Source: Candidatus Woesearchaeota archaeon
Lineage (GTDB): Archaea > Nanobdellota > Nanobdellia > SCGC-AAA011-G17 > ARS1403
Reading direction: 5' to 3'
NCBI GenBank assembly: GCA_016188065.1
Contig: JACPIN010000004.1
Span: forward strand, 1 to 53,236
Length of the DNA: 53,236 nt
Part shown: positions 1 to 53,236 of the stretch, in pieces
How positions within the stretch are numbered: the first letter of the stretch is position 1
Layout: every line of letters starts with the position of its first letter
Notes under the pieces: generated by a model
What the model saw: the letters and a program-made list of their open reading frames with translations, nothing else
The model's database searches: none
What the model was told of the DNA's origin: nothing
Program-made: the position numbers and the translations under genes

Positions 1-201
1 AAGGAAGTTGTTAAGGCTCTTTCTAAGATTGGCTTTGAGCATGTAAGAACTAAAGGAAGACACGCTATTTTAAATAAACAAACTGAAAAGGGGAAAATAA
101 CAATTACTGTTTCACTGCATAAAGAGCTTGCTAAAGGTACTTTGAAAAGCATTATGAGACAGGCTAATTTAAGTTTGGAAGAATTTCTTGAATTGCTTTA
201 A
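1..201 (+). CDS. hicA: HicA-like mRNA interferase toxin, 5' end outside window
   Basis: The frame is open from the first base and stops with TAA at 199-201, so the N-terminus is missing. The visible 66 residues carry the HicA (YcfA) pattern: KALSKIGFEHVRTKGRHAI with the catalytic-type His after GR, a short beta-rich middle, then KGTLKSIMRQANLSLEEFLELL, the usual family ending. HicA toxins are double-stranded-RNA-binding-fold ribonucleases that cleave mRNA and are neutralised by HicB. No HicB follows downstream; the next gene is on the other strand. A partner, if any, would lie upstream, outside the window. Family assignment is by motif recognition only. Confidence 0.75.
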   Translation, partial: KEVVKALSKIGFEHVRTKGRHAILNKQTEKGKITITVSLHKELAKGTLKSIMRQANLSLEEFLELL

Positions 202-204
202 ACT

Positions 205-996
205 CTATTTCGCGGCGCGCGCCTGCGGCGCATAGCGTACCCCAAGGGCAGGATTCGAGCCCCGCGGACCCCCGTAGCAATAGAGGAAGACCCCATCCGA
301 TTCGGCATAGAATCTCGCGACACGCTCATCTTTTTCCTGCCTATCAGAATTTACTCTATAGAGATAAGCATTTACATCTGTTAGCCATTTGTATACAGAA
401 TTTATTTCTTGAATTGATTGACTTGTATCTAACAAGCACTTTAATGGAGATTCTACATTAACTGCATCTTTGCTTGTTATGAAACAATCATTTCCTATAA
501 AAGAGTCCAGTTCCAATAAATATTGTTCTGGCTGCTTATAATTATGCATAACTATGTCTTTTTCATTTTTAGGATTGTAGATTATTCTTGTTGAGGTTGT
601 GAGCCAGTTTTTTAGTGCTGCATCTTTTATGAATAATCTTACTTCTTCTATTTTTTCTTTAAACCTTGGGTTATTTCTGTTTTGCTCCAGCGCTGATGCT
701 ATTGAATGAAACAGCGGATAGGAATGGAAAAAGAATCCATTGGTTTTTTTAGATTCTATTGCTGCTTGCGCATGCTCATCCTGTGTTTTAGCTTCAAGCA
801 AAGATTTTGATAAGTCAACTTGGTAAATTCCATTCTGGTAGTTAATCCCGGAAATCCTGTAGGAATCTGTTAAGTCTTCTAATGAGAATCCTGCTGGAGA
901 GCCCTGGTTATTTCCTTCTCCAGAAGCGGGAGGCAGGAGGTCTGGAGAATATTTTCCTAGTCTGTTCGCTATTTCTAATAATCTTTTATTTACCAT
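205..996 (-). CDS. hypothetical protein, third gene of an RHH/MoxR operon
   Basis: 263 aa, not recognised. Its ATG lies 1 bp after the stop of the MoxR-type ATPase, so the two are almost certainly cotranscribed and may work together. MoxR ATPases often pair with von Willebrand A proteins. A DTSQS string at residues 190-194 looks like a MIDAS DxSxS, but only about 70 residues follow, too few for a normal vWA domain, so I do not call one. The last roughly 24 residues (GGPRGSNPALGVRYA and onward) are encoded by DNA far richer in G+C than the surroundings (about 205-295) and look like a replaced or added tail. The gene may be a truncated version of a longer protein. Confidence 0.6.
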   Translation of the reverse strand: MVNKRLLEIANRLGKYSPDLLPPASGEGNNQGSPAGFSLEDLTDSYRISGINYQNGIYQVDLSKSLLEAKTQDEHAQAAIESKKTNGFFFHSYPLFHSIASALEQNRNNPRFKEKIEEVRLFIKDAALKNWLTTSTRIIYNPKNEKDIVMHNYKQPEQYLLELDSFIGNDCFITSKDAVNVESPLKCLLDTSQSIQEINSVYKWLTDVNAYLYRVNSDRQEKDERVARFYAESDGVFLYCYGGPRGSNPALGVRYAPQARAAK

Positions 997-997
997 G

Positions 998-2359
998 TTA
1001 GCTTAGATCCTTTAGTGTGTCTAAAAATATTGGATGCCCTTTTCCAGCTGCAGCAAACGTTTCTGCATATCTCCTTGCTTCATCTATTTTATTGTCTTTA
1101 ATTAAACCGAGGACTTGCTGATAATTTGCCTTGCTTTCTACAAGCCTTTTTTTAACTCCTGGAATTTCCTGAGTTCCGTCTCCTAACAACTGTTTTGCTA
1201 TATGCAAGTCGAGAGGATCATCTCTATCATCGCTTCTAAACTTGCTTTTTGTCTCGTCGTTCCATTTTAGCCTGTGCCATAAGACATAAGGCGCCAGCTG
1301 TAAAAGATGATCTAAATTAGCTTTTTTCTGGTTTTGCAGCCATGCAAGAGATTTGGCATATCTAACAAGCGACTTTTCCTCTCTCCTGCTTCCACTTCCT
1401 ATAAATGAGCTCTGCAAATACAAGCCATGCTCATTACTTTCTCTGTCTATGCTTCTCTTCTGCCCATACTTAGGGCTTACATTCATTTCAGAAACCAGGA
1501 ACATGAAGTACTGCTCTGCATCATTGTTCAGCTGAACACTTTTAATTTCTTTTTCAATTTTTTCTTTGTCTTCTTCAGTTAATACAGAAAAGCCTTCACC
1601 TTTTAGGCTGTCGCCAAATCTGCTGGTTATTCCTTTTAGCTCTTCTTGAATCTCTTCATAAGATTTTCCAGAGTTTAATATTCTCAAGGCATCTCTTGTT
1701 AGATTCTGATTCGTTAAGACTGAATCTTTTTCATTATGGTAATCTTGTGCAATTGAAGCTACATTAGCAACTCCAGGAAATTTTGACTCGACTGCAACAT
1801 CAAACCTGTCCAGCATCGGAGGGATTAAATCGTTATTTCCCCTATCACTGTAATTACAGGTTGCAAAAAGCGGCTGGGGGCCTGTAAAGACAGAGTCATC
1901 AAGATAATCCCATTCCCCGTTGTCTACACCATTGAGGATCATTGCCTGATTTGATTCCGGAATCCTGTTCATTTCATCCACAATCTTCGGACCAACTAAG
2001 ATAAAAGGGAGCCAAGTTACCTTGTTTTCACCTATATGCATCTTTGCAAAATCAGGCCTTGCTTTCAGTTTCTCTTCAGTTAACTGCGGATGCCCCCTTA
2101 TTTTTACTCTTTTTACTAAATCTAAAGGAAGTGAATTGAAAACTGAATGAAGGTATTCTGCTGATGTTGTTTTACCTCCGCCATACTCCCCTAACACTAA
2201 TTGATTGCCTTTATTCAGCTCTGTTAAAGCTCCAAGCAATAATGCTGAACTGTAACTTTCTCCAGAGACTTCTAAATCATTCCTGCATAAGTAGAAATCG
2301 TTTCTTATCCTGTCATATAACCCTGTTACTTTTTCCTGTAAATTTTTAGTTTTATCCAT
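998..2359 (-). CDS. MoxR-like AAA+ ATPase
   Basis: 453 aa. Walker A GEYGGGKTTS is at about residues 57-66, a Walker B-like VDEMNR at 127-132 (as in AAA_5/MoxR proteins), a sensor-1 Asn in ATCN at 166-169, and a DRFD arginine-finger motif at 184-187. Such ATPases remodel or activate partner proteins with ATP. The C-terminal 200 residues are charged and helical, without a recognised domain. The start ATG overlaps the end of an upstream ribbon-helix-helix gene by 8 nt, and the next gene begins 1 bp after the stop, giving a three-gene unit. The substrate is unknown. Confidence 0.85.
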   Translation of the reverse strand: MDKTKNLQEKVTGLYDRIRNDFYLCRNDLEVSGESYSSALLLGALTELNKGNQLVLGEYGGGKTTSAEYLHSVFNSLPLDLVKRVKIRGHPQLTEEKLKARPDFAKMHIGENKVTWLPFILVGPKIVDEMNRIPESNQAMILNGVDNGEWDYLDDSVFTGPQPLFATCNYSDRGNNDLIPPMLDRFDVAVESKFPGVANVASIAQDYHNEKDSVLTNQNLTRDALRILNSGKSYEEIQEELKGITSRFGDSLKGEGFSVLTEEDKEKIEKEIKSVQLNNDAEQYFMFLVSEMNVSPKYGQKRSIDRESNEHGLYLQSSFIGSGSRREEKSLVRYAKSLAWLQNQKKANLDHLLQLAPYVLWHRLKWNDETKSKFRSDDRDDPLDLHIAKQLLGDGTQEIPGVKKRLVESKANYQQVLGLIKDNKIDEARRYAETFAAAGKGHPIFLDTLKDLS

Positions 2360-2495
2360 TTTTTTCTCCTTTTATGAACCTGTCTATGCTATATTCTATT
2401 AGATGAGATTTATTTCTGAATCTTCCTTCTTTGACAAATCTATCTATCAATTCCATTTTGTCCTCTTCTATTGAGATACTAAGTTTCTTTTTCAT
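2352..2495 (-). CDS. small ribbon-helix-helix (CopG-like) protein
   Basis: A 47-aa frame starting MKKKLSISIEEDKMELIDRF and continuing with a KSHLIEYSIDRFIK helix. This is the strand-helix-helix pattern of CopG/MetJ-type DNA-binding proteins: a short basic beta strand, helix 1, an N-K-S turn, then helix 2. A GGAG ribosome-binding site lies 6 nt before the ATG and a box A further up, which supports expression. It overlaps the ATPase gene by 8 nt and probably autoregulates the operon. It is too small for most automatic callers. Confidence 0.75.
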   Translation of the reverse strand: MKKKLSISIEEDKMELIDRFVKEGRFRNKSHLIEYSIDRFIKGEKNG

Positions 2496-2501
2496 TTATA
2501 A

Positions 2502-2540
2502 CTCCTATAGCATAAAGTAAGGAAACATGCCTTTATAAAC
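2502..2540 (-). promoter_or_regulatory. box A and ribosome-binding site of the RHH/MoxR operon
   Basis: On the minus strand GTTTATAAAG (2531-2540) matches the archaeal TATA element. GGAG (2502-2505) sits just before the RHH start codon at 2495. The roughly 40-bp gap between box A and ATG implies a short leader of about 15 nt. Confidence 0.6.
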
Positions 2541-2568
2541 CTTTCGTTTTATTACCACTGAAGAATAG

Positions 2569-3174
2569 TTATTTTATATTTACCTTTTCCTTAAAATTCA
2601 ATTCATCATCCTGTACATATTCTAGACCTTGCTGCAATGCGATATAGGCTTTCTGCAACTCTCTTCCTAGATAAGCATAATGGTCTTTTCTAATTTCCAG
2701 CTTTTCCTTATTAATTATTGTCTGGTATATTTCCAAAGGATTTTTACCGATTACTTTTATGGCAACAACATTTGGCTCCCTGCAAAAGCCTACTTCAATC
2801 TCCTTTGACTTTGGATTTGTCTTTATCAAAAAATATCCTGCAGGATCTAAAATGAATTCTTTTCTATCGTCATATTTTGCCCTTATTTCTTTTATATTTG
2901 CCGTTGTAATTTCCCTTTTATACAATTCTTTTTTTGTATCTAAGTTTTTAACGCCAATCGCATTTACAGGGCAGACTTTAGCTCCTTCCACAATGGTTTC
3001 GACTTCATCCTCTGAAAAATCCCCCTCTAAAATGAAAAAATCCCTCTGCACTTCTTTTCCGCCGATTAGCTCGACTTTTTCCCCGACGTCTTTCCATCTC
3101 TTGAAATCCATTGCTAAGCATGCTTTGTTTCCTATACATGTCTGCTTGTCAAATTCAATTCTTATTTTTGGCAT
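2569..3174 (-). CDS. ferredoxin domain fused to DUF4346-like domain
   Basis: 201 aa. Residues 1-75 form a single-cluster ferredoxin: C13-x2-N16-x2-C19 and a distant C68-P69. This is the layout of archaeal one-cluster ferredoxins in which the second of the four ligands is not Cys (Asp in Pyrococcus; Asn here). It predicts a 3Fe-4S or atypical 4Fe-4S centre. Residues 90-200, with a DPAGYFLI strand, an IEVGFC segment and HYAYLGRELQKAYIAL, resemble DUF4346, found in archaeal methyl-transfer and pterin-linked proteins. The gene overlaps the upstream glycosyltransferase gene by 20 nt. The physiological partner is unknown. Confidence 0.7.
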   Translation of the reverse strand: MPKIRIEFDKQTCIGNKACLAMDFKRWKDVGEKVELIGGKEVQRDFFILEGDFSEDEVETIVEGAKVCPVNAIGVKNLDTKKELYKREITTANIKEIRAKYDDRKEFILDPAGYFLIKTNPKSKEIEVGFCREPNVVAIKVIGKNPLEIYQTIINKEKLEIRKDHYAYLGRELQKAYIALQQGLEYVQDDELNFKEKVNIK

Positions 3175-4300
3175 CTTCGTAGATTTTTAGATAACGCTTG
3201 TTTATTATTTCCCAAGTATAGTCTTTTGACTTTTCTTTATTGTTTCTTGAAAATCTCTCAGCTAATTTTGGATTGTCAATGACTTTTAAAATTTTCTCTT
3301 TTAAATTTGATATGTCTCCATAATTAACGAAAAATCCATTTACATTTTCTTCCATTTCATAAGGAATTCCGTTGACTGGAGAAGCCACTACCGGCAGACC
3401 TGATGCAAACGATTCTATAAGAGTAAGTGGCATCCCTTCTCGATAACTTGGCATAACAAAAACATCTGCTGCCTGATATGCTTCTGCAATTTTTTCCTTT
3501 CCATTTAAAGGACCAATGTACTGCATGTTCTTTTCATCTTTAATTATCCCCTTTACTTCTTCTGCCTTACCTTCATCTGGACCTACAAAAATAAAATTAA
3601 TATCTTTTCTATCGTTCAGGATTTCTTTCCCTGCTTTCGCTAAAACTTCTGGGCCCTTTGTTGGATTCAATCTTCCTAAGAATAAAATTATTTTTCCTTT
3701 AATGTTATATTTTTTCTTGAAATTATTTGGAATTATCTTTTTGTATAATATAGTATCTGCCCCGTTTGGTATCACTGTTATTTTTTCTTTATTAGTATAT
3801 TTCTGCAATATTTCATTTTCCCAGGGAGTAATTGAAACTACCTTGTCTATTAATCTGAAAGAAATTTTGTTTAGGATTTTATCGTTAAGAAAAATGAATG
3901 GCTTGAGCACTCCTGGACGGAAAGCGTCAGTCCAAGGACAGTGAGTTGTGTGGATGTGCTTTGATCCCTTGAATCTTGAAACCAGGCCTGCTATTAAAAT
4001 ATATAAATGGCCTGAGACATGTGAGTGCAAAATATCGAACTTATATTTTGGAATCCTCCATGATAATGACGGCCAGATGAATGTTGATAAAGATAAACGA
4101 AACCAATAAGGATACCTGTGGACTATGACTCCGTTGATTATCTCTTCTTTTATTTTTATTCTTGAATATTTATCTGAATCACAGCAAAAAACATGAACTT
4201 CATGCCCTTGCTTAACTTGATATTCGGCCAGCTCCTGCATTACCCTTTCTACCCCTCCATAAGTTGGAAGGTAGAACATATTTATGTGGGCGATTTTCAT
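3155..4300 (-). CDS. glycosyltransferase family 4
   Basis: 381 aa GT-B enzyme. The N-terminal domain opens with INMFYLPTYGGVERVMQELA, the usual acceptor-side start with a Gly-rich loop. The C-terminal donor-binding domain has FLGRLNPTKGPEVLAKA and the EX7E motif within REGMPLTLIESFASGLPVV. Family members move a sugar from a nucleotide donor onto lipid-linked or protein-linked glycans at the inner membrane face. It is cotranscribed with the ferredoxin gene (20-nt overlap). A GT9 enzyme lies 1.5 kb away, suggesting a small surface-glycan locus. Donor and acceptor cannot be read from sequence. Confidence 0.9.
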   Translation of the reverse strand: MKIAHINMFYLPTYGGVERVMQELAEYQVKQGHEVHVFCCDSDKYSRIKIKEEIINGVIVHRYPYWFRLSLSTFIWPSLSWRIPKYKFDILHSHVSGHLYILIAGLVSRFKGSKHIHTTHCPWTDAFRPGVLKPFIFLNDKILNKISFRLIDKVVSITPWENEILQKYTNKEKITVIPNGADTILYKKIIPNNFKKKYNIKGKIILFLGRLNPTKGPEVLAKAGKEILNDRKDINFIFVGPDEGKAEEVKGIIKDEKNMQYIGPLNGKEKIAEAYQAADVFVMPSYREGMPLTLIESFASGLPVVASPVNGIPYEMEENVNGFFVNYGDISNLKEKILKVIDNPKLAERFSRNNKEKSKDYTWEIINKRYLKIYEDAKNKN

Positions 4301-4331
4301 AAATTAAAATTAAGAATTAAAGCTTAAAAGA

Positions 4332-4757
4332 TTATGCGTTTTTTATAATCTCTTTCTTGTTAAACTTTAAACGGAGATTTTCAATGTCGGCAATTCGTTG
4401 AAAATTCTCTAATCTATTCGCCAATTCTAAAATTGTTTCTGCTGGTTTTGCTGTGATAACTAAATCTGTCTCCTTAATGCATTCTTCTGGATGTAAAGCT
4501 GCGTAGATTCCTGCATAAGCAGTTGGTCTTTTTAATTTTTTAAGATGCTGAATAAGCAGTGATGCTCTTTTATGCGTTGCAACATTTGCTGAAACTACAA
4601 TTAAATCTGTATTTTTGCATTTAGATAGGGTTTGCCTTAATTCATTTTCATTGTAAAAAATAACTTCAAGTTTATGATTATATTTTTGTAAATATTCTGC
4701 AACCTTTCTCGGGCCTTTATCAGCAGTTGAGCCAGTTGTGATTAATGTTATTTTCAT
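4332..4757 (-). CDS. stand-alone B12-binding-like domain protein
   Basis: 141 aa with a Rossmann-like pattern resembling the N-terminal cobalamin-binding domain of B12-type radical SAM enzymes. It shows a DLIVVSANVATHK strand-loop, RPTAYAGIYAALHPEECIKETDLVI, then AKPAETILELANRL; in radical SAM relatives these read GGxxxTxxPExxLxxxDxVVxGE. No radical SAM Cys motif follows, and the classical DxHxxG is absent. It could be a remnant or a regulatory or binding module. Divergent from the membrane gene at 4819. Confidence 0.55.
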   Translation of the reverse strand: MKITLITTGSTADKGPRKVAEYLQKYNHKLEVIFYNENELRQTLSKCKNTDLIVVSANVATHKRASLLIQHLKKLKRPTAYAGIYAALHPEECIKETDLVITAKPAETILELANRLENFQRIADIENLRLKFNKKEIIKNA

Positions 4758-4789
4758 AAAGTAAAATAGAAAACCTGGATTTAAAAATC

Positions 4790-4797
4790 TTTATAAG
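4790..4797 (+). promoter_or_regulatory. box A for the membrane gene at 4819
   Basis: TTTATAAG is centred about 25 bp before the ATG at 4819, the spacing expected for a leaderless archaeal transcript. Confidence 0.6.
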
Positions 4798-4818
4798 TAA
4801 ATTAAATATCAACGATAT

Positions 4819-5784
4819 ATGAATAAAAAATTGTTTGAATCGATTTTTATTTTCTTCTCTTTTTGGACTGTTCTCGGAGCCCATATTGATGGGTGGGCGC
4901 ATCATAACTTCCCCGAACTGGAGACTTTTTTCACCCCTTGGCATGCGATATTATATTCTGGTTTCTTCTTTTCCTTCTTATTTTTGTTAATTCATTCGGT
5001 AATTGAACATAAAAAAGGAAAACCCTGGAGAGAGTCTTTACCTTATGGCTATGGATCCTCTTTAATTGGCGGATTTATTTTTTTAATTTCCGGAATCGGT
5101 GATATGTTCTGGCATATTACATTCGGCATTGAAGAAAGTGTTAATGCTCTATTGAACCCAACTCATTTAGGGCTTGCCGTTGGTATTGGACTTATGGCAT
5201 TGGGGGCATTTAGAAACAACCTCGCTGAAAAATCAAACAAGATAAAGATAACTACAATTTTAAGTTTGGCATTGACGCTTAGCATCCTGTCTTTTATGGT
5301 GCAGTTTGGCAATCCTATTGTCGAAACTTACGCTTCATCTCAGGATATAACGCAGCCTGTAAGATACAGCCAGATAATGGGGGTTCTTGGAATTTATTTT
5401 ACAACAATGCTTTTTATGAGCTTTATTTTGCTAATGATCTTGAGATGGAAGGTTCCATTTGGTGCTGTGACTTTAATGCTGACTCTGTTTATAGGATTAG
5501 CTAGCATAATGGAAGAGAATTATGTGTTTATTTTAGGAGCTCTTTTAACTGGATTGTTCGCTGATTTATTCATAAAATATAAAAACATTAGCCCGAAAAA
5601 TAATTTTCATCTGTTTTCCTTCTTAGTGCCGTTTGTATTTTTTGTTTTATATTTTTTAATATTATCTCTTACTAAAGGCATTGGATGGAATGTCCATATG
5701 TGGACTGGTGCGATTGTTGGACCAGGGGTTTTATCGTGGATTCTAAGCTATCTATTTGTATTTTGCTGGAGGTGTAAATCCTAA
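4819..5784 (+). CDS. polytopic membrane protein, unknown function
   Basis: 321 aa, about eight hydrophobic segments (first around residues 8-25, last around 295-315). Several His residues lie in the first loop (AHIDGWAHHNFPE, then PWHAILYSG), which could bind a metal, but no family is recognised. The ATG is placed by the box A 25 bp upstream. The 3' end overlaps that of the convergent GT9 gene by 33 nt. Its neighbours are surface-glycan genes. Confidence 0.65.
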   Translation: MNKKLFESIFIFFSFWTVLGAHIDGWAHHNFPELETFFTPWHAILYSGFFFSFLFLLIHSVIEHKKGKPWRESLPYGYGSSLIGGFIFLISGIGDMFWHITFGIEESVNALLNPTHLGLAVGIGLMALGAFRNNLAEKSNKIKITTILSLALTLSILSFMVQFGNPIVETYASSQDITQPVRYSQIMGVLGIYFTTMLFMSFILLMILRWKVPFGAVTLMLTLFIGLASIMEENYVFILGALLTGLFADLFIKYKNISPKNNFHLFSFLVPFVFFVLYFLILSLTKGIGWNVHMWTGAIVGPGVLSWILSYLFVFCWRCKS

Positions 5785-6909
5785 ATTCTTGACTGCGTTT
5801 AAAACCTCCTCAACTGTGATTGCCTTCATGCACTCCAGGTGTCTATGATTTTTGTATTTGCATTCTGATTTCATACAGGCAGTACATACTTCATCTTTCT
5901 GAATTGAAATTGAATTTTTCGAGAAAGGGGACCAGATGGTTTTATCTCCTGCTCCAAATAATGCTATAACTGGAGTTTTAAATGCTGCTGCTATATTTGT
6001 AGATGCCGAATCTATTCCAATAACCAATTTCGCTCTTTTTATTAATGCAAATAGCTCTTGAATAGAAGTTTTCCCTGCTAGGTTCAACGATTTACTTTTC
6101 ATTAACAACATTATTTCTTCAATAAAATATTTTTCTTTTTCTGTGCCTACAAAAATAATTTTTGCCTTATATCTTTCTACAAGTTTATCTGATAATTCTG
6201 CAAACCTCTCTTTAAGCCATGTTGGATGGGTCCATGAAACTGTATGTAAAACAATTATCAAAGCTTTATCACTAACTTCATTCTCCTGAAGTATTTTTTT
6301 AATTGCCAGTTCTGCCTTTCTTGTTGTATATGCTTCTGGGCTTTTATCTTTGATATTATTGATATTAATTAACTTCAAAACATCTAAGTTATCTTCTATT
6401 TTGTGTTTTAATTTTGTATCTGGGAGCAATTGTTTTGTTAGGAAATAACCCTTTGGCTCTCGAAATCCTACTCTTGTGCAGCCGATCCTATATGGAACTT
6501 TTGCATCTTTAAGTAACTTAGAGACTTCATATGTTCCATTATGCAAGATAACTGATAGATCATATTTATCTTTGATTTGTTGTAAATAAACAGGATAATT
6601 TTCTTTTATTTTACTCCTATCCCACGCAAATATATGATGAATATTTTTATTTCCATAAAGAACTTCCTCCATTCCTGGCAGAACAACGATGTCAATATTA
6701 GCTTGAGGAAAATTTTCCTTTAATACCCTGATTGTTGGAGTTGCTACGAGAATATCCCCTATCCTCTTCAATTCTATAACTAAGATATTCCTTACATTGT
6801 TTAGAGAAGGCTCTTTTGTGGATAAAATTCTGGTTTTATATAATGAATAGGCTAAAAGATTTGAAACTATCCTTAACTTGTCTTCAATTCTTGCTTGGAG
6901 ATTTTTCAT
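5752..6909 (-). CDS. glycosyltransferase family 9 (heptosyltransferase-like)
   Basis: 385 aa. Characteristic GT9 segments are IGDILVATPTIRVLKENFP near residue 50 and IGIDSASTNIAAAFKTPVIA followed by LFGAGDKTIWSPFS in the donor domain. A Cys-rich stretch near the end (CTACMKSECKY ... LEC) is typical of several archaeal and bacterial members. In bacteria the family adds heptose to LPS. In an archaeon without LPS it more likely adds a sugar to a lipid-linked or surface glycan. It converges with the membrane gene (33-nt overlap). Confidence 0.85.
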   Translation of the reverse strand: MKNLQARIEDKLRIVSNLLAYSLYKTRILSTKEPSLNNVRNILVIELKRIGDILVATPTIRVLKENFPQANIDIVVLPGMEEVLYGNKNIHHIFAWDRSKIKENYPVYLQQIKDKYDLSVILHNGTYEVSKLLKDAKVPYRIGCTRVGFREPKGYFLTKQLLPDTKLKHKIEDNLDVLKLININNIKDKSPEAYTTRKAELAIKKILQENEVSDKALIIVLHTVSWTHPTWLKERFAELSDKLVERYKAKIIFVGTEKEKYFIEEIMLLMKSKSLNLAGKTSIQELFALIKRAKLVIGIDSASTNIAAAFKTPVIALFGAGDKTIWSPFSKNSISIQKDEVCTACMKSECKYKNHRHLECMKAITVEEVLNAVKNLGFTPPAKYK

Positions 6910-7002
6910 GAATAATAATCAAGAAAAAAGGCTTATATGTCTTATTAAAGTTATTTTTGAGAATAAAAAAGATTAAAAAGATAGATTGTTAACATAGCTA
7001 AA

Positions 7003-7296
7003 ATGTATAAAGTTCCAGGAACAAATGTTGAATATGATGATGAGTTCTATAGGTCTTTTGTTCGGGATGTTAGAGATGCGGTTAAGCAAGTTGAGCAAAT
7101 GCCAAAAGAGTGCAGAGATGAAATCAGAAGGATCCTTAGGACAGTGATTAGGGGGACATATTTAGCAACAAGACAGTTATATGATCCTTTAGTTGATCAA
7201 GAAAAGATGGACACAATTGAGTCTAAAGGCAATGACTATCTGACTGACTTGGATGATCTTGAAAGGAAATGCCATGGTGGTTTTTTTGTAGATTGA
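7003..7296 (+). CDS. hypothetical protein
   Basis: 97 aa, acidic and mostly helical (DDEFYRSFVRDVRDAVKQVE ... ECRDEIRRILRTVIRG), soluble, no family recognised. It ends 9 bp before the convergent srp54 gene. The start ATG follows an A-rich spacer, with no clear ribosome-binding site. Confidence 0.5.
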   Translation: MYKVPGTNVEYDDEFYRSFVRDVRDAVKQVEQMPKECRDEIRRILRTVIRGTYLATRQLYDPLVDQEKMDTIESKGNDYLTDLDDLERKCHGGFFVD

Positions 7297-7305
7297 AATT
7301 GTTTA

Positions 7306-8649
7306 TTACATCCCCGGAATTCTTCCCTTAAACTTTCTCATTAATTTTTCTGGATCTTTTCCTTTTATCGAGGACATCATTTTTTTAGCCATTTTATATT
7401 GTTTTAATAAATCCCTGATTTCGGATGCTGGAATTCCGCTTCCTGAAGATATTCTCCTAATCCTAGATCCGTCGATGATTTCCGGCTCCTCTAATTCTTT
7501 TTTAGTCATGCTATTCATACTGTACTTCCAATGTTTTAGCTTGTCTTCATGAACATCAAGAACGTCTTTTGGCAGCTTTAGCTGGGACATTCCAGGAACC
7601 AATTCAAGAAGTTTTGACAACGAGCCCATCTTTGACATTGCCTGCATCTGCTCATATAAATCAACTAAATTAAATTCTCCTTTAAGCAATCTTTTTTCAA
7701 TGTCTTTTGATTTTTCCTCGGAGATTGCTTCTCTTGCTTTTTCCAGTAATGCCTCTAAATCTCCCATTCCCAATAAGCGAGAAACAAAATTTGGAGGATT
7801 GAACGTCTCAAGATCATTCGGCCTTTCTCCTACACCAATGAATTTTATTTTTGCATCTGAGACTGCTGCTGCACTTAATGCCCCTCCTGCTTTTGCCGTG
7901 CCATCCATTTTTGTAATTATAATACCTGTGATATCTACTGAATTATGAAAAGCTTCTGCTTGTGATCGAGAAGCCTGACCAAGTTCTGCTGGAATTATTA
8001 AAAGCCTTTCATCTGGCTGGACAGCTTTATTTATTAACTCTAATTCATCTATCAACTCCTGTAATAGTGCATTTCTTCCTGCGGTATCTATAATTAAAAT
8101 ATCATAGTTTTTGTATTGATTCTCAAAGTTTCTATAAATTTTAACAGGATCTTTTTCTTGTTCATTAATAAAACATTGAACTCCAACTTGATCTGAAACT
8201 ATTTTTAGTTGATGACGTGCAGCAGGTCTAAAAGTATCTAATCCCAGGGTAGCTACTTTGTAGTTTCTTTTCTTGTAGTAATTAGCTAACTTTCCAGCAC
8301 TTGTGGTTTTACCTGAGCCTAGCAACCCAACTAACATTATCTTGAACGGCTTCTTTTGTGAGATTTTGATTTCTTCTTTTTCTTTTCCTAACAAACTTGT
8401 CAGCTCGTCATAAACAATGTGAATTAGAAACTCCCTTTTTGGCTGATCTTTTGTTGGCTTTTCCTCTCTAAATCTTTCTTTGATTTTGTTTGTTAAATCA
8501 AATACTAACTGAACATTTACGTCTGCTGCCAGGAGAGCACGCTGGATGTTCTGCACAAGCTCATTAACTGTCTTTTCATCTATGAACAAAGCAGAGGTTA
8601 TTTTCTTTAATGAATTCTTTAATGAGGTTGAAAGATTATCTAATACCAT
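7306..8649 (-). CDS. srp54: signal recognition particle protein SRP54
   Basis: 447 aa, full length. N domain residues 1-95; G domain with G1 GLLGSGKTTS near 108, DTAGR, TKMDGTAKAGGALS and the FIGVGERPNDLETFNP closing loop; Met-rich M domain from about 300 with SRIRRISSGSG and an IPGM ending. It binds 7S RNA and signal sequences and docks through the NG domain with FtsY, encoded directly upstream. A box A 26 bp before the ATG indicates its own leaderless promoter. No SRP19 gene or 7S RNA was seen in the window. Confidence 0.97.
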   Translation of the reverse strand: MVLDNLSTSLKNSLKKITSALFIDEKTVNELVQNIQRALLAADVNVQLVFDLTNKIKERFREEKPTKDQPKREFLIHIVYDELTSLLGKEKEEIKISQKKPFKIMLVGLLGSGKTTSAGKLANYYKKRNYKVATLGLDTFRPAARHQLKIVSDQVGVQCFINEQEKDPVKIYRNFENQYKNYDILIIDTAGRNALLQELIDELELINKAVQPDERLLIIPAELGQASRSQAEAFHNSVDITGIIITKMDGTAKAGGALSAAAVSDAKIKFIGVGERPNDLETFNPPNFVSRLLGMGDLEALLEKAREAISEEKSKDIEKRLLKGEFNLVDLYEQMQAMSKMGSLSKLLELVPGMSQLKLPKDVLDVHEDKLKHWKYSMNSMTKKELEEPEIIDGSRIRRISSGSGIPASEIRDLLKQYKMAKKMMSSIKGKDPEKLMRKFKGRIPGM

Positions 8650-8670
8650 AAGAGATTATATGGAAACCAG

Positions 8671-8680
8671 ATTTATAAAT
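8671..8680 (-). promoter_or_regulatory. box A of srp54
   Basis: ATTTATAAAT lies in the 33-bp gap between ftsY and srp54, centred 26 bp before the srp54 ATG (8649). This suggests leaderless transcription independent of ftsY. Confidence 0.6.
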
Positions 8681-8682
8681 GT

Positions 8683-9771
8683 TCATAGTCCTAACTGTTT
8701 TACTATTTTTTCTGGATTATATTCCTCTATGTCTGTTATACGCTGTCCTAAGCATACAAACAAAACAGGCTTTTTTCCCGTGTAAACTGCCGATAAAAAC
8801 GCTCCTCCCTTTTCATCTACATCAACCTTAGTCAAAATTAATCCATCAACTGCTATGTTTTTATCAAATTGATCTACTTGAATTACAACATCGCTTCCAG
8901 TTAAGGAATCTACAACAAGCAGAGTTGCATCAGGATTATTTATTCTTGTAATTTTTTTCAGCTCGTCCATTAAATCCTTATTGTTTTGAATTCTTCCTGA
9001 TGTGTCTGCTACAACAATGTCATAATGCTTTGATTTTGCATGTTTTATTGTATCGAATATAACTGAGCAGGAATCTTTTGTTTTTGGATCATGAATTACT
9101 GGAATTTCTGCTAATTTTCCATATTCAACTAATTGTATTGCGCCTGCGGCCCTAAATGTATCTGCTGCTGCAAGAATTGGCTTGTATTTTTTTTGTTTTA
9201 AATAATGAGCAAGTTTAGCACAACTGAGTGATTTCCCCGAGCCGTTATAGCCGATGATTAAGATAACTGCCGGCCTAGATTCTTTTTTAGCCTTTTCAAT
9301 AGTTTTTATCAAATCAAATTCTGGCGGTGTTAATATCTCTTCCAGTGATTTCCTTAATGCTTCTTTCACTTGAGATTCTATCTGAATTCTCTTGATTGGT
9401 TTTTCCAATAATTCTTCCTTTAGATCTTCTTTTATTTTATCCACAACTTCCAATGCGACATTGTTTTCCAGCAAAGCAATCTGGAGATCTTGAAATATTT
9501 CTTCAAACTGTTCTTCAGAAATCTTTTTTGTGGTTACTTTCTCGGTTATTTTTTTAATGAAGCTTTTTTCTTTTACTTCTTTTTTTTCTTCCTTATCTTC
9601 TTTTAGGATTTCTTCAATCTCTAAAATCTTAGGCTCTGCTTTCTTTGCTTTTTTAATTACAGGCTGCTTTTCTTCTATTTCTTTCTCTTCAATTACTTCT
9701 ACTTCTTCCTCGACTTTTTTAGTAAATTTCTCTACAGCTGATTTTAGCTTGTCTTTTAAGAATCCGAACAT
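8683..9771 (-). CDS. ftsY: SRP receptor GTPase FtsY
   Basis: 362 aa. An acidic Lys/Glu-rich N-terminal A region (residues 15-75) is followed by the NG domain: G1 GYNGSGKS near 174-181, DTFRAAGAIQL, DTSGR, and a TKVDVDEKGGAFLS loop ending LGQRITDIEEYNP. It is the membrane-associated GTPase that receives SRP54-ribosome complexes for SecY. Compared with most homologues the G1 has S instead of T after the Lys and the G3 reads DTSGR not DTAGR; both are conservative. It starts 1 bp after the stop of scpB. Confidence 0.97.
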   Translation of the reverse strand: MFGFLKDKLKSAVEKFTKKVEEEVEVIEEKEIEEKQPVIKKAKKAEPKILEIEEILKEDKEEKKEVKEKSFIKKITEKVTTKKISEEQFEEIFQDLQIALLENNVALEVVDKIKEDLKEELLEKPIKRIQIESQVKEALRKSLEEILTPPEFDLIKTIEKAKKESRPAVILIIGYNGSGKSLSCAKLAHYLKQKKYKPILAAADTFRAAGAIQLVEYGKLAEIPVIHDPKTKDSCSVIFDTIKHAKSKHYDIVVADTSGRIQNNKDLMDELKKITRINNPDATLLVVDSLTGSDVVIQVDQFDKNIAVDGLILTKVDVDEKGGAFLSAVYTGKKPVLFVCLGQRITDIEEYNPEKIVKQLGL

Positions 9772-9772
9772 T

Positions 9773-10309
9773 TTAAGACCCGAACATTTGTTTTATGGCC
9801 AGTGCAACTGTTTCATCCGACTCGATTTTTGGCATTGCTTTTGCTAATTCCTGCTGATTTGTGTCGAAGTATTCATAGAATTTTGGAGTTAGCTTTACCA
9901 CCTTGGTTAGGCCATGTGGCTTTCTCATGATGAACTCCTTTTCTTCCAAGAATTTTAAATGATCGTATGCAGTATTCCCTCGTATTTTTACTATTTTTGA
10001 CTGGAGTATTGGCTGCTTCCATGCGATTATTGCCAATGTTGAAATCGTAGGCCTGTCAAATTCTGTTTCTGTCATCAAGCCTTTTACAAACGGAATAAAA
10101 TCCGGCTTTATATGCATCCTGTAGCTGCCGCCCTGTTCAAGGATTTCAATTGCAGAATCTTTCTTTCTGTATTCTTCTTTTAACTCCTCTATAGCACCCT
10201 TTATTATCCCCACAGAACCAAGATTTAGCATTTCACCGATCTTGTTTACCTCCAAGAATTTCCCTGATGCAAATAAGACTGCCTCTACTTTTTTCTTGTA
10301 ACCTTCCAT
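9773..10309 (-). CDS. scpB: segregation and condensation protein ScpB
   Basis: 178 aa with tandem winged helices. The N-terminal part opens VEAVLFASGKFLEVNKIGEM and the second contains STLAIIAWKQPILQSKIVKIRG, the family signature. ScpB joins ScpA and SMC in chromosome condensation. No scpA or smc occurs in the window. It is followed immediately by ftsY (1 bp) and has a palindromic box A 26 bp before the ATG. Confidence 0.9.
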   Translation of the reverse strand: MEGYKKKVEAVLFASGKFLEVNKIGEMLNLGSVGIIKGAIEELKEEYRKKDSAIEILEQGGSYRMHIKPDFIPFVKGLMTETEFDRPTISTLAIIAWKQPILQSKIVKIRGNTAYDHLKFLEEKEFIMRKPHGLTKVVKLTPKFYEYFDTNQQELAKAMPKIESDETVALAIKQMFGS

Positions 10310-10325
10310 GATATAGAAATACTGT

Positions 10326-10345
10326 CTAATATTTATAAATATTAG
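10326..10345 (-). promoter_or_regulatory. palindromic box A upstream of scpB
   Basis: CTAATATTTATAAATATTAG is a perfect 20-bp palindrome with the TATA element TTTATAAA in its centre. The centre is 26 bp before the scpB ATG (10309), so scpB is probably leaderless. The palindrome covers the aRF1 stop codon (10342-10344). A repressor-bound TATA site or bidirectional promoter is possible; chance is also possible in such AT-rich DNA. Confidence 0.5.
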
Positions 10346-11445
10346 TGTATTGGGAATCTTAGGACTGCACCTACCCCTCCCAAGTTCTTAAACTGTTTTC
10401 CTTCCTGTGTGTCTTCTGATACTATCTCGGTTTTTGCTCCAGAGTTGGCTGCCTTTTCCTCCAGCTCCTCTGCTTTCTTGTCATCTATTTTTCCTTCAAG
10501 AATTATCAGCATCTCTACAGCTCCATACTCTAAAGCTTTTTCCACATCCTTTAAGCCATACGCTGTTCTTTTAGGGTCTGTTGCAAGCATTGATAAAAAT
10601 TTATGAAGTACCTGTTTTTCTGCTGTCACTCCCTCATCTGCAAGCAGGTCTTTTGATTTCTCAACTAATTCTTCCAAACCAAATTCATCTGTGTAGGTAA
10701 TGTCTTTCAGGCCAATAACTTTTTTCTTGACTTCATTATTTATGAACGGGGCATCGAAAAATTCATTCTTAGTTGGCCCTGGACCTCCGATAATAATTCC
10801 TTTTAATTCTTTTTTGTTCAAGAATTCCTGATTAACAACTTCTGCAATTCTCTGATAAAACTCTTTTGCTGCCTGCTCTCTTAGCCTGCTGAATCGTGCT
10901 GCACTTTGTCCTCCAGTTTTATATTTCCCTGGAACTCCAGAGGTTAAATTGTGAAGCTTTTCTATGTAGCTTCCTTTCAGCAATCCAATTGTTGCTTCTC
11001 TTTTATCCATAACAACTAAGCCATGAACTGAACTGCTTTCCAGTTGTTTTTCTAGTTCATCCAAAACAAAAGTTTGATCGCATCGATACAATCTTGTCGT
11101 TATTGGAAACGGGGGCTCTAAAGAAAATACTTCTATATCGACTTTGCTTTCATTTTCAGAAATATTTCCTGCAAACGCTGCCAAACCATTTGGAGGAGTT
11201 TCTTTGTACAACCTTAAATGACGTATCAATCTTTCAAGAGAATCCTGCACATTTGTCCTTGTTCTTTTATCCTTGATGTTTGATGCTGTATCTTTTTCCT
11301 GCGCCAACTGTTGGGTAACTTTTATTAGACTGTAGTCTTTTGGAATATATACTGTAACCAGCTCTGTATGCCTGCCTCGGACATTCTTCAGCTGATTAAT
11401 AAAACGCTTCAATTTGTATTTCTTTTTAGTGTCAATCTGTTCCAT
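10342..11445 (-). CDS. prf1: peptide chain release factor aRF1
   Basis: 367 aa. Domain 1 has TASNIKDK at 53-60 (NIKD where most have NIKS) and YRCDQTF at 120-126 (YxCxxxF), the stop-codon reading elements. Domain 2 has the catalytic GGQ at 178-180 in GKYKTGGQSAARFSRLRE. Domain 3 ends GGVGAVLRFP. The protein is some 40-50 residues shorter than the usual archaeal 410-420; the missing part is the minidomain with its CxxC zinc site in domain 3. It recognises all three stop codons, and the genes here do end in TAA, TAG and TGA. Confidence 0.95.
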   Translation of the reverse strand: MEQIDTKKKYKLKRFINQLKNVRGRHTELVTVYIPKDYSLIKVTQQLAQEKDTASNIKDKRTRTNVQDSLERLIRHLRLYKETPPNGLAAFAGNISENESKVDIEVFSLEPPFPITTRLYRCDQTFVLDELEKQLESSSVHGLVVMDKREATIGLLKGSYIEKLHNLTSGVPGKYKTGGQSAARFSRLREQAAKEFYQRIAEVVNQEFLNKKELKGIIIGGPGPTKNEFFDAPFINNEVKKKVIGLKDITYTDEFGLEELVEKSKDLLADEGVTAEKQVLHKFLSMLATDPKRTAYGLKDVEKALEYGAVEMLIILEGKIDDKKAEELEEKAANSGAKTEIVSEDTQEGKQFKNLGGVGAVLRFPIH

Positions 11446-11452
11446 CTTTATG

Positions 11453-13837
11453 TCAGAATGAGATAGTTAATTTATTTCCAAATTTAAGTTCTTTTGCATT
11501 ATGAGTCATTACTAAATCCTTTTTTATACTTTTAAGCTTATTTGGGATAGTTAAAGACTTGATTTCATCTTTTAAAGAAACTTCTTTATCTTTTTTGGCT
11601 TTCCAAATCTCGCTATTTAATAATTCAATATCTTTAGTAGAAAACAAAATTTTATATTTTTTAGACTCTGCTGGAAATCTTTCAAAATGAATATCCTTTT
11701 TCCTTAAATCCTTATAAATTTTATAAGTTATTATTGGAGTTATCGGTGCTAATAGCTTCAGTATATTATCTAAACAGTAATGGAGAGTATAGCAAGCAGA
11801 ATCCTGCTCCTGTTTCGTAAATTCTTTGGTTGAATTGTATGCACGATTTTTTACTAACTCCATGTAATGTGAAGCAAATGTCTCCCAAATGAAATGTTTT
11901 ATGTTTATTGCAGGGTCATGAAAATTATACTGTTCATATTGATTTTTTGAGAAGATAATTAATTCATTCATTTCGTTTATTATCCATTTATCTAAATCTG
12001 TAAGATTTGTTGATTTCTTTTCTGGAAACATTGAAATGAATCTTGCAATGTTCCATAACTTTGTCAAAGTTTTTCTAGTTCCCTCAATTCTATCAAAAGA
12101 GCATCTGAAATCTGTTTTAGTTAGATTGCCTTCCACTGCTGCCCATAATCTAAAAGGTTCTGCTCCGAATTTATCTAGAACCTCTCTTGGGTCGATAACA
12201 TTCCCCTTACTTTTAGACATCTTATACCCCTTTTCGTCAACGATGTGATAGTTAATCCAAACATCTTTGAAGATTGGTTTCCCTGTAAGAAGGTAGCACT
12301 TTAGCAATGTATAATACAGCCATGTTCTTGAAATCTCTTTGCCTTGTGGTCTCAAGGAACAAGGAGATGACTTCTTAAAGAATGCCTTGTCTCTTTCATA
12401 CATTAGAACATACAATGGTGAGATAGAAGAATCAAACCAAGTATCAAATACCCTTGTTTCCCCAATAAACTCTTTTGACTTGCATTTTGGACAGTTTTTT
12501 TGCGGTGGTTTTTGTTTCCAAGGTTGGTAATACTTCCCTTTCTTTGGAACTATAATATATTCGCAATCCTTACAATACCACAAAGGGATTTCTGTTGCAT
12601 AATATCTCCTTCTTGAAATTGGCCAATCCGTAGCGAGAGAATCTATCCAATCCAACAAGATTCTTCTTGAACTTTCTTCATAAAAATGTGGTTTTTGTGC
12701 AATCTCTTTCAGTTTTTTCTTTACATTTAACTGTTTTAGATAGAATTCTTTCATTTCAATAAACTCAATTTCTGCGCCGCTTCTTTCAGATACAGGTGTT
12801 CTGTGGGTAGTTTGGGTCTGTTTAACAAGAAGATTATTTTTCTTTAATTCTTCAATCATTTTCTGCCTAGCTTCTTTTACTTTCAGTCCCTTCAGGAAAT
12901 CGGCATGATGGTTCATCGTGCCATCTTTTTCAACTGCTATAATTGGATCTAAATTCATTTCTCTAAAGAACCTAATATCTGATAAATCTCCGGCAGAGCA
13001 CATCATAACCAACCCCGTACCTTTATCTATCTCTGCTAAAGGATGAGCTCTAACTGGAACCTCTCTTTTGAACAATGGGGTGATAGCGGTTTTTCCTTGT
13101 AGGTGCTTATAACGTTCATCCTTAGGATTGAAAACAACCATCCCACAGGTGCACACTAACTCGGGCCTTGTAGTTCCTATTACAATCCATTCTCCTGTTT
13201 CTTTTACTTTGAACTTAATATCATTGAAAGTGGATGCTAAGTCTTTGTATTCTATTTCTGAATCTGCGATAGTGGTTTGTAGTTCTGGATCCCAGTTGGT
13301 TATTCTTTCATCTTCGTAAATTAAGCTTTTATTCCAAAGATCAATAAAGGTATTTTGAGTTAAAGTTCTATAACTCCTTGAATCTGTTTCATAGATCTCT
13401 CCTACAGAATTTCCTTTTTCATAGGAATTGAAACTTATTCCGAGCCTAAGAAAAGAATCCGTGGTTACAGAACCTGCTTCGTCTAAAAGTTTTTTACAAT
13501 ATAAAAGAAACTTTTCTCTAGGAGTTTCTATTAACTTTATACCAAATTTTTTTTCTGTTGCTACTTCTATTGGCAGTCCATTCTTATCTAGCCCTAAAGG
13601 AAAAAGCAATTCATAATTTGTCATCCTCCTAAATCTCGCAAACATATCCATTAAAATATAAGTTGTCGCTTGACCTATATGCACTGGAGTGTTAATGTAT
13701 GGAGGGGGGGTATCTATTGAATATATTTCCTTCTTAGAAGATTTATTGAATTTATAACATTTAGATTTTTTCCAATATTCATAAATTGGTTTTTCTAATT
13801 CTTTGCTCCAATTTTTTTCTTTTAGTTTTGACTCCAT
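11453..13837 (-). CDS. valS: valyl-tRNA synthetase
   Basis: Class Ia synthetase, 794 aa from the ATG at 13837. The frame also has a TTG four codons upstream; the ATG is preferred because a TATA-like TTTTAAAAATCC lies about 25 bp before it. The HIGH motif reads HIGQ in PPPYINTPVHIGQATTYI, followed by GLDKNGLPIEV typical of ValRS/IleRS. The editing domain has GTTRPEL. A Cys pair set (CKDC ... CPKC) follows, then DTWFDSS, and KMSKSKGNVIDP is intact. It charges tRNA-Val. The anticodon-binding C-terminal domain is short, as in reduced archaeal genomes. Confidence 0.95.
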   Translation of the reverse strand: MESKLKEKNWSKELEKPIYEYWKKSKCYKFNKSSKKEIYSIDTPPPYINTPVHIGQATTYILMDMFARFRRMTNYELLFPLGLDKNGLPIEVATEKKFGIKLIETPREKFLLYCKKLLDEAGSVTTDSFLRLGISFNSYEKGNSVGEIYETDSRSYRTLTQNTFIDLWNKSLIYEDERITNWDPELQTTIADSEIEYKDLASTFNDIKFKVKETGEWIVIGTTRPELVCTCGMVVFNPKDERYKHLQGKTAITPLFKREVPVRAHPLAEIDKGTGLVMMCSAGDLSDIRFFREMNLDPIIAVEKDGTMNHHADFLKGLKVKEARQKMIEELKKNNLLVKQTQTTHRTPVSERSGAEIEFIEMKEFYLKQLNVKKKLKEIAQKPHFYEESSRRILLDWIDSLATDWPISRRRYYATEIPLWYCKDCEYIIVPKKGKYYQPWKQKPPQKNCPKCKSKEFIGETRVFDTWFDSSISPLYVLMYERDKAFFKKSSPCSLRPQGKEISRTWLYYTLLKCYLLTGKPIFKDVWINYHIVDEKGYKMSKSKGNVIDPREVLDKFGAEPFRLWAAVEGNLTKTDFRCSFDRIEGTRKTLTKLWNIARFISMFPEKKSTNLTDLDKWIINEMNELIIFSKNQYEQYNFHDPAINIKHFIWETFASHYMELVKNRAYNSTKEFTKQEQDSACYTLHYCLDNILKLLAPITPIITYKIYKDLRKKDIHFERFPAESKKYKILFSTKDIELLNSEIWKAKKDKEVSLKDEIKSLTIPNKLKSIKKDLVMTHNAKELKFGNKLTISF

Positions 13838-13916
13838 TAACCTTTTCAAAGAAACAGGATTTTTAAAATGTTTGCATTTAGAAAAGAATAAATAGATTGT
13901 GGCATTATTAAAATTA

Positions 13917-14012
13917 ATGAAAAAGGATAAATGGTTTATTCCTCTTGAAGTGGTTTTACTAATTATGCTAGTACTGATTATTGCCTATTTGATAAAATCT
14001 TGGTTAGGATGA
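13917..14012 (+). CDS. single-span membrane miniprotein
   Basis: 31 aa: a short basic N-terminus (MKKDKW), then an uninterrupted hydrophobic helix (FIPLEVVLLIMLVLIIAYLI) and a KSWLG end. The TGA overlaps the ATG of the next gene (ATGA), which supports a real, translationally coupled gene. It is divergent from valS. Function unknown. Confidence 0.5.
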   Translation: MKKDKWFIPLEVVLLIMLVLIIAYLIKSWLG

Positions 14013-14311
14013 TAAACTTTAGGAAAATATCTGGATTCATTGCAGCTGCGTTGTTCTTAATATTAGCAATAATTTTTATTGCTCAGTTGATATTAAAACT
14101 TACTGGAAACAGCCCTACTCATATTGAGATATTATATACTGGGATGGGTTCAATTGCCTCTTATCTTTTCTTCTTTAGCCAAAAAGTTTCTCTTTTCATG
14201 GAAGAGATGAGGGAATTTAAAGAAACTACCAAAAATAGTTTTGTAAGAATTCGAGAAGATACAGACAAGATTAATGAAAAATTAGATTTCATTGCCGAAA
14301 AGGTTAAATAG
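14009..14311 (+). CDS. two-span membrane protein with coiled-coil tail
   Basis: 100 aa from ATG 14009; the frame also allows a TTG at 14000, but the ATGA overlap with the upstream miniprotein favours the ATG. Hydrophobic segments lie at about residues 9-33 and 42-60, followed by a charged helix with heptads (EEMREFKETTKNSFVRI ... KINEKLDFIAEKV). Unknown function; it probably forms a complex with its coupled partner. Ends 24 bp before tRNA-Phe. Confidence 0.55.
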   Translation: MINFRKISGFIAAALFLILAIIFIAQLILKLTGNSPTHIEILYTGMGSIASYLFFFSQKVSLFMEEMREFKETTKNSFVRIREDTDKINEKLDFIAEKVK

Positions 14312-14335
14312 TGTTTTTCTTAAATTTTGAATTAA

Positions 14336-14409
14336 GGGGCGGTAGCTTAGCCTGGGAAAGCATACGGCTGAAGACCGTAGGACCGAGGGTTCAAATCCCT
14401 CTCGCCCCA
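14336..14409 (+). tRNA. tRNA-Phe (GAA)
   Basis: 74 nt cloverleaf. The acceptor stem GGGGCGG pairs with TCGCCCC (one G-T), followed by discriminator A. D stem GCTT/AAGC; anticodon stem TACGG/CCGTA with loop CTGAAGA, anticodon GAA. T arm GAGGG-TTCAAAT-CCCTC. No intron and no encoded CCA. The only tRNA seen in the window. Confidence 0.95.
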
Positions 14410-14412
14410 ATT

Positions 14413-15067
14413 CTAAATTAAAGTAACAAGTTCTGATAGGTCTTTTTGTTTATTCGGTTCATTAAAACCAATTCGGCTAAAATATCTTCTAATCGAATTT
14501 CCATATATCTTTAGATGATAAGACTTGTATTGTTTATACTTGTATGGACCATGTATCCTAGATTCAATATTCAAATCATCTAATAACTTCTGAATTTGTA
14601 TTAGCCCTTTTTTATTTACAATGTTTAGAACGATCCTTTTTTTGGTTTTTGAAACATGTGCTTCATCATCAAAGAAAGCTTTTAACCATTCAATTTTTAT
14701 ATTCTTAGAAGCAGAACTTATTTGTTTATGGATGAACCACTCTTTAGATCCCCCTGCTCCAACAGATTTAAACAGATCATAAAACCATTTCCCTCTTACT
14801 CCCACTTGATTTTTGGTATGAAATTTGGTTGCCTTTTTATTGAATTAGTTTTTTAAATCTCTAACAACCTGCTCTAAAAGGCTTTTGCAATTGTTGGTAT
14901 ATCTCATATAATATGTGATTTTAACAAGATTCTTTCGTGGATGCTTTATTAACTCACTTTTCAATCTGTGCCCCTTACTTATGAATAAGCTACCATCCCC
15001 AGATATATGCATGTAATCTGGCAAAGGCGGGAGTTATGTTTATTTTGATGTTATCCCTACTATTCAT
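14413..15067 (-). pseudogene. degraded LAGLIDADG homing endonuclease
   Basis: Read together, three segments reconstruct one archaeal LAGLIDADG protein. It begins at ATG 15067 (MNSRDNIKINITP ... RLHAYI), shifts frame at about 15000-15002, where two bases seem lost before GDGSLFIS (first catalytic motif). It continues to an in-frame TAA at 14845-14847, then reads through RGKWFYDLFKSVGAGGSKEW to the second motif region WLKAFFDDEAHV and ends at 14413. With one frameshift and one nonsense codon it cannot make full-length protein. A box A about 24 bp before ATG 15067 marks the old promoter. It ends 3 bp from tRNA-Phe. Confidence 0.8.
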
Positions 15068-15108
15068 ACAAATTTGATATTAACTGTTTATAAATAACTT
15101 ACGGGGGT

Positions 15109-15124
15109 ATGTCACGTGTGACAT
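15109..15124. promoter_or_regulatory. candidate operator, inverted repeat
   Basis: ATGTCAC-GT-GTGACAT: perfect 7-bp arms around a 2-bp centre. It lies between the box A of the broken endonuclease (minus strand) and the box A of the Yip1-like gene (plus strand, 15143). The position suits a regulator acting on the Yip1-like promoter. The binding protein is unknown. Confidence 0.45.
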
Positions 15125-15142
15125 TTGAAGTTTTCAGAAATG

Positions 15143-15152
15143 TTTATATAAC
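15143..15152 (+). promoter_or_regulatory. box A of the Yip1-like gene
   Basis: TTTATATAAC, about 25 bp before the ATG at 15172. This suggests leaderless transcription. Confidence 0.65.
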
Positions 15153-15171
15153 ATAGAATAACTCTAACGAT

Positions 15172-15771
15172 ATGCGTTTTCAAAAACTAAAGACATTATT
15201 TGCTGATCCTGTTAAATTCTTTAAAGATATTTCTAAGGAAAAGAGTTATTGGACTGTGCTGAAACCCTATGTTCTTGTATATCTCGCTGCGCTTATTATT
15301 CAGCTTTTAGCTTCTATTCCAATATATTATGGAACTCCTGTCTTTATGCTCTCGATCTTGACCGGGCTATTAGTAGGGATTGCTGGTGCATTTGCCACTC
15401 CATTCATAGGAAGCTTTTTTACTCATCTTGGCATCTTTATTGTCGGTGGGAGAAAAGGCTTTTTCAATACGTTTAAAGCGCTTACATACGGGACTTTAGT
15501 TGTTGTTGTGTATGGGGTTTTATCCTCAATAATTTCGCTTCTTTTATTTTTGCTTAAAGTTGAGAGAGAATCTGGCTCAATTTCGTTAATGGCTGTTATT
15601 TCCATCGTTGGAGTTATGCATATGTTAGTCACCAGTGCCATAGGGGTTAGTATGTATCACTCAATTTCAAGATGGAAGGCATTTTTTGGAATCATCTTAA
15701 TTCCGCTTATCCTGCTTGTCATAATAATTGCCTTTGCAGGATTGGCTTTGATAAATCCTGCTTTGGTATAG
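15172..15771 (+). CDS. Yip1-family-like membrane protein
   Basis: 199 aa with about five membrane helices after a basic N-terminal tail (LFADPVKFFKDISKEKSYW). This is the typical opening of bacterial and archaeal Yip1/DUF1282 proteins, which begin with a DPxxFF stretch before helix 1. The GxxxTFKALTYGTL segment in the middle fits the family. The role in prokaryotes is poorly known. Expression is supported by a strong box A; a palindrome upstream may control it. Confidence 0.7.
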   Translation: MRFQKLKTLFADPVKFFKDISKEKSYWTVLKPYVLVYLAALIIQLLASIPIYYGTPVFMLSILTGLLVGIAGAFATPFIGSFFTHLGIFIVGGRKGFFNTFKALTYGTLVVVVYGVLSSIISLLLFLLKVERESGSISLMAVISIVGVMHMLVTSAIGVSMYHSISRWKAFFGIILIPLILLVIIIAFAGLALINPALV

Positions 15772-15778
15772 GGAAATG

Positions 15779-15815
15779 TTTATAAATTAGGAGAAATAAA
15801 CAAAATAAAAGGTGA
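15779..15815 (+). promoter_or_regulatory. box A and ribosome-binding site of the pilin-like gene
   Basis: TTTATAAAT (15779-15787) is followed by GGTGA (15811-15815), 5 nt before the ATG at 15821. The ribosome-binding site decides for that ATG over a GTG at 15812. Confidence 0.6.
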
Positions 15816-15820
15816 ATATA

Positions 15821-16285
15821 ATGCAGAAAAAAGGTGCGATTGAGTTTTCTATTACAACAATAATCATAGTTATCATCGGTGTTATTATCTTAGCTATTGC
15901 TATTCCATGGCTTACTGGAACCTTAAATAAGGCTGGAGGATTGACCGATTCTGCTTTTGATAGCGCACTAAGACAATTACAGGGAGAGCCTACGAGGGAT
16001 AATCCAATTGTTTTATCACAAGATAGTTTTACTTTGAGAGAAGGAGAAAAAGCTCCTCTCGTTATTAGATATTTAAGTGATGGTAGCCCTCAGATATTGA
16101 CTTTTTCCACGGGTGCTGGTGGATCTTGGTTTAAATTTGATGGAACTCCTGCAAATGTCCCTAAAGATCAGACTTATGATTGGAGGGTAGTTTTAGATGT
16201 TCCTGCTGGGACTCCCAATGGCGGATATTTTGCAAGAGCAAGTATTGGTGATAAAAGTGTACCAATTGTAATCAATGTAGAGTAA
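15821..16285 (+). CDS. archaeal pilin-like secreted protein
   Basis: 154 aa from ATG 15821. The N-terminus MQKKGAIEFSITTIIIVIIG is a class III (type IV prepilin-like) signal: a short basic leader, a cleavable KKG site, then a hydrophobic helix to about residue 30. The rest is a beta-rich extracellular domain with Pro/Gly-rich turns. Cleavage by a PibD/EppA-type peptidase after KK is predicted. Likely a surface filament subunit or tethered surface protein. A single copy, not in a flagellum or pilus operon. Confidence 0.65.
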   Translation: MQKKGAIEFSITTIIIVIIGVIILAIAIPWLTGTLNKAGGLTDSAFDSALRQLQGEPTRDNPIVLSQDSFTLREGEKAPLVIRYLSDGSPQILTFSTGAGGSWFKFDGTPANVPKDQTYDWRVVLDVPAGTPNGGYFARASIGDKSVPIVINVE

Positions 16286-16313
16286 TTTTATATACTTCTT
16301 TTTATTTTAATTA

Positions 16314-17048
16314 ATGATGAAACTTCAAGGAATTTCTTTAGAAGAGTTTAGGGATTACGATTCTATCTTATATGTGAAAGCCGATACTAAAAGACTGAAA
16401 GCTGTTGAATATATTTATGGAAAGAAAAGAGTTTTGCTGAATAAAGAGAGGGAAGTTAGAAAAACTAAATCTGGGGGTTTTGCCCAGAGCAAATATCAAG
16501 AGCATGTTAAATGGCTTAAGAAACAAACTTTAAACTGGATAGAGGAGCATTTGTTAAAGAAAAATGTTTTGAGAGACAAATATGATAGGATAAAAATCGA
16601 GATTAAAGAGGATAGATTAAGAGACCATATTTGGAATTTATTAAAAAAAAGAGAAACCGGAAAGAGATGGTTTGAAAAATTCAGATATGAGAGATTAGAG
16701 AAAGGATTCATCGTTGGTGGAAAAGATAAAAAAAGCAACGAGGAATTATTGAAGAGGCATCTGGATAAAGGGGATTTAGTCTTCCATACTGAGATGAAAG
16801 GAAGCCCTTTTTTTATTTTGAAAGAAAGCAAAGATGAAAAAGATATTTTCAGAGCTGCTTTGCTAACTGCTTACTACAGCCAGGATTGGAAAAAAAATAA
16901 AAACCACGTTGAAGTAATGTATTGCTATGGAAAGCAGATTTACAAAAGGAAAGGTATGGGGGTTGGGACTTTTGGCGTCAATGGAAAGAGGCATAACATG
17001 GTTGTTAAGAAGATGGAATTATTGGATTTAATCCATGGAAAGATTTAA
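16314..17048 (+). CDS. NFACT-R domain protein (short RqcH/NEMF-like)
   Basis: 244 aa. Residues about 115-215 match NFACT-R (DUF814): WFEKFRYERLEKGFIVGGKD, a KSNEELLKRHLDKGDLVFH segment, MKGSPFFILK and GKRHNMVVKKMELLDLIHG. Full-length RqcH/NEMF is about 600-700 aa with NFACT-N, HhH and coiled-coil parts, which bind stalled 60S/50S-tRNA complexes. Here only the RNA-binding domain and a helical N-terminal region remain. ATGs occur at both 16314 and 16317. Role in ribosome rescue or RNA binding is inferred from the family. Confidence 0.75.
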   Translation: MMKLQGISLEEFRDYDSILYVKADTKRLKAVEYIYGKKRVLLNKEREVRKTKSGGFAQSKYQEHVKWLKKQTLNWIEEHLLKKNVLRDKYDRIKIEIKEDRLRDHIWNLLKKRETGKRWFEKFRYERLEKGFIVGGKDKKSNEELLKRHLDKGDLVFHTEMKGSPFFILKESKDEKDIFRAALLTAYYSQDWKKNKNHVEVMYCYGKQIYKRKGMGVGTFGVNGKRHNMVVKKMELLDLIHGKI

Positions 17049-17074
17049 ATTATCTTGTAATTTAAGAATATAAA

Positions 17075-17473
17075 ATGATCAATAAATATGCAGAAGCCAT
17101 AGTAAAAAATCGAGGAGAAATGATCGTGAAAGATAAAGATTTGGGAATGGAGAAAAATGCTTTTGTAAGATATGATAAATGGGAATTTTCTGATTATGAA
17201 AGTAAAAAAGGAATTCCTATCATTGGAACAGGGATTAAGATAACACTAGAAAATGTATCTAAGTGGGTAGATTCTGGTATGGGCGGTTTGCTTGGAATAA
17301 TATCTGATCAAACTGTACAAGTAGAAACTTGTGGAGAGATTAAATATAGAGGAATACAACATAGGATTTGGGATGCCGATAGGAATAGAACAGTTGAAGA
17401 AAAAGAGATTATTCAACATTATGTTAATGGAGGATGGGAGGAAAGACTACGAAATTTGTGGCTGAAATTGTAA
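17075..17473 (+). CDS. hypothetical protein
   Basis: 132 aa, soluble, mixed alpha/beta, no recognised family. A Gly-rich hydrophobic run (WVDSGMGGLLGIISDQTV) lies in the middle and a basic C-terminal helix follows (HYVNGGWEERLRNLWLKL). It starts 26 bp after the NFACT-R gene and may share its transcript. Confidence 0.5.
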   Translation: MINKYAEAIVKNRGEMIVKDKDLGMEKNAFVRYDKWEFSDYESKKGIPIIGTGIKITLENVSKWVDSGMGGLLGIISDQTVQVETCGEIKYRGIQHRIWDADRNRTVEEKEIIQHYVNGGWEERLRNLWLKL

Positions 17474-17481
17474 AGTAAAAG

Positions 17482-17544
17482 TTTTTAAAGGGTTAATTCT
17501 GGAAAATTATTAATGCTATTCTTAGCAGGTAACAATCCGAGAGG
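17482..17544 (+). promoter_or_regulatory. box A and ribosome-binding site of the eS19 operon
   Basis: TTTTTAAAG (17482-17490) resembles box A. A roughly 35-nt leader follows and GAGG (17541-17544) precedes the ATG at 17551. Confidence 0.45.
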
Positions 17545-17550
17545 ATAAAA

Positions 17551-18075
17551 ATGGCGACGATATACGATGTTGATCCTAGTGAATTGATTAAAAAAGCTGC
17601 TTCTAGCTTGAAATCTAACGATAATATAAAAGAGCCAGATTGGGCTAAGTTTGTTAAAACTGGAATGAGCAAAGAGAGACCGCCTGTTGAAAAAGACTGG
17701 TGGCATACAAGGGCTGCTTCTATTTTGAGGAAGGTGTATATTTTGGGGCCTATTGGCGTTAATAAATTAAGAAAAAAATACGGTGGCAAGAAAAACAGAG
17801 GGCATAAGCCTGAGAAGTTCTATCCTGGATCTGGCAACATAATAAGAAAAATACTACAGCAGTTAGAGAAAGCTGAGCTGATAAAATATGCTGAAAAAGA
17901 TACTCATAAAGGAAGGATAATAACACCAAAGGGAAAGAAACTTCTAGATAAGGCAGCTAATGATATTATTGGAGTGAAGCCGAAGAAAGAAACTAAACCA
18001 AAGGCAGAGAAGAAGGCTAAGAAAGAAGAAAAGAAAATTGAAAAGGCTGATGAAAAAAAGGAAGAGCAAAAATGA
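17551..18075 (+). CDS. rps19e: 30S ribosomal protein eS19
   Basis: 174 aa. Core residues 1-142 match eS19: TIYDVDPSELIKKAA, PPVEKDWWHTRAASILRKVY, GPIGVNKLRKKYGG and GRIITPKGKKLLDKAA. A Lys/Glu-rich tail of about 30 residues follows, longer than in most homologues (about 150 aa). It sits in the small subunit head near the tRNA exit side. Its TGA overlaps the ATG of eL39 (ATGA). Confidence 0.95.
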   Translation: MATIYDVDPSELIKKAASSLKSNDNIKEPDWAKFVKTGMSKERPPVEKDWWHTRAASILRKVYILGPIGVNKLRKKYGGKKNRGHKPEKFYPGSGNIIRKILQQLEKAELIKYAEKDTHKGRIITPKGKKLLDKAANDIIGVKPKKETKPKAEKKAKKEEKKIEKADEKKEEQK

Positions 18076-18248
18076 GTGCGCGCTACAAACCAAAGGGAAA
18101 GAAAAACAGGCTTGTAAAGAGAGGGAAGCAGACAAGATGGGCTCCTTTCTGGACAGTGCCTAAGAAATATGGAAAGGGAAAGAGGGTACATCCTGCCAGA
18201 CATACTAGAGTCAAGAGAAGCTGGAGAAAGGTGAAGACAGATGCGTGA
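18072..18248 (+). CDS. rpl39e: 50S ribosomal protein eL39
   Basis: 58 aa, very basic: SARYKPKGKKNRLVKRGKQT, then RWAPFWTVPKKY and HTRVKRSWRKVK, matching eL39 (typically about 51 aa). This protein lines the peptide exit tunnel. It is joined by an ATGA overlap to eS19, the usual archaeal neighbour order eL39-eL31, though here an unknown ORF intervenes. Confidence 0.92.
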   Translation: MSARYKPKGKKNRLVKRGKQTRWAPFWTVPKKYGKGKRVHPARHTRVKRSWRKVKTDA

Positions 18249-18435
18249 TGATGTGAAAAAAATAATAGAAAGGCAATACAGAACTTATGTTTTAGACCCT
18301 TACAATAGAGATAATCCTGATAAACAAGAGGAATACAGAAGAAAGATTCTTGAGGAAGTAAAGTGTTGTGTTAGAAGAAAGGAAATAGATATTGTTTTTG
18401 CTTCTGACGTTATAAAATACTTGGGTTATGAGTGA
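18241..18435 (+). CDS. hypothetical protein between eL39 and eL31
   Basis: 64 aa, charged, helical (MRDDVKKIIERQYRTYVLD ... EEYRRKILEEVKCCVRRKEI). It overlaps eL39 by 8 nt and eL31 by 8 nt, so it is translated in the same operon if real. Not recognised. The insertion between eL39 and eL31, usually direct neighbours, makes it notable. Confidence 0.6.
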   Translation: MRDDVKKIIERQYRTYVLDPYNRDNPDKQEEYRRKILEEVKCCVRRKEIDIVFASDVIKYLGYE

Positions 18436-18970
18436 AATGGCAGAAGAAAAAATTTACACAATTCCATTGAGGAAAGAATGGCTGAAGGTTCCTATTTACA
18501 AGAGAAGCAGAAAGGCAATTACGGCTACAAAAAAATTCTTATTGAGGCATTTAAAAAGAGAGGTTAGTATAGGGCCTTATTTGAATCAATATATCTGGAA
18601 GCAGGGAAATAGGCATCCTCCTGCAAGAGTAAAAATCAGAGTTGAAGAGGAGAAAGAAAAGCTGGTTGCTGAACTAATTAATGCTCCAAGAAAAGAAGTT
18701 AAGAAGGAAGAAGATACTATAAAAATTAAGAAGCCTGGATTTTTAAAAAAGAAAGAGGAGAAAGAAGTCGAGGTTGAGAAAGAAGAGAAAGAGAAACTTG
18801 CAGATGAGAAAAAGGAGGCTACGAAAAAAGCAATAGAAGGGATTCCCGAAGACAAATTAAAGGAGAAAGAAGAAAAAGAGCTTAGCAAAATAACGGATGT
18901 TAAGAAAAAATCTCCAAAGAAAGAAAACATCATACCGACTGAAAAAAGAGGGCAAATAAGAAAAGATTAA
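18428..18970 (+). CDS. rpl31e: 50S ribosomal protein eL31 with long charged tail
   Basis: 180 aa. Residues 8-85 match eL31: KIYTIPLRKEWLKVPIYKRS, FLLRHLKRE and NQYIWKQGNRHPPARVKIRV. Family members are about 90 aa; the remaining 90-odd residues are Lys/Glu repeats of low complexity. ATGs at 18428 and 18437 are both possible. eL31 sits near the tunnel exit, where a charged tail could reach docking factors such as SRP. Confidence 0.93.
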   Translation: MSEMAEEKIYTIPLRKEWLKVPIYKRSRKAITATKKFLLRHLKREVSIGPYLNQYIWKQGNRHPPARVKIRVEEEKEKLVAELINAPRKEVKKEEDTIKIKKPGFLKKKEEKEVEVEKEEKEKLADEKKEATKKAIEGIPEDKLKEKEEKELSKITDVKKKSPKKENIIPTEKRGQIRKD

Positions 18971-18978
18971 AGCTTTTT

Positions 18979-19491
18979 ATGATGAATGAGAAAAACGCAT
19001 TAAACTTATTAAAAAGATTCTCAGATGGGTTACCTAAGTTTGAAGACGGTAGAATAGATTATTCAAATTCTGATAAAGCCCCGGTTATAACTGTTTTTGT
19101 AAGATACAAAGATAAAATTCTTTTGTTGAAGAGGAGTGATAAAGTTAGAACCTATCAAGGAAAGTGGAATACGATTGCCGGATACTTGGATGAAGTGAAG
19201 CCAATTAAAGAAAAAGTTTTGGAAGAGCTAAGAGAAGAGATTGGAATTCATGAAAATAATATTATTAATATAAAATACTTTGATGCGTATGAAATAGATG
19301 ATAAAAAAATAAATAAGATATGGATAGTTCATCCTGTTTTAGTTGAGATGAAAGAAAAACCTGAAATAAAATTAGACTGGGAACATACAGAATATAAATG
19401 GATTAGTCCAGATGAGATAAGGGATTATGATACCGTAATTGACCTTTATAGAACACTAAAGATGGTTTTGAAGAGAGGGGAGAAGTTCTAA
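18979..19491 (+). CDS. Nudix hydrolase-like protein
   Basis: 170 aa. Nudix fold recognisable from VFVRYKDKILLLKRSDKVR and GKWNTIAGYLD, with the Nudix box starting GYLDEVKPIKEKVLEELREE and ending IGI. Two positions deviate: the first Glu is Lys (position 7 of the box) and the Arg is Glu (position 15), while the metal-binding EExG core is kept. Substrate unknown. Begins 9 bp after eL31. Confidence 0.8.
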   Translation: MMNEKNALNLLKRFSDGLPKFEDGRIDYSNSDKAPVITVFVRYKDKILLLKRSDKVRTYQGKWNTIAGYLDEVKPIKEKVLEELREEIGIHENNIINIKYFDAYEIDDKKINKIWIVHPVLVEMKEKPEIKLDWEHTEYKWISPDEIRDYDTVIDLYRTLKMVLKRGEKF

Positions 19492-19494
19492 GAT

Positions 19495-19797
19495 ATGAGA
19501 TCCTTTAATATAATGCAGGTAAAAGCACTTGCGAGATTTAAGAACAAACAACTTTTGAAAGGAGGAAGGGGAGATGTCCTTGTATGCAGTCTTGTTAAGA
19601 ATATTGAAGATTCTATAAAAACAAATTGTGAAGAGTGTGGAATAGATTGTTATTATATTGATCGGTATGAAGACAATAAAGACCTGCTTAAAAAAAATCA
19701 TAAAAAGATTTGCACTGAATGTGCTTTGAAAAATAAAGATCTTGATCCAGAAGTAAGAAAAATTCTTGATAGAACAAAAGAAAATAAGCATTTATAA
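19495..19797 (+). CDS. putative zinc-binding protein
   Basis: 100 aa with two Cys clusters (CEECGIDC and CTEC), enough for one zinc site, and a basic, helical N-terminus. No named family recognised. ATG at 19495 or the internal Met at codon 7 could be the start. It follows the Nudix gene by 3 bp and precedes cbf5 by 21 bp, so all may be one operon. Confidence 0.6.
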   Translation: MRSFNIMQVKALARFKNKQLLKGGRGDVLVCSLVKNIEDSIKTNCEECGIDCYYIDRYEDNKDLLKKNHKKICTECALKNKDLDPEVRKILDRTKENKHL

Positions 19798-19818
19798 AGC
19801 CTTGTTTCTAAAGTTTTT

Positions 19819-20790
19819 TTGATGAATAAACTTCCTTTTGAAAAAGAATTTGGAACATTAGTCAAGAAAGAAGCTGAAGGCGAGTTTGGGAAAAGGCCTA
19901 ATGAAAGAAGCGTTGAGGAATTGCTTGATTTTGGAATAATAAATTTGAACAAGCCCCAAGGACCAACTTCACACCAAATTTCTGACTACGTAAAAAAAAT
20001 CCTAAAGGTAAAACGCGCAGGACATTCTGGGACCTTAGTGTATTAACAAGGAAATCCCAATGTAACTGGAGTTTTGCCGATTGCGCTAAACCGGGGAACA
20101 CGTATTCTTAAATTATTATTAAAATCTGGGAAGGAATATGTCTGCTTGATGCATTTGCATAATGATGTTTCAGAAGAGAAGATAAAAAAAGCCATGAAGA
20201 AATTTGTGGGAAAGATAACTCAAAAGCCTCCTGTGAGAAGCGCTGTGAAAAGAATTGAAAGAGAAAGAGAGATATATTATCTTGAGATACTTGAAATTGA
20301 GAATAAAGAAGTATTATTTAAAGTTGGGTGCGAGGCAGGCACTTACATCCGAACATTGTGTACAGCCATTGGAAGAGAACTTGGAACCGGGGCGCATATG
20401 GCTCAGCTTGTTAGAACTAAAGTAGGGAGGTTTAACGACGCTGACTGGATTTCTTTGCATGACTTGAAAGATGCTTATGAAGATTATAAAGAAGGTGATG
20501 AAAAGGAGATAAGAAAGATCATATTCCCTATAGAAACTGCTGTCGAATATTTTCCTAAGATTTGGGTGTTTGACAACTGCATTGATTCTTTATGCCATGG
20601 CGCTGACTTGAATGTTCCTGGAATCAGCAGATTAAATGAGGGGATTGAAAAAGATGACATTGTTGCTGTCATGACTTTGAAAAATGAATTAATCTGCGTC
20701 GGTAAATCTGAAATGGGCTCTAAAGACATAATGAGAAAAAACAAGGGGAAAGTCGTTACAGAAAAGAAAGTTTTTATCCGGTCTCTTTAG
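19819..20790 (+). CDS. cbf5: Cbf5-type tRNA/rRNA pseudouridine synthase, interrupted by a 15-nt intron
   Basis: Two frames that together form one Cbf5. Exon 1 (19819-20038) encodes residues 1-73 plus the first base of codon 74, including INLNKPQGPTSHQISDYVKK and AGHSGTL. Exon 2 (20054-20790) continues with PNVTGVLPIALNRGT, GKEYVCLMHLH, CEAGTYIRTLCTAIGRELG and a C-terminal PUA domain. Splicing out 20039-20053 creates GAT (Asp 74), the catalytic Asp of GTLDP, and a 318-aa protein of normal archaeal length. Unspliced, translation stops at TAA 20044-20046, before the catalytic residue. Cbf5 is the catalytic subunit of H/ACA RNPs and also modifies tRNA position 55. The 3' end overlaps the convergent HerA-like gene by 17 nt. 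Confidence 0.93.
20039..20053 (+). other. predicted archaeal BHB intron (15 nt) in cbf5
   Basis: Intron TGTATTAACAAGGAA. Outer helix TGGGA (20028-20032) with TCCCA (20055-20059); central 4-bp helix CCTT (20033-20036) with AAGG (20048-20051). 5' bulge AG^T (20037-20039), 3' bulge AA^A (20052-20054); inner GT/AC stem with ATTA loop. This is the bulge-helix-bulge topology of archaeal tRNA introns, with the exon-derived 4 nt in the central helix and the 3' bulge next to the outer helix. Cuts after the second base of each bulge give an exact in-frame join. Confidence 0.9.
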
Positions 20791-22783
20791 ATTCTTTATA
20801 TATAACCCTAAAATATTCCAAGAAGCACTCTCTTGAGCTCACTATCTGGAAAAACTGGGAGAATAATCTCACTAGGTCTTCTTTTTTGAATTTTGCTTCA
20901 AGTTTCCTATCGTATTTTATTTTTGCATAATCCGGCTTGATATTGCATAAGTATTTTTCGATATCTGAAAAGATTTGCAGCTGCTTGTTCAGTGAAAAAA
21001 TATTATTTTCTTTTACGAGCAATCCTTTTTCTGTGAGGTTTTTTACAGCGTCATAAATTTCTGAAAACTGCAATCTGCTTTTATTGAATAACTCTGCTGG
21101 TGTAAATCTTTTTAATTGAAGTGCTGGCTTTAGAATTTTTAACTGGCTTTCGGATAATAGCATTCCTGCCGGGAGTGATACGCCAACTGCATGCTCCAAG
21201 TCGATGATTATTTTATTATCGTTAAGATTAATTAGAATATTTAGTATGTTTGCTTCCTTCTGCAACTGGACAAACAAGCAAGGAACGAGGACTATCTCTT
21301 TTTCTTTTATTTCTTTCTTAGATGAAAGCTCAAGATCTTTTAACGAAGTTTTTTGCTTTATGACTGGCAGAAGATCCTGCGAACCATCTTTATCCTGAAG
21401 ATCTGAATCCTTGGCTTGCTTTCCAACGATATCTATCGCTTGGCCGCCATGCTCTGATTTTCTCGGGCGAACATTTATGAACAACGGCTGCGATACTACT
21501 CCTACTAATAATGCCGTTCCAATCGGCAGGTTTTTTATTTCTTTTTCTGTTTCTGAAGTAATCCCCTCGACAGATGCAGTAATCGATCTCAGATCATTTG
21601 GGTTTGTAACTTTTAAGATTATTTGAGTGCTGCATTGTGAGATACAGCTTTTATCCAATCTAGACGGCCTTTGGGATATCAATGCAACCCCTAATCCAAA
21701 CTTCCTCCCTTCTGCCAGGACTTTTCTTAAAACTGAAGAGGATTTTGCCTCGCCAAAGCTTCTTTCTGGGGCGAAATTTTGGGCCTCTTCCAAAACAAGG
21801 AAAAATGGAGGTATGTCACCGAATTTTCTAGCTTCAAACAAGTCTGAAACCAGCTTGTATACCACGACTTCTGAAATCTCTGGAGGAATCCCTTTTAAAT
21901 TCATTATTGAGCACTTTCCTGGCTGAACAATTTCTTGGAGCGGTGTTGGAGACTCTGAGAAGATATTTAACTTTTTAATTTGCTCTATTAAATTCATCAA
22001 GGTGTATTTTACATGCGTCTCTTCTGTGTCTAGAGAGATTATTATGTCATCGAAATTTATTTTATCTAAATTTTGCAGAGAAGAGTATAACAAACCTGTC
22101 TGCATGTTGCTTAGTTTTGCAGGGAGCAAATGAAGCAATGTTGAAGAGGACATGTTTGAGATGCTCAGCTTTAATTGGGTTGCATCCGGGTTAATAGTGA
22201 TGTCTGGCGTGTACTCCTGGACTTGCCTTGAGTAATCTTTTGGCTCTAACCCTAACTCCTTAAGCTTTTCTTTTTCCTTTGTATTTGGTTTTTTTAGGCT
22301 TGTGTATTCTGCATGCGGATCAATTATCACTAAAGGGATATTGCGATCTAAGATCTCTTCAATCAGGCATGATGCTGTGTAGGATTTTCCTGAACCAGAT
22401 TTTGCGATTATTGCAATGTGCTTTGTTAATAACTTGTTCAGGTCAACATTAACCTTTAAATTTGTGTATTCCAATGTCCCCAAGAATGCTCCCTTCTGCT
22501 CCTCCAATCCTAGTGAAGAATTGATAAAGGGTTCATCTGCTTCTTCGACTTTAGTCCCTGGATTCAATGGAAAGCGAAGCGGCTTTAAAGTGTCTTCTTT
22601 GCAGCCGAGGATTATGCAGCTTGCAATTGTCTCATCTGAGTTCATTTCTATTTCTATTATCTGCGCAAGGACAAAATTATTTTCAGCTTTAATTTTAACA
22701 TACTGATATTTTTTTGCATCCCTGCTTATTTTAAATTTGAATTCCGTAGTTGAAGTCTTTCCAATTATCTCTCCGAGGATCAT
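20774..22783 (-). CDS. HerA-like hexameric ATPase (DUF87)
   Basis: 669 aa. Beta-barrel HAS-like N-terminus, then Walker A AKSGSGKSYTAS near 127, VIIDPHAEY, Walker B FFLVLEEAQNF, and GLGVALISQRPSRLDKSCIS with the sensor and Arg-finger region (NPNDLRSITASVEG). This is the HerA/FtsK-type DNA translocase pattern. The C-terminal 200 residues contain a winged-helix-like segment. Archaeal HerA works with NurA in end resection, but nurA is not in the window, so this may be a divergent HerA relative. The start is supported by a TATA-like TTTAATATATCC 25 bp upstream. Confidence 0.88.
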   Translation of the reverse strand: MILGEIIGKTSTTEFKFKISRDAKKYQYVKIKAENNFVLAQIIEIEMNSDETIASCIILGCKEDTLKPLRFPLNPGTKVEEADEPFINSSLGLEEQKGAFLGTLEYTNLKVNVDLNKLLTKHIAIIAKSGSGKSYTASCLIEEILDRNIPLVIIDPHAEYTSLKKPNTKEKEKLKELGLEPKDYSRQVQEYTPDITINPDATQLKLSISNMSSSTLLHLLPAKLSNMQTGLLYSSLQNLDKINFDDIIISLDTEETHVKYTLMNLIEQIKKLNIFSESPTPLQEIVQPGKCSIMNLKGIPPEISEVVVYKLVSDLFEARKFGDIPPFFLVLEEAQNFAPERSFGEAKSSSVLRKVLAEGRKFGLGVALISQRPSRLDKSCISQCSTQIILKVTNPNDLRSITASVEGITSETEKEIKNLPIGTALLVGVVSQPLFINVRPRKSEHGGQAIDIVGKQAKDSDLQDKDGSQDLLPVIKQKTSLKDLELSSKKEIKEKEIVLVPCLFVQLQKEANILNILINLNDNKIIIDLEHAVGVSLPAGMLLSESQLKILKPALQLKRFTPAELFNKSRLQFSEIYDAVKNLTEKGLLVKENNIFSLNKQLQIFSDIEKYLCNIKPDYAKIKYDRKLEAKFKKEDLVRLFSQFFQIVSSRECFLEYFRVIYKESKETG

Positions 22784-22816
22784 AAATTAAAACTTCTAGC
22801 TGGGATATATTAAAGT

Positions 22817-22845
22817 TATCATAAAGTATAAGATGTATTATGATA
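22817..22845. promoter_or_regulatory. inverted repeat upstream of the HerA-like gene
   Basis: TATCATAA (22817-22824) and TTATGATA (22838-22845) are perfect 8-bp arms with a 13-bp spacer. They lie just upstream of the HerA-like promoter, between it and the divergent membrane gene. A candidate regulator site; AT-rich arms make chance plausible. Confidence 0.35.
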
Positions 22846-22870
22846 TATCAACTTCACAGTGGTTCTAAAA

Positions 22871-22926
22871 TTTTATATATATTTAAATTACTAGTTTAGT
22901 TAATGAATTTATCAAATAAGGAGGTG
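22871..22926 (+). promoter_or_regulatory. box A and strong Shine-Dalgarno of the membrane gene at 22934
   Basis: TTTTATATAT (22871-22880) is box A. AAGGAGGTG (22918-22926) is a near-full complement to the 16S 3' end and fixes the TTG at 22934 as start. A leader of about 30 nt separates them, unlike the leaderless genes around it. Confidence 0.7.
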
Positions 22927-22933
22927 TATTAAA

Positions 22934-23263
22934 TTGGCTAAGAAAGGTAGTAAAGCTATAGGATGGTGGGCATTTGTAGTGGGTTTAGTTTTGGCTGTAA
23001 TATTTGGCTTCACTGGCAGCCAGAGCATGAATTGGCTTTTAGTGCTACTGGGCTTGGTTGTAGGGTTTTTGAATATCACTGAGAAAGAGGTTATCACTTT
23101 TTTGGTTGCGGCTATTGCATTGATGTCTGCAGGATCTGCTAATCTAACAGCCCTAGGGCAGCTTGGAAGCGTATTCGGCAGCATATTACAAAGCGTAGTG
23201 GTATTTGTAGCTCCTGCAGCAGTAGTGGTGGCAGTAAAGGCAGTCTACGGAACTGGGCGCTAA
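22934..23263 (+). CDS. small four-span membrane protein
   Basis: 109 aa, start TTG set by the perfectly placed Shine-Dalgarno. Hydrophobic segments lie at about residues 9-26, 31-47, 53-70 and 83-103, with few charges and a KAVYGTGR end. Unknown function; such short polytopic proteins recur in DPANN genomes. The strong translation signal suggests abundance. Confidence 0.7.
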   Translation: MAKKGSKAIGWWAFVVGLVLAVIFGFTGSQSMNWLLVLLGLVVGFLNITEKEVITFLVAAIALMSAGSANLTALGQLGSVFGSILQSVVVFVAPAAVVVAVKAVYGTGR

Positions 23264-23300
23264 AATTTTTTTCTTTATTTTTTTATTTTTAAAATCGTGT
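23264..23300 (+). terminator. T-rich transcription terminator
   Basis: After the stop codon come several T tracts (TTTTTTTC, TTTTTTT and TTTTT within 35 nt), typical of archaeal intrinsic termination, between convergent genes. Confidence 0.5.
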
Positions 23301-23304
23301 TAAA

Positions 23305-23823
23305 TTAAATATAATCAGAAATTCTATGCTTTAACTCTTCATGTATCAACCAGAGAACAAGAACAATCGCATCTATTCCTGCAAAGAATGTACCTTGGAA
23401 GATATCAAGAGGGATCAAGTTGAAGCCAAACTGAATACCCGGGAGGAGATAAACCGGCCCTGAAAATAATGCGTCCAATAAAATATGGATTAAGACTCCA
23501 AATGCAGTTGCTAGAAAAATGTAATTTAAATTAAGCTTCTGTTTTTTAATAAATCTTGGATTATAATCCCTTGTTAAAAGAAACAAGATTAGAAATACTA
23601 AAGGGAAAAATAAAGTGTGAGTGAACGTACGATGAAGCTGCGAAATATCAAAATATCTAAATAAGTTAAGAATCCATCCAATGAGGACATCAATATCTGG
23701 AAGCAATCCTGCAAGACCTGCGATTAAAACGTAGCGAATGTTGAATTTTATTTTTGAAATATAGTCTCTGTAGATATCAGCTAAAACTAAAGGGATAATT
23801 ATGTGAGTTGCTGCTTGAGGCAT
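23305..23823 (-). CDS. YdjM/DUF457-family membrane-bound metal-dependent hydrolase-like protein
   Basis: 172 aa with about four membrane helices and the family's metal-site motifs: an N-terminal THxxIP, LLPDIDVL, HRTFTHT and HILLDAL. The conserved His/Asp at the membrane surface define the family, but the substrate is unknown. A CTTTATAATC box A on the minus strand about 25 bp before the ATG supports the start. Confidence 0.8.
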   Translation of the reverse strand: MPQAATHIIIPLVLADIYRDYISKIKFNIRYVLIAGLAGLLPDIDVLIGWILNLFRYFDISQLHRTFTHTLFFPLVFLILFLLTRDYNPRFIKKQKLNLNYIFLATAFGVLIHILLDALFSGPVYLLPGIQFGFNLIPLDIFQGTFFAGIDAIVLVLWLIHEELKHRISDYI

Positions 23824-23884
23824 AAGATTATTAAAGCCTGATTGATTATAAAGGTTATGATTAAAAAAATAAAAAAGAAAAATT

Positions 23885-24667
23885 TTAGACTTTATACTCT
23901 CTGATATAATGCTCGAATGGCTCTTCTCCCTCTACATTCCATGTTGCAACTAAAAATTTCCTATTGTATGCATCCGCTACCAACAAAGGATCGTTGTCTA
24001 TTGTTGTAACTGTAATGTTTAGTTCGCTTGGTTTAGGGATCCAATAAACTTGTAGGTCAAGATCTTTAGGTCCATTGTACTTTAAGAGCCAATCTCCAAC
24101 AACGGGTTTTTTTAGAGCTCTTAGATAGGATTCTAAATAGTCTACTCTTGCTTGTTTTGCTTTTTGCCTTACTTTTCTTGTTATAGGCGGAGGATTAGAT
24201 TTAAAATCAACTGTATGTGAGTTATATCCTTTATTGATCTTAACTTCATGTCCCCAAACATTATCTGCTCCGAATGCGTTCTTTGCAAATAAAGGAATTG
24301 TTACTGTGTATTCGTTTCCCTGAACACTTACTTCGATATTCCTTTTGAGCTTAAATAAATCTGGATGCAGTTCATCATATTTTGATTCGAAATCTGCAAG
24401 AATATGCTCTATAGTTAAATGATTCAGGGATTTTTCCTTATAAGATATTTCAGATGGTAGAGATACATCCACTATGATGCTTGCCATTTGCTTGCCAATT
24501 ATATCCTGGTTTTTTCTGATTTCTTTTATTATATGTGCATCAACTCCATTTAGAACTGGTGTTGAAAATACTGCCTCTCTTTCCTTGAAGAGTGCAACTA
24601 AATCTGCTAAAGTTTCATCTCCTTTTAGTTTTCTTTTTTCTGCAATCTGTCCTGTTAGATCATACAT
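23885..24667 (-). CDS. hypothetical protein with strong ribosome-binding site
   Basis: 260 aa from ATG 24667; AAGGAGGTGG lies just before this ATG, so a longer frame to 24724 is not used. Soluble, not recognised. The N-terminal part looks like a helical regulator (GQIAEKRKLKGDETLADLV); the middle has beta strands and the basic segment ITRKVRQKAKQARVDYL; the C-terminal part is beta-rich. Divergent from the HTH/PLD-like gene at 24785, which might regulate it. Confidence 0.6.
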   Translation of the reverse strand: MYDLTGQIAEKRKLKGDETLADLVALFKEREAVFSTPVLNGVDAHIIKEIRKNQDIIGKQMASIIVDVSLPSEISYKEKSLNHLTIEHILADFESKYDELHPDLFKLKRNIEVSVQGNEYTVTIPLFAKNAFGADNVWGHEVKINKGYNSHTVDFKSNPPPITRKVRQKAKQARVDYLESYLRALKKPVVGDWLLKYNGPKDLDLQVYWIPKPSELNITVTTIDNDPLLVADAYNRKFLVATWNVEGEEPFEHYIREYKV

Positions 24668-24784
24668 AATGACCACCTCCTTTTGTAAAGTGGAGATGTA
24701 TATTAGATATATTTTATTGGACATAATTTGTCAATATAGTTGTAGGCTAGAAAAATATAAATATGTAATCAATCTTCTTTAGAT

Positions 24785-25627
24785 ATGCTAGATTTGAAAA
24801 TTGTAAAACAGATAGAAGACTTTGTTTCTAAGAAGCCGAGGAGCATGCAGGATATTGCCTTTATGTTAAAAAAGAACTGGAGAACTGCTGACAGATATAT
24901 TGACTATATAAAAAATAATTTTGGGACAATTTCAACTGAAACTTTCCGAGAGGGGACAAGAGGAGCATTGAAAATTGCATATTGGGCTAGCATTAGCGAT
25001 AGAAAATATTCTGTCTTTCAGGAAAATTTAAGAGAACAGATTGAGCTGTTTAAAAACAAAGAAGATTTTTCGGCTTTTGATATTTATCAGCATATCCCAG
25101 ATGCAAACAAAAAGGCTAATATTGAAATAGTCAAGGATGAAAAATCAACAAACATTGAGGAATTATTTGATTTAATATTAACAGCTAAAAAACAGCTCCT
25201 TATTTTTTCAGGAAATCTTTCTTTTATCAATTTCGAAAATGAGAAAATGAGCGTCTTAAAAATTCTTGATGACTTAATTAAAAAGAACGTTAGTATAAAG
25301 ATCCTTTGCAGAGTCGATATAGCTGGAATGGAGAATATTGAAAATATTTTATCACTAAACTTCAAATATGGAAAGGAGAGTGTTGAAATTAGACATATAG
25401 AGCAGCCGTTAAGGGCAATCATAATTGATGATAAATTATTCAGAATGAAGGAGATAAAGGAGCCTACAGGAAAGAAATATGAACTGGGTAAGAAGACATT
25501 TATATTCTATACAGTTAAGGACAAGGAATGGGTAGAATGGCTTTCAAGAATTTTCTGGAATTTATTTTCAAAATCAATGGATTCGAAGAAAAGGATGGAG
25601 CAGATCCGAAAGATTATTTCTAAATAG
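24785..25627 (+). CDS. HTH regulator with PLD-like/TrmB-like effector domain
   Basis: 280 aa. The N-terminal winged helix (KPRSMQDIAFMLKKNWRTAD at about 18-37) is followed by a domain from about residue 120. That domain has NIEELFDLILTAKKQLLIF, a DDLIKKNVSIKILCRV strand and IRHIEQPLRAIIIDDKLFRM. This order is seen in TrmB-type archaeal regulators whose effector domain has the PLD fold without catalytic HKD. Probably a transcription factor; ligand unknown. Confidence 0.65.
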   Translation: MLDLKIVKQIEDFVSKKPRSMQDIAFMLKKNWRTADRYIDYIKNNFGTISTETFREGTRGALKIAYWASISDRKYSVFQENLREQIELFKNKEDFSAFDIYQHIPDANKKANIEIVKDEKSTNIEELFDLILTAKKQLLIFSGNLSFINFENEKMSVLKILDDLIKKNVSIKILCRVDIAGMENIENILSLNFKYGKESVEIRHIEQPLRAIIIDDKLFRMKEIKEPTGKKYELGKKTFIFYTVKDKEWVEWLSRIFWNLFSKSMDSKKRMEQIRKIISK

Positions 25628-25651
25628 AAGAGGAGAAGGATAACAGCAAGA

Positions 25652-25661
25652 TTTATATATC
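25652..25661 (+). promoter_or_regulatory. box A of the MNT-HEPN operon
   Basis: TTTATATATC, 25-34 bp before the ATG at 25686. The transcription start should fall within or next to the adjoining palindrome. Confidence 0.7.
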
Positions 25662-25666
25662 AATTA

Positions 25667-25682
25667 TGGATAATATTATCCA
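25667..25682. promoter_or_regulatory. palindromic operator candidate of the MNT-HEPN operon
   Basis: TGGATAATATTATCCA is a perfect 16-bp palindrome between box A and the start codon, overlapping the expected transcription start. Bound protein there would block RNA polymerase. The first gene of the operon has an N-terminal winged helix and could autoregulate. Confidence 0.6.
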
Positions 25683-25685
25683 AAA

Positions 25686-26267
25686 ATGATAAGTTTTTTA
25701 AAAATAATAAACTTTCTTGGAAAACACTATTCTGAGGAATTTACCATGCATGAATTAAGCGAAATTCTAAAGATACCTTATGCTAGTTTTTATAGGTGTA
25801 TAAAGAAGATAGAAAAACTAAAAGCAGTGAACATAAAGGAAATTGGAAGGTCAAAAGTGGTGATGCTAAACTTAAATCATCCAGTGCTGAAATCTCATTT
25901 AACTGCTTCTTCTTTTGATGAAATGCAGGAATTTTTAGAAGGGCATCCAATTATTAGGAAGCTTGCTCGTGAAATAAAAACCGATGATGTTGTCCTCCTT
26001 TTTGGAAGCTATGCCAAGGAAAGACAGACTGAGAAAAGCGACATTGACCTTCTGGTTATCAATAAAAAAGGGGATAAGTCTTTGTCTTTTTCTACTTTTG
26101 AATTATTATATAAGAAAAAAATTAACCCAATATTTATAACGAGGAAAGAATTTAATGATATGCTGAAAGATAACGAAGAGAATGTGGGAAAGCAGGCTTT
26201 AAAAGACCATATCATACTTAATAATCCAGAAGGATTCTGGGAGTTGGTGTTGGATGCAATTCGATAA
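25686..26267 (+). CDS. winged-helix MNT-type nucleotidyltransferase (antitoxin-like)
   Basis: 193 aa. Residues 1-65 form a winged helix (FTMHELSEILKIPYASFYRC). Residues 95-130 are the minimal nucleotidyltransferase motif LLFGSYAKERQTEKSDIDLL, i.e. GSxAxxxxxxxSDxDL with both metal-binding Asp. MNT proteins paired with HEPN partners act as antitoxins, some by adding AMP to the toxin. Overlaps the HEPN-like gene by 14 nt. The fusion of MNT to a DNA-binding domain fits self-regulation at the palindrome. Confidence 0.85.
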   Translation: MISFLKIINFLGKHYSEEFTMHELSEILKIPYASFYRCIKKIEKLKAVNIKEIGRSKVVMLNLNHPVLKSHLTASSFDEMQEFLEGHPIIRKLAREIKTDDVVLLFGSYAKERQTEKSDIDLLVINKKGDKSLSFSTFELLYKKKINPIFITRKEFNDMLKDNEENVGKQALKDHIILNNPEGFWELVLDAIR

Positions 26268-26778
26268 GAAAGTTTATGCAAATATGTTTAAAAACGCTAT
26301 TGCGGAGGATAGAATAAAAAAATCCTCAGAAGATTTTAAAATAAAATTATTTCTGGAGAAGGCGAAAAATAGCCTGCTGATTGCTAAGCATGCCAAAGAA
26401 GTGACTCCAGATAAAGATCAAGCACCAAAACTTCATTGGAACTACTGGGCCACTATCATATCTTATTACTCCATGCTTTATGCTGGAAAGGCTGCGATCA
26501 TATCCAAAGGCTATGAAGCGGAGGATCATGATGCAGTACAGATTGCAATTGGCCATTTATTAGTTCCAGATAAATTGGAAAGAGAAGATCTTGAAATCCT
26601 TAACCAGTCATATAAAATATTTGAAGACGAGTATGTTCATTATTTTGAGGATGCAAAAATCGAAAGCCATATAGCAAGATACTCAGCGATAAAGACCTAT
26701 ACTGAAAGAAGACTACAAGAAATATTTAATAATGCAACTAAATTTGTGGGAAAAATATCCCTCATCTTGGGGGATTAA
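26254..26778 (+). CDS. HEPN-like helical protein, partner of MNT gene
   Basis: 174 aa, all helical. NYWATIISYYSMLYAGKAAI, then SKGYEAEDHDAVQIAI, is the HEPN helix pattern (a Tyr-rich helix, a Gly turn, a His-containing turn). The RNase RX4-6H motif is not obvious, so catalytic activity is uncertain. It overlaps the MNT gene by 14 nt and lies 9 bp before lysS. Toxin role inferred from pairing. Confidence 0.6.
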   Translation: MQFDKKVYANMFKNAIAEDRIKKSSEDFKIKLFLEKAKNSLLIAKHAKEVTPDKDQAPKLHWNYWATIISYYSMLYAGKAAIISKGYEAEDHDAVQIAIGHLLVPDKLEREDLEILNQSYKIFEDEYVHYFEDAKIESHIARYSAIKTYTERRLQEIFNNATKFVGKISLILGD

Positions 26779-26787
26779 TTTAGAAGA

Positions 26788-28323
26788 ATGAAAGATAATG
26801 AAAAACGACACTGGGCTGACTTGATTGCTGAGCAGATTATAAAAGAAAGAGGGAAAAAAGAAAGGTATGTCTGTGCTGCTGGAATTACTCCCTCTGGAAC
26901 AATTCACATTGGAAACTTTAGGGAGATAATAACTGTTGACTTGGTGTCGAGAGCATTAAAAGACAAAGGAAAAAATGTCAGATTTATTTACTCTTGGGAT
27001 GATTATGATCGATTTAGAAAGGTTCCTAAGAATATGCCGAAGCAGGGGCTGCTGCAAAAATATTTAGGAATGCCGATTGTAGACACGCCAGATGTTTTTG
27101 GACGCCATAAAAGCTATGCTGAGCACCTTGAAAAAGAATTGGAGGAGAGCTTGCCTGCCACAGGGGTAAAGCCGGAATTTATTTATCAGCATAAAATGTA
27201 TAGGGGTTGCAAATATGCTGAAGAGATAAAGTATATTTTAAACAAAAGAAATGAGATAAAAAACGTCTTAGATAAGTACAGGAAAGAGTGTTTGCCCGAA
27301 GATTGGTTTCCTCTTGGAGTTTATTGCGAGAAATGCAAAACAGACAATACAAAAGTTGCTGATTACGACGGTGATTATAAAGTTAAATATGAATGCGAAT
27401 GCGGTTACAGCAATGAGATAGATTTTAGGAAAAAAGGCATTGTAAAACTTTCTTGGCGTTTGGATTGGCCAATGCGGCAACACAGAGAAAAGGTTGATTT
27501 TGAGCCAGCTGGAAAAGAACACTACCAGCAACCTGGCGGGAGCAGGATTACTGCTAATGAAACTTATTCTGTCCTGTATAAAGATATGGCGCATCCGATT
27601 GACTTGAAGTATGATTTCGTGATTGTAAAAGGGATTGGCGGAAAGATGTCGAGTTCTTTGGGAAATGTGATTACCCTAAAAAACTGCTTGGAAGTTTATG
27701 AGCCTGAGATTGTTAGGTTTTTATTTGCGGGAACAAGGCCTAATACAGAGTTTGCAATCAGCTTTGACTTAGATGTTATAAAAGTTTACGAGGACTTTGA
27801 CAGGCTTGAAAAAAGATACTATGAGAATGAAGCTGATGAGAGAGATAAGAGAATATACGAACTGAGCTGTGTTAAGATTGGAAAAAAACAGCCAAAAAGA
27901 ATTGGATTCAGGCATTTAACCATGCTTGTGCAGATTCATAAAGACCTTAAGAAAATAAGCAAGAATAAAGATGTGCTGAAGAGGGCTGAGCTTGCCAAAA
28001 ATTGGATTGGAAAATATGCTCCTGAAGAATTTAAGTTTAGCGTGCATGAAAAAGTTCCTCGAGAAATAATAAATAATCTAGATAAAAAACAGAAAGAAAG
28101 CTTGAAGCTGCTGAAAGAAGAAATTAAAAAGAAAAAATTTTCAGAGCAGGAGCTGTTCAACGAGTTTTATGAAATTTGCAAGAAAATAGAGATAAATAAC
28201 ATGGAATTCTTTAAAGGCGCTTATCTTGCTTTGATTGGAAAAGAGAAAGGGCCTAGGCTTGCAAGCTTTATTCTGGCTATTGGAAAAGATAATGTTATTA
28301 AACTTTTAGATGAGGTAAAATAA
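26788..28323 (+). CDS. lysS: lysyl-tRNA synthetase, class I
   Basis: 511 aa. HIGH-type HIGN at about 40-43 in AAGITPSGTIHIGNFREI; SWDDYDRFRKVP typical of LysRS-I; KMSKS as GGKMSSSLGN. Two Cys pairs (CEKC ... CECG) in the middle could bind zinc. Archaeal-type class I enzyme that charges tRNA-Lys, structurally unrelated to bacterial class II LysRS. The C-terminal helical anticodon-binding region is present. Confidence 0.96.
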   Translation: MKDNEKRHWADLIAEQIIKERGKKERYVCAAGITPSGTIHIGNFREIITVDLVSRALKDKGKNVRFIYSWDDYDRFRKVPKNMPKQGLLQKYLGMPIVDTPDVFGRHKSYAEHLEKELEESLPATGVKPEFIYQHKMYRGCKYAEEIKYILNKRNEIKNVLDKYRKECLPEDWFPLGVYCEKCKTDNTKVADYDGDYKVKYECECGYSNEIDFRKKGIVKLSWRLDWPMRQHREKVDFEPAGKEHYQQPGGSRITANETYSVLYKDMAHPIDLKYDFVIVKGIGGKMSSSLGNVITLKNCLEVYEPEIVRFLFAGTRPNTEFAISFDLDVIKVYEDFDRLEKRYYENEADERDKRIYELSCVKIGKKQPKRIGFRHLTMLVQIHKDLKKISKNKDVLKRAELAKNWIGKYAPEEFKFSVHEKVPREIINNLDKKQKESLKLLKEEIKKKKFSEQELFNEFYEICKKIEINNMEFFKGAYLALIGKEKGPRLASFILAIGKDNVIKLLDEVK

Positions 28324-28324
28324 T

Positions 28325-28525
28325 ATGCCTAAGGATAAAATAGACAGACACTATAAAAAAATAAGAGACAGAGAAAGAATTGAAGTTGCAGAATCTTACA
28401 GAGTATATGCAAGAAGATTTTACGACGCAGGTTATAGAGAAGATGCGTATTTGTTTGCAGAAATTGGCTTGAAGCTTGATTCTAAAAATAAAAAGCTTAA
28501 AGATTTGATTTCAAGATTATCATGA
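28325..28525 (+). CDS. small basic helical protein
   Basis: 66 aa, two predicted helices resembling one TPR unit (SYRVYARRFYDAGYREDAYL ... AEIGLKLDSKNKKLKD). Starts 1 bp after lysS and its TGA overlaps the ATG of the next miniprotein. Unknown. Confidence 0.5.
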   Translation: MPKDKIDRHYKKIRDRERIEVAESYRVYARRFYDAGYREDAYLFAEIGLKLDSKNKKLKDLISRLS

Positions 28526-28623
28526 ATGATACATTGATTGTTATTCTTGGATTAACTGGAATCGGCGCTTTGTGGTTTGTGCTTTTTGGGCAGAAGAGAT
28601 ATAATGAGCGTATGAAAAAATAA
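28522..28623 (+). CDS. single-span membrane miniprotein
   Basis: 33 aa: NDTLIVILGLTGIGALWFVL forms one membrane helix, with a basic tail (GQKRYNERMKK). ATGA overlap with the upstream gene supports translation. Unknown role. Confidence 0.45.
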   Translation: MNDTLIVILGLTGIGALWFVLFGQKRYNERMKK

Positions 28624-28651
28624 ATTTTACTATTGTATATTTTTAGAAAGA

Positions 28652-28660
28652 TTTATAATT
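28652..28660 (+). promoter_or_regulatory. box A of the kinase-like gene
   Basis: TTTATAATT, about 27 bp before ATG 28683. It favours that ATG over the upstream TTG at 28677. Confidence 0.55.
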
Positions 28661-28682
28661 CTTTTTAAGCAAAATATTGATT

Positions 28683-29675
28683 ATGAGTAGTTCTGAAGCA
28701 AGCCTAGCTATGATGATGAAAGAGGATCGTGAAAGCGGAGCAGATAGAAAAATTGTCGGCAAGAGCCTTAGTAAGAACGGCTATGGCAGGGATGGGCATC
28801 TTAAGATAGTTGAATTATATGGTTCTCCTTCTGGTCTGCCTTCTGCAATTGACATAGTAAATAACAGATTAATTTTTCTAGGCCCCGGCGGTGTTGTTGC
28901 AGAGGCGATAGGGATTCCTAAAGCGGGAAGATCAGAACGCCTTAGAGATGCTGCTGAAAGATTGATTAATGACCCGAGGATATATGAAGTTCTAGGCAGA
29001 GAGCCGGTCGTGACCATATTTAAACCTAATTCACTTGCTAAAAATCTGTTTGAAAAAGACCCTAATGAAAGGGCACATTATAATGAATATATATGCAATC
29101 TTCATAGAAATACCCTTATTGAGTTAACTAAATTCACCAATCGCCCTAACATTGATTTCATTTACACGGATGTGGCTTTATTTGACAGGGGTCCTTATGA
29201 TGATATATTTTGGGCTTATGCCTTAAGGGAGTCTAACTTGATCTCTGAAGATGAAAAGAAAGATGCGTTAGATATCACTCGTAAATCTGTACAGGAAAAA
29301 CTAATAAATATTGTCTTTGGAATAAATGTCCCGCCTTCAATTTCTTTGAGGCGAGAGGAAAAAAGAGGAGAGGGACATGGCAAAGTTATGAATCCTGAAT
29401 TTTTGCCGATAATTTATAGCTTCTATATGGAAGCTGAAAGGCAGGAAAGAATTAGGGCTGGGTTATATTCTTTATATAAAGATGGAAAGATAACTGAATC
29501 CGATTATACGGGACAAACAGAAAACTTCTTGATACAACAAACTAGATATGTCAGTATTAAAGGTGAGGACTCTAAGGAATCAAATTCTGACAGGGTGTTT
29601 TATCCGTTAAAAGGACAGCTCCTCTACAACCACGGTGTTCCTGAAGAGCTAGAGCACTTATTAGAAAAACAATAA
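28683..29675 (+). CDS. deoxynucleoside/thymidylate kinase-like protein with degenerate P-loop
   Basis: 330 aa from ATG 28683. The order of elements matches P-loop nucleoside kinases: a first strand IVELYGSPSGLPSAIDIV (P-loop position, but the Lys and Ser/Thr of GxxGxGKS are gone), then an ALFDRGPYDDIFWAYAL segment like the DRG motif. A late strand INVPPSISLRREEKRG and GKVMNPEFLPIIYSFY follow. Without the Walker Lys, catalysis is unlikely; it may be a pseudo-kinase or bind nucleotide only. Not linked to nucleotide genes. Confidence 0.55.
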   Translation: MSSSEASLAMMMKEDRESGADRKIVGKSLSKNGYGRDGHLKIVELYGSPSGLPSAIDIVNNRLIFLGPGGVVAEAIGIPKAGRSERLRDAAERLINDPRIYEVLGREPVVTIFKPNSLAKNLFEKDPNERAHYNEYICNLHRNTLIELTKFTNRPNIDFIYTDVALFDRGPYDDIFWAYALRESNLISEDEKKDALDITRKSVQEKLINIVFGINVPPSISLRREEKRGEGHGKVMNPEFLPIIYSFYMEAERQERIRAGLYSLYKDGKITESDYTGQTENFLIQQTRYVSIKGEDSKESNSDRVFYPLKGQLLYNHGVPEELEHLLEKQ

Positions 29676-29697
29676 ATACTACTTCTTATTTTTTACC

Positions 29698-29736
29698 TGA
29701 CACAGATGTCATGGTCGGACACAGCTTTTATATATC
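29698..29736 (+). promoter_or_regulatory. box A and inverted repeat before the NUMOD3 endonuclease
   Basis: TGACA-CAGA-TGTCA (29698-29711) is an inverted repeat upstream of box A TTTTATATATC (29726-29736). The ATG at 29757 is about 25 bp downstream of box A, so the transcript is probably leaderless. The repeat could be the 3' end signal of the previous gene or an operator. Confidence 0.5.
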
Positions 29737-29756
29737 ATTTTTAAGCTTTATTTCTT

Positions 29757-30707
29757 ATGAAAACAAAAATTATGTGCTGGATTTGCGGAAATTATTTTGA
29801 GGTTGTGAGCCTATCACATTTAAGAGTCCATAAAATAACTTTTAGTGAATATAAAGAGAAATTCCCCCATTCTGATACACGAAGTGATACATATAGAGAA
29901 AAACATAGGGGATCTCTTCTTGGACGAAAGCTTTCAGATGAATTTAGAAAAAGACTTTCTGAAATGCACAAAGGTAAAATAATCTCTGAAGAAACAAGAA
30001 GAAGGATAAGTGAGACTCAGAAAGGAAGAAAATGCACAGAAGATAGGAGAGAAAAATTAAGGGAGTATTATAAAACTCACACTCATCCTATGCAAGGTAA
30101 GACTCATACAAAGGAATCGAAAAAAAAGATATCTGAAACTGGAATCGGTAGGATACCCTGGAATAAAGGTAAAATTTGGCCAGAACATATGTATCCAATC
30201 AGAGAAAAAATAAGCCAGAAACTAAAGGGAAATAAACTTAGTCTAGAAACTAAAAGGAAAATGAGTGAATCCCGCAAGGGCAGAGTTCTTAGCGAGATTA
30301 CTAAAATGAAGATCAGTATGTCTAAACGAGGGATAAAAAAGACTAAAGAACATATGAGGAAAATACTTGAATCTACTGAGAGATCTCCAAATAAATTTGA
30401 GATAGAATGCATGAATTTATTTGAGAAATATAATTTGCCTTTGAAATTTGTTGGAGATTTCAATAATAAGAACTTTTTTATTTCAGGAAAAGTTCCGGAT
30501 TTTGTCTCCGCAAATAATAAAAAGGTAATTGTTGAAGTATTTTACGAGTATTTTAAAATAAGACAATATGGATCTGTTGAATCGTATAAAGAAGACAGGA
30601 TAAATACTTTTTCAAAATATGGATGGAAAACTTTGTTTTTTACTTGTGATGAGATAAGGAAATCTCCTGAAAAATGCATAGAAGAATTAAAAAAAGAGTT
30701 GATTTAA
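29757..30707 (+). CDS. putative homing endonuclease: zinc finger, NUMOD3 repeats, PD-(D/E)XK-like nuclease
   Basis: 316 aa. Residues 6-37 form a Ros/MucR-like zinc finger (C7, C10, H21, H25, then ITFSEYKEKFP). Residues 50-205 hold several NUMOD3 motifs (KLSDEFRKRLSEMHKGK, SEETRRRISETQKGR, SLETKRKMSESRKGR and others), DNA-contacting modules of homing endonucleases. Residues 210-316 look Vsr-like: E215, then GKVPDFV (D248), VIVEVFYEYF (E260), Arg in EDRINTF and a GWKTLFF strand. It sits alone between the kinase-like gene and hjc, 1 bp before hjc. Probably a free-standing mobile gene. Confidence 0.75.
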   Translation: MKTKIMCWICGNYFEVVSLSHLRVHKITFSEYKEKFPHSDTRSDTYREKHRGSLLGRKLSDEFRKRLSEMHKGKIISEETRRRISETQKGRKCTEDRREKLREYYKTHTHPMQGKTHTKESKKKISETGIGRIPWNKGKIWPEHMYPIREKISQKLKGNKLSLETKRKMSESRKGRVLSEITKMKISMSKRGIKKTKEHMRKILESTERSPNKFEIECMNLFEKYNLPLKFVGDFNNKNFFISGKVPDFVSANNKKVIVEVFYEYFKIRQYGSVESYKEDRINTFSKYGWKTLFFTCDEIRKSPEKCIEELKKELI

Positions 30708-30708
30708 A

Positions 30709-31101
30709 TTGAGTTCGAAGGGTAAAGGCAGCAGATTGGAGAGAGAATTAATTCAAAAATTTTACAACACGGGAGTTTTTATCCCTCTGAGGGCAGCAGG
30801 CTCTGGAAGCACCCCTCTGCCGTCTCCTGATTTATTAGTTGGGGGGAAAGGAAGAGTTTTAGCCATCGAATGCAAAGGTGGGAAAGGTGCAAGATATATT
30901 GATAAAAAACAGATTTCTGAGCTGAAAGAATTTGCGGAAAAATTTGGAGCTGAGCCATGGGTTGGATCGAGATTTAACAATACTGAATGGCTGTTTTTGA
31001 AAATTGAAAATTTGAAAGAGAGCAAAACAGGAAATAATTTCGTCATCAATGTTGAATATGCTAAAGAGAAAGGGATTAGATTTGAAGAATTGATCAAGTA
31101 G
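30709..31101 (+). CDS. hjc: Holliday junction resolvase Hjc
   Basis: 130 aa from TTG 30709. GSRLERELIQKF holds the first catalytic Glu, then RAAGSGSTPLPSPDLLVGGK (Asp) and VLAIECKGGK (ExK) complete the PD-(D/E)XK site of archaeal Hjc. It resolves four-way junctions in recombination and fork repair. The TTG start, 1 bp after the endonuclease stop, suggests translation depends on that message. Its 3' end overlaps the convergent gene by 8 nt. Confidence 0.93.
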   Translation: MSSKGKGSRLERELIQKFYNTGVFIPLRAAGSGSTPLPSPDLLVGGKGRVLAIECKGGKGARYIDKKQISELKEFAEKFGAEPWVGSRFNNTEWLFLKIENLKESKTGNNFVINVEYAKEKGIRFEELIK

Positions 31102-31417
31102 CTCTCTTGAAAATTGGATTATAACCGATTTTGTTATCTAAAGCCTCTCTTGTAAGCATTCCAGTTCCAGCACTATTAAGAAAGGTTATCTCTAAGATTT
31201 CGTATCTCAAGTTTTTATCCCTTGCTCCAAATCTCTTATCATAATCCTCATCTGCCACTCTTAGAAGATTTATTAATCGATTTGTTTCGTATCCTGAAGC
31301 AAGATCAAAGTTTAGCTTTTCCTCCCTATCACCTGCTTTGCCAGCGTAATATCTTTTATCTTTTCCTTCGCCCCACTCAGAAAAATAATATTTTACTGTT
31401 AGTTCTACCTTGTTCAT
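31094..31417 (-). CDS. hypothetical protein
   Basis: 107 aa, soluble, charged, alpha/beta. ELTVKYYFSEWGEGKDKRYY and a later RYEILEITFLNSAG strand suggest a small beta domain; no family recognised. A box A on the minus strand (AAATATATAAAG around 31439-31450) is about 27 bp from the ATG. Confidence 0.5.
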   Translation of the reverse strand: MNKVELTVKYYFSEWGEGKDKRYYAGKAGDREEKLNFDLASGYETNRLINLLRVADEDYDKRFGARDKNLRYEILEITFLNSAGTGMLTREALDNKIGYNPIFKRAT

Positions 31418-31487
31418 TTTTTCTTTGCTTATCAGCCTCTTTATATATTTTTAGATAGTTTAAAATATTGGAATACTGTATCTATAT

Positions 31488-33266
31488 ATGCCAAGATGTA
31501 TATATTATGTTATTTTGGTTATATTAATCGAATCTGCTTCTGCATCTATGGTAATAAATGAAATCATGGCAAATCCTTCCTGCGACGAAAGCTACTGCGA
31601 GTACATTGAATTATATAACAACGGGACTAACTCTGTAAACTTAACTAACTGGAAAATAAGCGATAATAATGAAGAGGATTCTCTTGAAGGAAATTCAAAC
31701 GAAATTATAATTGCCGGAAATAGCTTTGCATTAATTGTTGATTCTGACTCAAGAGTTTATGGCAACTTTGATATTGGAAATTCCACTTGGATTTATGTCG
31801 ACGACAGCGCGATTGGAAATGGATTGAGCAATTCAGGAGAGACGTTGACTTTGAAAGATGAAAACAATAACACAATTTATTCGATTAGTTATCCAAGCTC
31901 TAGCGATGGAAAAAGTTATAGCCTAATCAATGATACTTGGCAGGAGACTGAAGCAAGCCCTGGAAAAGACAACATTGAAAACATTAGCTTTTCCCCTGAT
32001 TATTCCTTCATCAGCATTTCTGAATTTCTTCCTGATCCTGATGGCGAAGACGATGCAGCTATGCCGAATGGCGAATGGGTTGAGCTGTATAATTCTGGGA
32101 ATGCAGATTTGGATTTGCTTGGTTTTGGCTTCTACGATAATAGTGGAAGTGATGCAGACATTGTGATTACAAATACCACTACAAGCGATGGAACTGTGAT
32201 TGAAAGCAATAACTATCTGGTGGTATATATGAATGGTGTTTCTGGATTTCTGAACAATGATGGATATGAGAAAATAAAATTACATGACTTGAATAATAAT
32301 TTAATAGATGAAGTTAGCTATGAAGGGAGTGATGAAGGCGTTAGTTGGAGCTTTTCAGAAGATAAATGGCAGAAAACTACCCCTAGTGCTGGTTCTGGAA
32401 ACATGGATAATAAGACCTCACTTAAATCAGAGTTGAGAATAGAAAATATTTACGATCTTGGCGACGGAAAAGCTGAATGGGGAGATATTGCGAGGGTTGA
32501 GCTCTTTGTTTATAAAGGGAACACGGATAAATACACAGTTTGGATGTGGATTGAAGACTCTGAAGGAAATAGAGTGACTAAGAAAAGCAAATTCTCTGTT
32601 TATGATAAGTTTCAGAATTACACATTCACATATCCTATTGGAATCCCGGATAATTGCGAAGGGGATTTTGCCGACGGCAATGGAAAGATAATTGTTGAAG
32701 GGCTGGATGCTAGAGATGAAGAAGCTTTAGAGATTAGGGAAAAGCCTTTATGCGAAGATGTAAAGGTTAAAGCTGCCAGAGTCAAGGATTTTGAATATGA
32801 ATTGATTGACTTTTCTGAAATTGTTGAAGACGATGAAGAATTAAATGCCAAGGTAATGCTGAAAAGCAACAAGGAAGATGTCAGCGTAGATGTTTCCAGC
32901 TATGTATTCAGCGGAAAGAAAAAATACAGCAACGAAGATATGAAAACCGTAGAGCTAAAACAGGGCGAGGAGAAAATAGTTGATTTGAAAGTTAAAATCG
33001 AGAAAGCGAGTGATGCTGCATCTCCAAGATTGAAAGTGAAGATATTAAAAGAAGGGAGAAAGGATCCTTATGACTTAACTAAAGAGATAAAGGTTGAAAA
33101 AAAGAAAAGCGAAAGCGTTAAAAAAGGATTTCAAGATGTAACTGGCAATGTTGTGTATGAAGGGAAATCGACTGTGGCTGGAAGAATTGGCGTGTTTTTC
33201 TTTTCAGGGCTGATGGCAATGCTTGGATTGTACGGGTTTTTCAGAGGATGGAGAATATGGAGATAA
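31488..33266 (+). CDS. surface-anchored protein with two lamin-tail (LTD) domains
   Basis: 592 aa. Signal peptide at about 1-20 (YYVILVILIESASA). First LTD begins MVINEIMANPSCDESYCEYI; second at about 182 (ISEFLPDPDGED, then EWVELYNSG). The central beta-rich region has many Asn/Ser sites suited to N-glycosylation. The C-terminal membrane helix is at about 566-585 (IGVFFFSGLMAMLGLYGFF), with a short basic tail. Extracellular LTDs are thought to mediate attachment. It overlaps the next gene by 10-19 nt. Confidence 0.8.
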   Translation: MPRCIYYVILVILIESASASMVINEIMANPSCDESYCEYIELYNNGTNSVNLTNWKISDNNEEDSLEGNSNEIIIAGNSFALIVDSDSRVYGNFDIGNSTWIYVDDSAIGNGLSNSGETLTLKDENNNTIYSISYPSSSDGKSYSLINDTWQETEASPGKDNIENISFSPDYSFISISEFLPDPDGEDDAAMPNGEWVELYNSGNADLDLLGFGFYDNSGSDADIVITNTTTSDGTVIESNNYLVVYMNGVSGFLNNDGYEKIKLHDLNNNLIDEVSYEGSDEGVSWSFSEDKWQKTTPSAGSGNMDNKTSLKSELRIENIYDLGDGKAEWGDIARVELFVYKGNTDKYTVWMWIEDSEGNRVTKKSKFSVYDKFQNYTFTYPIGIPDNCEGDFADGNGKIIVEGLDARDEEALEIREKPLCEDVKVKAARVKDFEYELIDFSEIVEDDEELNAKVMLKSNKEDVSVDVSSYVFSGKKKYSNEDMKTVELKQGEEKIVDLKVKIEKASDAASPRLKVKILKEGRKDPYDLTKEIKVEKKKSESVKKGFQDVTGNVVYEGKSTVAGRIGVFFFSGLMAMLGLYGFFRGWRIWR

Positions 33267-33649
33267 AGGCAAGGATAATTATTGAAATTTTAGGAAGCCC
33301 TGTTGAGCATGTTGAAAAAGTTATGAGCAACGTCATGACAGAGCTTGAAAAAATTAAGATCAAGATTTTAAAAAAAGAGATTAGCGAGCCTAAAAAAGTT
33401 GAAAAATTTTACAGCAGTTTTGCAGAAATTGAATTCAAATGCGACGGCTTGGAAAAACTTCTTGATATATGTTTTGATTTCATGCCGAGCGTTGTTGAGA
33501 TCATTGAACCAAAAGAGTTCAGATTTGATCCTAAAGTATTGGAGGATTTTTTGAATGACCTGCTTGCAAGGCTACATAAGCACAGCATGGTAATTAGAAA
33601 TTTGCATGCAGAGAATGTGCTGATGAAAAAAGAGTTGAAGAAAAACTAA
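33257..33649 (+). CDS. hypothetical cytosolic protein downstream of the LTD gene
   Basis: 130 aa from ATG 33257 (the frame also has ATG 33248). A ferredoxin-like beta-alpha-beta layout (IKARIIIEILGSPVEHVEKV) is followed by a C-terminal helix (LLARLHKHSMVIRNLHAENV). Coupled to the LTD gene by overlap; converges with the toroid protein (4-nt overlap). Not recognised. Confidence 0.55.
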   Translation: MEIKARIIIEILGSPVEHVEKVMSNVMTELEKIKIKILKKEISEPKKVEKFYSSFAEIEFKCDGLEKLLDICFDFMPSVVEIIEPKEFRFDPKVLEDFLNDLLARLHKHSMVIRNLHAENVLMKKELKKN

Positions 33650-35406
33650 TCTTTCAATATCTTCTCCAGCTCATCAATCGACTTATCTAACTCATTATTC
33701 AAGAATTTTTTTACTGGGTGCTGTTTTTGTGCAGGCCTCATCTTTGGCTGATAGCTTTGCTGAGTTTTCAGTTCCTGCGGAGTTTTCATTCTTGGCTTGT
33801 ATTCTGGAGTTGGCTTTTTCTTAAACTTTATTAAACCTTTTTTATATGCCAAATAAGATCCTCCAACCAAAGCAATTAAAGCTGCAATAACCATTAATAG
33901 CCAAAATAAAGTGCTTGTTCCTTCTTCATCTTCTATTTTTTCACCTTTATCTTTTTTATCCAATTCTTTCTTTTCTTTTTCATCGACGAGCGTACATTCT
34001 GCTTGATCACTACAGTCTGTGCATGAGCAGCCTTCTAGCGCATCGCAAAAACCATCGTTATTGCATTCTAACCCGTCGCCCACTTTAGGACAACTATCTC
34101 CTGGAATGTCAATGCACCTTCCTAATTCGTCTAACTGACCATCACATACACTTTCAGTAATACAGTAGGTTCCTATTGGCTGCCTTGCAGTAATTTTTGG
34201 ACCCTCGCAAGTTTCATCTTCGACAATTGATTGCCTTTTACAATTAGCAGGACAGATGCATCCATCCTTATCCAAGCACGGCTCATCGCAATCTTCAAGC
34301 TCTGTTATATCTGTTTGAGCCTGGGAAGATGTAACATTTTCCTGCTGCCCTGCTTGTTGTGTTGAATAAACTGCTGATGCTGTTGATTTTAAGTTGCATA
34401 AGTTTGACGGGGCTGGCCAACATCCTTCTTGAGCTCTCTGGCTTTGTATCCAGGCTAGTGCTTTCTTTGCTGAAGCATGTTCTTGAGGCATAAAGGAATA
34501 AATTAAACTGGCTGTTCCAACATCAACTGGCTGCCAGAAACCCGATGATGATTGAGAGGCTTGAAGCTCTGAGATATAAATTTGATTTTTTGTCAATTCG
34601 TATAAAACCGCAGCATGGAAAGGGGATGATTTTTGCTGCTCAAGCCAAGATGGATCAGGATTTTTTCCCTGCTTGCTTAATGCCAATAAAACATAAGAAG
34701 TAATGTCCTGATTGCAAATTGATCTGTAAGTTGCCCCCCAGCAAGTAACTCCTAGCTGAACAGTAACGGATTTTTGGTTTTGAATCTCCTCCCTTATAAA
34801 ATAATTAACTACATTCGAAATGGTTTTCTTCTTTATTAATGAAATAGAATTTACTGTGGAGTTTAATGAAGAGCAATCAATGACAAGATCATTTGTATTT
34901 TGAGTGACCAAGTCCTTTACTGAAATCCATGGAGTGTAGTCTGCTGAAACCTGCACGGTTTTATCTAATCTTGCTTCTGTATTATTCACAACGCAATTTC
35001 CAGATGTGGAAGAGATTATCTGCACAAGCCAATCATCTGCATCTGTATCTGGAGCGAATATCGTCCTTGAATTTATCAGCCAATTAGTTGCTGCTTCTAA
35101 TGTGGCAGAAGAATCTTTTGACTCTTTCAGCGCCCATATTGCTAATGCTGCATCTTTGTTATTGCAGTTATTTGCTGCTGCACAAGAATCCAAGTAATTT
35201 TTTAATTTCGTGGCTGCTGGCTGTAAAGTCGATGTTGAACCTATTTGCTTATTAACGGCTAATAATGCTAATGCAGAATCCTCTATGGTCCTGTCTCTTT
35301 TATTGTACTCGTTAATTATCCAATCGGTTTCTATTGATGCATAGATTAAGTTTAAAGAAATTACTAGCAAAAATATAATTAAAGCTATTTTTTTAATCTT
35401 CACCAC
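33646..35406 (-). CDS. exported alpha/alpha-toroid repeat protein, membrane-anchored
   Basis: 586 aa. Signal peptide at about 4-23 (KKIALIIFLLVISLNLIYAS). Repeated helical units typical of prenyltransferase/terpene-cyclase-like toroids follow: DSALALLAVNKQIGS, NNKDAALAIWALKES, QDITSYVLLALSKQG, HASAKKALAWIQSQ. Then comes a Cys-rich stalk (about 375-480), one membrane helix (LFWLLMVIAALIALVGGSYL) and a basic Pro/Gln-rich cytosolic tail. Surface or envelope role inferred; no catalytic motif seen. Confidence 0.75.
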   Translation of the reverse strand: MVKIKKIALIIFLLVISLNLIYASIETDWIINEYNKRDRTIEDSALALLAVNKQIGSTSTLQPAATKLKNYLDSCAAANNCNNKDAALAIWALKESKDSSATLEAATNWLINSRTIFAPDTDADDWLVQIISSTSGNCVVNNTEARLDKTVQVSADYTPWISVKDLVTQNTNDLVIDCSSLNSTVNSISLIKKKTISNVVNYFIREEIQNQKSVTVQLGVTCWGATYRSICNQDITSYVLLALSKQGKNPDPSWLEQQKSSPFHAAVLYELTKNQIYISELQASQSSSGFWQPVDVGTASLIYSFMPQEHASAKKALAWIQSQRAQEGCWPAPSNLCNLKSTASAVYSTQQAGQQENVTSSQAQTDITELEDCDEPCLDKDGCICPANCKRQSIVEDETCEGPKITARQPIGTYCITESVCDGQLDELGRCIDIPGDSCPKVGDGLECNNDGFCDALEGCSCTDCSDQAECTLVDEKEKKELDKKDKGEKIEDEEGTSTLFWLLMVIAALIALVGGSYLAYKKGLIKFKKKPTPEYKPRMKTPQELKTQQSYQPKMRPAQKQHPVKKFLNNELDKSIDELEKILKD

Positions 35407-35432
35407 CTTTTTTACTGCTTTATGGAAAGTGA

Positions 35433-35442
35433 TTTATATATG
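35433..35442 (+). promoter_or_regulatory. box A of the COG2112-type kinase gene
   Basis: TTTATATATG, centred about 24 bp before the ATG pair at 35458/35461. A start at 35422 would lie upstream of transcription. Confidence 0.6.
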
Positions 35443-35457
35443 TTTCTGAACAAAAAC

Positions 35458-35994
35458 ATGATGAGAATTGAAAATCTAGAGTTCTTAGCAAAGGGAAAAA
35501 GAAGCAGTGTATATGCTGGCTTTCTGAAAAAAAATAAAGTCGCTGTGAAAATTAGCAATAGAGCAAGAATTGAAGGTAAGTGGCTGAGGCTGCTAAACAG
35601 GGAGGGAATTGGCCCTAAATTAATTAAAATAGAGAAGGATAAACTAATTTATGAATTTGCAGATGGCAGAAGAATCGGAGACTGCCTGAAAGATAAAAAC
35701 ATTAAGCCTATAATTAAAAAAATTTTAAAGCAGTGCAGGAGCTTAGACAAACTTAAGATAAATAAAAAAGAGCTTGTTAATCCGTACAAACACATTCTTG
35801 TGGATAAAGGAAAAGTTGTGATGATTGATTTTGAGAGGTGCCATAAAGTGAATAAGGGGAAGAATGTTACTCAGTTTTGCGAGTATCTGATGAGAAATAA
35901 AATCGTTAATAGGAAAAGATTGACCTCCCTACTGAAAAAATATAAATCTAGTCAGAATGATAAGAATTTTAAGATGATTTTGAAGAGGGTTTAG
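35458..35994 (+). CDS. predicted Ser/Thr protein kinase, COG2112 type
   Basis: About 178 aa from the ATG set by box A. The Gly-rich loop GKRSSVYAG and VAVKI Lys are present, then IGPKLIKIEKDKLIYEF for the hinge. The catalytic region reads NPYKHILVDKGKVVMIDFER: DF(E) replaces DFG and the usual HxD loop is KH in a PYKH motif, as in archaeal COG2112 kinases. Substrate unknown. Converges on the primase gene (26-nt overlap). Confidence 0.7.
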   Translation: MMRIENLEFLAKGKRSSVYAGFLKKNKVAVKISNRARIEGKWLRLLNREGIGPKLIKIEKDKLIYEFADGRRIGDCLKDKNIKPIIKKILKQCRSLDKLKINKKELVNPYKHILVDKGKVVMIDFERCHKVNKGKNVTQFCEYLMRNKIVNRKRLTSLLKKYKSSQNDKNFKMILKRV

Positions 35995-37291
35995 AACTTA
36001 CTCTCTTCTTTGGCTTATTCTTTTGATGGGCGAAATATTTTTTCTTTGCAAAATTAACCGGATTCTTGCAACGTGCACAAATTTCATCCTCGCATTTTAC
36101 TCCAAGCTCCTTGTAATAAGATAAATTAGAACAATTTGGAGGGAGGATTGCTTCTGTTTGGCGGCTATGCCAGCTTAGCTGTGACAAGATATAATTTTCT
36201 GGCAGTGGCTGATAATTTCTCTGATTCCATTTTCTTATTATCCTTTCCAGCTCTTCTTTTGAATAACCCATGCATTTCAGGAAATTTATTAAAATAAATA
36301 AAGACCTTTTCCTTCCATCCTCCTTTGTTCCTTGCAATAATTTTTGGATGCATTCCGGGAAAAACTCATCTGGAATTGAAGCTTTTAGCTTGTCGTAATG
36401 CTGCTTTTGATTTTGCTCTTCTTGAGTATATTGTGGCCTTTTATTCATTGCATCTAGTGCCTGCATTACTAACTGTGTTGCTTCCCTCTCCTTCACTTTT
36501 GGCAAAAATTGCGTTGTTGATTTTATATTTTCTATTCTTGCTTTTTTCAAATCAAAATTTTTTAGCTCGTCAATAGATATCGGGGTTGAAACCAGCCCAC
36601 GTTTTTCATTTATTGAATAAGGTGCCCGGTACATGTGTCTGCTTGAAATTAAAATGGTGTCTATCTCTATAATTGAAAATGGGTTGAATTGATTTTTCTC
36701 CATCAGCTCTTCTTTGCTTTTTCCAGTTGACTTTGAGATCTCCTGCAGTGAGCTTATCCCTAATATTTTCTCTGACAGCCTTGATTTTATCATGCTTTTG
36801 AGGTATGCTGCAATTGCTCTCGGAGTTTCTGGAAATAATTTTGTTACAGGGAGATTATTAACCTGTTCTGGGAGTGATTGAGAGGGTATGCCTATGTGGA
36901 ATCCTGTTCCTCCACTAAACTTCAATCCCATATTTTTTACATTATGAAATTTTAATGCTTCAATTAACAATTCTGCAGTTGCCTTCGCATATTCAATAAA
37001 TTTTGTATCTATATCCAAAATGATATCATAACCTATCCTTAATTTATCTAATTCATTTTTTGTCATTCCAGTTTTCAATAAAAGAGGGTTTCTCCAGTGC
37101 TCCTCTGAAACATGAAATGAAGTTGCCCCTTGCTTTGCCAGTTCAAATACATCCTGCTCAAAATTCAAAGAATCAGGCCTTTTTCCAAAACTTCCAGAAG
37201 GATACTTTACAGCTACTTCTCTGTTTCTTGAAGATTCTAAAATCACTTTCTGGATATCTTTTCTTGAGTAATATTCCAAATAATCTGCCAT
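35969..37291 (-). CDS. single-chain DNA primase (PriS core fused to PriL-type Fe-S domain)
   Basis: 440 aa. PriS elements: DIDT acidic pair at D93/D95, the nucleotide-binding SGGTGFH at 126-132 and a third Asp in IEIDT (211), followed by HMYRAPYSINEKRGL. After a linker, residues 305-410 resemble PriL-CTD: a PECIQKLL Cys (314), PPNC (387), then C400, C405 and C408 supply iron-sulfur ligands. The tail is basic (KKKYFAHQKNKPKKR). A fused primase is known in Nanoarchaeum; most archaea have separate priS and priL. It synthesises RNA/DNA primers. Confidence 0.85.
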   Translation of the reverse strand: MADYLEYYSRKDIQKVILESSRNREVAVKYPSGSFGKRPDSLNFEQDVFELAKQGATSFHVSEEHWRNPLLLKTGMTKNELDKLRIGYDIILDIDTKFIEYAKATAELLIEALKFHNVKNMGLKFSGGTGFHIGIPSQSLPEQVNNLPVTKLFPETPRAIAAYLKSMIKSRLSEKILGISSLQEISKSTGKSKEELMEKNQFNPFSIIEIDTILISSRHMYRAPYSINEKRGLVSTPISIDELKNFDLKKARIENIKSTTQFLPKVKEREATQLVMQALDAMNKRPQYTQEEQNQKQHYDKLKASIPDEFFPECIQKLLQGTKEDGRKRSLFILINFLKCMGYSKEELERIIRKWNQRNYQPLPENYILSQLSWHSRQTEAILPPNCSNLSYYKELGVKCEDEICARCKNPVNFAKKKYFAHQKNKPKKRVSSKPSSKSS

Positions 37292-37354
37292 TGATGAAAT
37301 TATTTTGAAGAAAGTTTATAAGCACTGTGATGCTCTCCAGGATAGGCGGACTGG

Positions 37355-37588
37355 ATTTTTGTTATTAAAGATAGATCCGGAAGAGATATTCATCTTTATA
37401 AGGAAAGATGGAAGCATATTGTCTACAAACATCCTGTAATTGCAAACAAAATTGAGGAGATCAAAGACACATTATTAACCTCTACAGCAATAAGAAAAAG
37501 TGATCATGATGATCAGATCAGATTTTATTATAAATATTATAAGAATATAAAATTAAAAGAAAAATATCTTTTTATAATGGTAAGATAA
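37355..37588 (+). CDS. BECR-like toxin-type ORF without a standard start codon
   Basis: The frame is open from after TAG 37343-37345 to TAA 37586-37588 with no ATG, GTG or TTG near its 5' end. ATT 37355 is the first plausible start (about 77 aa). The product has DRSGRDIHLYKERWKHIVYK, then HP, a LLTSTAIRKS segment and a YYKYYK stretch. This resembles small phage-associated nuclease-fold proteins (Barnase/EndoU/RelE-like) that often precede DUF2283 genes. It may be a 5'-frameshifted remnant: ATG 37330 in another frame reads towards it. Confidence 0.5.
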   Translation: MFVIKDRSGRDIHLYKERWKHIVYKHPVIANKIEEIKDTLLTSTAIRKSDHDDQIRFYYKYYKNIKLKEKYLFIMVR

Positions 37589-37640
37589 TTAAATGGCAAT
37601 GGTTTTATCATAACAAGTTTTTACATTAATAAAATAAAAA

Positions 37641-37871
37641 ATGAAAGAATTAAGTATATATTATGATAAGGAAGGAGATTTTTTAGAAGTAAGGATAGGA
37701 AAACCAACAATTGCATATTTTAAAGATTTAGGAAATGACATATTTGAAAGAGTGGACGAAAGAACTGGCGAAGTCAATGGCATTTCAATTGTAAATTTCA
37801 GAAAAAGAATAGAAAACTTGAAGCCCATAAGGGCATCATTGCAAAAGAAAAAAGAATTAATTGCAGCTTAA
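37641..37871 (+). CDS. DUF2283 family protein
   Basis: 76 aa. LSIYYDKEGDFLEVRIGK, then a VNGISIVNFRKRIEN stretch, is the DUF2283 pattern: a small beta-rich protein usually found beside toxin-like genes and presumed antitoxin. It follows the BECR-like ORF by 52 bp. Converges on the prefoldin gene. Confidence 0.85.
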   Translation: MKELSIYYDKEGDFLEVRIGKPTIAYFKDLGNDIFERVDERTGEVNGISIVNFRKRIENLKPIRASLQKKKELIAA

Positions 37872-37903
37872 GCATTTTTCTAAATTAATTTCTTCTCTTG
37901 ACT

Positions 37904-38302
37904 TTATTCTAATTCTTGTTGTATAGAATAAACTGCCTGCGCTATTTTTTCTGTATCTGACTTTAATTGGGATATCATTAAAATTATTTGCTTCTCCTGA
38001 TCTCGTATAGAATTTTTTGCATCTTCAATATCTTTTTTTACTATGACGTTTGCACCGACTGCCATCAGAACTTTTCCTTCTTCTTTCAATTCTGTTTTAA
38101 CTAAAACACCTGAACTTAAGGGACTTAAAAATTCATCTCCTTTTTTTAGCCTTGAAATTTCTTCAAGAGATGCGGATAAGTTTGTTAGATTCTGCTTTTG
38201 ATGCTGCAGGCTGTCCAACTGCGCTTGATACTGATCTAATTGTGAACTTAATATCTGAAACTCAAGCTGTTTCTTTTCCTGCTCTTCTTGACTTGATGCC
38301 AT
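37904..38302 (-). CDS. pfdA: prefoldin subunit alpha
   Basis: 132 aa: two long coiled coils (LEFQILSSQLDQYQAQLDSL and the C-terminal IEDAKNSIRDQEKQIILMIS) around a beta hairpin with PLSSGVLVKTEL and VLMAVGANVIVKKDIEDA. Prefoldin carries nascent chains to the thermosome. Last gene of the minus-strand ribosomal array, with its own box A 25 bp before the ATG. In many archaea it follows aIF6 and eL20 (LX), here aIF6 directly. Confidence 0.93.
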   Translation of the reverse strand: MASSQEEQEKKQLEFQILSSQLDQYQAQLDSLQHQKQNLTNLSASLEEISRLKKGDEFLSPLSSGVLVKTELKEEGKVLMAVGANVIVKKDIEDAKNSIRDQEKQIILMISQLKSDTEKIAQAVYSIQQELE

Positions 38303-38320
38303 AAAAAAACTTCAGAAACG

Positions 38321-38333
38321 CATTTTATAAACC
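38321..38333 (-). promoter_or_regulatory. box A of pfdA
   Basis: Minus-strand GGTTTATAAAATG, centred 25 bp before the pfdA ATG (38302), in the gap after aIF6. It gives pfdA an independent leaderless transcript. Confidence 0.55.
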
Positions 38334-38336
38334 TTT

Positions 38337-38996
38337 TTAAATAAATCCAAGTGTTTCGTCTATCCTTTGAGTTTCCGGTCCTGTTGTTTCAGCGCCTACA
38401 ATATATCCGTTGCAGTTGACTATTAATCCAGACCTTACATACGGGCTTCCAAAATTTACCGTGCCGATATTTGTTGGAAGATTTAGGAAGCTTGAAACCT
38501 TTCTTGCATTTGTTGCGTCCCTGTGCAGCAAACACCCTTTGTGATTTAATGCGGTGCATGATCCAACTGTAGAATTTTCCGCTATTTCTAGAGTACTAAC
38601 TTTAAATCCTAATTCTTCCAATTTTTCTTTTACACTTGACTCAAGATAAGGATTGATTAAGCAGGTTTTATCTTTAATAACGATATTATTCCCTAATGCT
38701 GTGAACTTTGTATTTAGCTTTATTATTTTAATGCTTTTAATTCTTTCAAGCTCTTTAAGCTCATGATCTGGAATGAAATCCGGCACAAATAAATGACTCT
38801 CGTTGCCTGTGCAGAAAACTCCTATTAGGTTAGTATTGCAGATTGTTACCTGATATGTCGGAACATTGAGAACTTCTTTTATGCTTTCTACAAGATGTCT
38901 GCTTAAATTCTTCGGCAAAAGGCAGTATGTATCAGTGGCAAAGCTATATAATCCTATATTTGAATTGTTATGGAACTTCGTCTTTAAAACGCGCAT
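38337..38996 (-). CDS. tif6: translation initiation factor aIF6
   Basis: 219 aa with the five-fold repeated pentein units: NSNIGLYSFATDTYCLLP, NTNLIGVFCTGNESHLFVP, ALGNNIVIKDKTCLINPYL, TVGSCTALNHKGCLLHRDA, SPYVRSGLIVNCNGYIVG. aIF6 binds uL14 on the large subunit and stops premature joining. Starts 1 bp after eL14 stops. Confidence 0.97.
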   Translation of the reverse strand: MRVLKTKFHNNSNIGLYSFATDTYCLLPKNLSRHLVESIKEVLNVPTYQVTICNTNLIGVFCTGNESHLFVPDFIPDHELKELERIKSIKIIKLNTKFTALGNNIVIKDKTCLINPYLESSVKEKLEELGFKVSTLEIAENSTVGSCTALNHKGCLLHRDATNARKVSSFLNLPTNIGTVNFGSPYVRSGLIVNCNGYIVGAETTGPETQRIDETLGFI

Positions 38997-38997
38997 T

Positions 38998-39333
38998 TTA
39001 TTTCTTAGAATGTGTTTTTGTTTTTATTTCTTTCTTTTTCTGGCTATTCTGTTTTCTCTGCTTTCTTGGCCTTGGCTTTGCTTCTCTTCTTTTGCCTTTT
39101 TTCTTAAGGGCTATCTCCAGCTTTTCTAATTCTTTATTAACATCTTCTGTTGCTGCTTTCTTCTTTATCTTAACAACCTTGTCTAGGAATTCCAAATGCT
39201 TTATGTTGCATTTTTTTCTTCTTAAGTTTCCGTCTACCAAGACATAATTATGATCTATGATGTCTACTACAATTCCTATCTCACCGCCATCCCTGCCTGC
39301 TGTTTTAATGACTAACTGGCCGATCTCTACCAT
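38998..39333 (-). CDS. rpl14e: 50S ribosomal protein eL14
   Basis: 111 aa from ATG 39333; a longer frame to 39483 lies inside eL34 and is not used. MVEIGQLVIKTAGRDGGEI then HNYVLVDGNLRRKKCNIKHL is the eL14 KOW-like core. The tail of 35 residues is strongly basic. ATG overlaps the eL34 stop region by 7 nt. Confidence 0.93.
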   Translation of the reverse strand: MVEIGQLVIKTAGRDGGEIGIVVDIIDHNYVLVDGNLRRKKCNIKHLEFLDKVVKIKKKAATEDVNKELEKLEIALKKKGKRREAKPRPRKQRKQNSQKKKEIKTKTHSKK

Positions 39334-39596
39334 TTTATCCCCCTTGCCATTCCAATCAGCTTCTTTCTTGAACATTGCGAACATAGATTTGCAAATTTTC
39401 TTGACGGAATTTTTTTTGTCTTTGAAATTCCTTTTAGCTTTGTTGCCCTTGCATTTATGACTCCTTTTAACACGCAACCGCACTCAGGGCATCTTGCTTT
39501 GCCCGGCTTCGTTTTCCTATAATGCACATTTATCTTCGAAGCGGTTCTAACAAAAATCTTTCTCAGCTTGCTTGATCTGTGTTTTGGCGAAGGCAT
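39327..39596 (-). CDS. rpl34e: 50S ribosomal protein eL34
   Basis: 89 aa. NVHYRKTKPGKARCPECGC, then VINARATKLKGISKTKKIPS, FANLCSQCSRKKL: the eL34 zinc ribbon with two CxxC pairs. Usual archaeal neighbour order eL34-eL14 is kept. Starts 1 bp from the insertase gene's stop. Confidence 0.95.
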   Translation of the reverse strand: MPSPKHRSSKLRKIFVRTASKINVHYRKTKPGKARCPECGCVLKGVINARATKLKGISKTKKIPSRKFANLCSQCSRKKLIGMARGIKW

Positions 39597-39597
39597 T

Positions 39598-40035
39598 TTA
39601 ATGCACCTTTAATAGTTTCCTTAATGTTATGTTGAATATGATTGTGAGCACGAAATACGTGCCAAACCAACCCATTCCCAGGAAGATCTTTCCATATGGA
39701 GTATATGCATTTCTTATAAGTGGAAGCAAGATAACAAACGGCACGAATGTTATCAGCATTGGCTTGATCTGATGCTTAAATGTTTCAATTGTTTTCTCGA
39801 ATGATTTTTTTTGGAGCTCCATCACCCTTTTACTGTCGTGCTTAAACTCCTTCATCTCTTTCTGTATATCTTTTATTTCCTCTTTTATGCTTTTTAAAGC
39901 TTCTTGATCTGTAAAATATTTATATATTAAGGTTGTGAACAGCATCAAGATGAATGTTATTGTGAACATGCCGGCTAAAGGATCCCATGAGATTAGCCAG
40001 CCAAAAATTGAGTTGAAAAAATTTTCAAACACCAT
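39598..40035 (-). CDS. DUF106/EMC3-type membrane insertase (YidC superfamily)
   Basis: 145 aa: membrane helix at about 20-40 (AGMFTITFILMLFTTLIYKY), a cytosolic coiled coil (EEIKDIQKEMKEFKHDSKRV), then two more helices (LITFVPFVILLPLIRNAY and GTYFVLTIIFNITLRKLL). This is the archaeal member of the Oxa1/YidC/EMC3 group that inserts membrane proteins. Directly after secY, its common place. Confidence 0.92.
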   Translation of the reverse strand: MVFENFFNSIFGWLISWDPLAGMFTITFILMLFTTLIYKYFTDQEALKSIKEEIKDIQKEMKEFKHDSKRVMELQKKSFEKTIETFKHQIKPMLITFVPFVILLPLIRNAYTPYGKIFLGMGWFGTYFVLTIIFNITLRKLLKVH

Positions 40036-40040
40036 TTTAC

Positions 40041-41486
40041 CTACTCCATCATTCTCCTTAAGGCAGGATACATGTCCATCATGTGCTGCTGTGCTATTTC
40101 TTCATATAACCTATAAATGATCATAACTGTAAGCAGAATTCCTGTGCCTGATGTCAACGCACCTAGAACATCTGCAAATGCTGCCAATAATCCTACGGTT
40201 ATTCCACCCATCACAGTTAATGGAAGGATGTATCTTTTTAAAATTCTTTCCAGCACCCTTTCATCTCTTCTAAAACCAGGGATTTGCAATCCTGAAGCCA
40301 TTATTTTTTCTGCCTGGCTTCTTGCATCCATGCCTGCTGTCTGCATCCAGAATATCGAGAAAATTACTGCCCCAGCGACGAGGAATAATGTGTATGTAAT
40401 TGCACTGCCAAACACCTGCCAGTTGAATGAGCCTGATGCGAATGCTGCAAATATCTCATTTACTAAGTTTGGCGATGAGACCCATTTAACTAAACCTGAG
40501 ATAGGAATATTTCCCTGAAACTGCCCGAAAATGTGATTGGAGATCCATGACAATATTCCTGATGTTCCTTCAACCCAGCCTTGCATCAATCTTGCCCACA
40601 GCTGGATGTTTGCAATTAAAGCTGCTACCAAGATGACCGGGATATTTGAGGTGTATACAAAATTCAGAGGCCATCTTATTCCATGCCCCCGAATCCTGCC
40701 GAAGGATAATGGAATTTCAACTTTCATTGCCTGGATATAAACTGCTAATGCAAAAACAATTATTGTTGCCAATATCGTCGACAAAGCGAGCAATGCACCT
40801 GAAGGGTTGCCTGATGCCAATGATCTTAGAAATACCCATATCTGGCCTATTGGCGCCTGCCCTGTCCCGAATGCGAAAATTCCTGCCTGCGTCAATGGGG
40901 AAAAAGCACGAACAAAAATTTCTGCTGAAACCCCGGCTGCGATAAATAATGATATCCCTGAGCCAAATCCCCACTTGCTTATAACCTCATCCATGAAAAG
41001 AACGATCAAACCGCCTAAGAAAAGCTGGGCGATTAGCAACAGCTCCATGTTTCTGAATGATACTGGATCAAGAGCTGCCGATGGTGCCAAGCCGCCCATG
41101 AAGACGAAGATTGCCGCCTCGAAGATTATAAAGAAAACTGCGAGTAGTTTTTGCAACCCCTGGAAGAAAACTCTTCCTTCATGTGTGTGAGTATCTATCT
41201 TTAATATGCCTGATCCTTGTAATAACTGGAGGACGATTGAGGCAGTGACTATCGGCCCTATACCAAGAGATAAAATTGACCCGAATGGGGCTGCCAATAT
41301 GATAGACAGAAACTGAAAATTAGCAAGCGCGTTCTCTCCCAACCCTAACAAGGGAATAACGGAGAGTAAGAAGAACAAGACAAGAATAATCAAAGTCCAT
41401 TTCAATTTTTCCTTGAACGGAAGCCTTTTTTCTGTCGGGCCCTTAATTTCGGGAAGGTTCGATAAGAGATTTTTAAACACTGACAA
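40041..41486 (-). CDS. secY: protein translocase subunit SecY
   Basis: 481 aa with ten predicted membrane helices. GIGPIVTASIVLQLLQGSGIL is the plug/TM2 region; FALAVYIQAMKVEIPLSFGR and IPVILVAALIANIQ are in the centre; the C-terminal helix is followed by EEIAQQHMMDMYPALRRMM. It forms the channel for SRP-delivered chains (SRP54 and FtsY are in this window). Overlaps uL15 by 14 nt. Confidence 0.97.
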   Translation of the reverse strand: MSVFKNLLSNLPEIKGPTEKRLPFKEKLKWTLIILVLFFLLSVIPLLGLGENALANFQFLSIILAAPFGSILSLGIGPIVTASIVLQLLQGSGILKIDTHTHEGRVFFQGLQKLLAVFFIIFEAAIFVFMGGLAPSAALDPVSFRNMELLLIAQLFLGGLIVLFMDEVISKWGFGSGISLFIAAGVSAEIFVRAFSPLTQAGIFAFGTGQAPIGQIWVFLRSLASGNPSGALLALSTILATIIVFALAVYIQAMKVEIPLSFGRIRGHGIRWPLNFVYTSNIPVILVAALIANIQLWARLMQGWVEGTSGILSWISNHIFGQFQGNIPISGLVKWVSSPNLVNEIFAAFASGSFNWQVFGSAITYTLFLVAGAVIFSIFWMQTAGMDARSQAEKIMASGLQIPGFRRDERVLERILKRYILPLTVMGGITVGLLAAFADVLGALTSGTGILLTVMIIYRLYEEIAQQHMMDMYPALRRMME

Positions 41487-41919
41487 CTTCTCCTCCAGCA
41501 GATTCTATTTTTTCCTTAGCTTTTTTTGAGAAGTATTTTGTAGAAATTTTATATTTTCTACTCGGGCTGCCAGAAGACAAAACCTTGTTGTATCCTATTT
41601 TTTCCAAATTGATTTCAACTATGGAGTTTTTTTCAGTTGCCGTTTTATTTTGCAAAAATTTTTCTAAATTATCCTCTATGAATGAGATATTAACTGCCTT
41701 TATTTTTTCTCTTCTTATACTATGAAATCCTTTTTTTCCAAAATAATCCTTGCCGAATAATTTGAATATCAGCTGCTTCTTGTGGTGCGCCCTTTTTCCT
41801 GAGCCTGCCAGGCCCCTCCCTCCCCTATTTCCTGCCCCTCTCCTTTTCTTTTTCGCTCCGCCACCATGAGTATGGCTACCGCGATATTTTACAACTTTTT
41901 TTCTTTTTCTCGTTGTCAT
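41473..41919 (-). CDS. rpl15: 50S ribosomal protein uL15
   Basis: 148 aa. KYRGSHTHGGGAKKKRRGAG, then RGGRGLAGSGKRAHHKKQL are the RNA-binding N-terminus; the C-terminal part has the INLEKIGYNKVLSSG strand. Its ATG overlaps the stop of the unknown gene before it (ATGA). Confidence 0.95.
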   Translation of the reverse strand: MTTRKRKKVVKYRGSHTHGGGAKKKRRGAGNRGGRGLAGSGKRAHHKKQLIFKLFGKDYFGKKGFHSIRREKIKAVNISFIEDNLEKFLQNKTATEKNSIVEINLEKIGYNKVLSSGSPSRKYKISTKYFSKKAKEKIESAGGEVVSV

Positions 41920-42239
41920 ATTAATCCTGCAATTACTGCTCTCTCGTAATATTTCTCAAAATCTTTGTGAGACTTATTAATCTTTATTACCGACCAGATT
42001 GGACACCTATACAAGCCATAAGACCTTATTTCTGCATTTTCTTCGTTGAAGTGTAAAGTAGTAAACAATTGTTGGCTTGATCCATACCAATGCTCGGCAG
42101 CGATAACTAATTCTTTTCTCGGTGATGGACTCCTTGGATAATTAATTAATATATCTCCTTCTACTAATTGAGGCAAATCTATTCCAGCTATTACATCAAG
42201 AGTTCTTCCTTTTGCTGGTACTTTTGTATTTGTTGTCAT
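41916..42239 (-). CDS. hypothetical protein inserted between uL30 and uL15
   Basis: 107 aa, soluble, alpha/beta, no family recognised. VEGDILINYPRSPSPRKELV, then LVIAAEHWYGSSQQLFTTLH and YRCPIWSVIKINKSHKDF. It starts 1 bp after uL30 and overlaps uL15 by 4 nt, so it is tightly coupled inside the spc operon, where uL30 and uL15 are normally adjacent. Could be a ribosome-associated or RNA-binding protein; no direct evidence. Confidence 0.65.
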   Translation of the reverse strand: MTTNTKVPAKGRTLDVIAGIDLPQLVEGDILINYPRSPSPRKELVIAAEHWYGSSQQLFTTLHFNEENAEIRSYGLYRCPIWSVIKINKSHKDFEKYYERAVIAGLI

Positions 42240-42240
42240 T

Positions 42241-42717
42241 TCAAATCATCCTCATTATCAAGTCGTTTATTTTATCTTTTCTGTATCCTAGAACTCCTCC
42301 CTGGCTGAAAGGCGCCTTGATGCCTTTTCTTTCAAAACCCTTTTTTGGCGGGGATAATCTAAAGAATAATTTTAATGCTGGAATGTCTTTGAGGCTTTTT
42401 TTAAAGCTGAAGAATTCTCTTGTAAAAGTATCAAAATCCAGGCTGGTTTTTTGCTTTAGGTACTGCAAATCTAGCTTTTTCTTTCTTGCAAGCCTTCCTC
42501 TTTTTTCCAGAAGCATCTTGAATGTTTCCTGGTTGATCTCGCCCCAGGTTGAATAATGCTGAATTTTTTTTATCATACCAATGTAATGTGAATTGTTTTC
42601 AACTACGATGCAATAATTTTTTTTATAAAGCCTGAGAAGCTTGAAAGTTCTTTCTATCTCCTGCCTTGTCCTTATTGTCCCCCTTATCCTAATCACTGCT
42701 ATCTTCTGCTTTTCCAT
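42241..42717 (-). CDS. rpl30: 50S ribosomal protein uL30
   Basis: 158 aa from ATG 42717 (a longer frame to 42735 lies inside uS5). KIAVIRIRGTIRTRQEIERT, then LRLYKKNYCIVVENNSHYIG is the uL30 core; the archaeal extension ends with GGVLGYRKDKIN. Overlaps uS5 by 29 nt. Confidence 0.95.
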   Translation of the reverse strand: MEKQKIAVIRIRGTIRTRQEIERTFKLLRLYKKNYCIVVENNSHYIGMIKKIQHYSTWGEINQETFKMLLEKRGRLARKKKLDLQYLKQKTSLDFDTFTREFFSFKKSLKDIPALKLFFRLSPPKKGFERKGIKAPFSQGGVLGYRKDKINDLIMRMI

Positions 42718-43453
42718 GCAATGAGCCCTCCACATAGCCTAGGCTTTTCATCTGATCTTGGCTTATTTTTACTGAAGAAAGATTTTTTAATGCACCGAAA
42801 CACGCCTGCAGCAGATTAATCTTGACCTTTGTCTGCCCAAAAGTTTTTGAATAAATATCTTTGATACCTGCTAATGCCAGCATCTTCTTGCATTCATTTT
42901 CAACGCATAGCCCAACTCCATTCGGCGCAGGCATCAACTTGATTCTCACGGAGCCGCACTTTCCCTCGACTGCGAAGGGGATTGAGTTAGCAGCAGGCAG
43001 CCCTTGCCATGAGCCACACCCCCGGACGATTTTGATAACATTTAGCTTTGCCTGCCTTAGTGCTTTTTCTCTTGCAGGCATTGTCTCCTTGGCTTTTCCT
43101 TTTCCCAACCCTACATATCCATCTTTGTTTCCAACTACAATCATCGTCGAGAATTTAGGCTTATTTCCCTCTTTTGTTTTTTTCTGTGTCTGCCTCCAAA
43201 TGCTTCTCTTTCCACCGCCGAACTTTCCCTTTGACTGCCCTATGTTTATGAAATCTGACTCTAGATTCGGAAGCAGTACGTCGACGATCTCCTGCTCTAA
43301 AATTCTCTTGCCTGAATCAATTACTTCATCAATAGATTTGATCTCTTCTGATTTTACTTTTCTTCCAAGTTCAGTCTTAGGCTTCCATGCTTCCTTGTCG
43401 AAGCTCCTCTTTGCCACACCAAGTGGAAGATCTTCTTTTCTTTTCTCTACCAT
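42689..43453 (-). CDS. rps5: 30S ribosomal protein uS5
   Basis: 254 aa. The double-stranded-RNA-binding domain has STMIVVGNKDGYVGLGKGKA; the S5 C-terminal fold has VRGCGSWQGLPAANSIPFAV and IRLMPAPNGVG-like KLMPAPNGVGLCVENE. An archaeal N-terminal extension of about 45 residues and a short acidic C-tail are present. Located at the decoding-site side, aids accuracy. Overlaps uL18 by 7 nt. Confidence 0.96.
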   Translation of the reverse strand: MVEKRKEDLPLGVAKRSFDKEAWKPKTELGRKVKSEEIKSIDEVIDSGKRILEQEIVDVLLPNLESDFINIGQSKGKFGGGKRSIWRQTQKKTKEGNKPKFSTMIVVGNKDGYVGLGKGKAKETMPAREKALRQAKLNVIKIVRGCGSWQGLPAANSIPFAVEGKCGSVRIKLMPAPNGVGLCVENECKKMLALAGIKDIYSKTFGQTKVKINLLQACFGALKNLSSVKISQDQMKSLGYVEGSLHGKAEDSSD

Positions 43454-43920
43454 TTTTCCTTCAGTATCTTCTCCTTTGTTTCTTTAAATCCATCTTTGCC
43501 TGCTATTTTTTTTTCTTCCGGAATTATGTCCTTTGAATGGGGGACATTTAAACCTGAATCTATAGCGCCTTTTAAAGCTGCATAAAGCACTGAGCCTTTG
43601 ACTGATCTTGCCAGCCCAAGATCTAAAACTGCTTCTTTTACATTCTTCGATTTTGCTTTCAGCCCAAGCATTAAACCTGTCAAATATGCTGCCTGCAGAT
43701 TCCCTTTATGACTAGCCCATCCAAATTTTTTCAGCTGGTTGGAATGAGATGAGACCATAACTTTATCGCCCTGCTTGTTGTATGTTGCTAATTGCAGCTG
43801 CACATTTCTTAGAGATTTTCGAATTATCAGCCTTGGTTTCCGTGATTTTAGCAGCGATAACCTATTTTTGTAATCTGTCTTTCCTTCTCTCTTCCTGCGA
43901 TATGAAACATTCTTATCCAT
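43447..43920 (-). CDS. rpl18: 50S ribosomal protein uL18
   Basis: 157 aa. SYRRKREGKTDYKNRLSLLK, then RLIIRKSLRNVQLQLATYNK, GWASHKGNLQAAYLTGLMLG and LDLGLARSVKGSVLYAALKG match archaeal uL18, a 5S rRNA binder. Overlaps eL19 by 8 nt. Confidence 0.95.
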   Translation of the reverse strand: MDKNVSYRRKREGKTDYKNRLSLLKSRKPRLIIRKSLRNVQLQLATYNKQGDKVMVSSHSNQLKKFGWASHKGNLQAAYLTGLMLGLKAKSKNVKEAVLDLGLARSVKGSVLYAALKGAIDSGLNVPHSKDIIPEEKKIAGKDGFKETKEKILKEKW

Positions 43921-44368
43921 CTTTCTTAAAAACCCCTTTTTCCTGCAGATAAATTTTTATGTGCCTTTCACTTCTGAAAAATCCGCCTTTTGCTTTTGAC
44001 ATTAAGCTCTTGAATAATTTATTATCTACATGGCCCTTTTCCTTGATGGCTCTCAGAAATTTTCTCTGCGCCCTTATTTTAATCATCCATGCTTTTTTTC
44101 TTGGAATTCTTGCAGTGCGCTTTCCTTTTCTCGATCCCTGGCCGCTTCTTAACCCTTTTCTTTTCTGGATTTTATTTATCCGGTTTCTTGCTCTTGATTG
44201 ATAAGGGAGTTTTTTTGCTCTGATTGATTTTACACTTATAAGCGACTTAATATCTGATTTCGTAATTGCTTCTTTTATCTCACTCAGCTTATCTGGATCG
44301 AACCATATTTTTCCAGCTCCAACTTTTAAAATTTCTGCCGCAATCCTTTTTTGTGTGACCAAATTCAT
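43913..44368 (-). CDS. rpl19e: 50S ribosomal protein eL19
   Basis: 151 aa. NLVTQKRIAAEILKVGAGKI, FDPDKLSEIKEAITKSDI, RARNRINKIQKRKGLRSGQ and KKAWMIKIRAQRKFLRAIKE are typical. A long basic helix contacts 23S rRNA. Starts within the end of eL32 (4-nt overlap). Confidence 0.96.
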   Translation of the reverse strand: MNLVTQKRIAAEILKVGAGKIWFDPDKLSEIKEAITKSDIKSLISVKSIRAKKLPYQSRARNRINKIQKRKGLRSGQGSRKGKRTARIPRKKAWMIKIRAQRKFLRAIKEKGHVDNKLFKSLMSKAKGGFFRSERHIKIYLQEKGVFKKDG

Positions 44369-44844
44369 TTTTCTTTTTCTGCAACTTCGTGCTTTGTCTT
44401 TTCTTCTTCTTTCTTCTTGCTTTTGTCTGCATCTTTTGCTATTTTCTCTTTTGACTTTTTCTTATCTACCTCTCTCTTCTTATTTTCTGATTTTCTCTTT
44501 TCTATATTTTCTCTGGATTTTTTGATGAACTCGTCGACGCCCTTAACATTTAAAACCTTGAGCTTTAATTCTGATGCCCTCTTTAAGATTTCGAGCTTCT
44601 TTTTTAGACCGAGCTTTGATGATAGCAAGATTGACTGCTTTGCATTCGTCAAATCATTTATGCTGGTGACCAAGCTGGTGCTTGATCTCCTATCTTTTCT
44701 TTGTGACCTGAACCCTACTGACGGCTTTTTTCTATGGCCTGCCTTTTTTAGCCTTAATTTTGAGTGGATTCCCCGCGGCCTTCTCCATTTTATCTTGAGC
44801 TTTTTTTTGCCTGCTACTTGCTGCCTTAAAAATTTTATCTTCAT
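44365..44844 (-). CDS. rpl32e: 50S ribosomal protein eL32
   Basis: 159 aa from ATG 44844, chosen because it overlaps the uL6 stop as ATGA and matches the family start; a longer frame to 44880 is within uL6. KIKWRRPRGIHSKLRLKKAG and KPSVGFRSQRKDRRS are the eL32 core. The last 60 residues are a Lys/Glu-rich low-complexity tail. Confidence 0.93.
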   Translation of the reverse strand: MKIKFLRQQVAGKKKLKIKWRRPRGIHSKLRLKKAGHRKKPSVGFRSQRKDRRSSTSLVTSINDLTNAKQSILLSSKLGLKKKLEILKRASELKLKVLNVKGVDEFIKKSRENIEKRKSENKKREVDKKKSKEKIAKDADKSKKKEEEKTKHEVAEKEK

Positions 44845-45389
44845 TTTATTTCCTTGTCTGCTTTTGATATTATATAGCATCCATCTTGAAAAATCCGCTT
44901 GTCAAACCCGGGCCTTCGCGTCGCCAACTCTATATTTGCTGCTGTCTGTCCTACTCTTTCCCGGTCTAACCCTGAGACAGTAATTGTGTCACCTTCAACT
45001 TTCACATCCACCCCAGGAAATATCTTAGCATTTCTCGGCACTTTTTCACCCATGAAATTGCTTATAACCACTTTATTTCTTTCAACTGCTACTGTCATAG
45101 GGAAATGCCCTGAGCAAACTTTTAACTTGTAATCGAACCCATTCTTAACACCTGCAAGAAGATTTTTTATGTGTGCAGAATAAGTCCCAATCATGGTCTT
45201 ATCTTTTTTTGTAGCATTTCTTCCAAGCAAAAATATTTTATTATCGCGCTGAAGAAGCTCGAGCCTTGGATATTGGAATCTTCTGGAATTTTCTCCTCTT
45301 GGTCCTTTGACGAATAATGTTTTGTCCGCTAATTTTACTTCTACCCCTTCTGGAGTTTCAATTTCCTTTTTTAGCTCTTTAATTTTCAT
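44841..45389 (-). CDS. rpl6: 50S ribosomal protein uL6
   Basis: 182 aa, two-fold repeat. KTLFVKGPRGENSRRF, then GTYSAHIKNLLAGVKNGFDY in the first half; NKVVISNFMGEKVPRNAKIF and RERVGQTAANIELATRRPGF in the second. Sits near the GTPase centre. Its ATG shares a base with the uS8 stop. Confidence 0.96.
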   Translation of the reverse strand: MKIKELKKEIETPEGVEVKLADKTLFVKGPRGENSRRFQYPRLELLQRDNKIFLLGRNATKKDKTMIGTYSAHIKNLLAGVKNGFDYKLKVCSGHFPMTVAVERNKVVISNFMGEKVPRNAKIFPGVDVKVEGDTITVSGLDRERVGQTAANIELATRRPGFDKRIFQDGCYIISKADKEIK

Positions 45390-45781
45390 CAGTAAATGTA
45401 AGCCAGCAGCTTGCCTCCAATTTTTTTCTGCTTTGCTTCCTCATTTGTCATCATACCTATTGAAGTGGAAACTACCAGAATCCCAAAACCTTTAGCAGGA
45501 AGGTATCTTTTTTCAAATTTTTCAAAATCGCCATTTTTTACATTGAACCTTGGCTTGATAACTCCGCATTTGTTGATCCTTCCCAATAGATTTAAGTTTA
45601 GAATTTCTCCACGCGTTGTTTTTGTAGGCTTATACAATCCGACGTAATTATGAATATTCATTATGTCGAGGATTTTCCTTATGGTTTTTGAGGATGGATA
45701 TATGACTACTTCATTCTTTCCTGTAAGCTCATAAGATTGGATTTTTGACATTGCATTTGCCAACGGGTCATTCATTGCCAT
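45389..45781 (-). CDS. rps8: 30S ribosomal protein uS8
   Basis: 130 aa from ATG 45781 (MAMNDPLANAMSKIQSYE), the usual family start; a GGAGGT lies 12 nt upstream and a longer frame to 45808 is not needed. KPTKTTRGEILNLNLLGRIN, VKNGDFEKFEKRYLPAKGFG and VVSTSIGMMTNEEAKQKKIG complete the fold. Binds 16S h21 and may regulate the operon. Confidence 0.95.
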   Translation of the reverse strand: MAMNDPLANAMSKIQSYELTGKNEVVIYPSSKTIRKILDIMNIHNYVGLYKPTKTTRGEILNLNLLGRINKCGVIKPRFNVKNGDFEKFEKRYLPAKGFGILVVSTSIGMMTNEEAKQKKIGGKLLAYIY

Positions 45782-45785
45782 TTTT

Positions 45786-46016
45786 TTAAGTGTACCTCCT
45801 AAAACCAATTTGTGTTGCTATCTCCCTGAAGCACTGCCTGCATAAATCCAAGCAATATTTGCTTACGTGGGCGCCATACCTTCCGCATCGCTTGCATTTT
45901 TTTGAGCCTGATCCGAAACTTTTTTTCTTCGGCCGATTATGCTTCTTGAACTTTGCTAGCTTTGCAGGTTTTGCTTTCAATTGCTTGAAAACTTTCGTGT
46001 AATTTTTAGCTGTCAT
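45786..46016 (-). CDS. rps14: 30S ribosomal protein uS14
   Basis: 76 aa. The zinc form: [20 protein letters not shown], then [16 protein letters not shown], giving four zinc ligands in CxxC/CxxC. About 20 residues longer at the N-terminus than the usual archaeal 50-56. Starts 1 bp after uL5. Confidence 0.95.
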
Positions 46017-46017
46017 T

Positions 46018-46521
46018 TTAATCTTCTATTTTTGTTTTGAATTTGTCTTTTAGGAAATTAATTGTCTCCTGTTTTGAGATGAGATGCCTTTGCGGGATTT
46101 TACTTTTTCCGACAATTCTTTTTTTTACCCTGAATCCTTTCCTTTCCAAGGTTACCATGATGCCAAACCCAATTATACCAATGCTCGTGTCGTATTTGGC
46201 ACCAGGAACATGGATGTATTCCGAAATTCCAAATGAGAATGTGCCGTCGCCAATCTTTTTTTCACTTAACTTGTTTCCTATCGCACTTAACATGTTTTCA
46301 ACAAATTTGTCCTGGTTTTTTCTTAGTGTTACTTTTGCACCTATACTCATACCCGGCCTTACTCCCCAAGTAGGAATCCTTTTCTTAGTAACTGTTGCAA
46401 CTGGCTTTTGATTGGAGAAGTTTTGCAAGAGCTTCATTGCTTTTTCTAATTTACTTCCTGCTTCTCCTGTTCCAACATTCAACGTAACTTTCTCTATCCT
46501 TATTTCCTTCATACTGTTCAT
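46018..46521 (-). CDS. rpl5: 50S ribosomal protein uL5
   Basis: 167 aa. [49 protein letters not shown] and [20 protein letters not shown] match archaeal uL5, the 5S rRNA and P-site tRNA contact. Overlaps eS4 by 4 nt. Confidence 0.96.
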
Positions 46522-47201
46522 TTTTCAAGAACCGATATAATTGGCTTTTCTTTTCCTATCAAAAATACATAATTTTTTGGAAGGCTTATCTTCTTGTCGT
46601 CGATTTTTAATGCGACTTGACTAGAATTTCCGACATTTTCTATCTTTGCTGTCTTTCCCATATTCTTGCCTTTTATTATATATACTGTACTGCCCTTATC
46701 GAAACCTATTTTTTCTTTTACTTTATTCCCTTCAATTACGAGTACATCATTTGCCTTCACGTCATTTTTTTCAGCCATCATGTTAAAGCCGTTGTGGAAA
46801 TTCAGCTGAAACTTGCTTCCTGTTAATTTAGTCTTCTTAATAATTTTCAAGAGAGTGATATTTGCATCCGACTTGCTTATTTCCTTAAACAATAACTTGC
46901 CCTTTTTATCTAATAATACCCTGTACGATTTGTCTGCAAATTCTAAAACATCCAGTAATCCTACTTGAGATTTAATATCCTCTGCAGGCTTTTTATTTAT
47001 CAACACTTTCCTGCTGTTTATTACATGCTTTGCCTCATTTGTATTTTTAACCTGTGAAAGCATTTTTAGGACTAATCCTATTGGCATGCAATCCTCCAGC
47101 TTGTGCGGCCCTGGATTCGGCCTGATAACGAAAATATTCTTTTTCCTTTTTATCGGCCAAGATTTTGGAGCCGCGATTGATTTAAGATGGCGCTTTGACA
47201 T
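46518..47201 (-). CDS. rps4e: 30S ribosomal protein eS4
   Basis: 227 aa. RHLKSIAAPKSWPIKRKKNI, an S4-type RNA-binding domain (CMPIGLVLKML ... VLINKKPAEDIKSQVGLLDV), then a KOW motif (YIIKGKNMGKTAKIENVGNS). An archaeal/eukaryal 30S protein at its normal place between uL24 and uL5. Overlaps uL24 by 20 nt. Confidence 0.96.
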   Translation of the reverse strand: MSKRHLKSIAAPKSWPIKRKKNIFVIRPNPGPHKLEDCMPIGLVLKMLSQVKNTNEAKHVINSRKVLINKKPAEDIKSQVGLLDVLEFADKSYRVLLDKKGKLLFKEISKSDANITLLKIIKKTKLTGSKFQLNFHNGFNMMAEKNDVKANDVLVIEGNKVKEKIGFDKGSTVYIIKGKNMGKTAKIENVGNSSQVALKIDDKKISLPKNYVFLIGKEKPIISVLEK

Positions 47202-47580
47202 TTTTCCTCTGTAGTATTTCCTGCCTTTTTTTATCTTCTAGATTTAAGCTTGTGATGATCAAATTAGACGGATGCAATGGGTAGAATACTTTAGACCCGT
47301 CCCTCTTAACCATCTGCGCTCCTTCCACATAAACCCTGGTTTTCTTTAACATCACTTTCTCGATTTTTCCGACGTGGCTTTTGAAATTTCCCCTTACAAT
47401 TTTCACTGCATCTCCTTTTCTTACTGGAATGTTCCTTGTACCGTATTTTTTTAGCAAGTCCTTTGAGAGGTGTGCCGACATGAATTTATGCTTTATATGC
47501 AATGGTGCATTAAATGCATACTTCCTCTGCTTCCTCTTCTGTTTGCTTGATTTCCAATGCGTTGAAAATTTATTTTTCAT
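47182..47580 (-). CDS. rpl24: 50S ribosomal protein uL24
   Basis: 132 aa. KQRKYAFNAPLHIKHKFMSA, then IPVRKGDAVKIVRGNFKSHV carries the KOW element, followed by KVMLKKTRVYVEGAQMVKRD. One of the first 50S assembly proteins, near the tunnel exit. Starts 1 bp from the uL14 stop. Confidence 0.96.
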   Translation of the reverse strand: MKNKFSTHWKSSKQKRKQRKYAFNAPLHIKHKFMSAHLSKDLLKKYGTRNIPVRKGDAVKIVRGNFKSHVGKIEKVMLKKTRVYVEGAQMVKRDGSKVFYPLHPSNLIITSLNLEDKKRQEILQRKNVKAPS

Positions 47581-47581
47581 C

Positions 47582-47983
47582 TTACACCACTATTGATGCT
47601 ATTTTAGCCACTCCAGGCCATCGCTCAACTGCCTCTTTTGCAACAGGGCCTTTTATGAAGGTTCCTTTCGGATTCCCTTTTTCATCCTTTAGAACAACGG
47701 CTCCATTGCTCTCAAATTTTATCCTTGTTCCGTCCTGCCTTCTGAATTCTTTTTTCTGCCTGACAATTATTGCATACACTTTTTGCTTCCTCATTGCCGG
47801 TATTCCTTTCTTCACTACTACGGTTACAAAATCCCCGACTCCTGCTGCAGACCTTTTTCCCTTTGCTGTCTTATGGCCTTTCACAGCAATTATCTGCACG
47901 ATTTTAGCGCCAGAATTATCACAAGCTTCCAATTCCGTATGCAAGGGCAATGCCCTTACGACATTTGATTTATTTGCTTTCAT
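47582..47983 (-). CDS. rpl14: 50S ribosomal protein uL14
   Basis: 133 aa. ACDNSGAKIVQIIAVKGHKT, GVGDFVTVVVKKGIPAMRKQ, RIKFESNGAVVLKDEKGNPK and GTFIKGPVAKEAVERWPGVA are diagnostic. This is the surface where aIF6, encoded at the end of the same array, docks. Overlaps uS17 by 14 nt. Confidence 0.97.
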   Translation of the reverse strand: MKANKSNVVRALPLHTELEACDNSGAKIVQIIAVKGHKTAKGKRSAAGVGDFVTVVVKKGIPAMRKQKVYAIIVRQKKEFRRQDGTRIKFESNGAVVLKDEKGNPKGTFIKGPVAKEAVERWPGVAKIASIVV

Positions 47984-48242
47984 TTTTTATGATTATGAAA
48001 TTTTTTGTTTTGCTTATCGGCCTGCATTCCTGTATCATGACCCTATCCCCTTCATTTACCTCGATGTTTTCCGGAACGTGCGCAATTACTGTGCTTCTTC
48101 TTTTTTCATATCTCTCGTATTTTCTCAGGTAAACTCTCCTTTCCCATTGAACTTTTGCAGTCTTCTGCATCCTTCTTGAGATTACGACTCCGGAGAATAC
48201 CCTCCCGTGCGGTGCGATATTTCTTCTAAATTTCTTTTTCAT
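47970..48242 (-). CDS. rps17: 30S ribosomal protein uS17
   Basis: 90 aa. PHGRVFSGVVISRRMQKTAK, VQWERRVYLRKYERYEKRRS and NIEVNEGDRVMIQECRPISK are the OB-fold core. Primary 16S binder. Overlaps the rnp1 gene by 4 nt. Confidence 0.96.
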   Translation of the reverse strand: MKKKFRRNIAPHGRVFSGVVISRRMQKTAKVQWERRVYLRKYERYEKRRSTVIAHVPENIEVNEGDRVMIQECRPISKTKNFIIIKNESK

Positions 48243-48496
48243 CTTAACAGTTTTTTAACGCGATCCTCTGGCCTAGCTACCAGGACTTTTCCGTTTATCT
48301 CCACAGTTTTTCCTTTTATTTTCATTTTGAACTTGCACTCCGACTTGATGATTTTTTTCCCGTTGTCGAGCATGAACATATTTTTTGTCTCATCTGCAAT
48401 TTTTCCATTTATCCCGATGAGGGACTTGTTTTTTGAATCTATGATTTTTATCTCGCTCCCTATGAATTCGTACTTTATTATTTTCTTTTCATTCAT
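48239..48496 (-). CDS. rnp1: ribonuclease P protein component 1 (Rpp29/Pop4)
   Basis: 85 aa. IIKYEFIGSEIKIIDSKNKS, then LIGINGKIADETKNMFML and a KGKTVEINGKVLVARPEDRV strand, the Sm-like Rpp29 fold. It assists the RNase P RNA in tRNA 5' processing. Standard archaeal site between aIF1 and uS17. Confidence 0.92.
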   Translation of the reverse strand: MNEKKIIKYEFIGSEIKIIDSKNKSLIGINGKIADETKNMFMLDNGKKIIKSECKFKMKIKGKTVEINGKVLVARPEDRVKKLLR

Positions 48497-48801
48497 TTGA
48501 TCATTATTGAATCCGGATTGAACCCAAGCTTTATGAGCTCTTCCTTCACTTGGTGCGCATGATCCCCCTGCAATTCTATTTTATTGTCTTTCACTGTGCC
48601 TCCACAAGCGAATTTTGACTTGAGTTTTTTCCCAAGCTCTTTTATGTTAATCTCCTTCTTGTTTATGCCCTCGACGACAGTGGAAATTTTTCCAAATTTT
48701 TTCTTAACCCTCTTAATGTTTATTGTCTGCGTTTCCTTCGTGATGCTTTCCCATACACCCAGCTCTTTTGGCAATCCAGTTATTGGATCTATTTCAGGCA
48801 T
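48493..48801 (-). CDS. translation initiation factor aIF1 (SUI1)
   Basis: 102 aa. INIKRVKKKFGKISTVVEGI, LGKKLKSKFACGGTVKDNKI and ELQGDHAHQVKEELIKLGFN are the eIF1/SUI1 fold that checks start-codon pairing on the small subunit. Overlaps rnp1 by 4 nt. Confidence 0.95.
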   Translation of the reverse strand: MPEIDPITGLPKELGVWESITKETQTINIKRVKKKFGKISTVVEGINKKEINIKELGKKLKSKFACGGTVKDNKIELQGDHAHQVKEELIKLGFNPDSIMIK

Positions 48802-48809
48802 ATATCTTT

Positions 48810-49013
48810 TTAACTCACCTCCTTTGCTTGATTTTTGTGTAGCATTGTATTAATCCTTGCAATTGTTTTCTTAACTGCCCTTATCTTCCCAGGATTTTCT
48901 GATGGTGCACCTGTTGATACCTGCGCGTTGTATTTCATCATTTCCTTCTTCAGCTCATCCAGTTTCTTTCCTAATTCAGCTGGACTTATCTTTTTCAGAT
49001 CCTTTTTCTTCAT
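48810..49013 (-). CDS. rpl29: 50S ribosomal protein uL29
   Basis: 67 aa, a helical hairpin: KKISPAELGKKLDELKKEMM and RAVKKTIARINTMLHKNQAK. Near the tunnel exit, binds SRP. Overlaps the end of uS3 by 38 nt in another frame. Confidence 0.95.
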   Translation of the reverse strand: MKKKDLKKISPAELGKKLDELKKEMMKYNAQVSTGAPSENPGKIRAVKKTIARINTMLHKNQAKEVS

Positions 49014-49689
49014 TTTTACTCTGTTTTTTCTTCTCCTTTGGTTTTTTTACTGGGGCTTCTTCTTTTACTTCTGCTGGCTGAACTTGCTCCATTGAGTTTT
49101 TAAAAACAATTTTGTCTGGAAGTGTTACTGTCTTCGGCATTATGCTTACTGTGATTCCTATTGCCCCTGATTTTAAATTTGCAGTTGCTTCTCCCCGTAT
49201 GACCTCTGTATCAGACACATTCCCGCACTTTTTCAAATAGCCTTCTACAAACCTCCACGTCCTTGCCCTTGCACTTGGTATTTTTCCTGCAACATGTATC
49301 TCTGCACCTAATGCACCTGCGTCCATTATTGACTGCAGAGTTTTATATCCTATTGACTTGAAGCGAGTAGATCCAAACTTCTCCAATGAATAAGCAATCT
49401 TTTCTGCAATTGACTGAGCATCAAAGAAAGGGTTTTCAACCTCGCCTATTTCGATCTGCGGGTTCTCCAGCCGATATTTGTTCTTGAGTATGATCGTCAA
49501 TTTTTTTATATTCTCTCCCTTTCTGCCGACGACAAGCCCTGGGCGAGTTGTGTAGATTGTGATTTTATCTCCTAGGGGAGTTTTTTGGATTGCAGTGTGG
49601 CTATATCCTGTTTTCATGAATTTTTTTGAGATAAATTCTCTTATCTTAAACTCCTTCATCTTTTGCGACAGTATGTTTCTCTCGATCAT
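48976..49689 (-). CDS. rps3: 30S ribosomal protein uS3
   Basis: 237 aa. KH domain with GLVVGRKGENIKKLTIILKN; the C-terminal S3 fold has HVAGKIPSARARTWRFVEGY and IRGEATANLKSGAIGITVSI. A final 30-residue Lys/Glu tail reads into the uL29 gene. Located at the mRNA entry. Confidence 0.96.
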   Translation of the reverse strand: MIERNILSQKMKEFKIREFISKKFMKTGYSHTAIQKTPLGDKITIYTTRPGLVVGRKGENIKKLTIILKNKYRLENPQIEIGEVENPFFDAQSIAEKIAYSLEKFGSTRFKSIGYKTLQSIMDAGALGAEIHVAGKIPSARARTWRFVEGYLKKCGNVSDTEVIRGEATANLKSGAIGITVSIMPKTVTLPDKIVFKNSMEQVQPAEVKEEAPVKKPKEKKKQSKNEEKGSEKDKSS

Positions 49690-50129
49690 TTTTTCTGTTC
49701 CACTTCTTTTTTTTCTTTGGCTGTCTTTAGTTCTTCCAGGACTATTTTAATGTGTGTTCTTTTTGTTTTCCTTCTTCTCTGCCTGCCATAATGCCAGCTT
49801 CTTGAAGCCTGATTAGGGATGATATCTTTTATTCTGAATGGCGGAGTTAACCCTTTATCTTCTGCATTTGACTCTGCAGTTTTTAGGATTTCTAGAATAT
49901 AAGAGGATGCTTTCTCAGGATACCTGCCTGCTGCCATCTTGCCTGACCTGTGGCCAACACCATGCATATATCTCTTATATGGCACTGCTTGCTTTTTATC
50001 GACGACACGCTCAAGAATTTTTCTGCTTTGTTCGGTGGTCTTTCCCCTTATCAAGCTACATATTTCTACTGAATGCCTGGTTGATATTGGCAATGACTTC
50101 CCTGCTGCTGTTGCTTCTAACTTATCCAT
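49686..50129 (-). CDS. rpl22: 50S ribosomal protein uL22
   Basis: 147 aa. LPISTRHSVEICSLIRGKTT, GHRSGKMAAGRYPEKASSYI and GRQRRRKTKRTHIKIVLEEL are the archaeal uL22 pattern; its hairpin reaches the exit tunnel. Overlaps uS3 by 4 nt. Confidence 0.96.
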   Translation of the reverse strand: MDKLEATAAGKSLPISTRHSVEICSLIRGKTTEQSRKILERVVDKKQAVPYKRYMHGVGHRSGKMAAGRYPEKASSYILEILKTAESNAEDKGLTPPFRIKDIIPNQASRSWHYGRQRRRKTKRTHIKIVLEELKTAKEKKEVEQKK

Positions 50130-50130
50130 C

Positions 50131-50511
50131 TTATCTTACCGAGACTGCAGCACTTGATTTGGTTGCACCAATCCCTGGCGCTGAGTGCTTGACGCTTTTT
50201 CTTGTTAGTACAAATTCGCCTACATAGTGCCCCAACATGTCTGCTTCTATCCTTATCGGAACAAATTCTTTTCCATTGTATATGAGAATATTTTTCCCAA
50301 CCATTTCAGGAAGGATAATCGTATTTCTCAAATGCGTCTTGACCGGCTTTTGAGAGATTTTTAGCTTCTGCAGCAATTTTTTCTGTTCTGGCTTTATCCC
50401 TCTGGCTAATGACCTTCTTTGCCTTGAAGGGAGCAATTTCGCAAATTCTTTGATGTCCAGGGTCTTGAGCTCTTCCAAAGACTTTCCGCTAAAAATAAAT
50501 TCCTGAATCAT
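50131..50511 (-). CDS. rps19: 30S ribosomal protein uS19
   Basis: 126 aa. LLPSRQRRSLARGIKPEQKK, VKTHLRNTIILPEMVGKNIL, GKEFVPIRIEADMLGHYVGE and FVLTRKSVKHSAPGIGATKS. In the 30S head near tRNA. Overlaps uL2 by 4 nt. Confidence 0.96.
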   Translation of the reverse strand: MIQEFIFSGKSLEELKTLDIKEFAKLLPSRQRRSLARGIKPEQKKLLQKLKISQKPVKTHLRNTIILPEMVGKNILIYNGKEFVPIRIEADMLGHYVGEFVLTRKSVKHSAPGIGATKSSAAVSVR

Positions 50512-51242
50512 TTTTTCCTACCTGTGCGCTTTGGCCTTAACATCCCGACCCTTCTTCCTGGAGGTGCATTTTTAGGAGCTATGCTCGAGCTTCTTCCTCC
50601 GAAGGTAGGTCCTCCTCTTCCAGAACCAAATGGATGATCTGTTGCATTCATAGCGCCTGCTGCTGTCCTTGGATATAATTTACTGCGAGCTTTCATCTTA
50701 AAGTATGAGTTTCCTGCCTTGAACATCGGCTTTTCTTTTCTGCCTGAGCCTGCTATCGTTCCGATTGTGGCCCGGCATTCAGGATTAAAATCTTTTCTTT
50801 TTTGCGACGGCAATTTGACGACAATTTTATTGCCAATCTTGGAAATTATTCTTGCAAAAATTCCTGACGCCCTTACGAATTTTCCAAGGTCACCTGGCTG
50901 GTCCTCTATATTATATATTTGAGCCCCTTCAGGAATATTTTTGAGAGGCAATGTATTCCCTGGCTTAACAACTGCCAGTGTTCCGGATGAGATTTCCTGG
51001 TTTACAATCAAGCCTTCTGGAGCAATAATATAACTTACTTTATCGTCATCATATTTTATCCTTGCGAGCGGAGCATAATGGCCAGGACATTTTATTATAT
51101 CTTTTACTATTCCTGATACAACACCATTTTTTTCACGATCATCTAACTGGCGATGAGCTGGCTTTGCAACAAACCTGTGGCCTGGAGACCGATATGTTAA
51201 ACTTCCATGCCCTCTTGCCTGCTGTATTATTCGTTTTCCCAT
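50508..51242 (-). CDS. rpl2: 50S ribosomal protein uL2
   Basis: 244 aa. GKRIIQQARGHGSLTYRSPG, VKDIIKCPGHYAPLARIKYD and the catalytic-centre loop AGAMNATDHPFGSGRGGPTF. Supports peptidyl transfer and subunit joining. Starts 1 bp from uL23's stop. Confidence 0.97.
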   Translation of the reverse strand: MGKRIIQQARGHGSLTYRSPGHRFVAKPAHRQLDDREKNGVVSGIVKDIIKCPGHYAPLARIKYDDDKVSYIIAPEGLIVNQEISSGTLAVVKPGNTLPLKNIPEGAQIYNIEDQPGDLGKFVRASGIFARIISKIGNKIVVKLPSQKRKDFNPECRATIGTIAGSGRKEKPMFKAGNSYFKMKARSKLYPRTAAGAMNATDHPFGSGRGGPTFGGRSSSIAPKNAPPGRRVGMLRPKRTGRKK

Positions 51243-51243
51243 T

Positions 51244-51513
51244 TTACATCAATCCTAGTTGAGTTGCAATGTCTATTGCAGGAGTTTCATTTGATAATTT
51301 AATATAAGCTCGTTTTTCTCCCCTTGGAGTGTGGAATGTTGTAACTTTCACAACTTTGACTTTAAAAAGTTCTTCTATGGCTTTTTTTATTTCTGGCTTT
51401 TTAGATTTTAAATGAACTCGAAATAATAATTTGTTTTCTGTCTCCATGAGCTTGACAGCCTTTTCTGTAGTCAGAGGATTTCTAATCACTGCGTAATTAT
51501 CCATGTTTTTCAT
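51244..51513 (-). CDS. rpl23: 50S ribosomal protein uL23
   Basis: 89 aa. NPLTTEKAVKLMETENKLLF, KPEIKKAIEELFKVKVVKVT and RGEKRAYIKLSNETPAIDIA. Lies at the tunnel exit and binds SRP. Overlaps uL4 by 4 nt. Confidence 0.96.
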   Translation of the reverse strand: MKNMDNYAVIRNPLTTEKAVKLMETENKLLFRVHLKSKKPEIKKAIEELFKVKVVKVTTFHTPRGEKRAYIKLSNETPAIDIATQLGLM

Positions 51514-52349
51514 TTAGCCTTCTCTTCTTTTTTTACTTGATTATTTGTGAAAAGCTTTTCCTTTCCCATTTTAGTTATTGCGGTTTCAGACCATACAACT
51601 AATCTTCCTGGAATTGCACCTGGAGCTAAAACCTCTGCATTAAGATTCTCAACAAGAGAGGTCTCTATTCCCTGCAGATTTCTCGAAGCTTTTTCTAAAA
51701 AGCAGTGATCTGAAATGACAATCAAAGGACCACGTTTTATTTTGTATTTCCTGTTTCTTGTTTTTCCTTTTCCCGCCCTTATCCTCTTATCACTTATTCT
51801 TTCCAATTCATCTTTAAGACCTATTTTTAACAGCAAATCCTTTACCTGCTTTGTCTTGTTAAGAGATTCGAATTTAGATTCCACGACTATTGGAATGTGA
51901 TTGGGAACTTTATGCCTAACAGATACAAAGTCCTTGACTGCTGTTGCTGCTATTGCCGACCTTATAGACTTCCTTTTTTCCTTCTTGTTTATTTTTGCTG
52001 AAAATAATTTTTCTGGCTTTGGCGGATGCGCTTTTCTGCCTCCTTTCGTGCCTGGAGAAAATGCCCCCTCCCATCCAAATTGGCTGCCGCGCTTCCACAT
52101 GATTTTTCTTGACACTCTTGAAATTCCTTTTCCATAACTTCCACGATAATCTCTTCTTCTTTTTGATAATTTTGCAGAAGGCCTTTTTCCTGCCTCTTCA
52201 AATGCACCATATCTTTGCCTTGAGTTTTGCTGCAAGACAAGAACTGCACGCTTTATAAGATCCTGATTTATCTCTTCATCAAACTGCTCTGGCAAAGAAA
52301 TCGATTTTAATTCTGTTCCCTGGAGGCTGAATATTTTAGCTGTTGTCAT
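51510..52349 (-). CDS. rpl4: 50S ribosomal protein uL4
   Basis: 279 aa. LPEQFDEEINQDLIKRAVLV, GISRVSRKIMWKRGSQFGWE, then FSPGTKGGRKAHPPKPEKLF: the uL4 loop that lines the tunnel; the C-terminal fold has GKTRNRKYKIKRGPLIVISD. Complete, 4 bp after uL3. Confidence 0.96.
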   Translation of the reverse strand: MTTAKIFSLQGTELKSISLPEQFDEEINQDLIKRAVLVLQQNSRQRYGAFEEAGKRPSAKLSKRRRDYRGSYGKGISRVSRKIMWKRGSQFGWEGAFSPGTKGGRKAHPPKPEKLFSAKINKKEKRKSIRSAIAATAVKDFVSVRHKVPNHIPIVVESKFESLNKTKQVKDLLLKIGLKDELERISDKRIRAGKGKTRNRKYKIKRGPLIVISDHCFLEKASRNLQGIETSLVENLNAEVLAPGAIPGRLVVWSETAITKMGKEKLFTNNQVKKEEKAK

Positions 52350-52353
52350 TTTT

Positions 52354-53236
52354 TCACTGCATCTCTATCGTCGTTGGTTTTGATTTCTGCCTTGTTGGAT
52401 CTCTAAACCTTATCAGCCTTTTTCTAGATCCTGAGACGGATCCTTTCACTAAAATATAATCTGACTTGATTACGCCATAGCCATTGAATCCTGATTCTTG
52501 ATTTATTTCTGCCGGCTTTGAAGAAATTTTTAATAATAATTTGTTATAGTCTGTCCTTGTGTGAAAGCCCATCTGGCCTGCATGAGCTATCCTGTACATT
52601 GTGTGCTGCTGCTGCCTCCATGGACCTAAAGAACCTGGGCCCCTTTTTGTTTTCTCTGATTTTTTCTTTCTTAGGCTTACTCCGAATCTTTTTACCGGGC
52701 CCTGAAATCCTTTTCCTTTTGTTACAGCTTGAACGTCGATAAACTGCCCTTCTTTGAAAATATTCTTGACACTTATATCATTTTCAAGAACATTCTTTAG
52801 GAAGTCCTGCTTCGGATTTGAGATTTCAATTTCAAATATTTCCGGCTTCTTCTTTATTGACGTCAAACTTGGCTGCGTATACACTTGCAATGTCGCCCTG
52901 TCAAAATTTTCCGGAATTGCTTTTGCTGATTTTTTCTTTAGATTTATTTTTCTTGATAATTCTTTTTCCAGCTGCTGCGTCGTCGGAATATCGCTTATAA
53001 CTTTAAATCCGTAATCTGTTTGCTGATAAAAACGGAGAGAAAGAGGCTTTAAAGGTGGGCATTCTATAATCGTTGCCGGGACAGAGATGATCTGGCCTTT
53101 CGTCATTGAGTTTGTATTATCCCGTATACTTACTTGGGTCATGCCTGCTTTATATCCTGCAAATCCAAGCAATTTAGTTCCAGCTATTTCCGGCCAAGTT
53201 CTTGCACGAGGATAGATTCTCTTCGCCCGTTTTCTA
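52354..53236 (-). CDS. rpl3: 50S ribosomal protein uL3, 5' end outside window
   Basis: The frame is open to the window edge, reading RKRAKRIYPRARTWPEIAGT before KLLGFAGYKAGMTQVSIRD, so the true start is beyond 53236. FKEGQFIDVQAVTKGKGFQG, VKRFG, then RRQQHT-like GPWRQQQHTMYRIAHAGQMG are the uL3 core with the loop that reaches the peptidyl centre. First visible gene of the S10 operon; its promoter is not in the window. Confidence 0.95.
   Translation of the reverse strand, partial: RKRAKRIYPRARTWPEIAGTKLLGFAGYKAGMTQVSIRDNTNSMTKGQIISVPATIIECPPLKPLSLRFYQQTDYGFKVISDIPTTQQLEKELSRKINLKKKSAKAIPENFDRATLQVYTQPSLTSIKKKPEIFEIEISNPKQDFLKNVLENDISVKNIFKEGQFIDVQAVTKGKGFQGPVKRFGVSLRKKKSEKTKRGPGSLGPWRQQQHTMYRIAHAGQMGFHTRTDYNKLLLKISSKPAEINQESGFNGYGVIKSDYILVKGSVSGSRKRLIRFRDPTRQKSKPTTIEMQ

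Follow-up and report, generated by a model that had tools for sequence, protein, structure and literature searches.

How does Candidatus Woesearchaeota archaeon obtain a complete Cbf5, an enzyme that modifies RNA, from a gene whose reading frame closes after 74 codons? In the window (the whole 53,236-nucleotide stretch of DNA that was analysed), cbf5 lies at 19822-20790 on the forward strand; the frame from the ATG at 19822 ends at an in-frame TAA within 20039-20053, and the remainder of Cbf5 is encoded further downstream. Excising 20039-20053 (TGTATTAACAAGGAA, 15 nt) gives GGG ACC TTA G/AT CCC AAT and a product of 317 residues plus stop, in which the repaired motif reads GHSGTLDP and the codon of the catalytic Asp73 is rebuilt as GAT. 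The insert is in phase 1 and splits the Asp73 codon behind its first letter (G/intron/AT), and no other interval repairs this codon when removed. The initial annotation had given the same 15-nt repair and premature stop, which stand, with a restored protein of 318 aa, a figure that includes the stop codon, and an unspliced fragment of 75 aa, of which we count 74. The gene is divided as follows.

19822..20038, + strand: cbf5 exon 1, coding for residues 1-72 and ending with the G of the Asp73 codon
20039..20053, + strand: putative bulge-helix-bulge intron TGTATTAACAAGGAA, 15 nt, with an in-frame TAA; same codon and phase in at least 24 other species
20054..20790, + strand: cbf5 exon 2, from the second letter of the Asp73 codon through the TruB and PUA domains to the stop

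The spliced product is matched by the Cbf5 equivalog model TIGR00425 (E 1e-116) and by solved archaeal Cbf5 structures (E 2e-104), and contains the domains DKCLD, TruB_N, TruB_C_2 and PUA. Against the intronless sister species G001, of the same genus, exon 2 has a dN of 0.15 and a near-saturated dS of 1.9; such purifying selection implies translation of, and selection on, the sequence that follows the stop. The gene is single: no second cbf5 was found in the source genome (881 kb, 91% complete). We infer from the sequence that the insert is a bulge-helix-bulge (BHB) intron spliced from the cbf5 pre-mRNA, with a probability of roughly 0.93.

The exon-intron boundaries can be drawn as a BHB motif composed of the following elements.

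20028..20032, + strand: TGGGA in exon 1, 5' strand of the outer helix, pairing with 20055-20059 (pair probabilities 0.73-1.0)
20033..20036, + strand: CCTT in exon 1, 5' strand of the central 4-bp helix, pairing with 20048-20051
20037..20039, + strand: 5' bulge AG^T, read from the sequence, with the predicted cut at 20038/20039; the minimum-energy fold has a rival 1-nt bulge
20048..20051, + strand: AAGG in the intron, 3' strand of the central helix, from pair probabilities and covariation
20052..20054, + strand: 3' bulge AA^A, read from the sequence, with the predicted cut at 20053/20054
20055..20059, + strand: TCCCA in exon 2, 3' strand of the outer helix, from pair probabilities and covariation

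Every pair of TGGGA/TCCCA and CCTT/AAGG has a probability of 0.73-1.0 in the ensemble. At minimum energy, G20038 and T20039 pair with C20047 and A20046, which reduces the 5' bulge to A20037, and the inner helix of the 15-nt intron is only 2 bp long; the register with AG^T open as a 3-nt bulge is the alternative (GT/AC, 4-nt loop). The sequence thus offers two 3-nt bulges, a 4-bp helix and an exon-exon helix, with a competing 1-nt register on the 5' side, and cuts after nucleotide 2 of each bulge restore the product exactly for 20039-20053. The helices and bulges of the initial annotation are therefore present, with predicted cuts at the points of in-frame repair; its description of an “exact” endonuclease substrate is slightly overstated on the 5' side, where the minimum-energy fold has a 1-nt bulge. 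In this window, a BHB with 5+4 Watson-Crick pairs and an intron of 12-30 nt is found at about 8e-6 of the (position, length) pairs. The fold energy by itself is unremarkable (z -1.8), but a BHB at the sole repair interval and helix covariation across 15 species exceed chance. The 29-nt intron of a relative (G034) folds ideally, with 3-nt bulges, a 9-bp inner helix and a z of -4.2.

Do related archaea carry the same interruption? The comparison with related cbf5 genes had been proposed by the initial annotation. Within the class, at least 24 further species (12 from the same order) have an insert of 12-29 nt at the same phase-1 position of the same codon. The sample from the order comprised 103 species, 79 of them readable at the site (G082 and G049 were not read there), and inserts of 13-29 nt are found in 13 of the 79, the source species included: 13 nt in G074, 15 nt in the source (G000) and G093, 20 nt in G005, 21 nt in G002, G006, G060, G066, G071 and G072, 22 nt in G020 and G036, and 29 nt in G034. 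Beyond the order the numbers are minimum values, since they rest on the matches listed by a phylum-wide protein search and on a covariance-model search with strict filters; because the model also recognises genes without the intron (42-nt match, distinctly lower score), presence was called from the sequence. In the same class outside the order, G105 has 13 nt, G368 has 16 nt, and at least ten species of genus g79 (L126-L134, L140) have a 12-nt insert, always with an in-frame TGA and without an inner helix, which is shorter than the published size range of cbf5 introns; a congener, G110, has no intron. Carriers named in the databases are Nanoarchaeota archaeon isolate ARS1286 (L031) and archaeon isolate nzgw40 (L038), and the other matches of that database search are filed under Woesearchaeota, archaeon or Nanoarchaeia. 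Judged by these sequences, the intron is spread far more widely in archaea than has been reported.

In an alignment of 15 species, 99.3% of the pair cells are standard pairs, the central helix being 100% and the outer helix 98.7% paired. Doubly changed cells number 19, compared with 6.5 ± 2.4 in shuffles (0 of 500 reaching this value), and the covariation score is 0.459 compared with 0.227 ± 0.028 (matched by 0 of 500), with shuffles that ignore relatedness in both cases. The third base of the Thr codon and its partner in the intron occur as all four Watson-Crick types (CG, AU, UA, GC), and AG or TG precedes the cut in nearly all of the 15 species. The Gly codon is GGG in 14 of 15 intron-bearing genes vs. 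3 of 66 intronless genes, and the Pro codon is CCC or CCT (CCY) in 15 of 15 vs. 26 of 66, both counts uncorrected for kinship. As far as the alignment can tell, the helix is maintained by compensatory changes between exon and intron, and splicing would in this way constrain the choice of codons.

A broken reading frame in a fragmented source assembly could reflect an error of sequencing or assembly, or else a pseudogene in decay whose hairpin arose by chance. However, the inserts that independent genomes carry at this phosphate differ and show compensatory pairing, exon 2 evolves under purifying selection, and there is no other cbf5 in the genome; the relatives refute an error or pseudogene for practical purposes, and we give it next to no chance. 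Could the insert instead be retained in the mRNA and be passed by the ribosome, through bypass (programmed hopping) or readthrough of the stop? Some inserts are multiples of three (15, 21 and 12 nt), as would suit such a mechanism, but those of 13, 16, 20, 22 and 29 nt do not preserve the frame, the Asp codon would be lost on readthrough, and the conserved structure fits the endonuclease motif with its cut sites at the repair points. We consider retention very improbable and keep to a BHB intron that is spliced out.

The machinery for this is encoded in the source genome. There is one EndA gene (C7:33.4-33.9 kb, about 191 aa), in which the Tyr/His/Lys motifs are visible, and its closest counterparts are the Nanoarchaeum catalytic subunit and the homotetramer enzyme of M. 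jannaschii. Searches of all ORFs of the 881-kb assembly with Pfam and a profile of the relatives' EndA found no second subunit; at 91% completeness such a subunit could be absent from the assembly, though the relatives are nearly all single-copy (EndA is found in 92 of 99, in single copy in all but one of those 92). The species of g79 and G368 likewise have a single EndA gene, and G105 has two partial EndA pieces on different contigs. Gene number and size point to an EndA of the homotetramer type, and homotetramer enzymes are regarded as strict about the motif. The RtcB ligase is also encoded, so that both EndA and RtcB are at hand; its gene (G000:C1:53601-56354, L185) is a 975-aa open frame with an apparent intein (DIN/C...VSHN/C). 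In the same genome, a 13-nt intron is predicted to follow position 37 of tRNA-Thr(GGU) (G000:C24:10911-10997, minus strand); this candidate, read by eye, forms a minimal BHB without an inner helix. Minimal introns may therefore be normal substrates here.

For cbf5 we propose that the transcript folds such that the exon codons GGG ACC TT and CCC pair mutually and with the intron. The tRNA-splicing endonuclease would then cut each bulge behind its second nucleotide, freeing the 15 nt, RtcB would ligate the exons to form the GAT of the catalytic Asp73, and active Cbf5 would be made from spliced mRNA only.

The distribution of the intron is patchy. A Cbf5 tree of 76 sequences contains 10 changes of intron state, at least 9 of which are forced by well-supported branches. 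G001 lacks the intron that its congener, the source species, carries; in genus g36 it is present in G066 and absent from G045 and G086. The likeness of the G066 intron to that of G060, in the same family, together with the intronless G045 and G086, suggests that precise loss is the likelier direction in g36. There has been repeated precise loss within the DPANN group, and possibly more than one gain as well. These many forced state changes make a data set for testing the gain and loss of archaeal introns.

Is the intron also a deliberate switch, with slow splicing limiting Cbf5, for example through Cbf5 feedback or competition from pre-tRNA? The unspliced mRNA would give only the 74-aa fragment, and, with the catalytic codon interrupted, splicing becomes an all-or-nothing step. 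The idea that splicing gates activity, also raised in the initial annotation, is not new, as negative regulation via cbf5 splicing has already been suggested for Crenarchaeota (PMC2738675). On the other hand, at least nine forced state changes and many intronless close relatives suggest a dispensable intron, and the GGG/CCC codons of Ser-Gly-Thr-Leu-Asp-Pro supply the outer helix free, which could alone explain the site. We regard such a switch, as an addition to the spliced BHB intron, as unlikely.

The Asp codon is not the only site in cbf5 where a BHB intron can be proposed. In G020 (L048, G020:C14:25550-26700) a second insert of 22 nt (ATAGATAAAAAATCTAAGGAAG) lies at GPT/SHQ, upstream of the Asp-codon intron. 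It folds as GTGG-TCCT-ACA-TAGAT-loop-ATCTA-AGGA-AGT-TCAC with 3-nt bulges, and canonical cuts restore GPTSHQVSD, which gives two putative introns in one archaeal mRNA and suggests that new positions can be occupied.

Other interruptions were noted in passing. The cbf5 of G004 (L049, G004:C4:27800-28900) has a frame break at residues 110-114, away from the Asp codon, which could be an error, a deletion or another insertion. Open frames for Cbf5 that reach 824-860 aa and have an interruption close to residue 180 occur in G052 (L052, 113-2599) and in G091, G319, G291, G390, G113 and G278, the latter six known from split matches only; the G052 insert, after AGTYIRKL, reads as an intein with a Cys start and an end in HNFLIETGFISSN before the next C. 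In the source genome, 881,203 bases were scanned for further mRNA BHB introns by frame-rescuing removals, and of the 480 candidates, mostly due to chance, 12 were inspected as fused proteins, none of them a convincing interrupted gene. Within the window, cbf5 is the only convincing mRNA case.

To our knowledge, hardly any protein genes of archaea are known to contain introns. The cbf5 intron has been taken as a crenarchaeal trait enabled by a relaxed, hetero-oligomeric endonuclease; an identical codon phase in at least 25 DPANN species with a single-gene endonuclease calls the link with hetero-oligomeric EndA into question. It is possible, at somewhat less than even odds, either that the Asp-codon intron is older than the split between DPANN and Crenarchaeota and was lost precisely many times, or that the Gly-Thr-Leu-Asp-Pro codons are a proto-splice site that captured introns independently in distant phyla without hetero-oligomeric EndA. 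Introns so short hold little signal on common descent. If ancient, this would be an archaeal protein-gene intron of extreme age. In many DPANN genomes cbf5 is probably mis-annotated as broken.

How does the DPANN intron compare with known systems? The crenarchaeal cbf5 intron was reportedly described by Watanabe in 2002. Yokobori 2009 (PMC2738675) places crenarchaeal introns of 16-44 bp, from Desulfurococcales and Sulfolobales, directly behind the first letter of the catalytic Asp codon, so that the active-site codon is not the new location for which the initial annotation took it. These introns are mostly unconventional BHBs tied to hetero-oligomeric EndA, were confirmed by cDNA in several species and were lost in some lineages (PMC2738675); a 2020 paper still names them as the only BHB introns so far reported in addition to those of tRNA and rRNA (PMC7714728). 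The DPANN introns share with them the gene, the Asp-codon position, a BHB at the boundary, predicted cuts between bulge nucleotides 2 and 3 and patchy loss, and differ in their length of 12-29 nt, a near-canonical 4-bp helix with 3-nt bulges and a single-gene EndA. The unusually small size claimed for the source intron holds just barely, 15 nt lying below a published range (16-44 bp) that is descriptive rather than defining. The claim of a first occurrence in DPANN appears to hold: a full-text literature search, with subscription journals mostly outside its coverage, found no report of cbf5 introns in DPANN or Woesearchaeota. As far as we could find, the DPANN occurrence, the sizes of 12-15 nt, the near-canonical motifs beside a single-gene EndA, the nine or more gains and losses and the second cbf5 intron in G020 are new.

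For the genome of an archaeal virus, introns of 12 bp have been put forward (Peng et al., cited in PMC2738675); these are likewise very short insertions in protein genes, of the same length as those of g79; as related there, they were inserted during infection, with neither demonstrated splicing nor a link to cbf5. The BHB site of HVO_1309 in Haloferax (PMC7714728) is, as proposed here for cbf5, an mRNA substrate of EndA outside Crenarchaeota, but lies in the 5' untranslated region, whereas the cbf5 intron is inside a codon. With the archaeal tRNA introns, reported down to 11 nt (PMC2738675), the DPANN introns share the motif and presumably the enzymes; the cbf5 substrate, in contrast, is an mRNA, in which the exon strands of the helix are codons.
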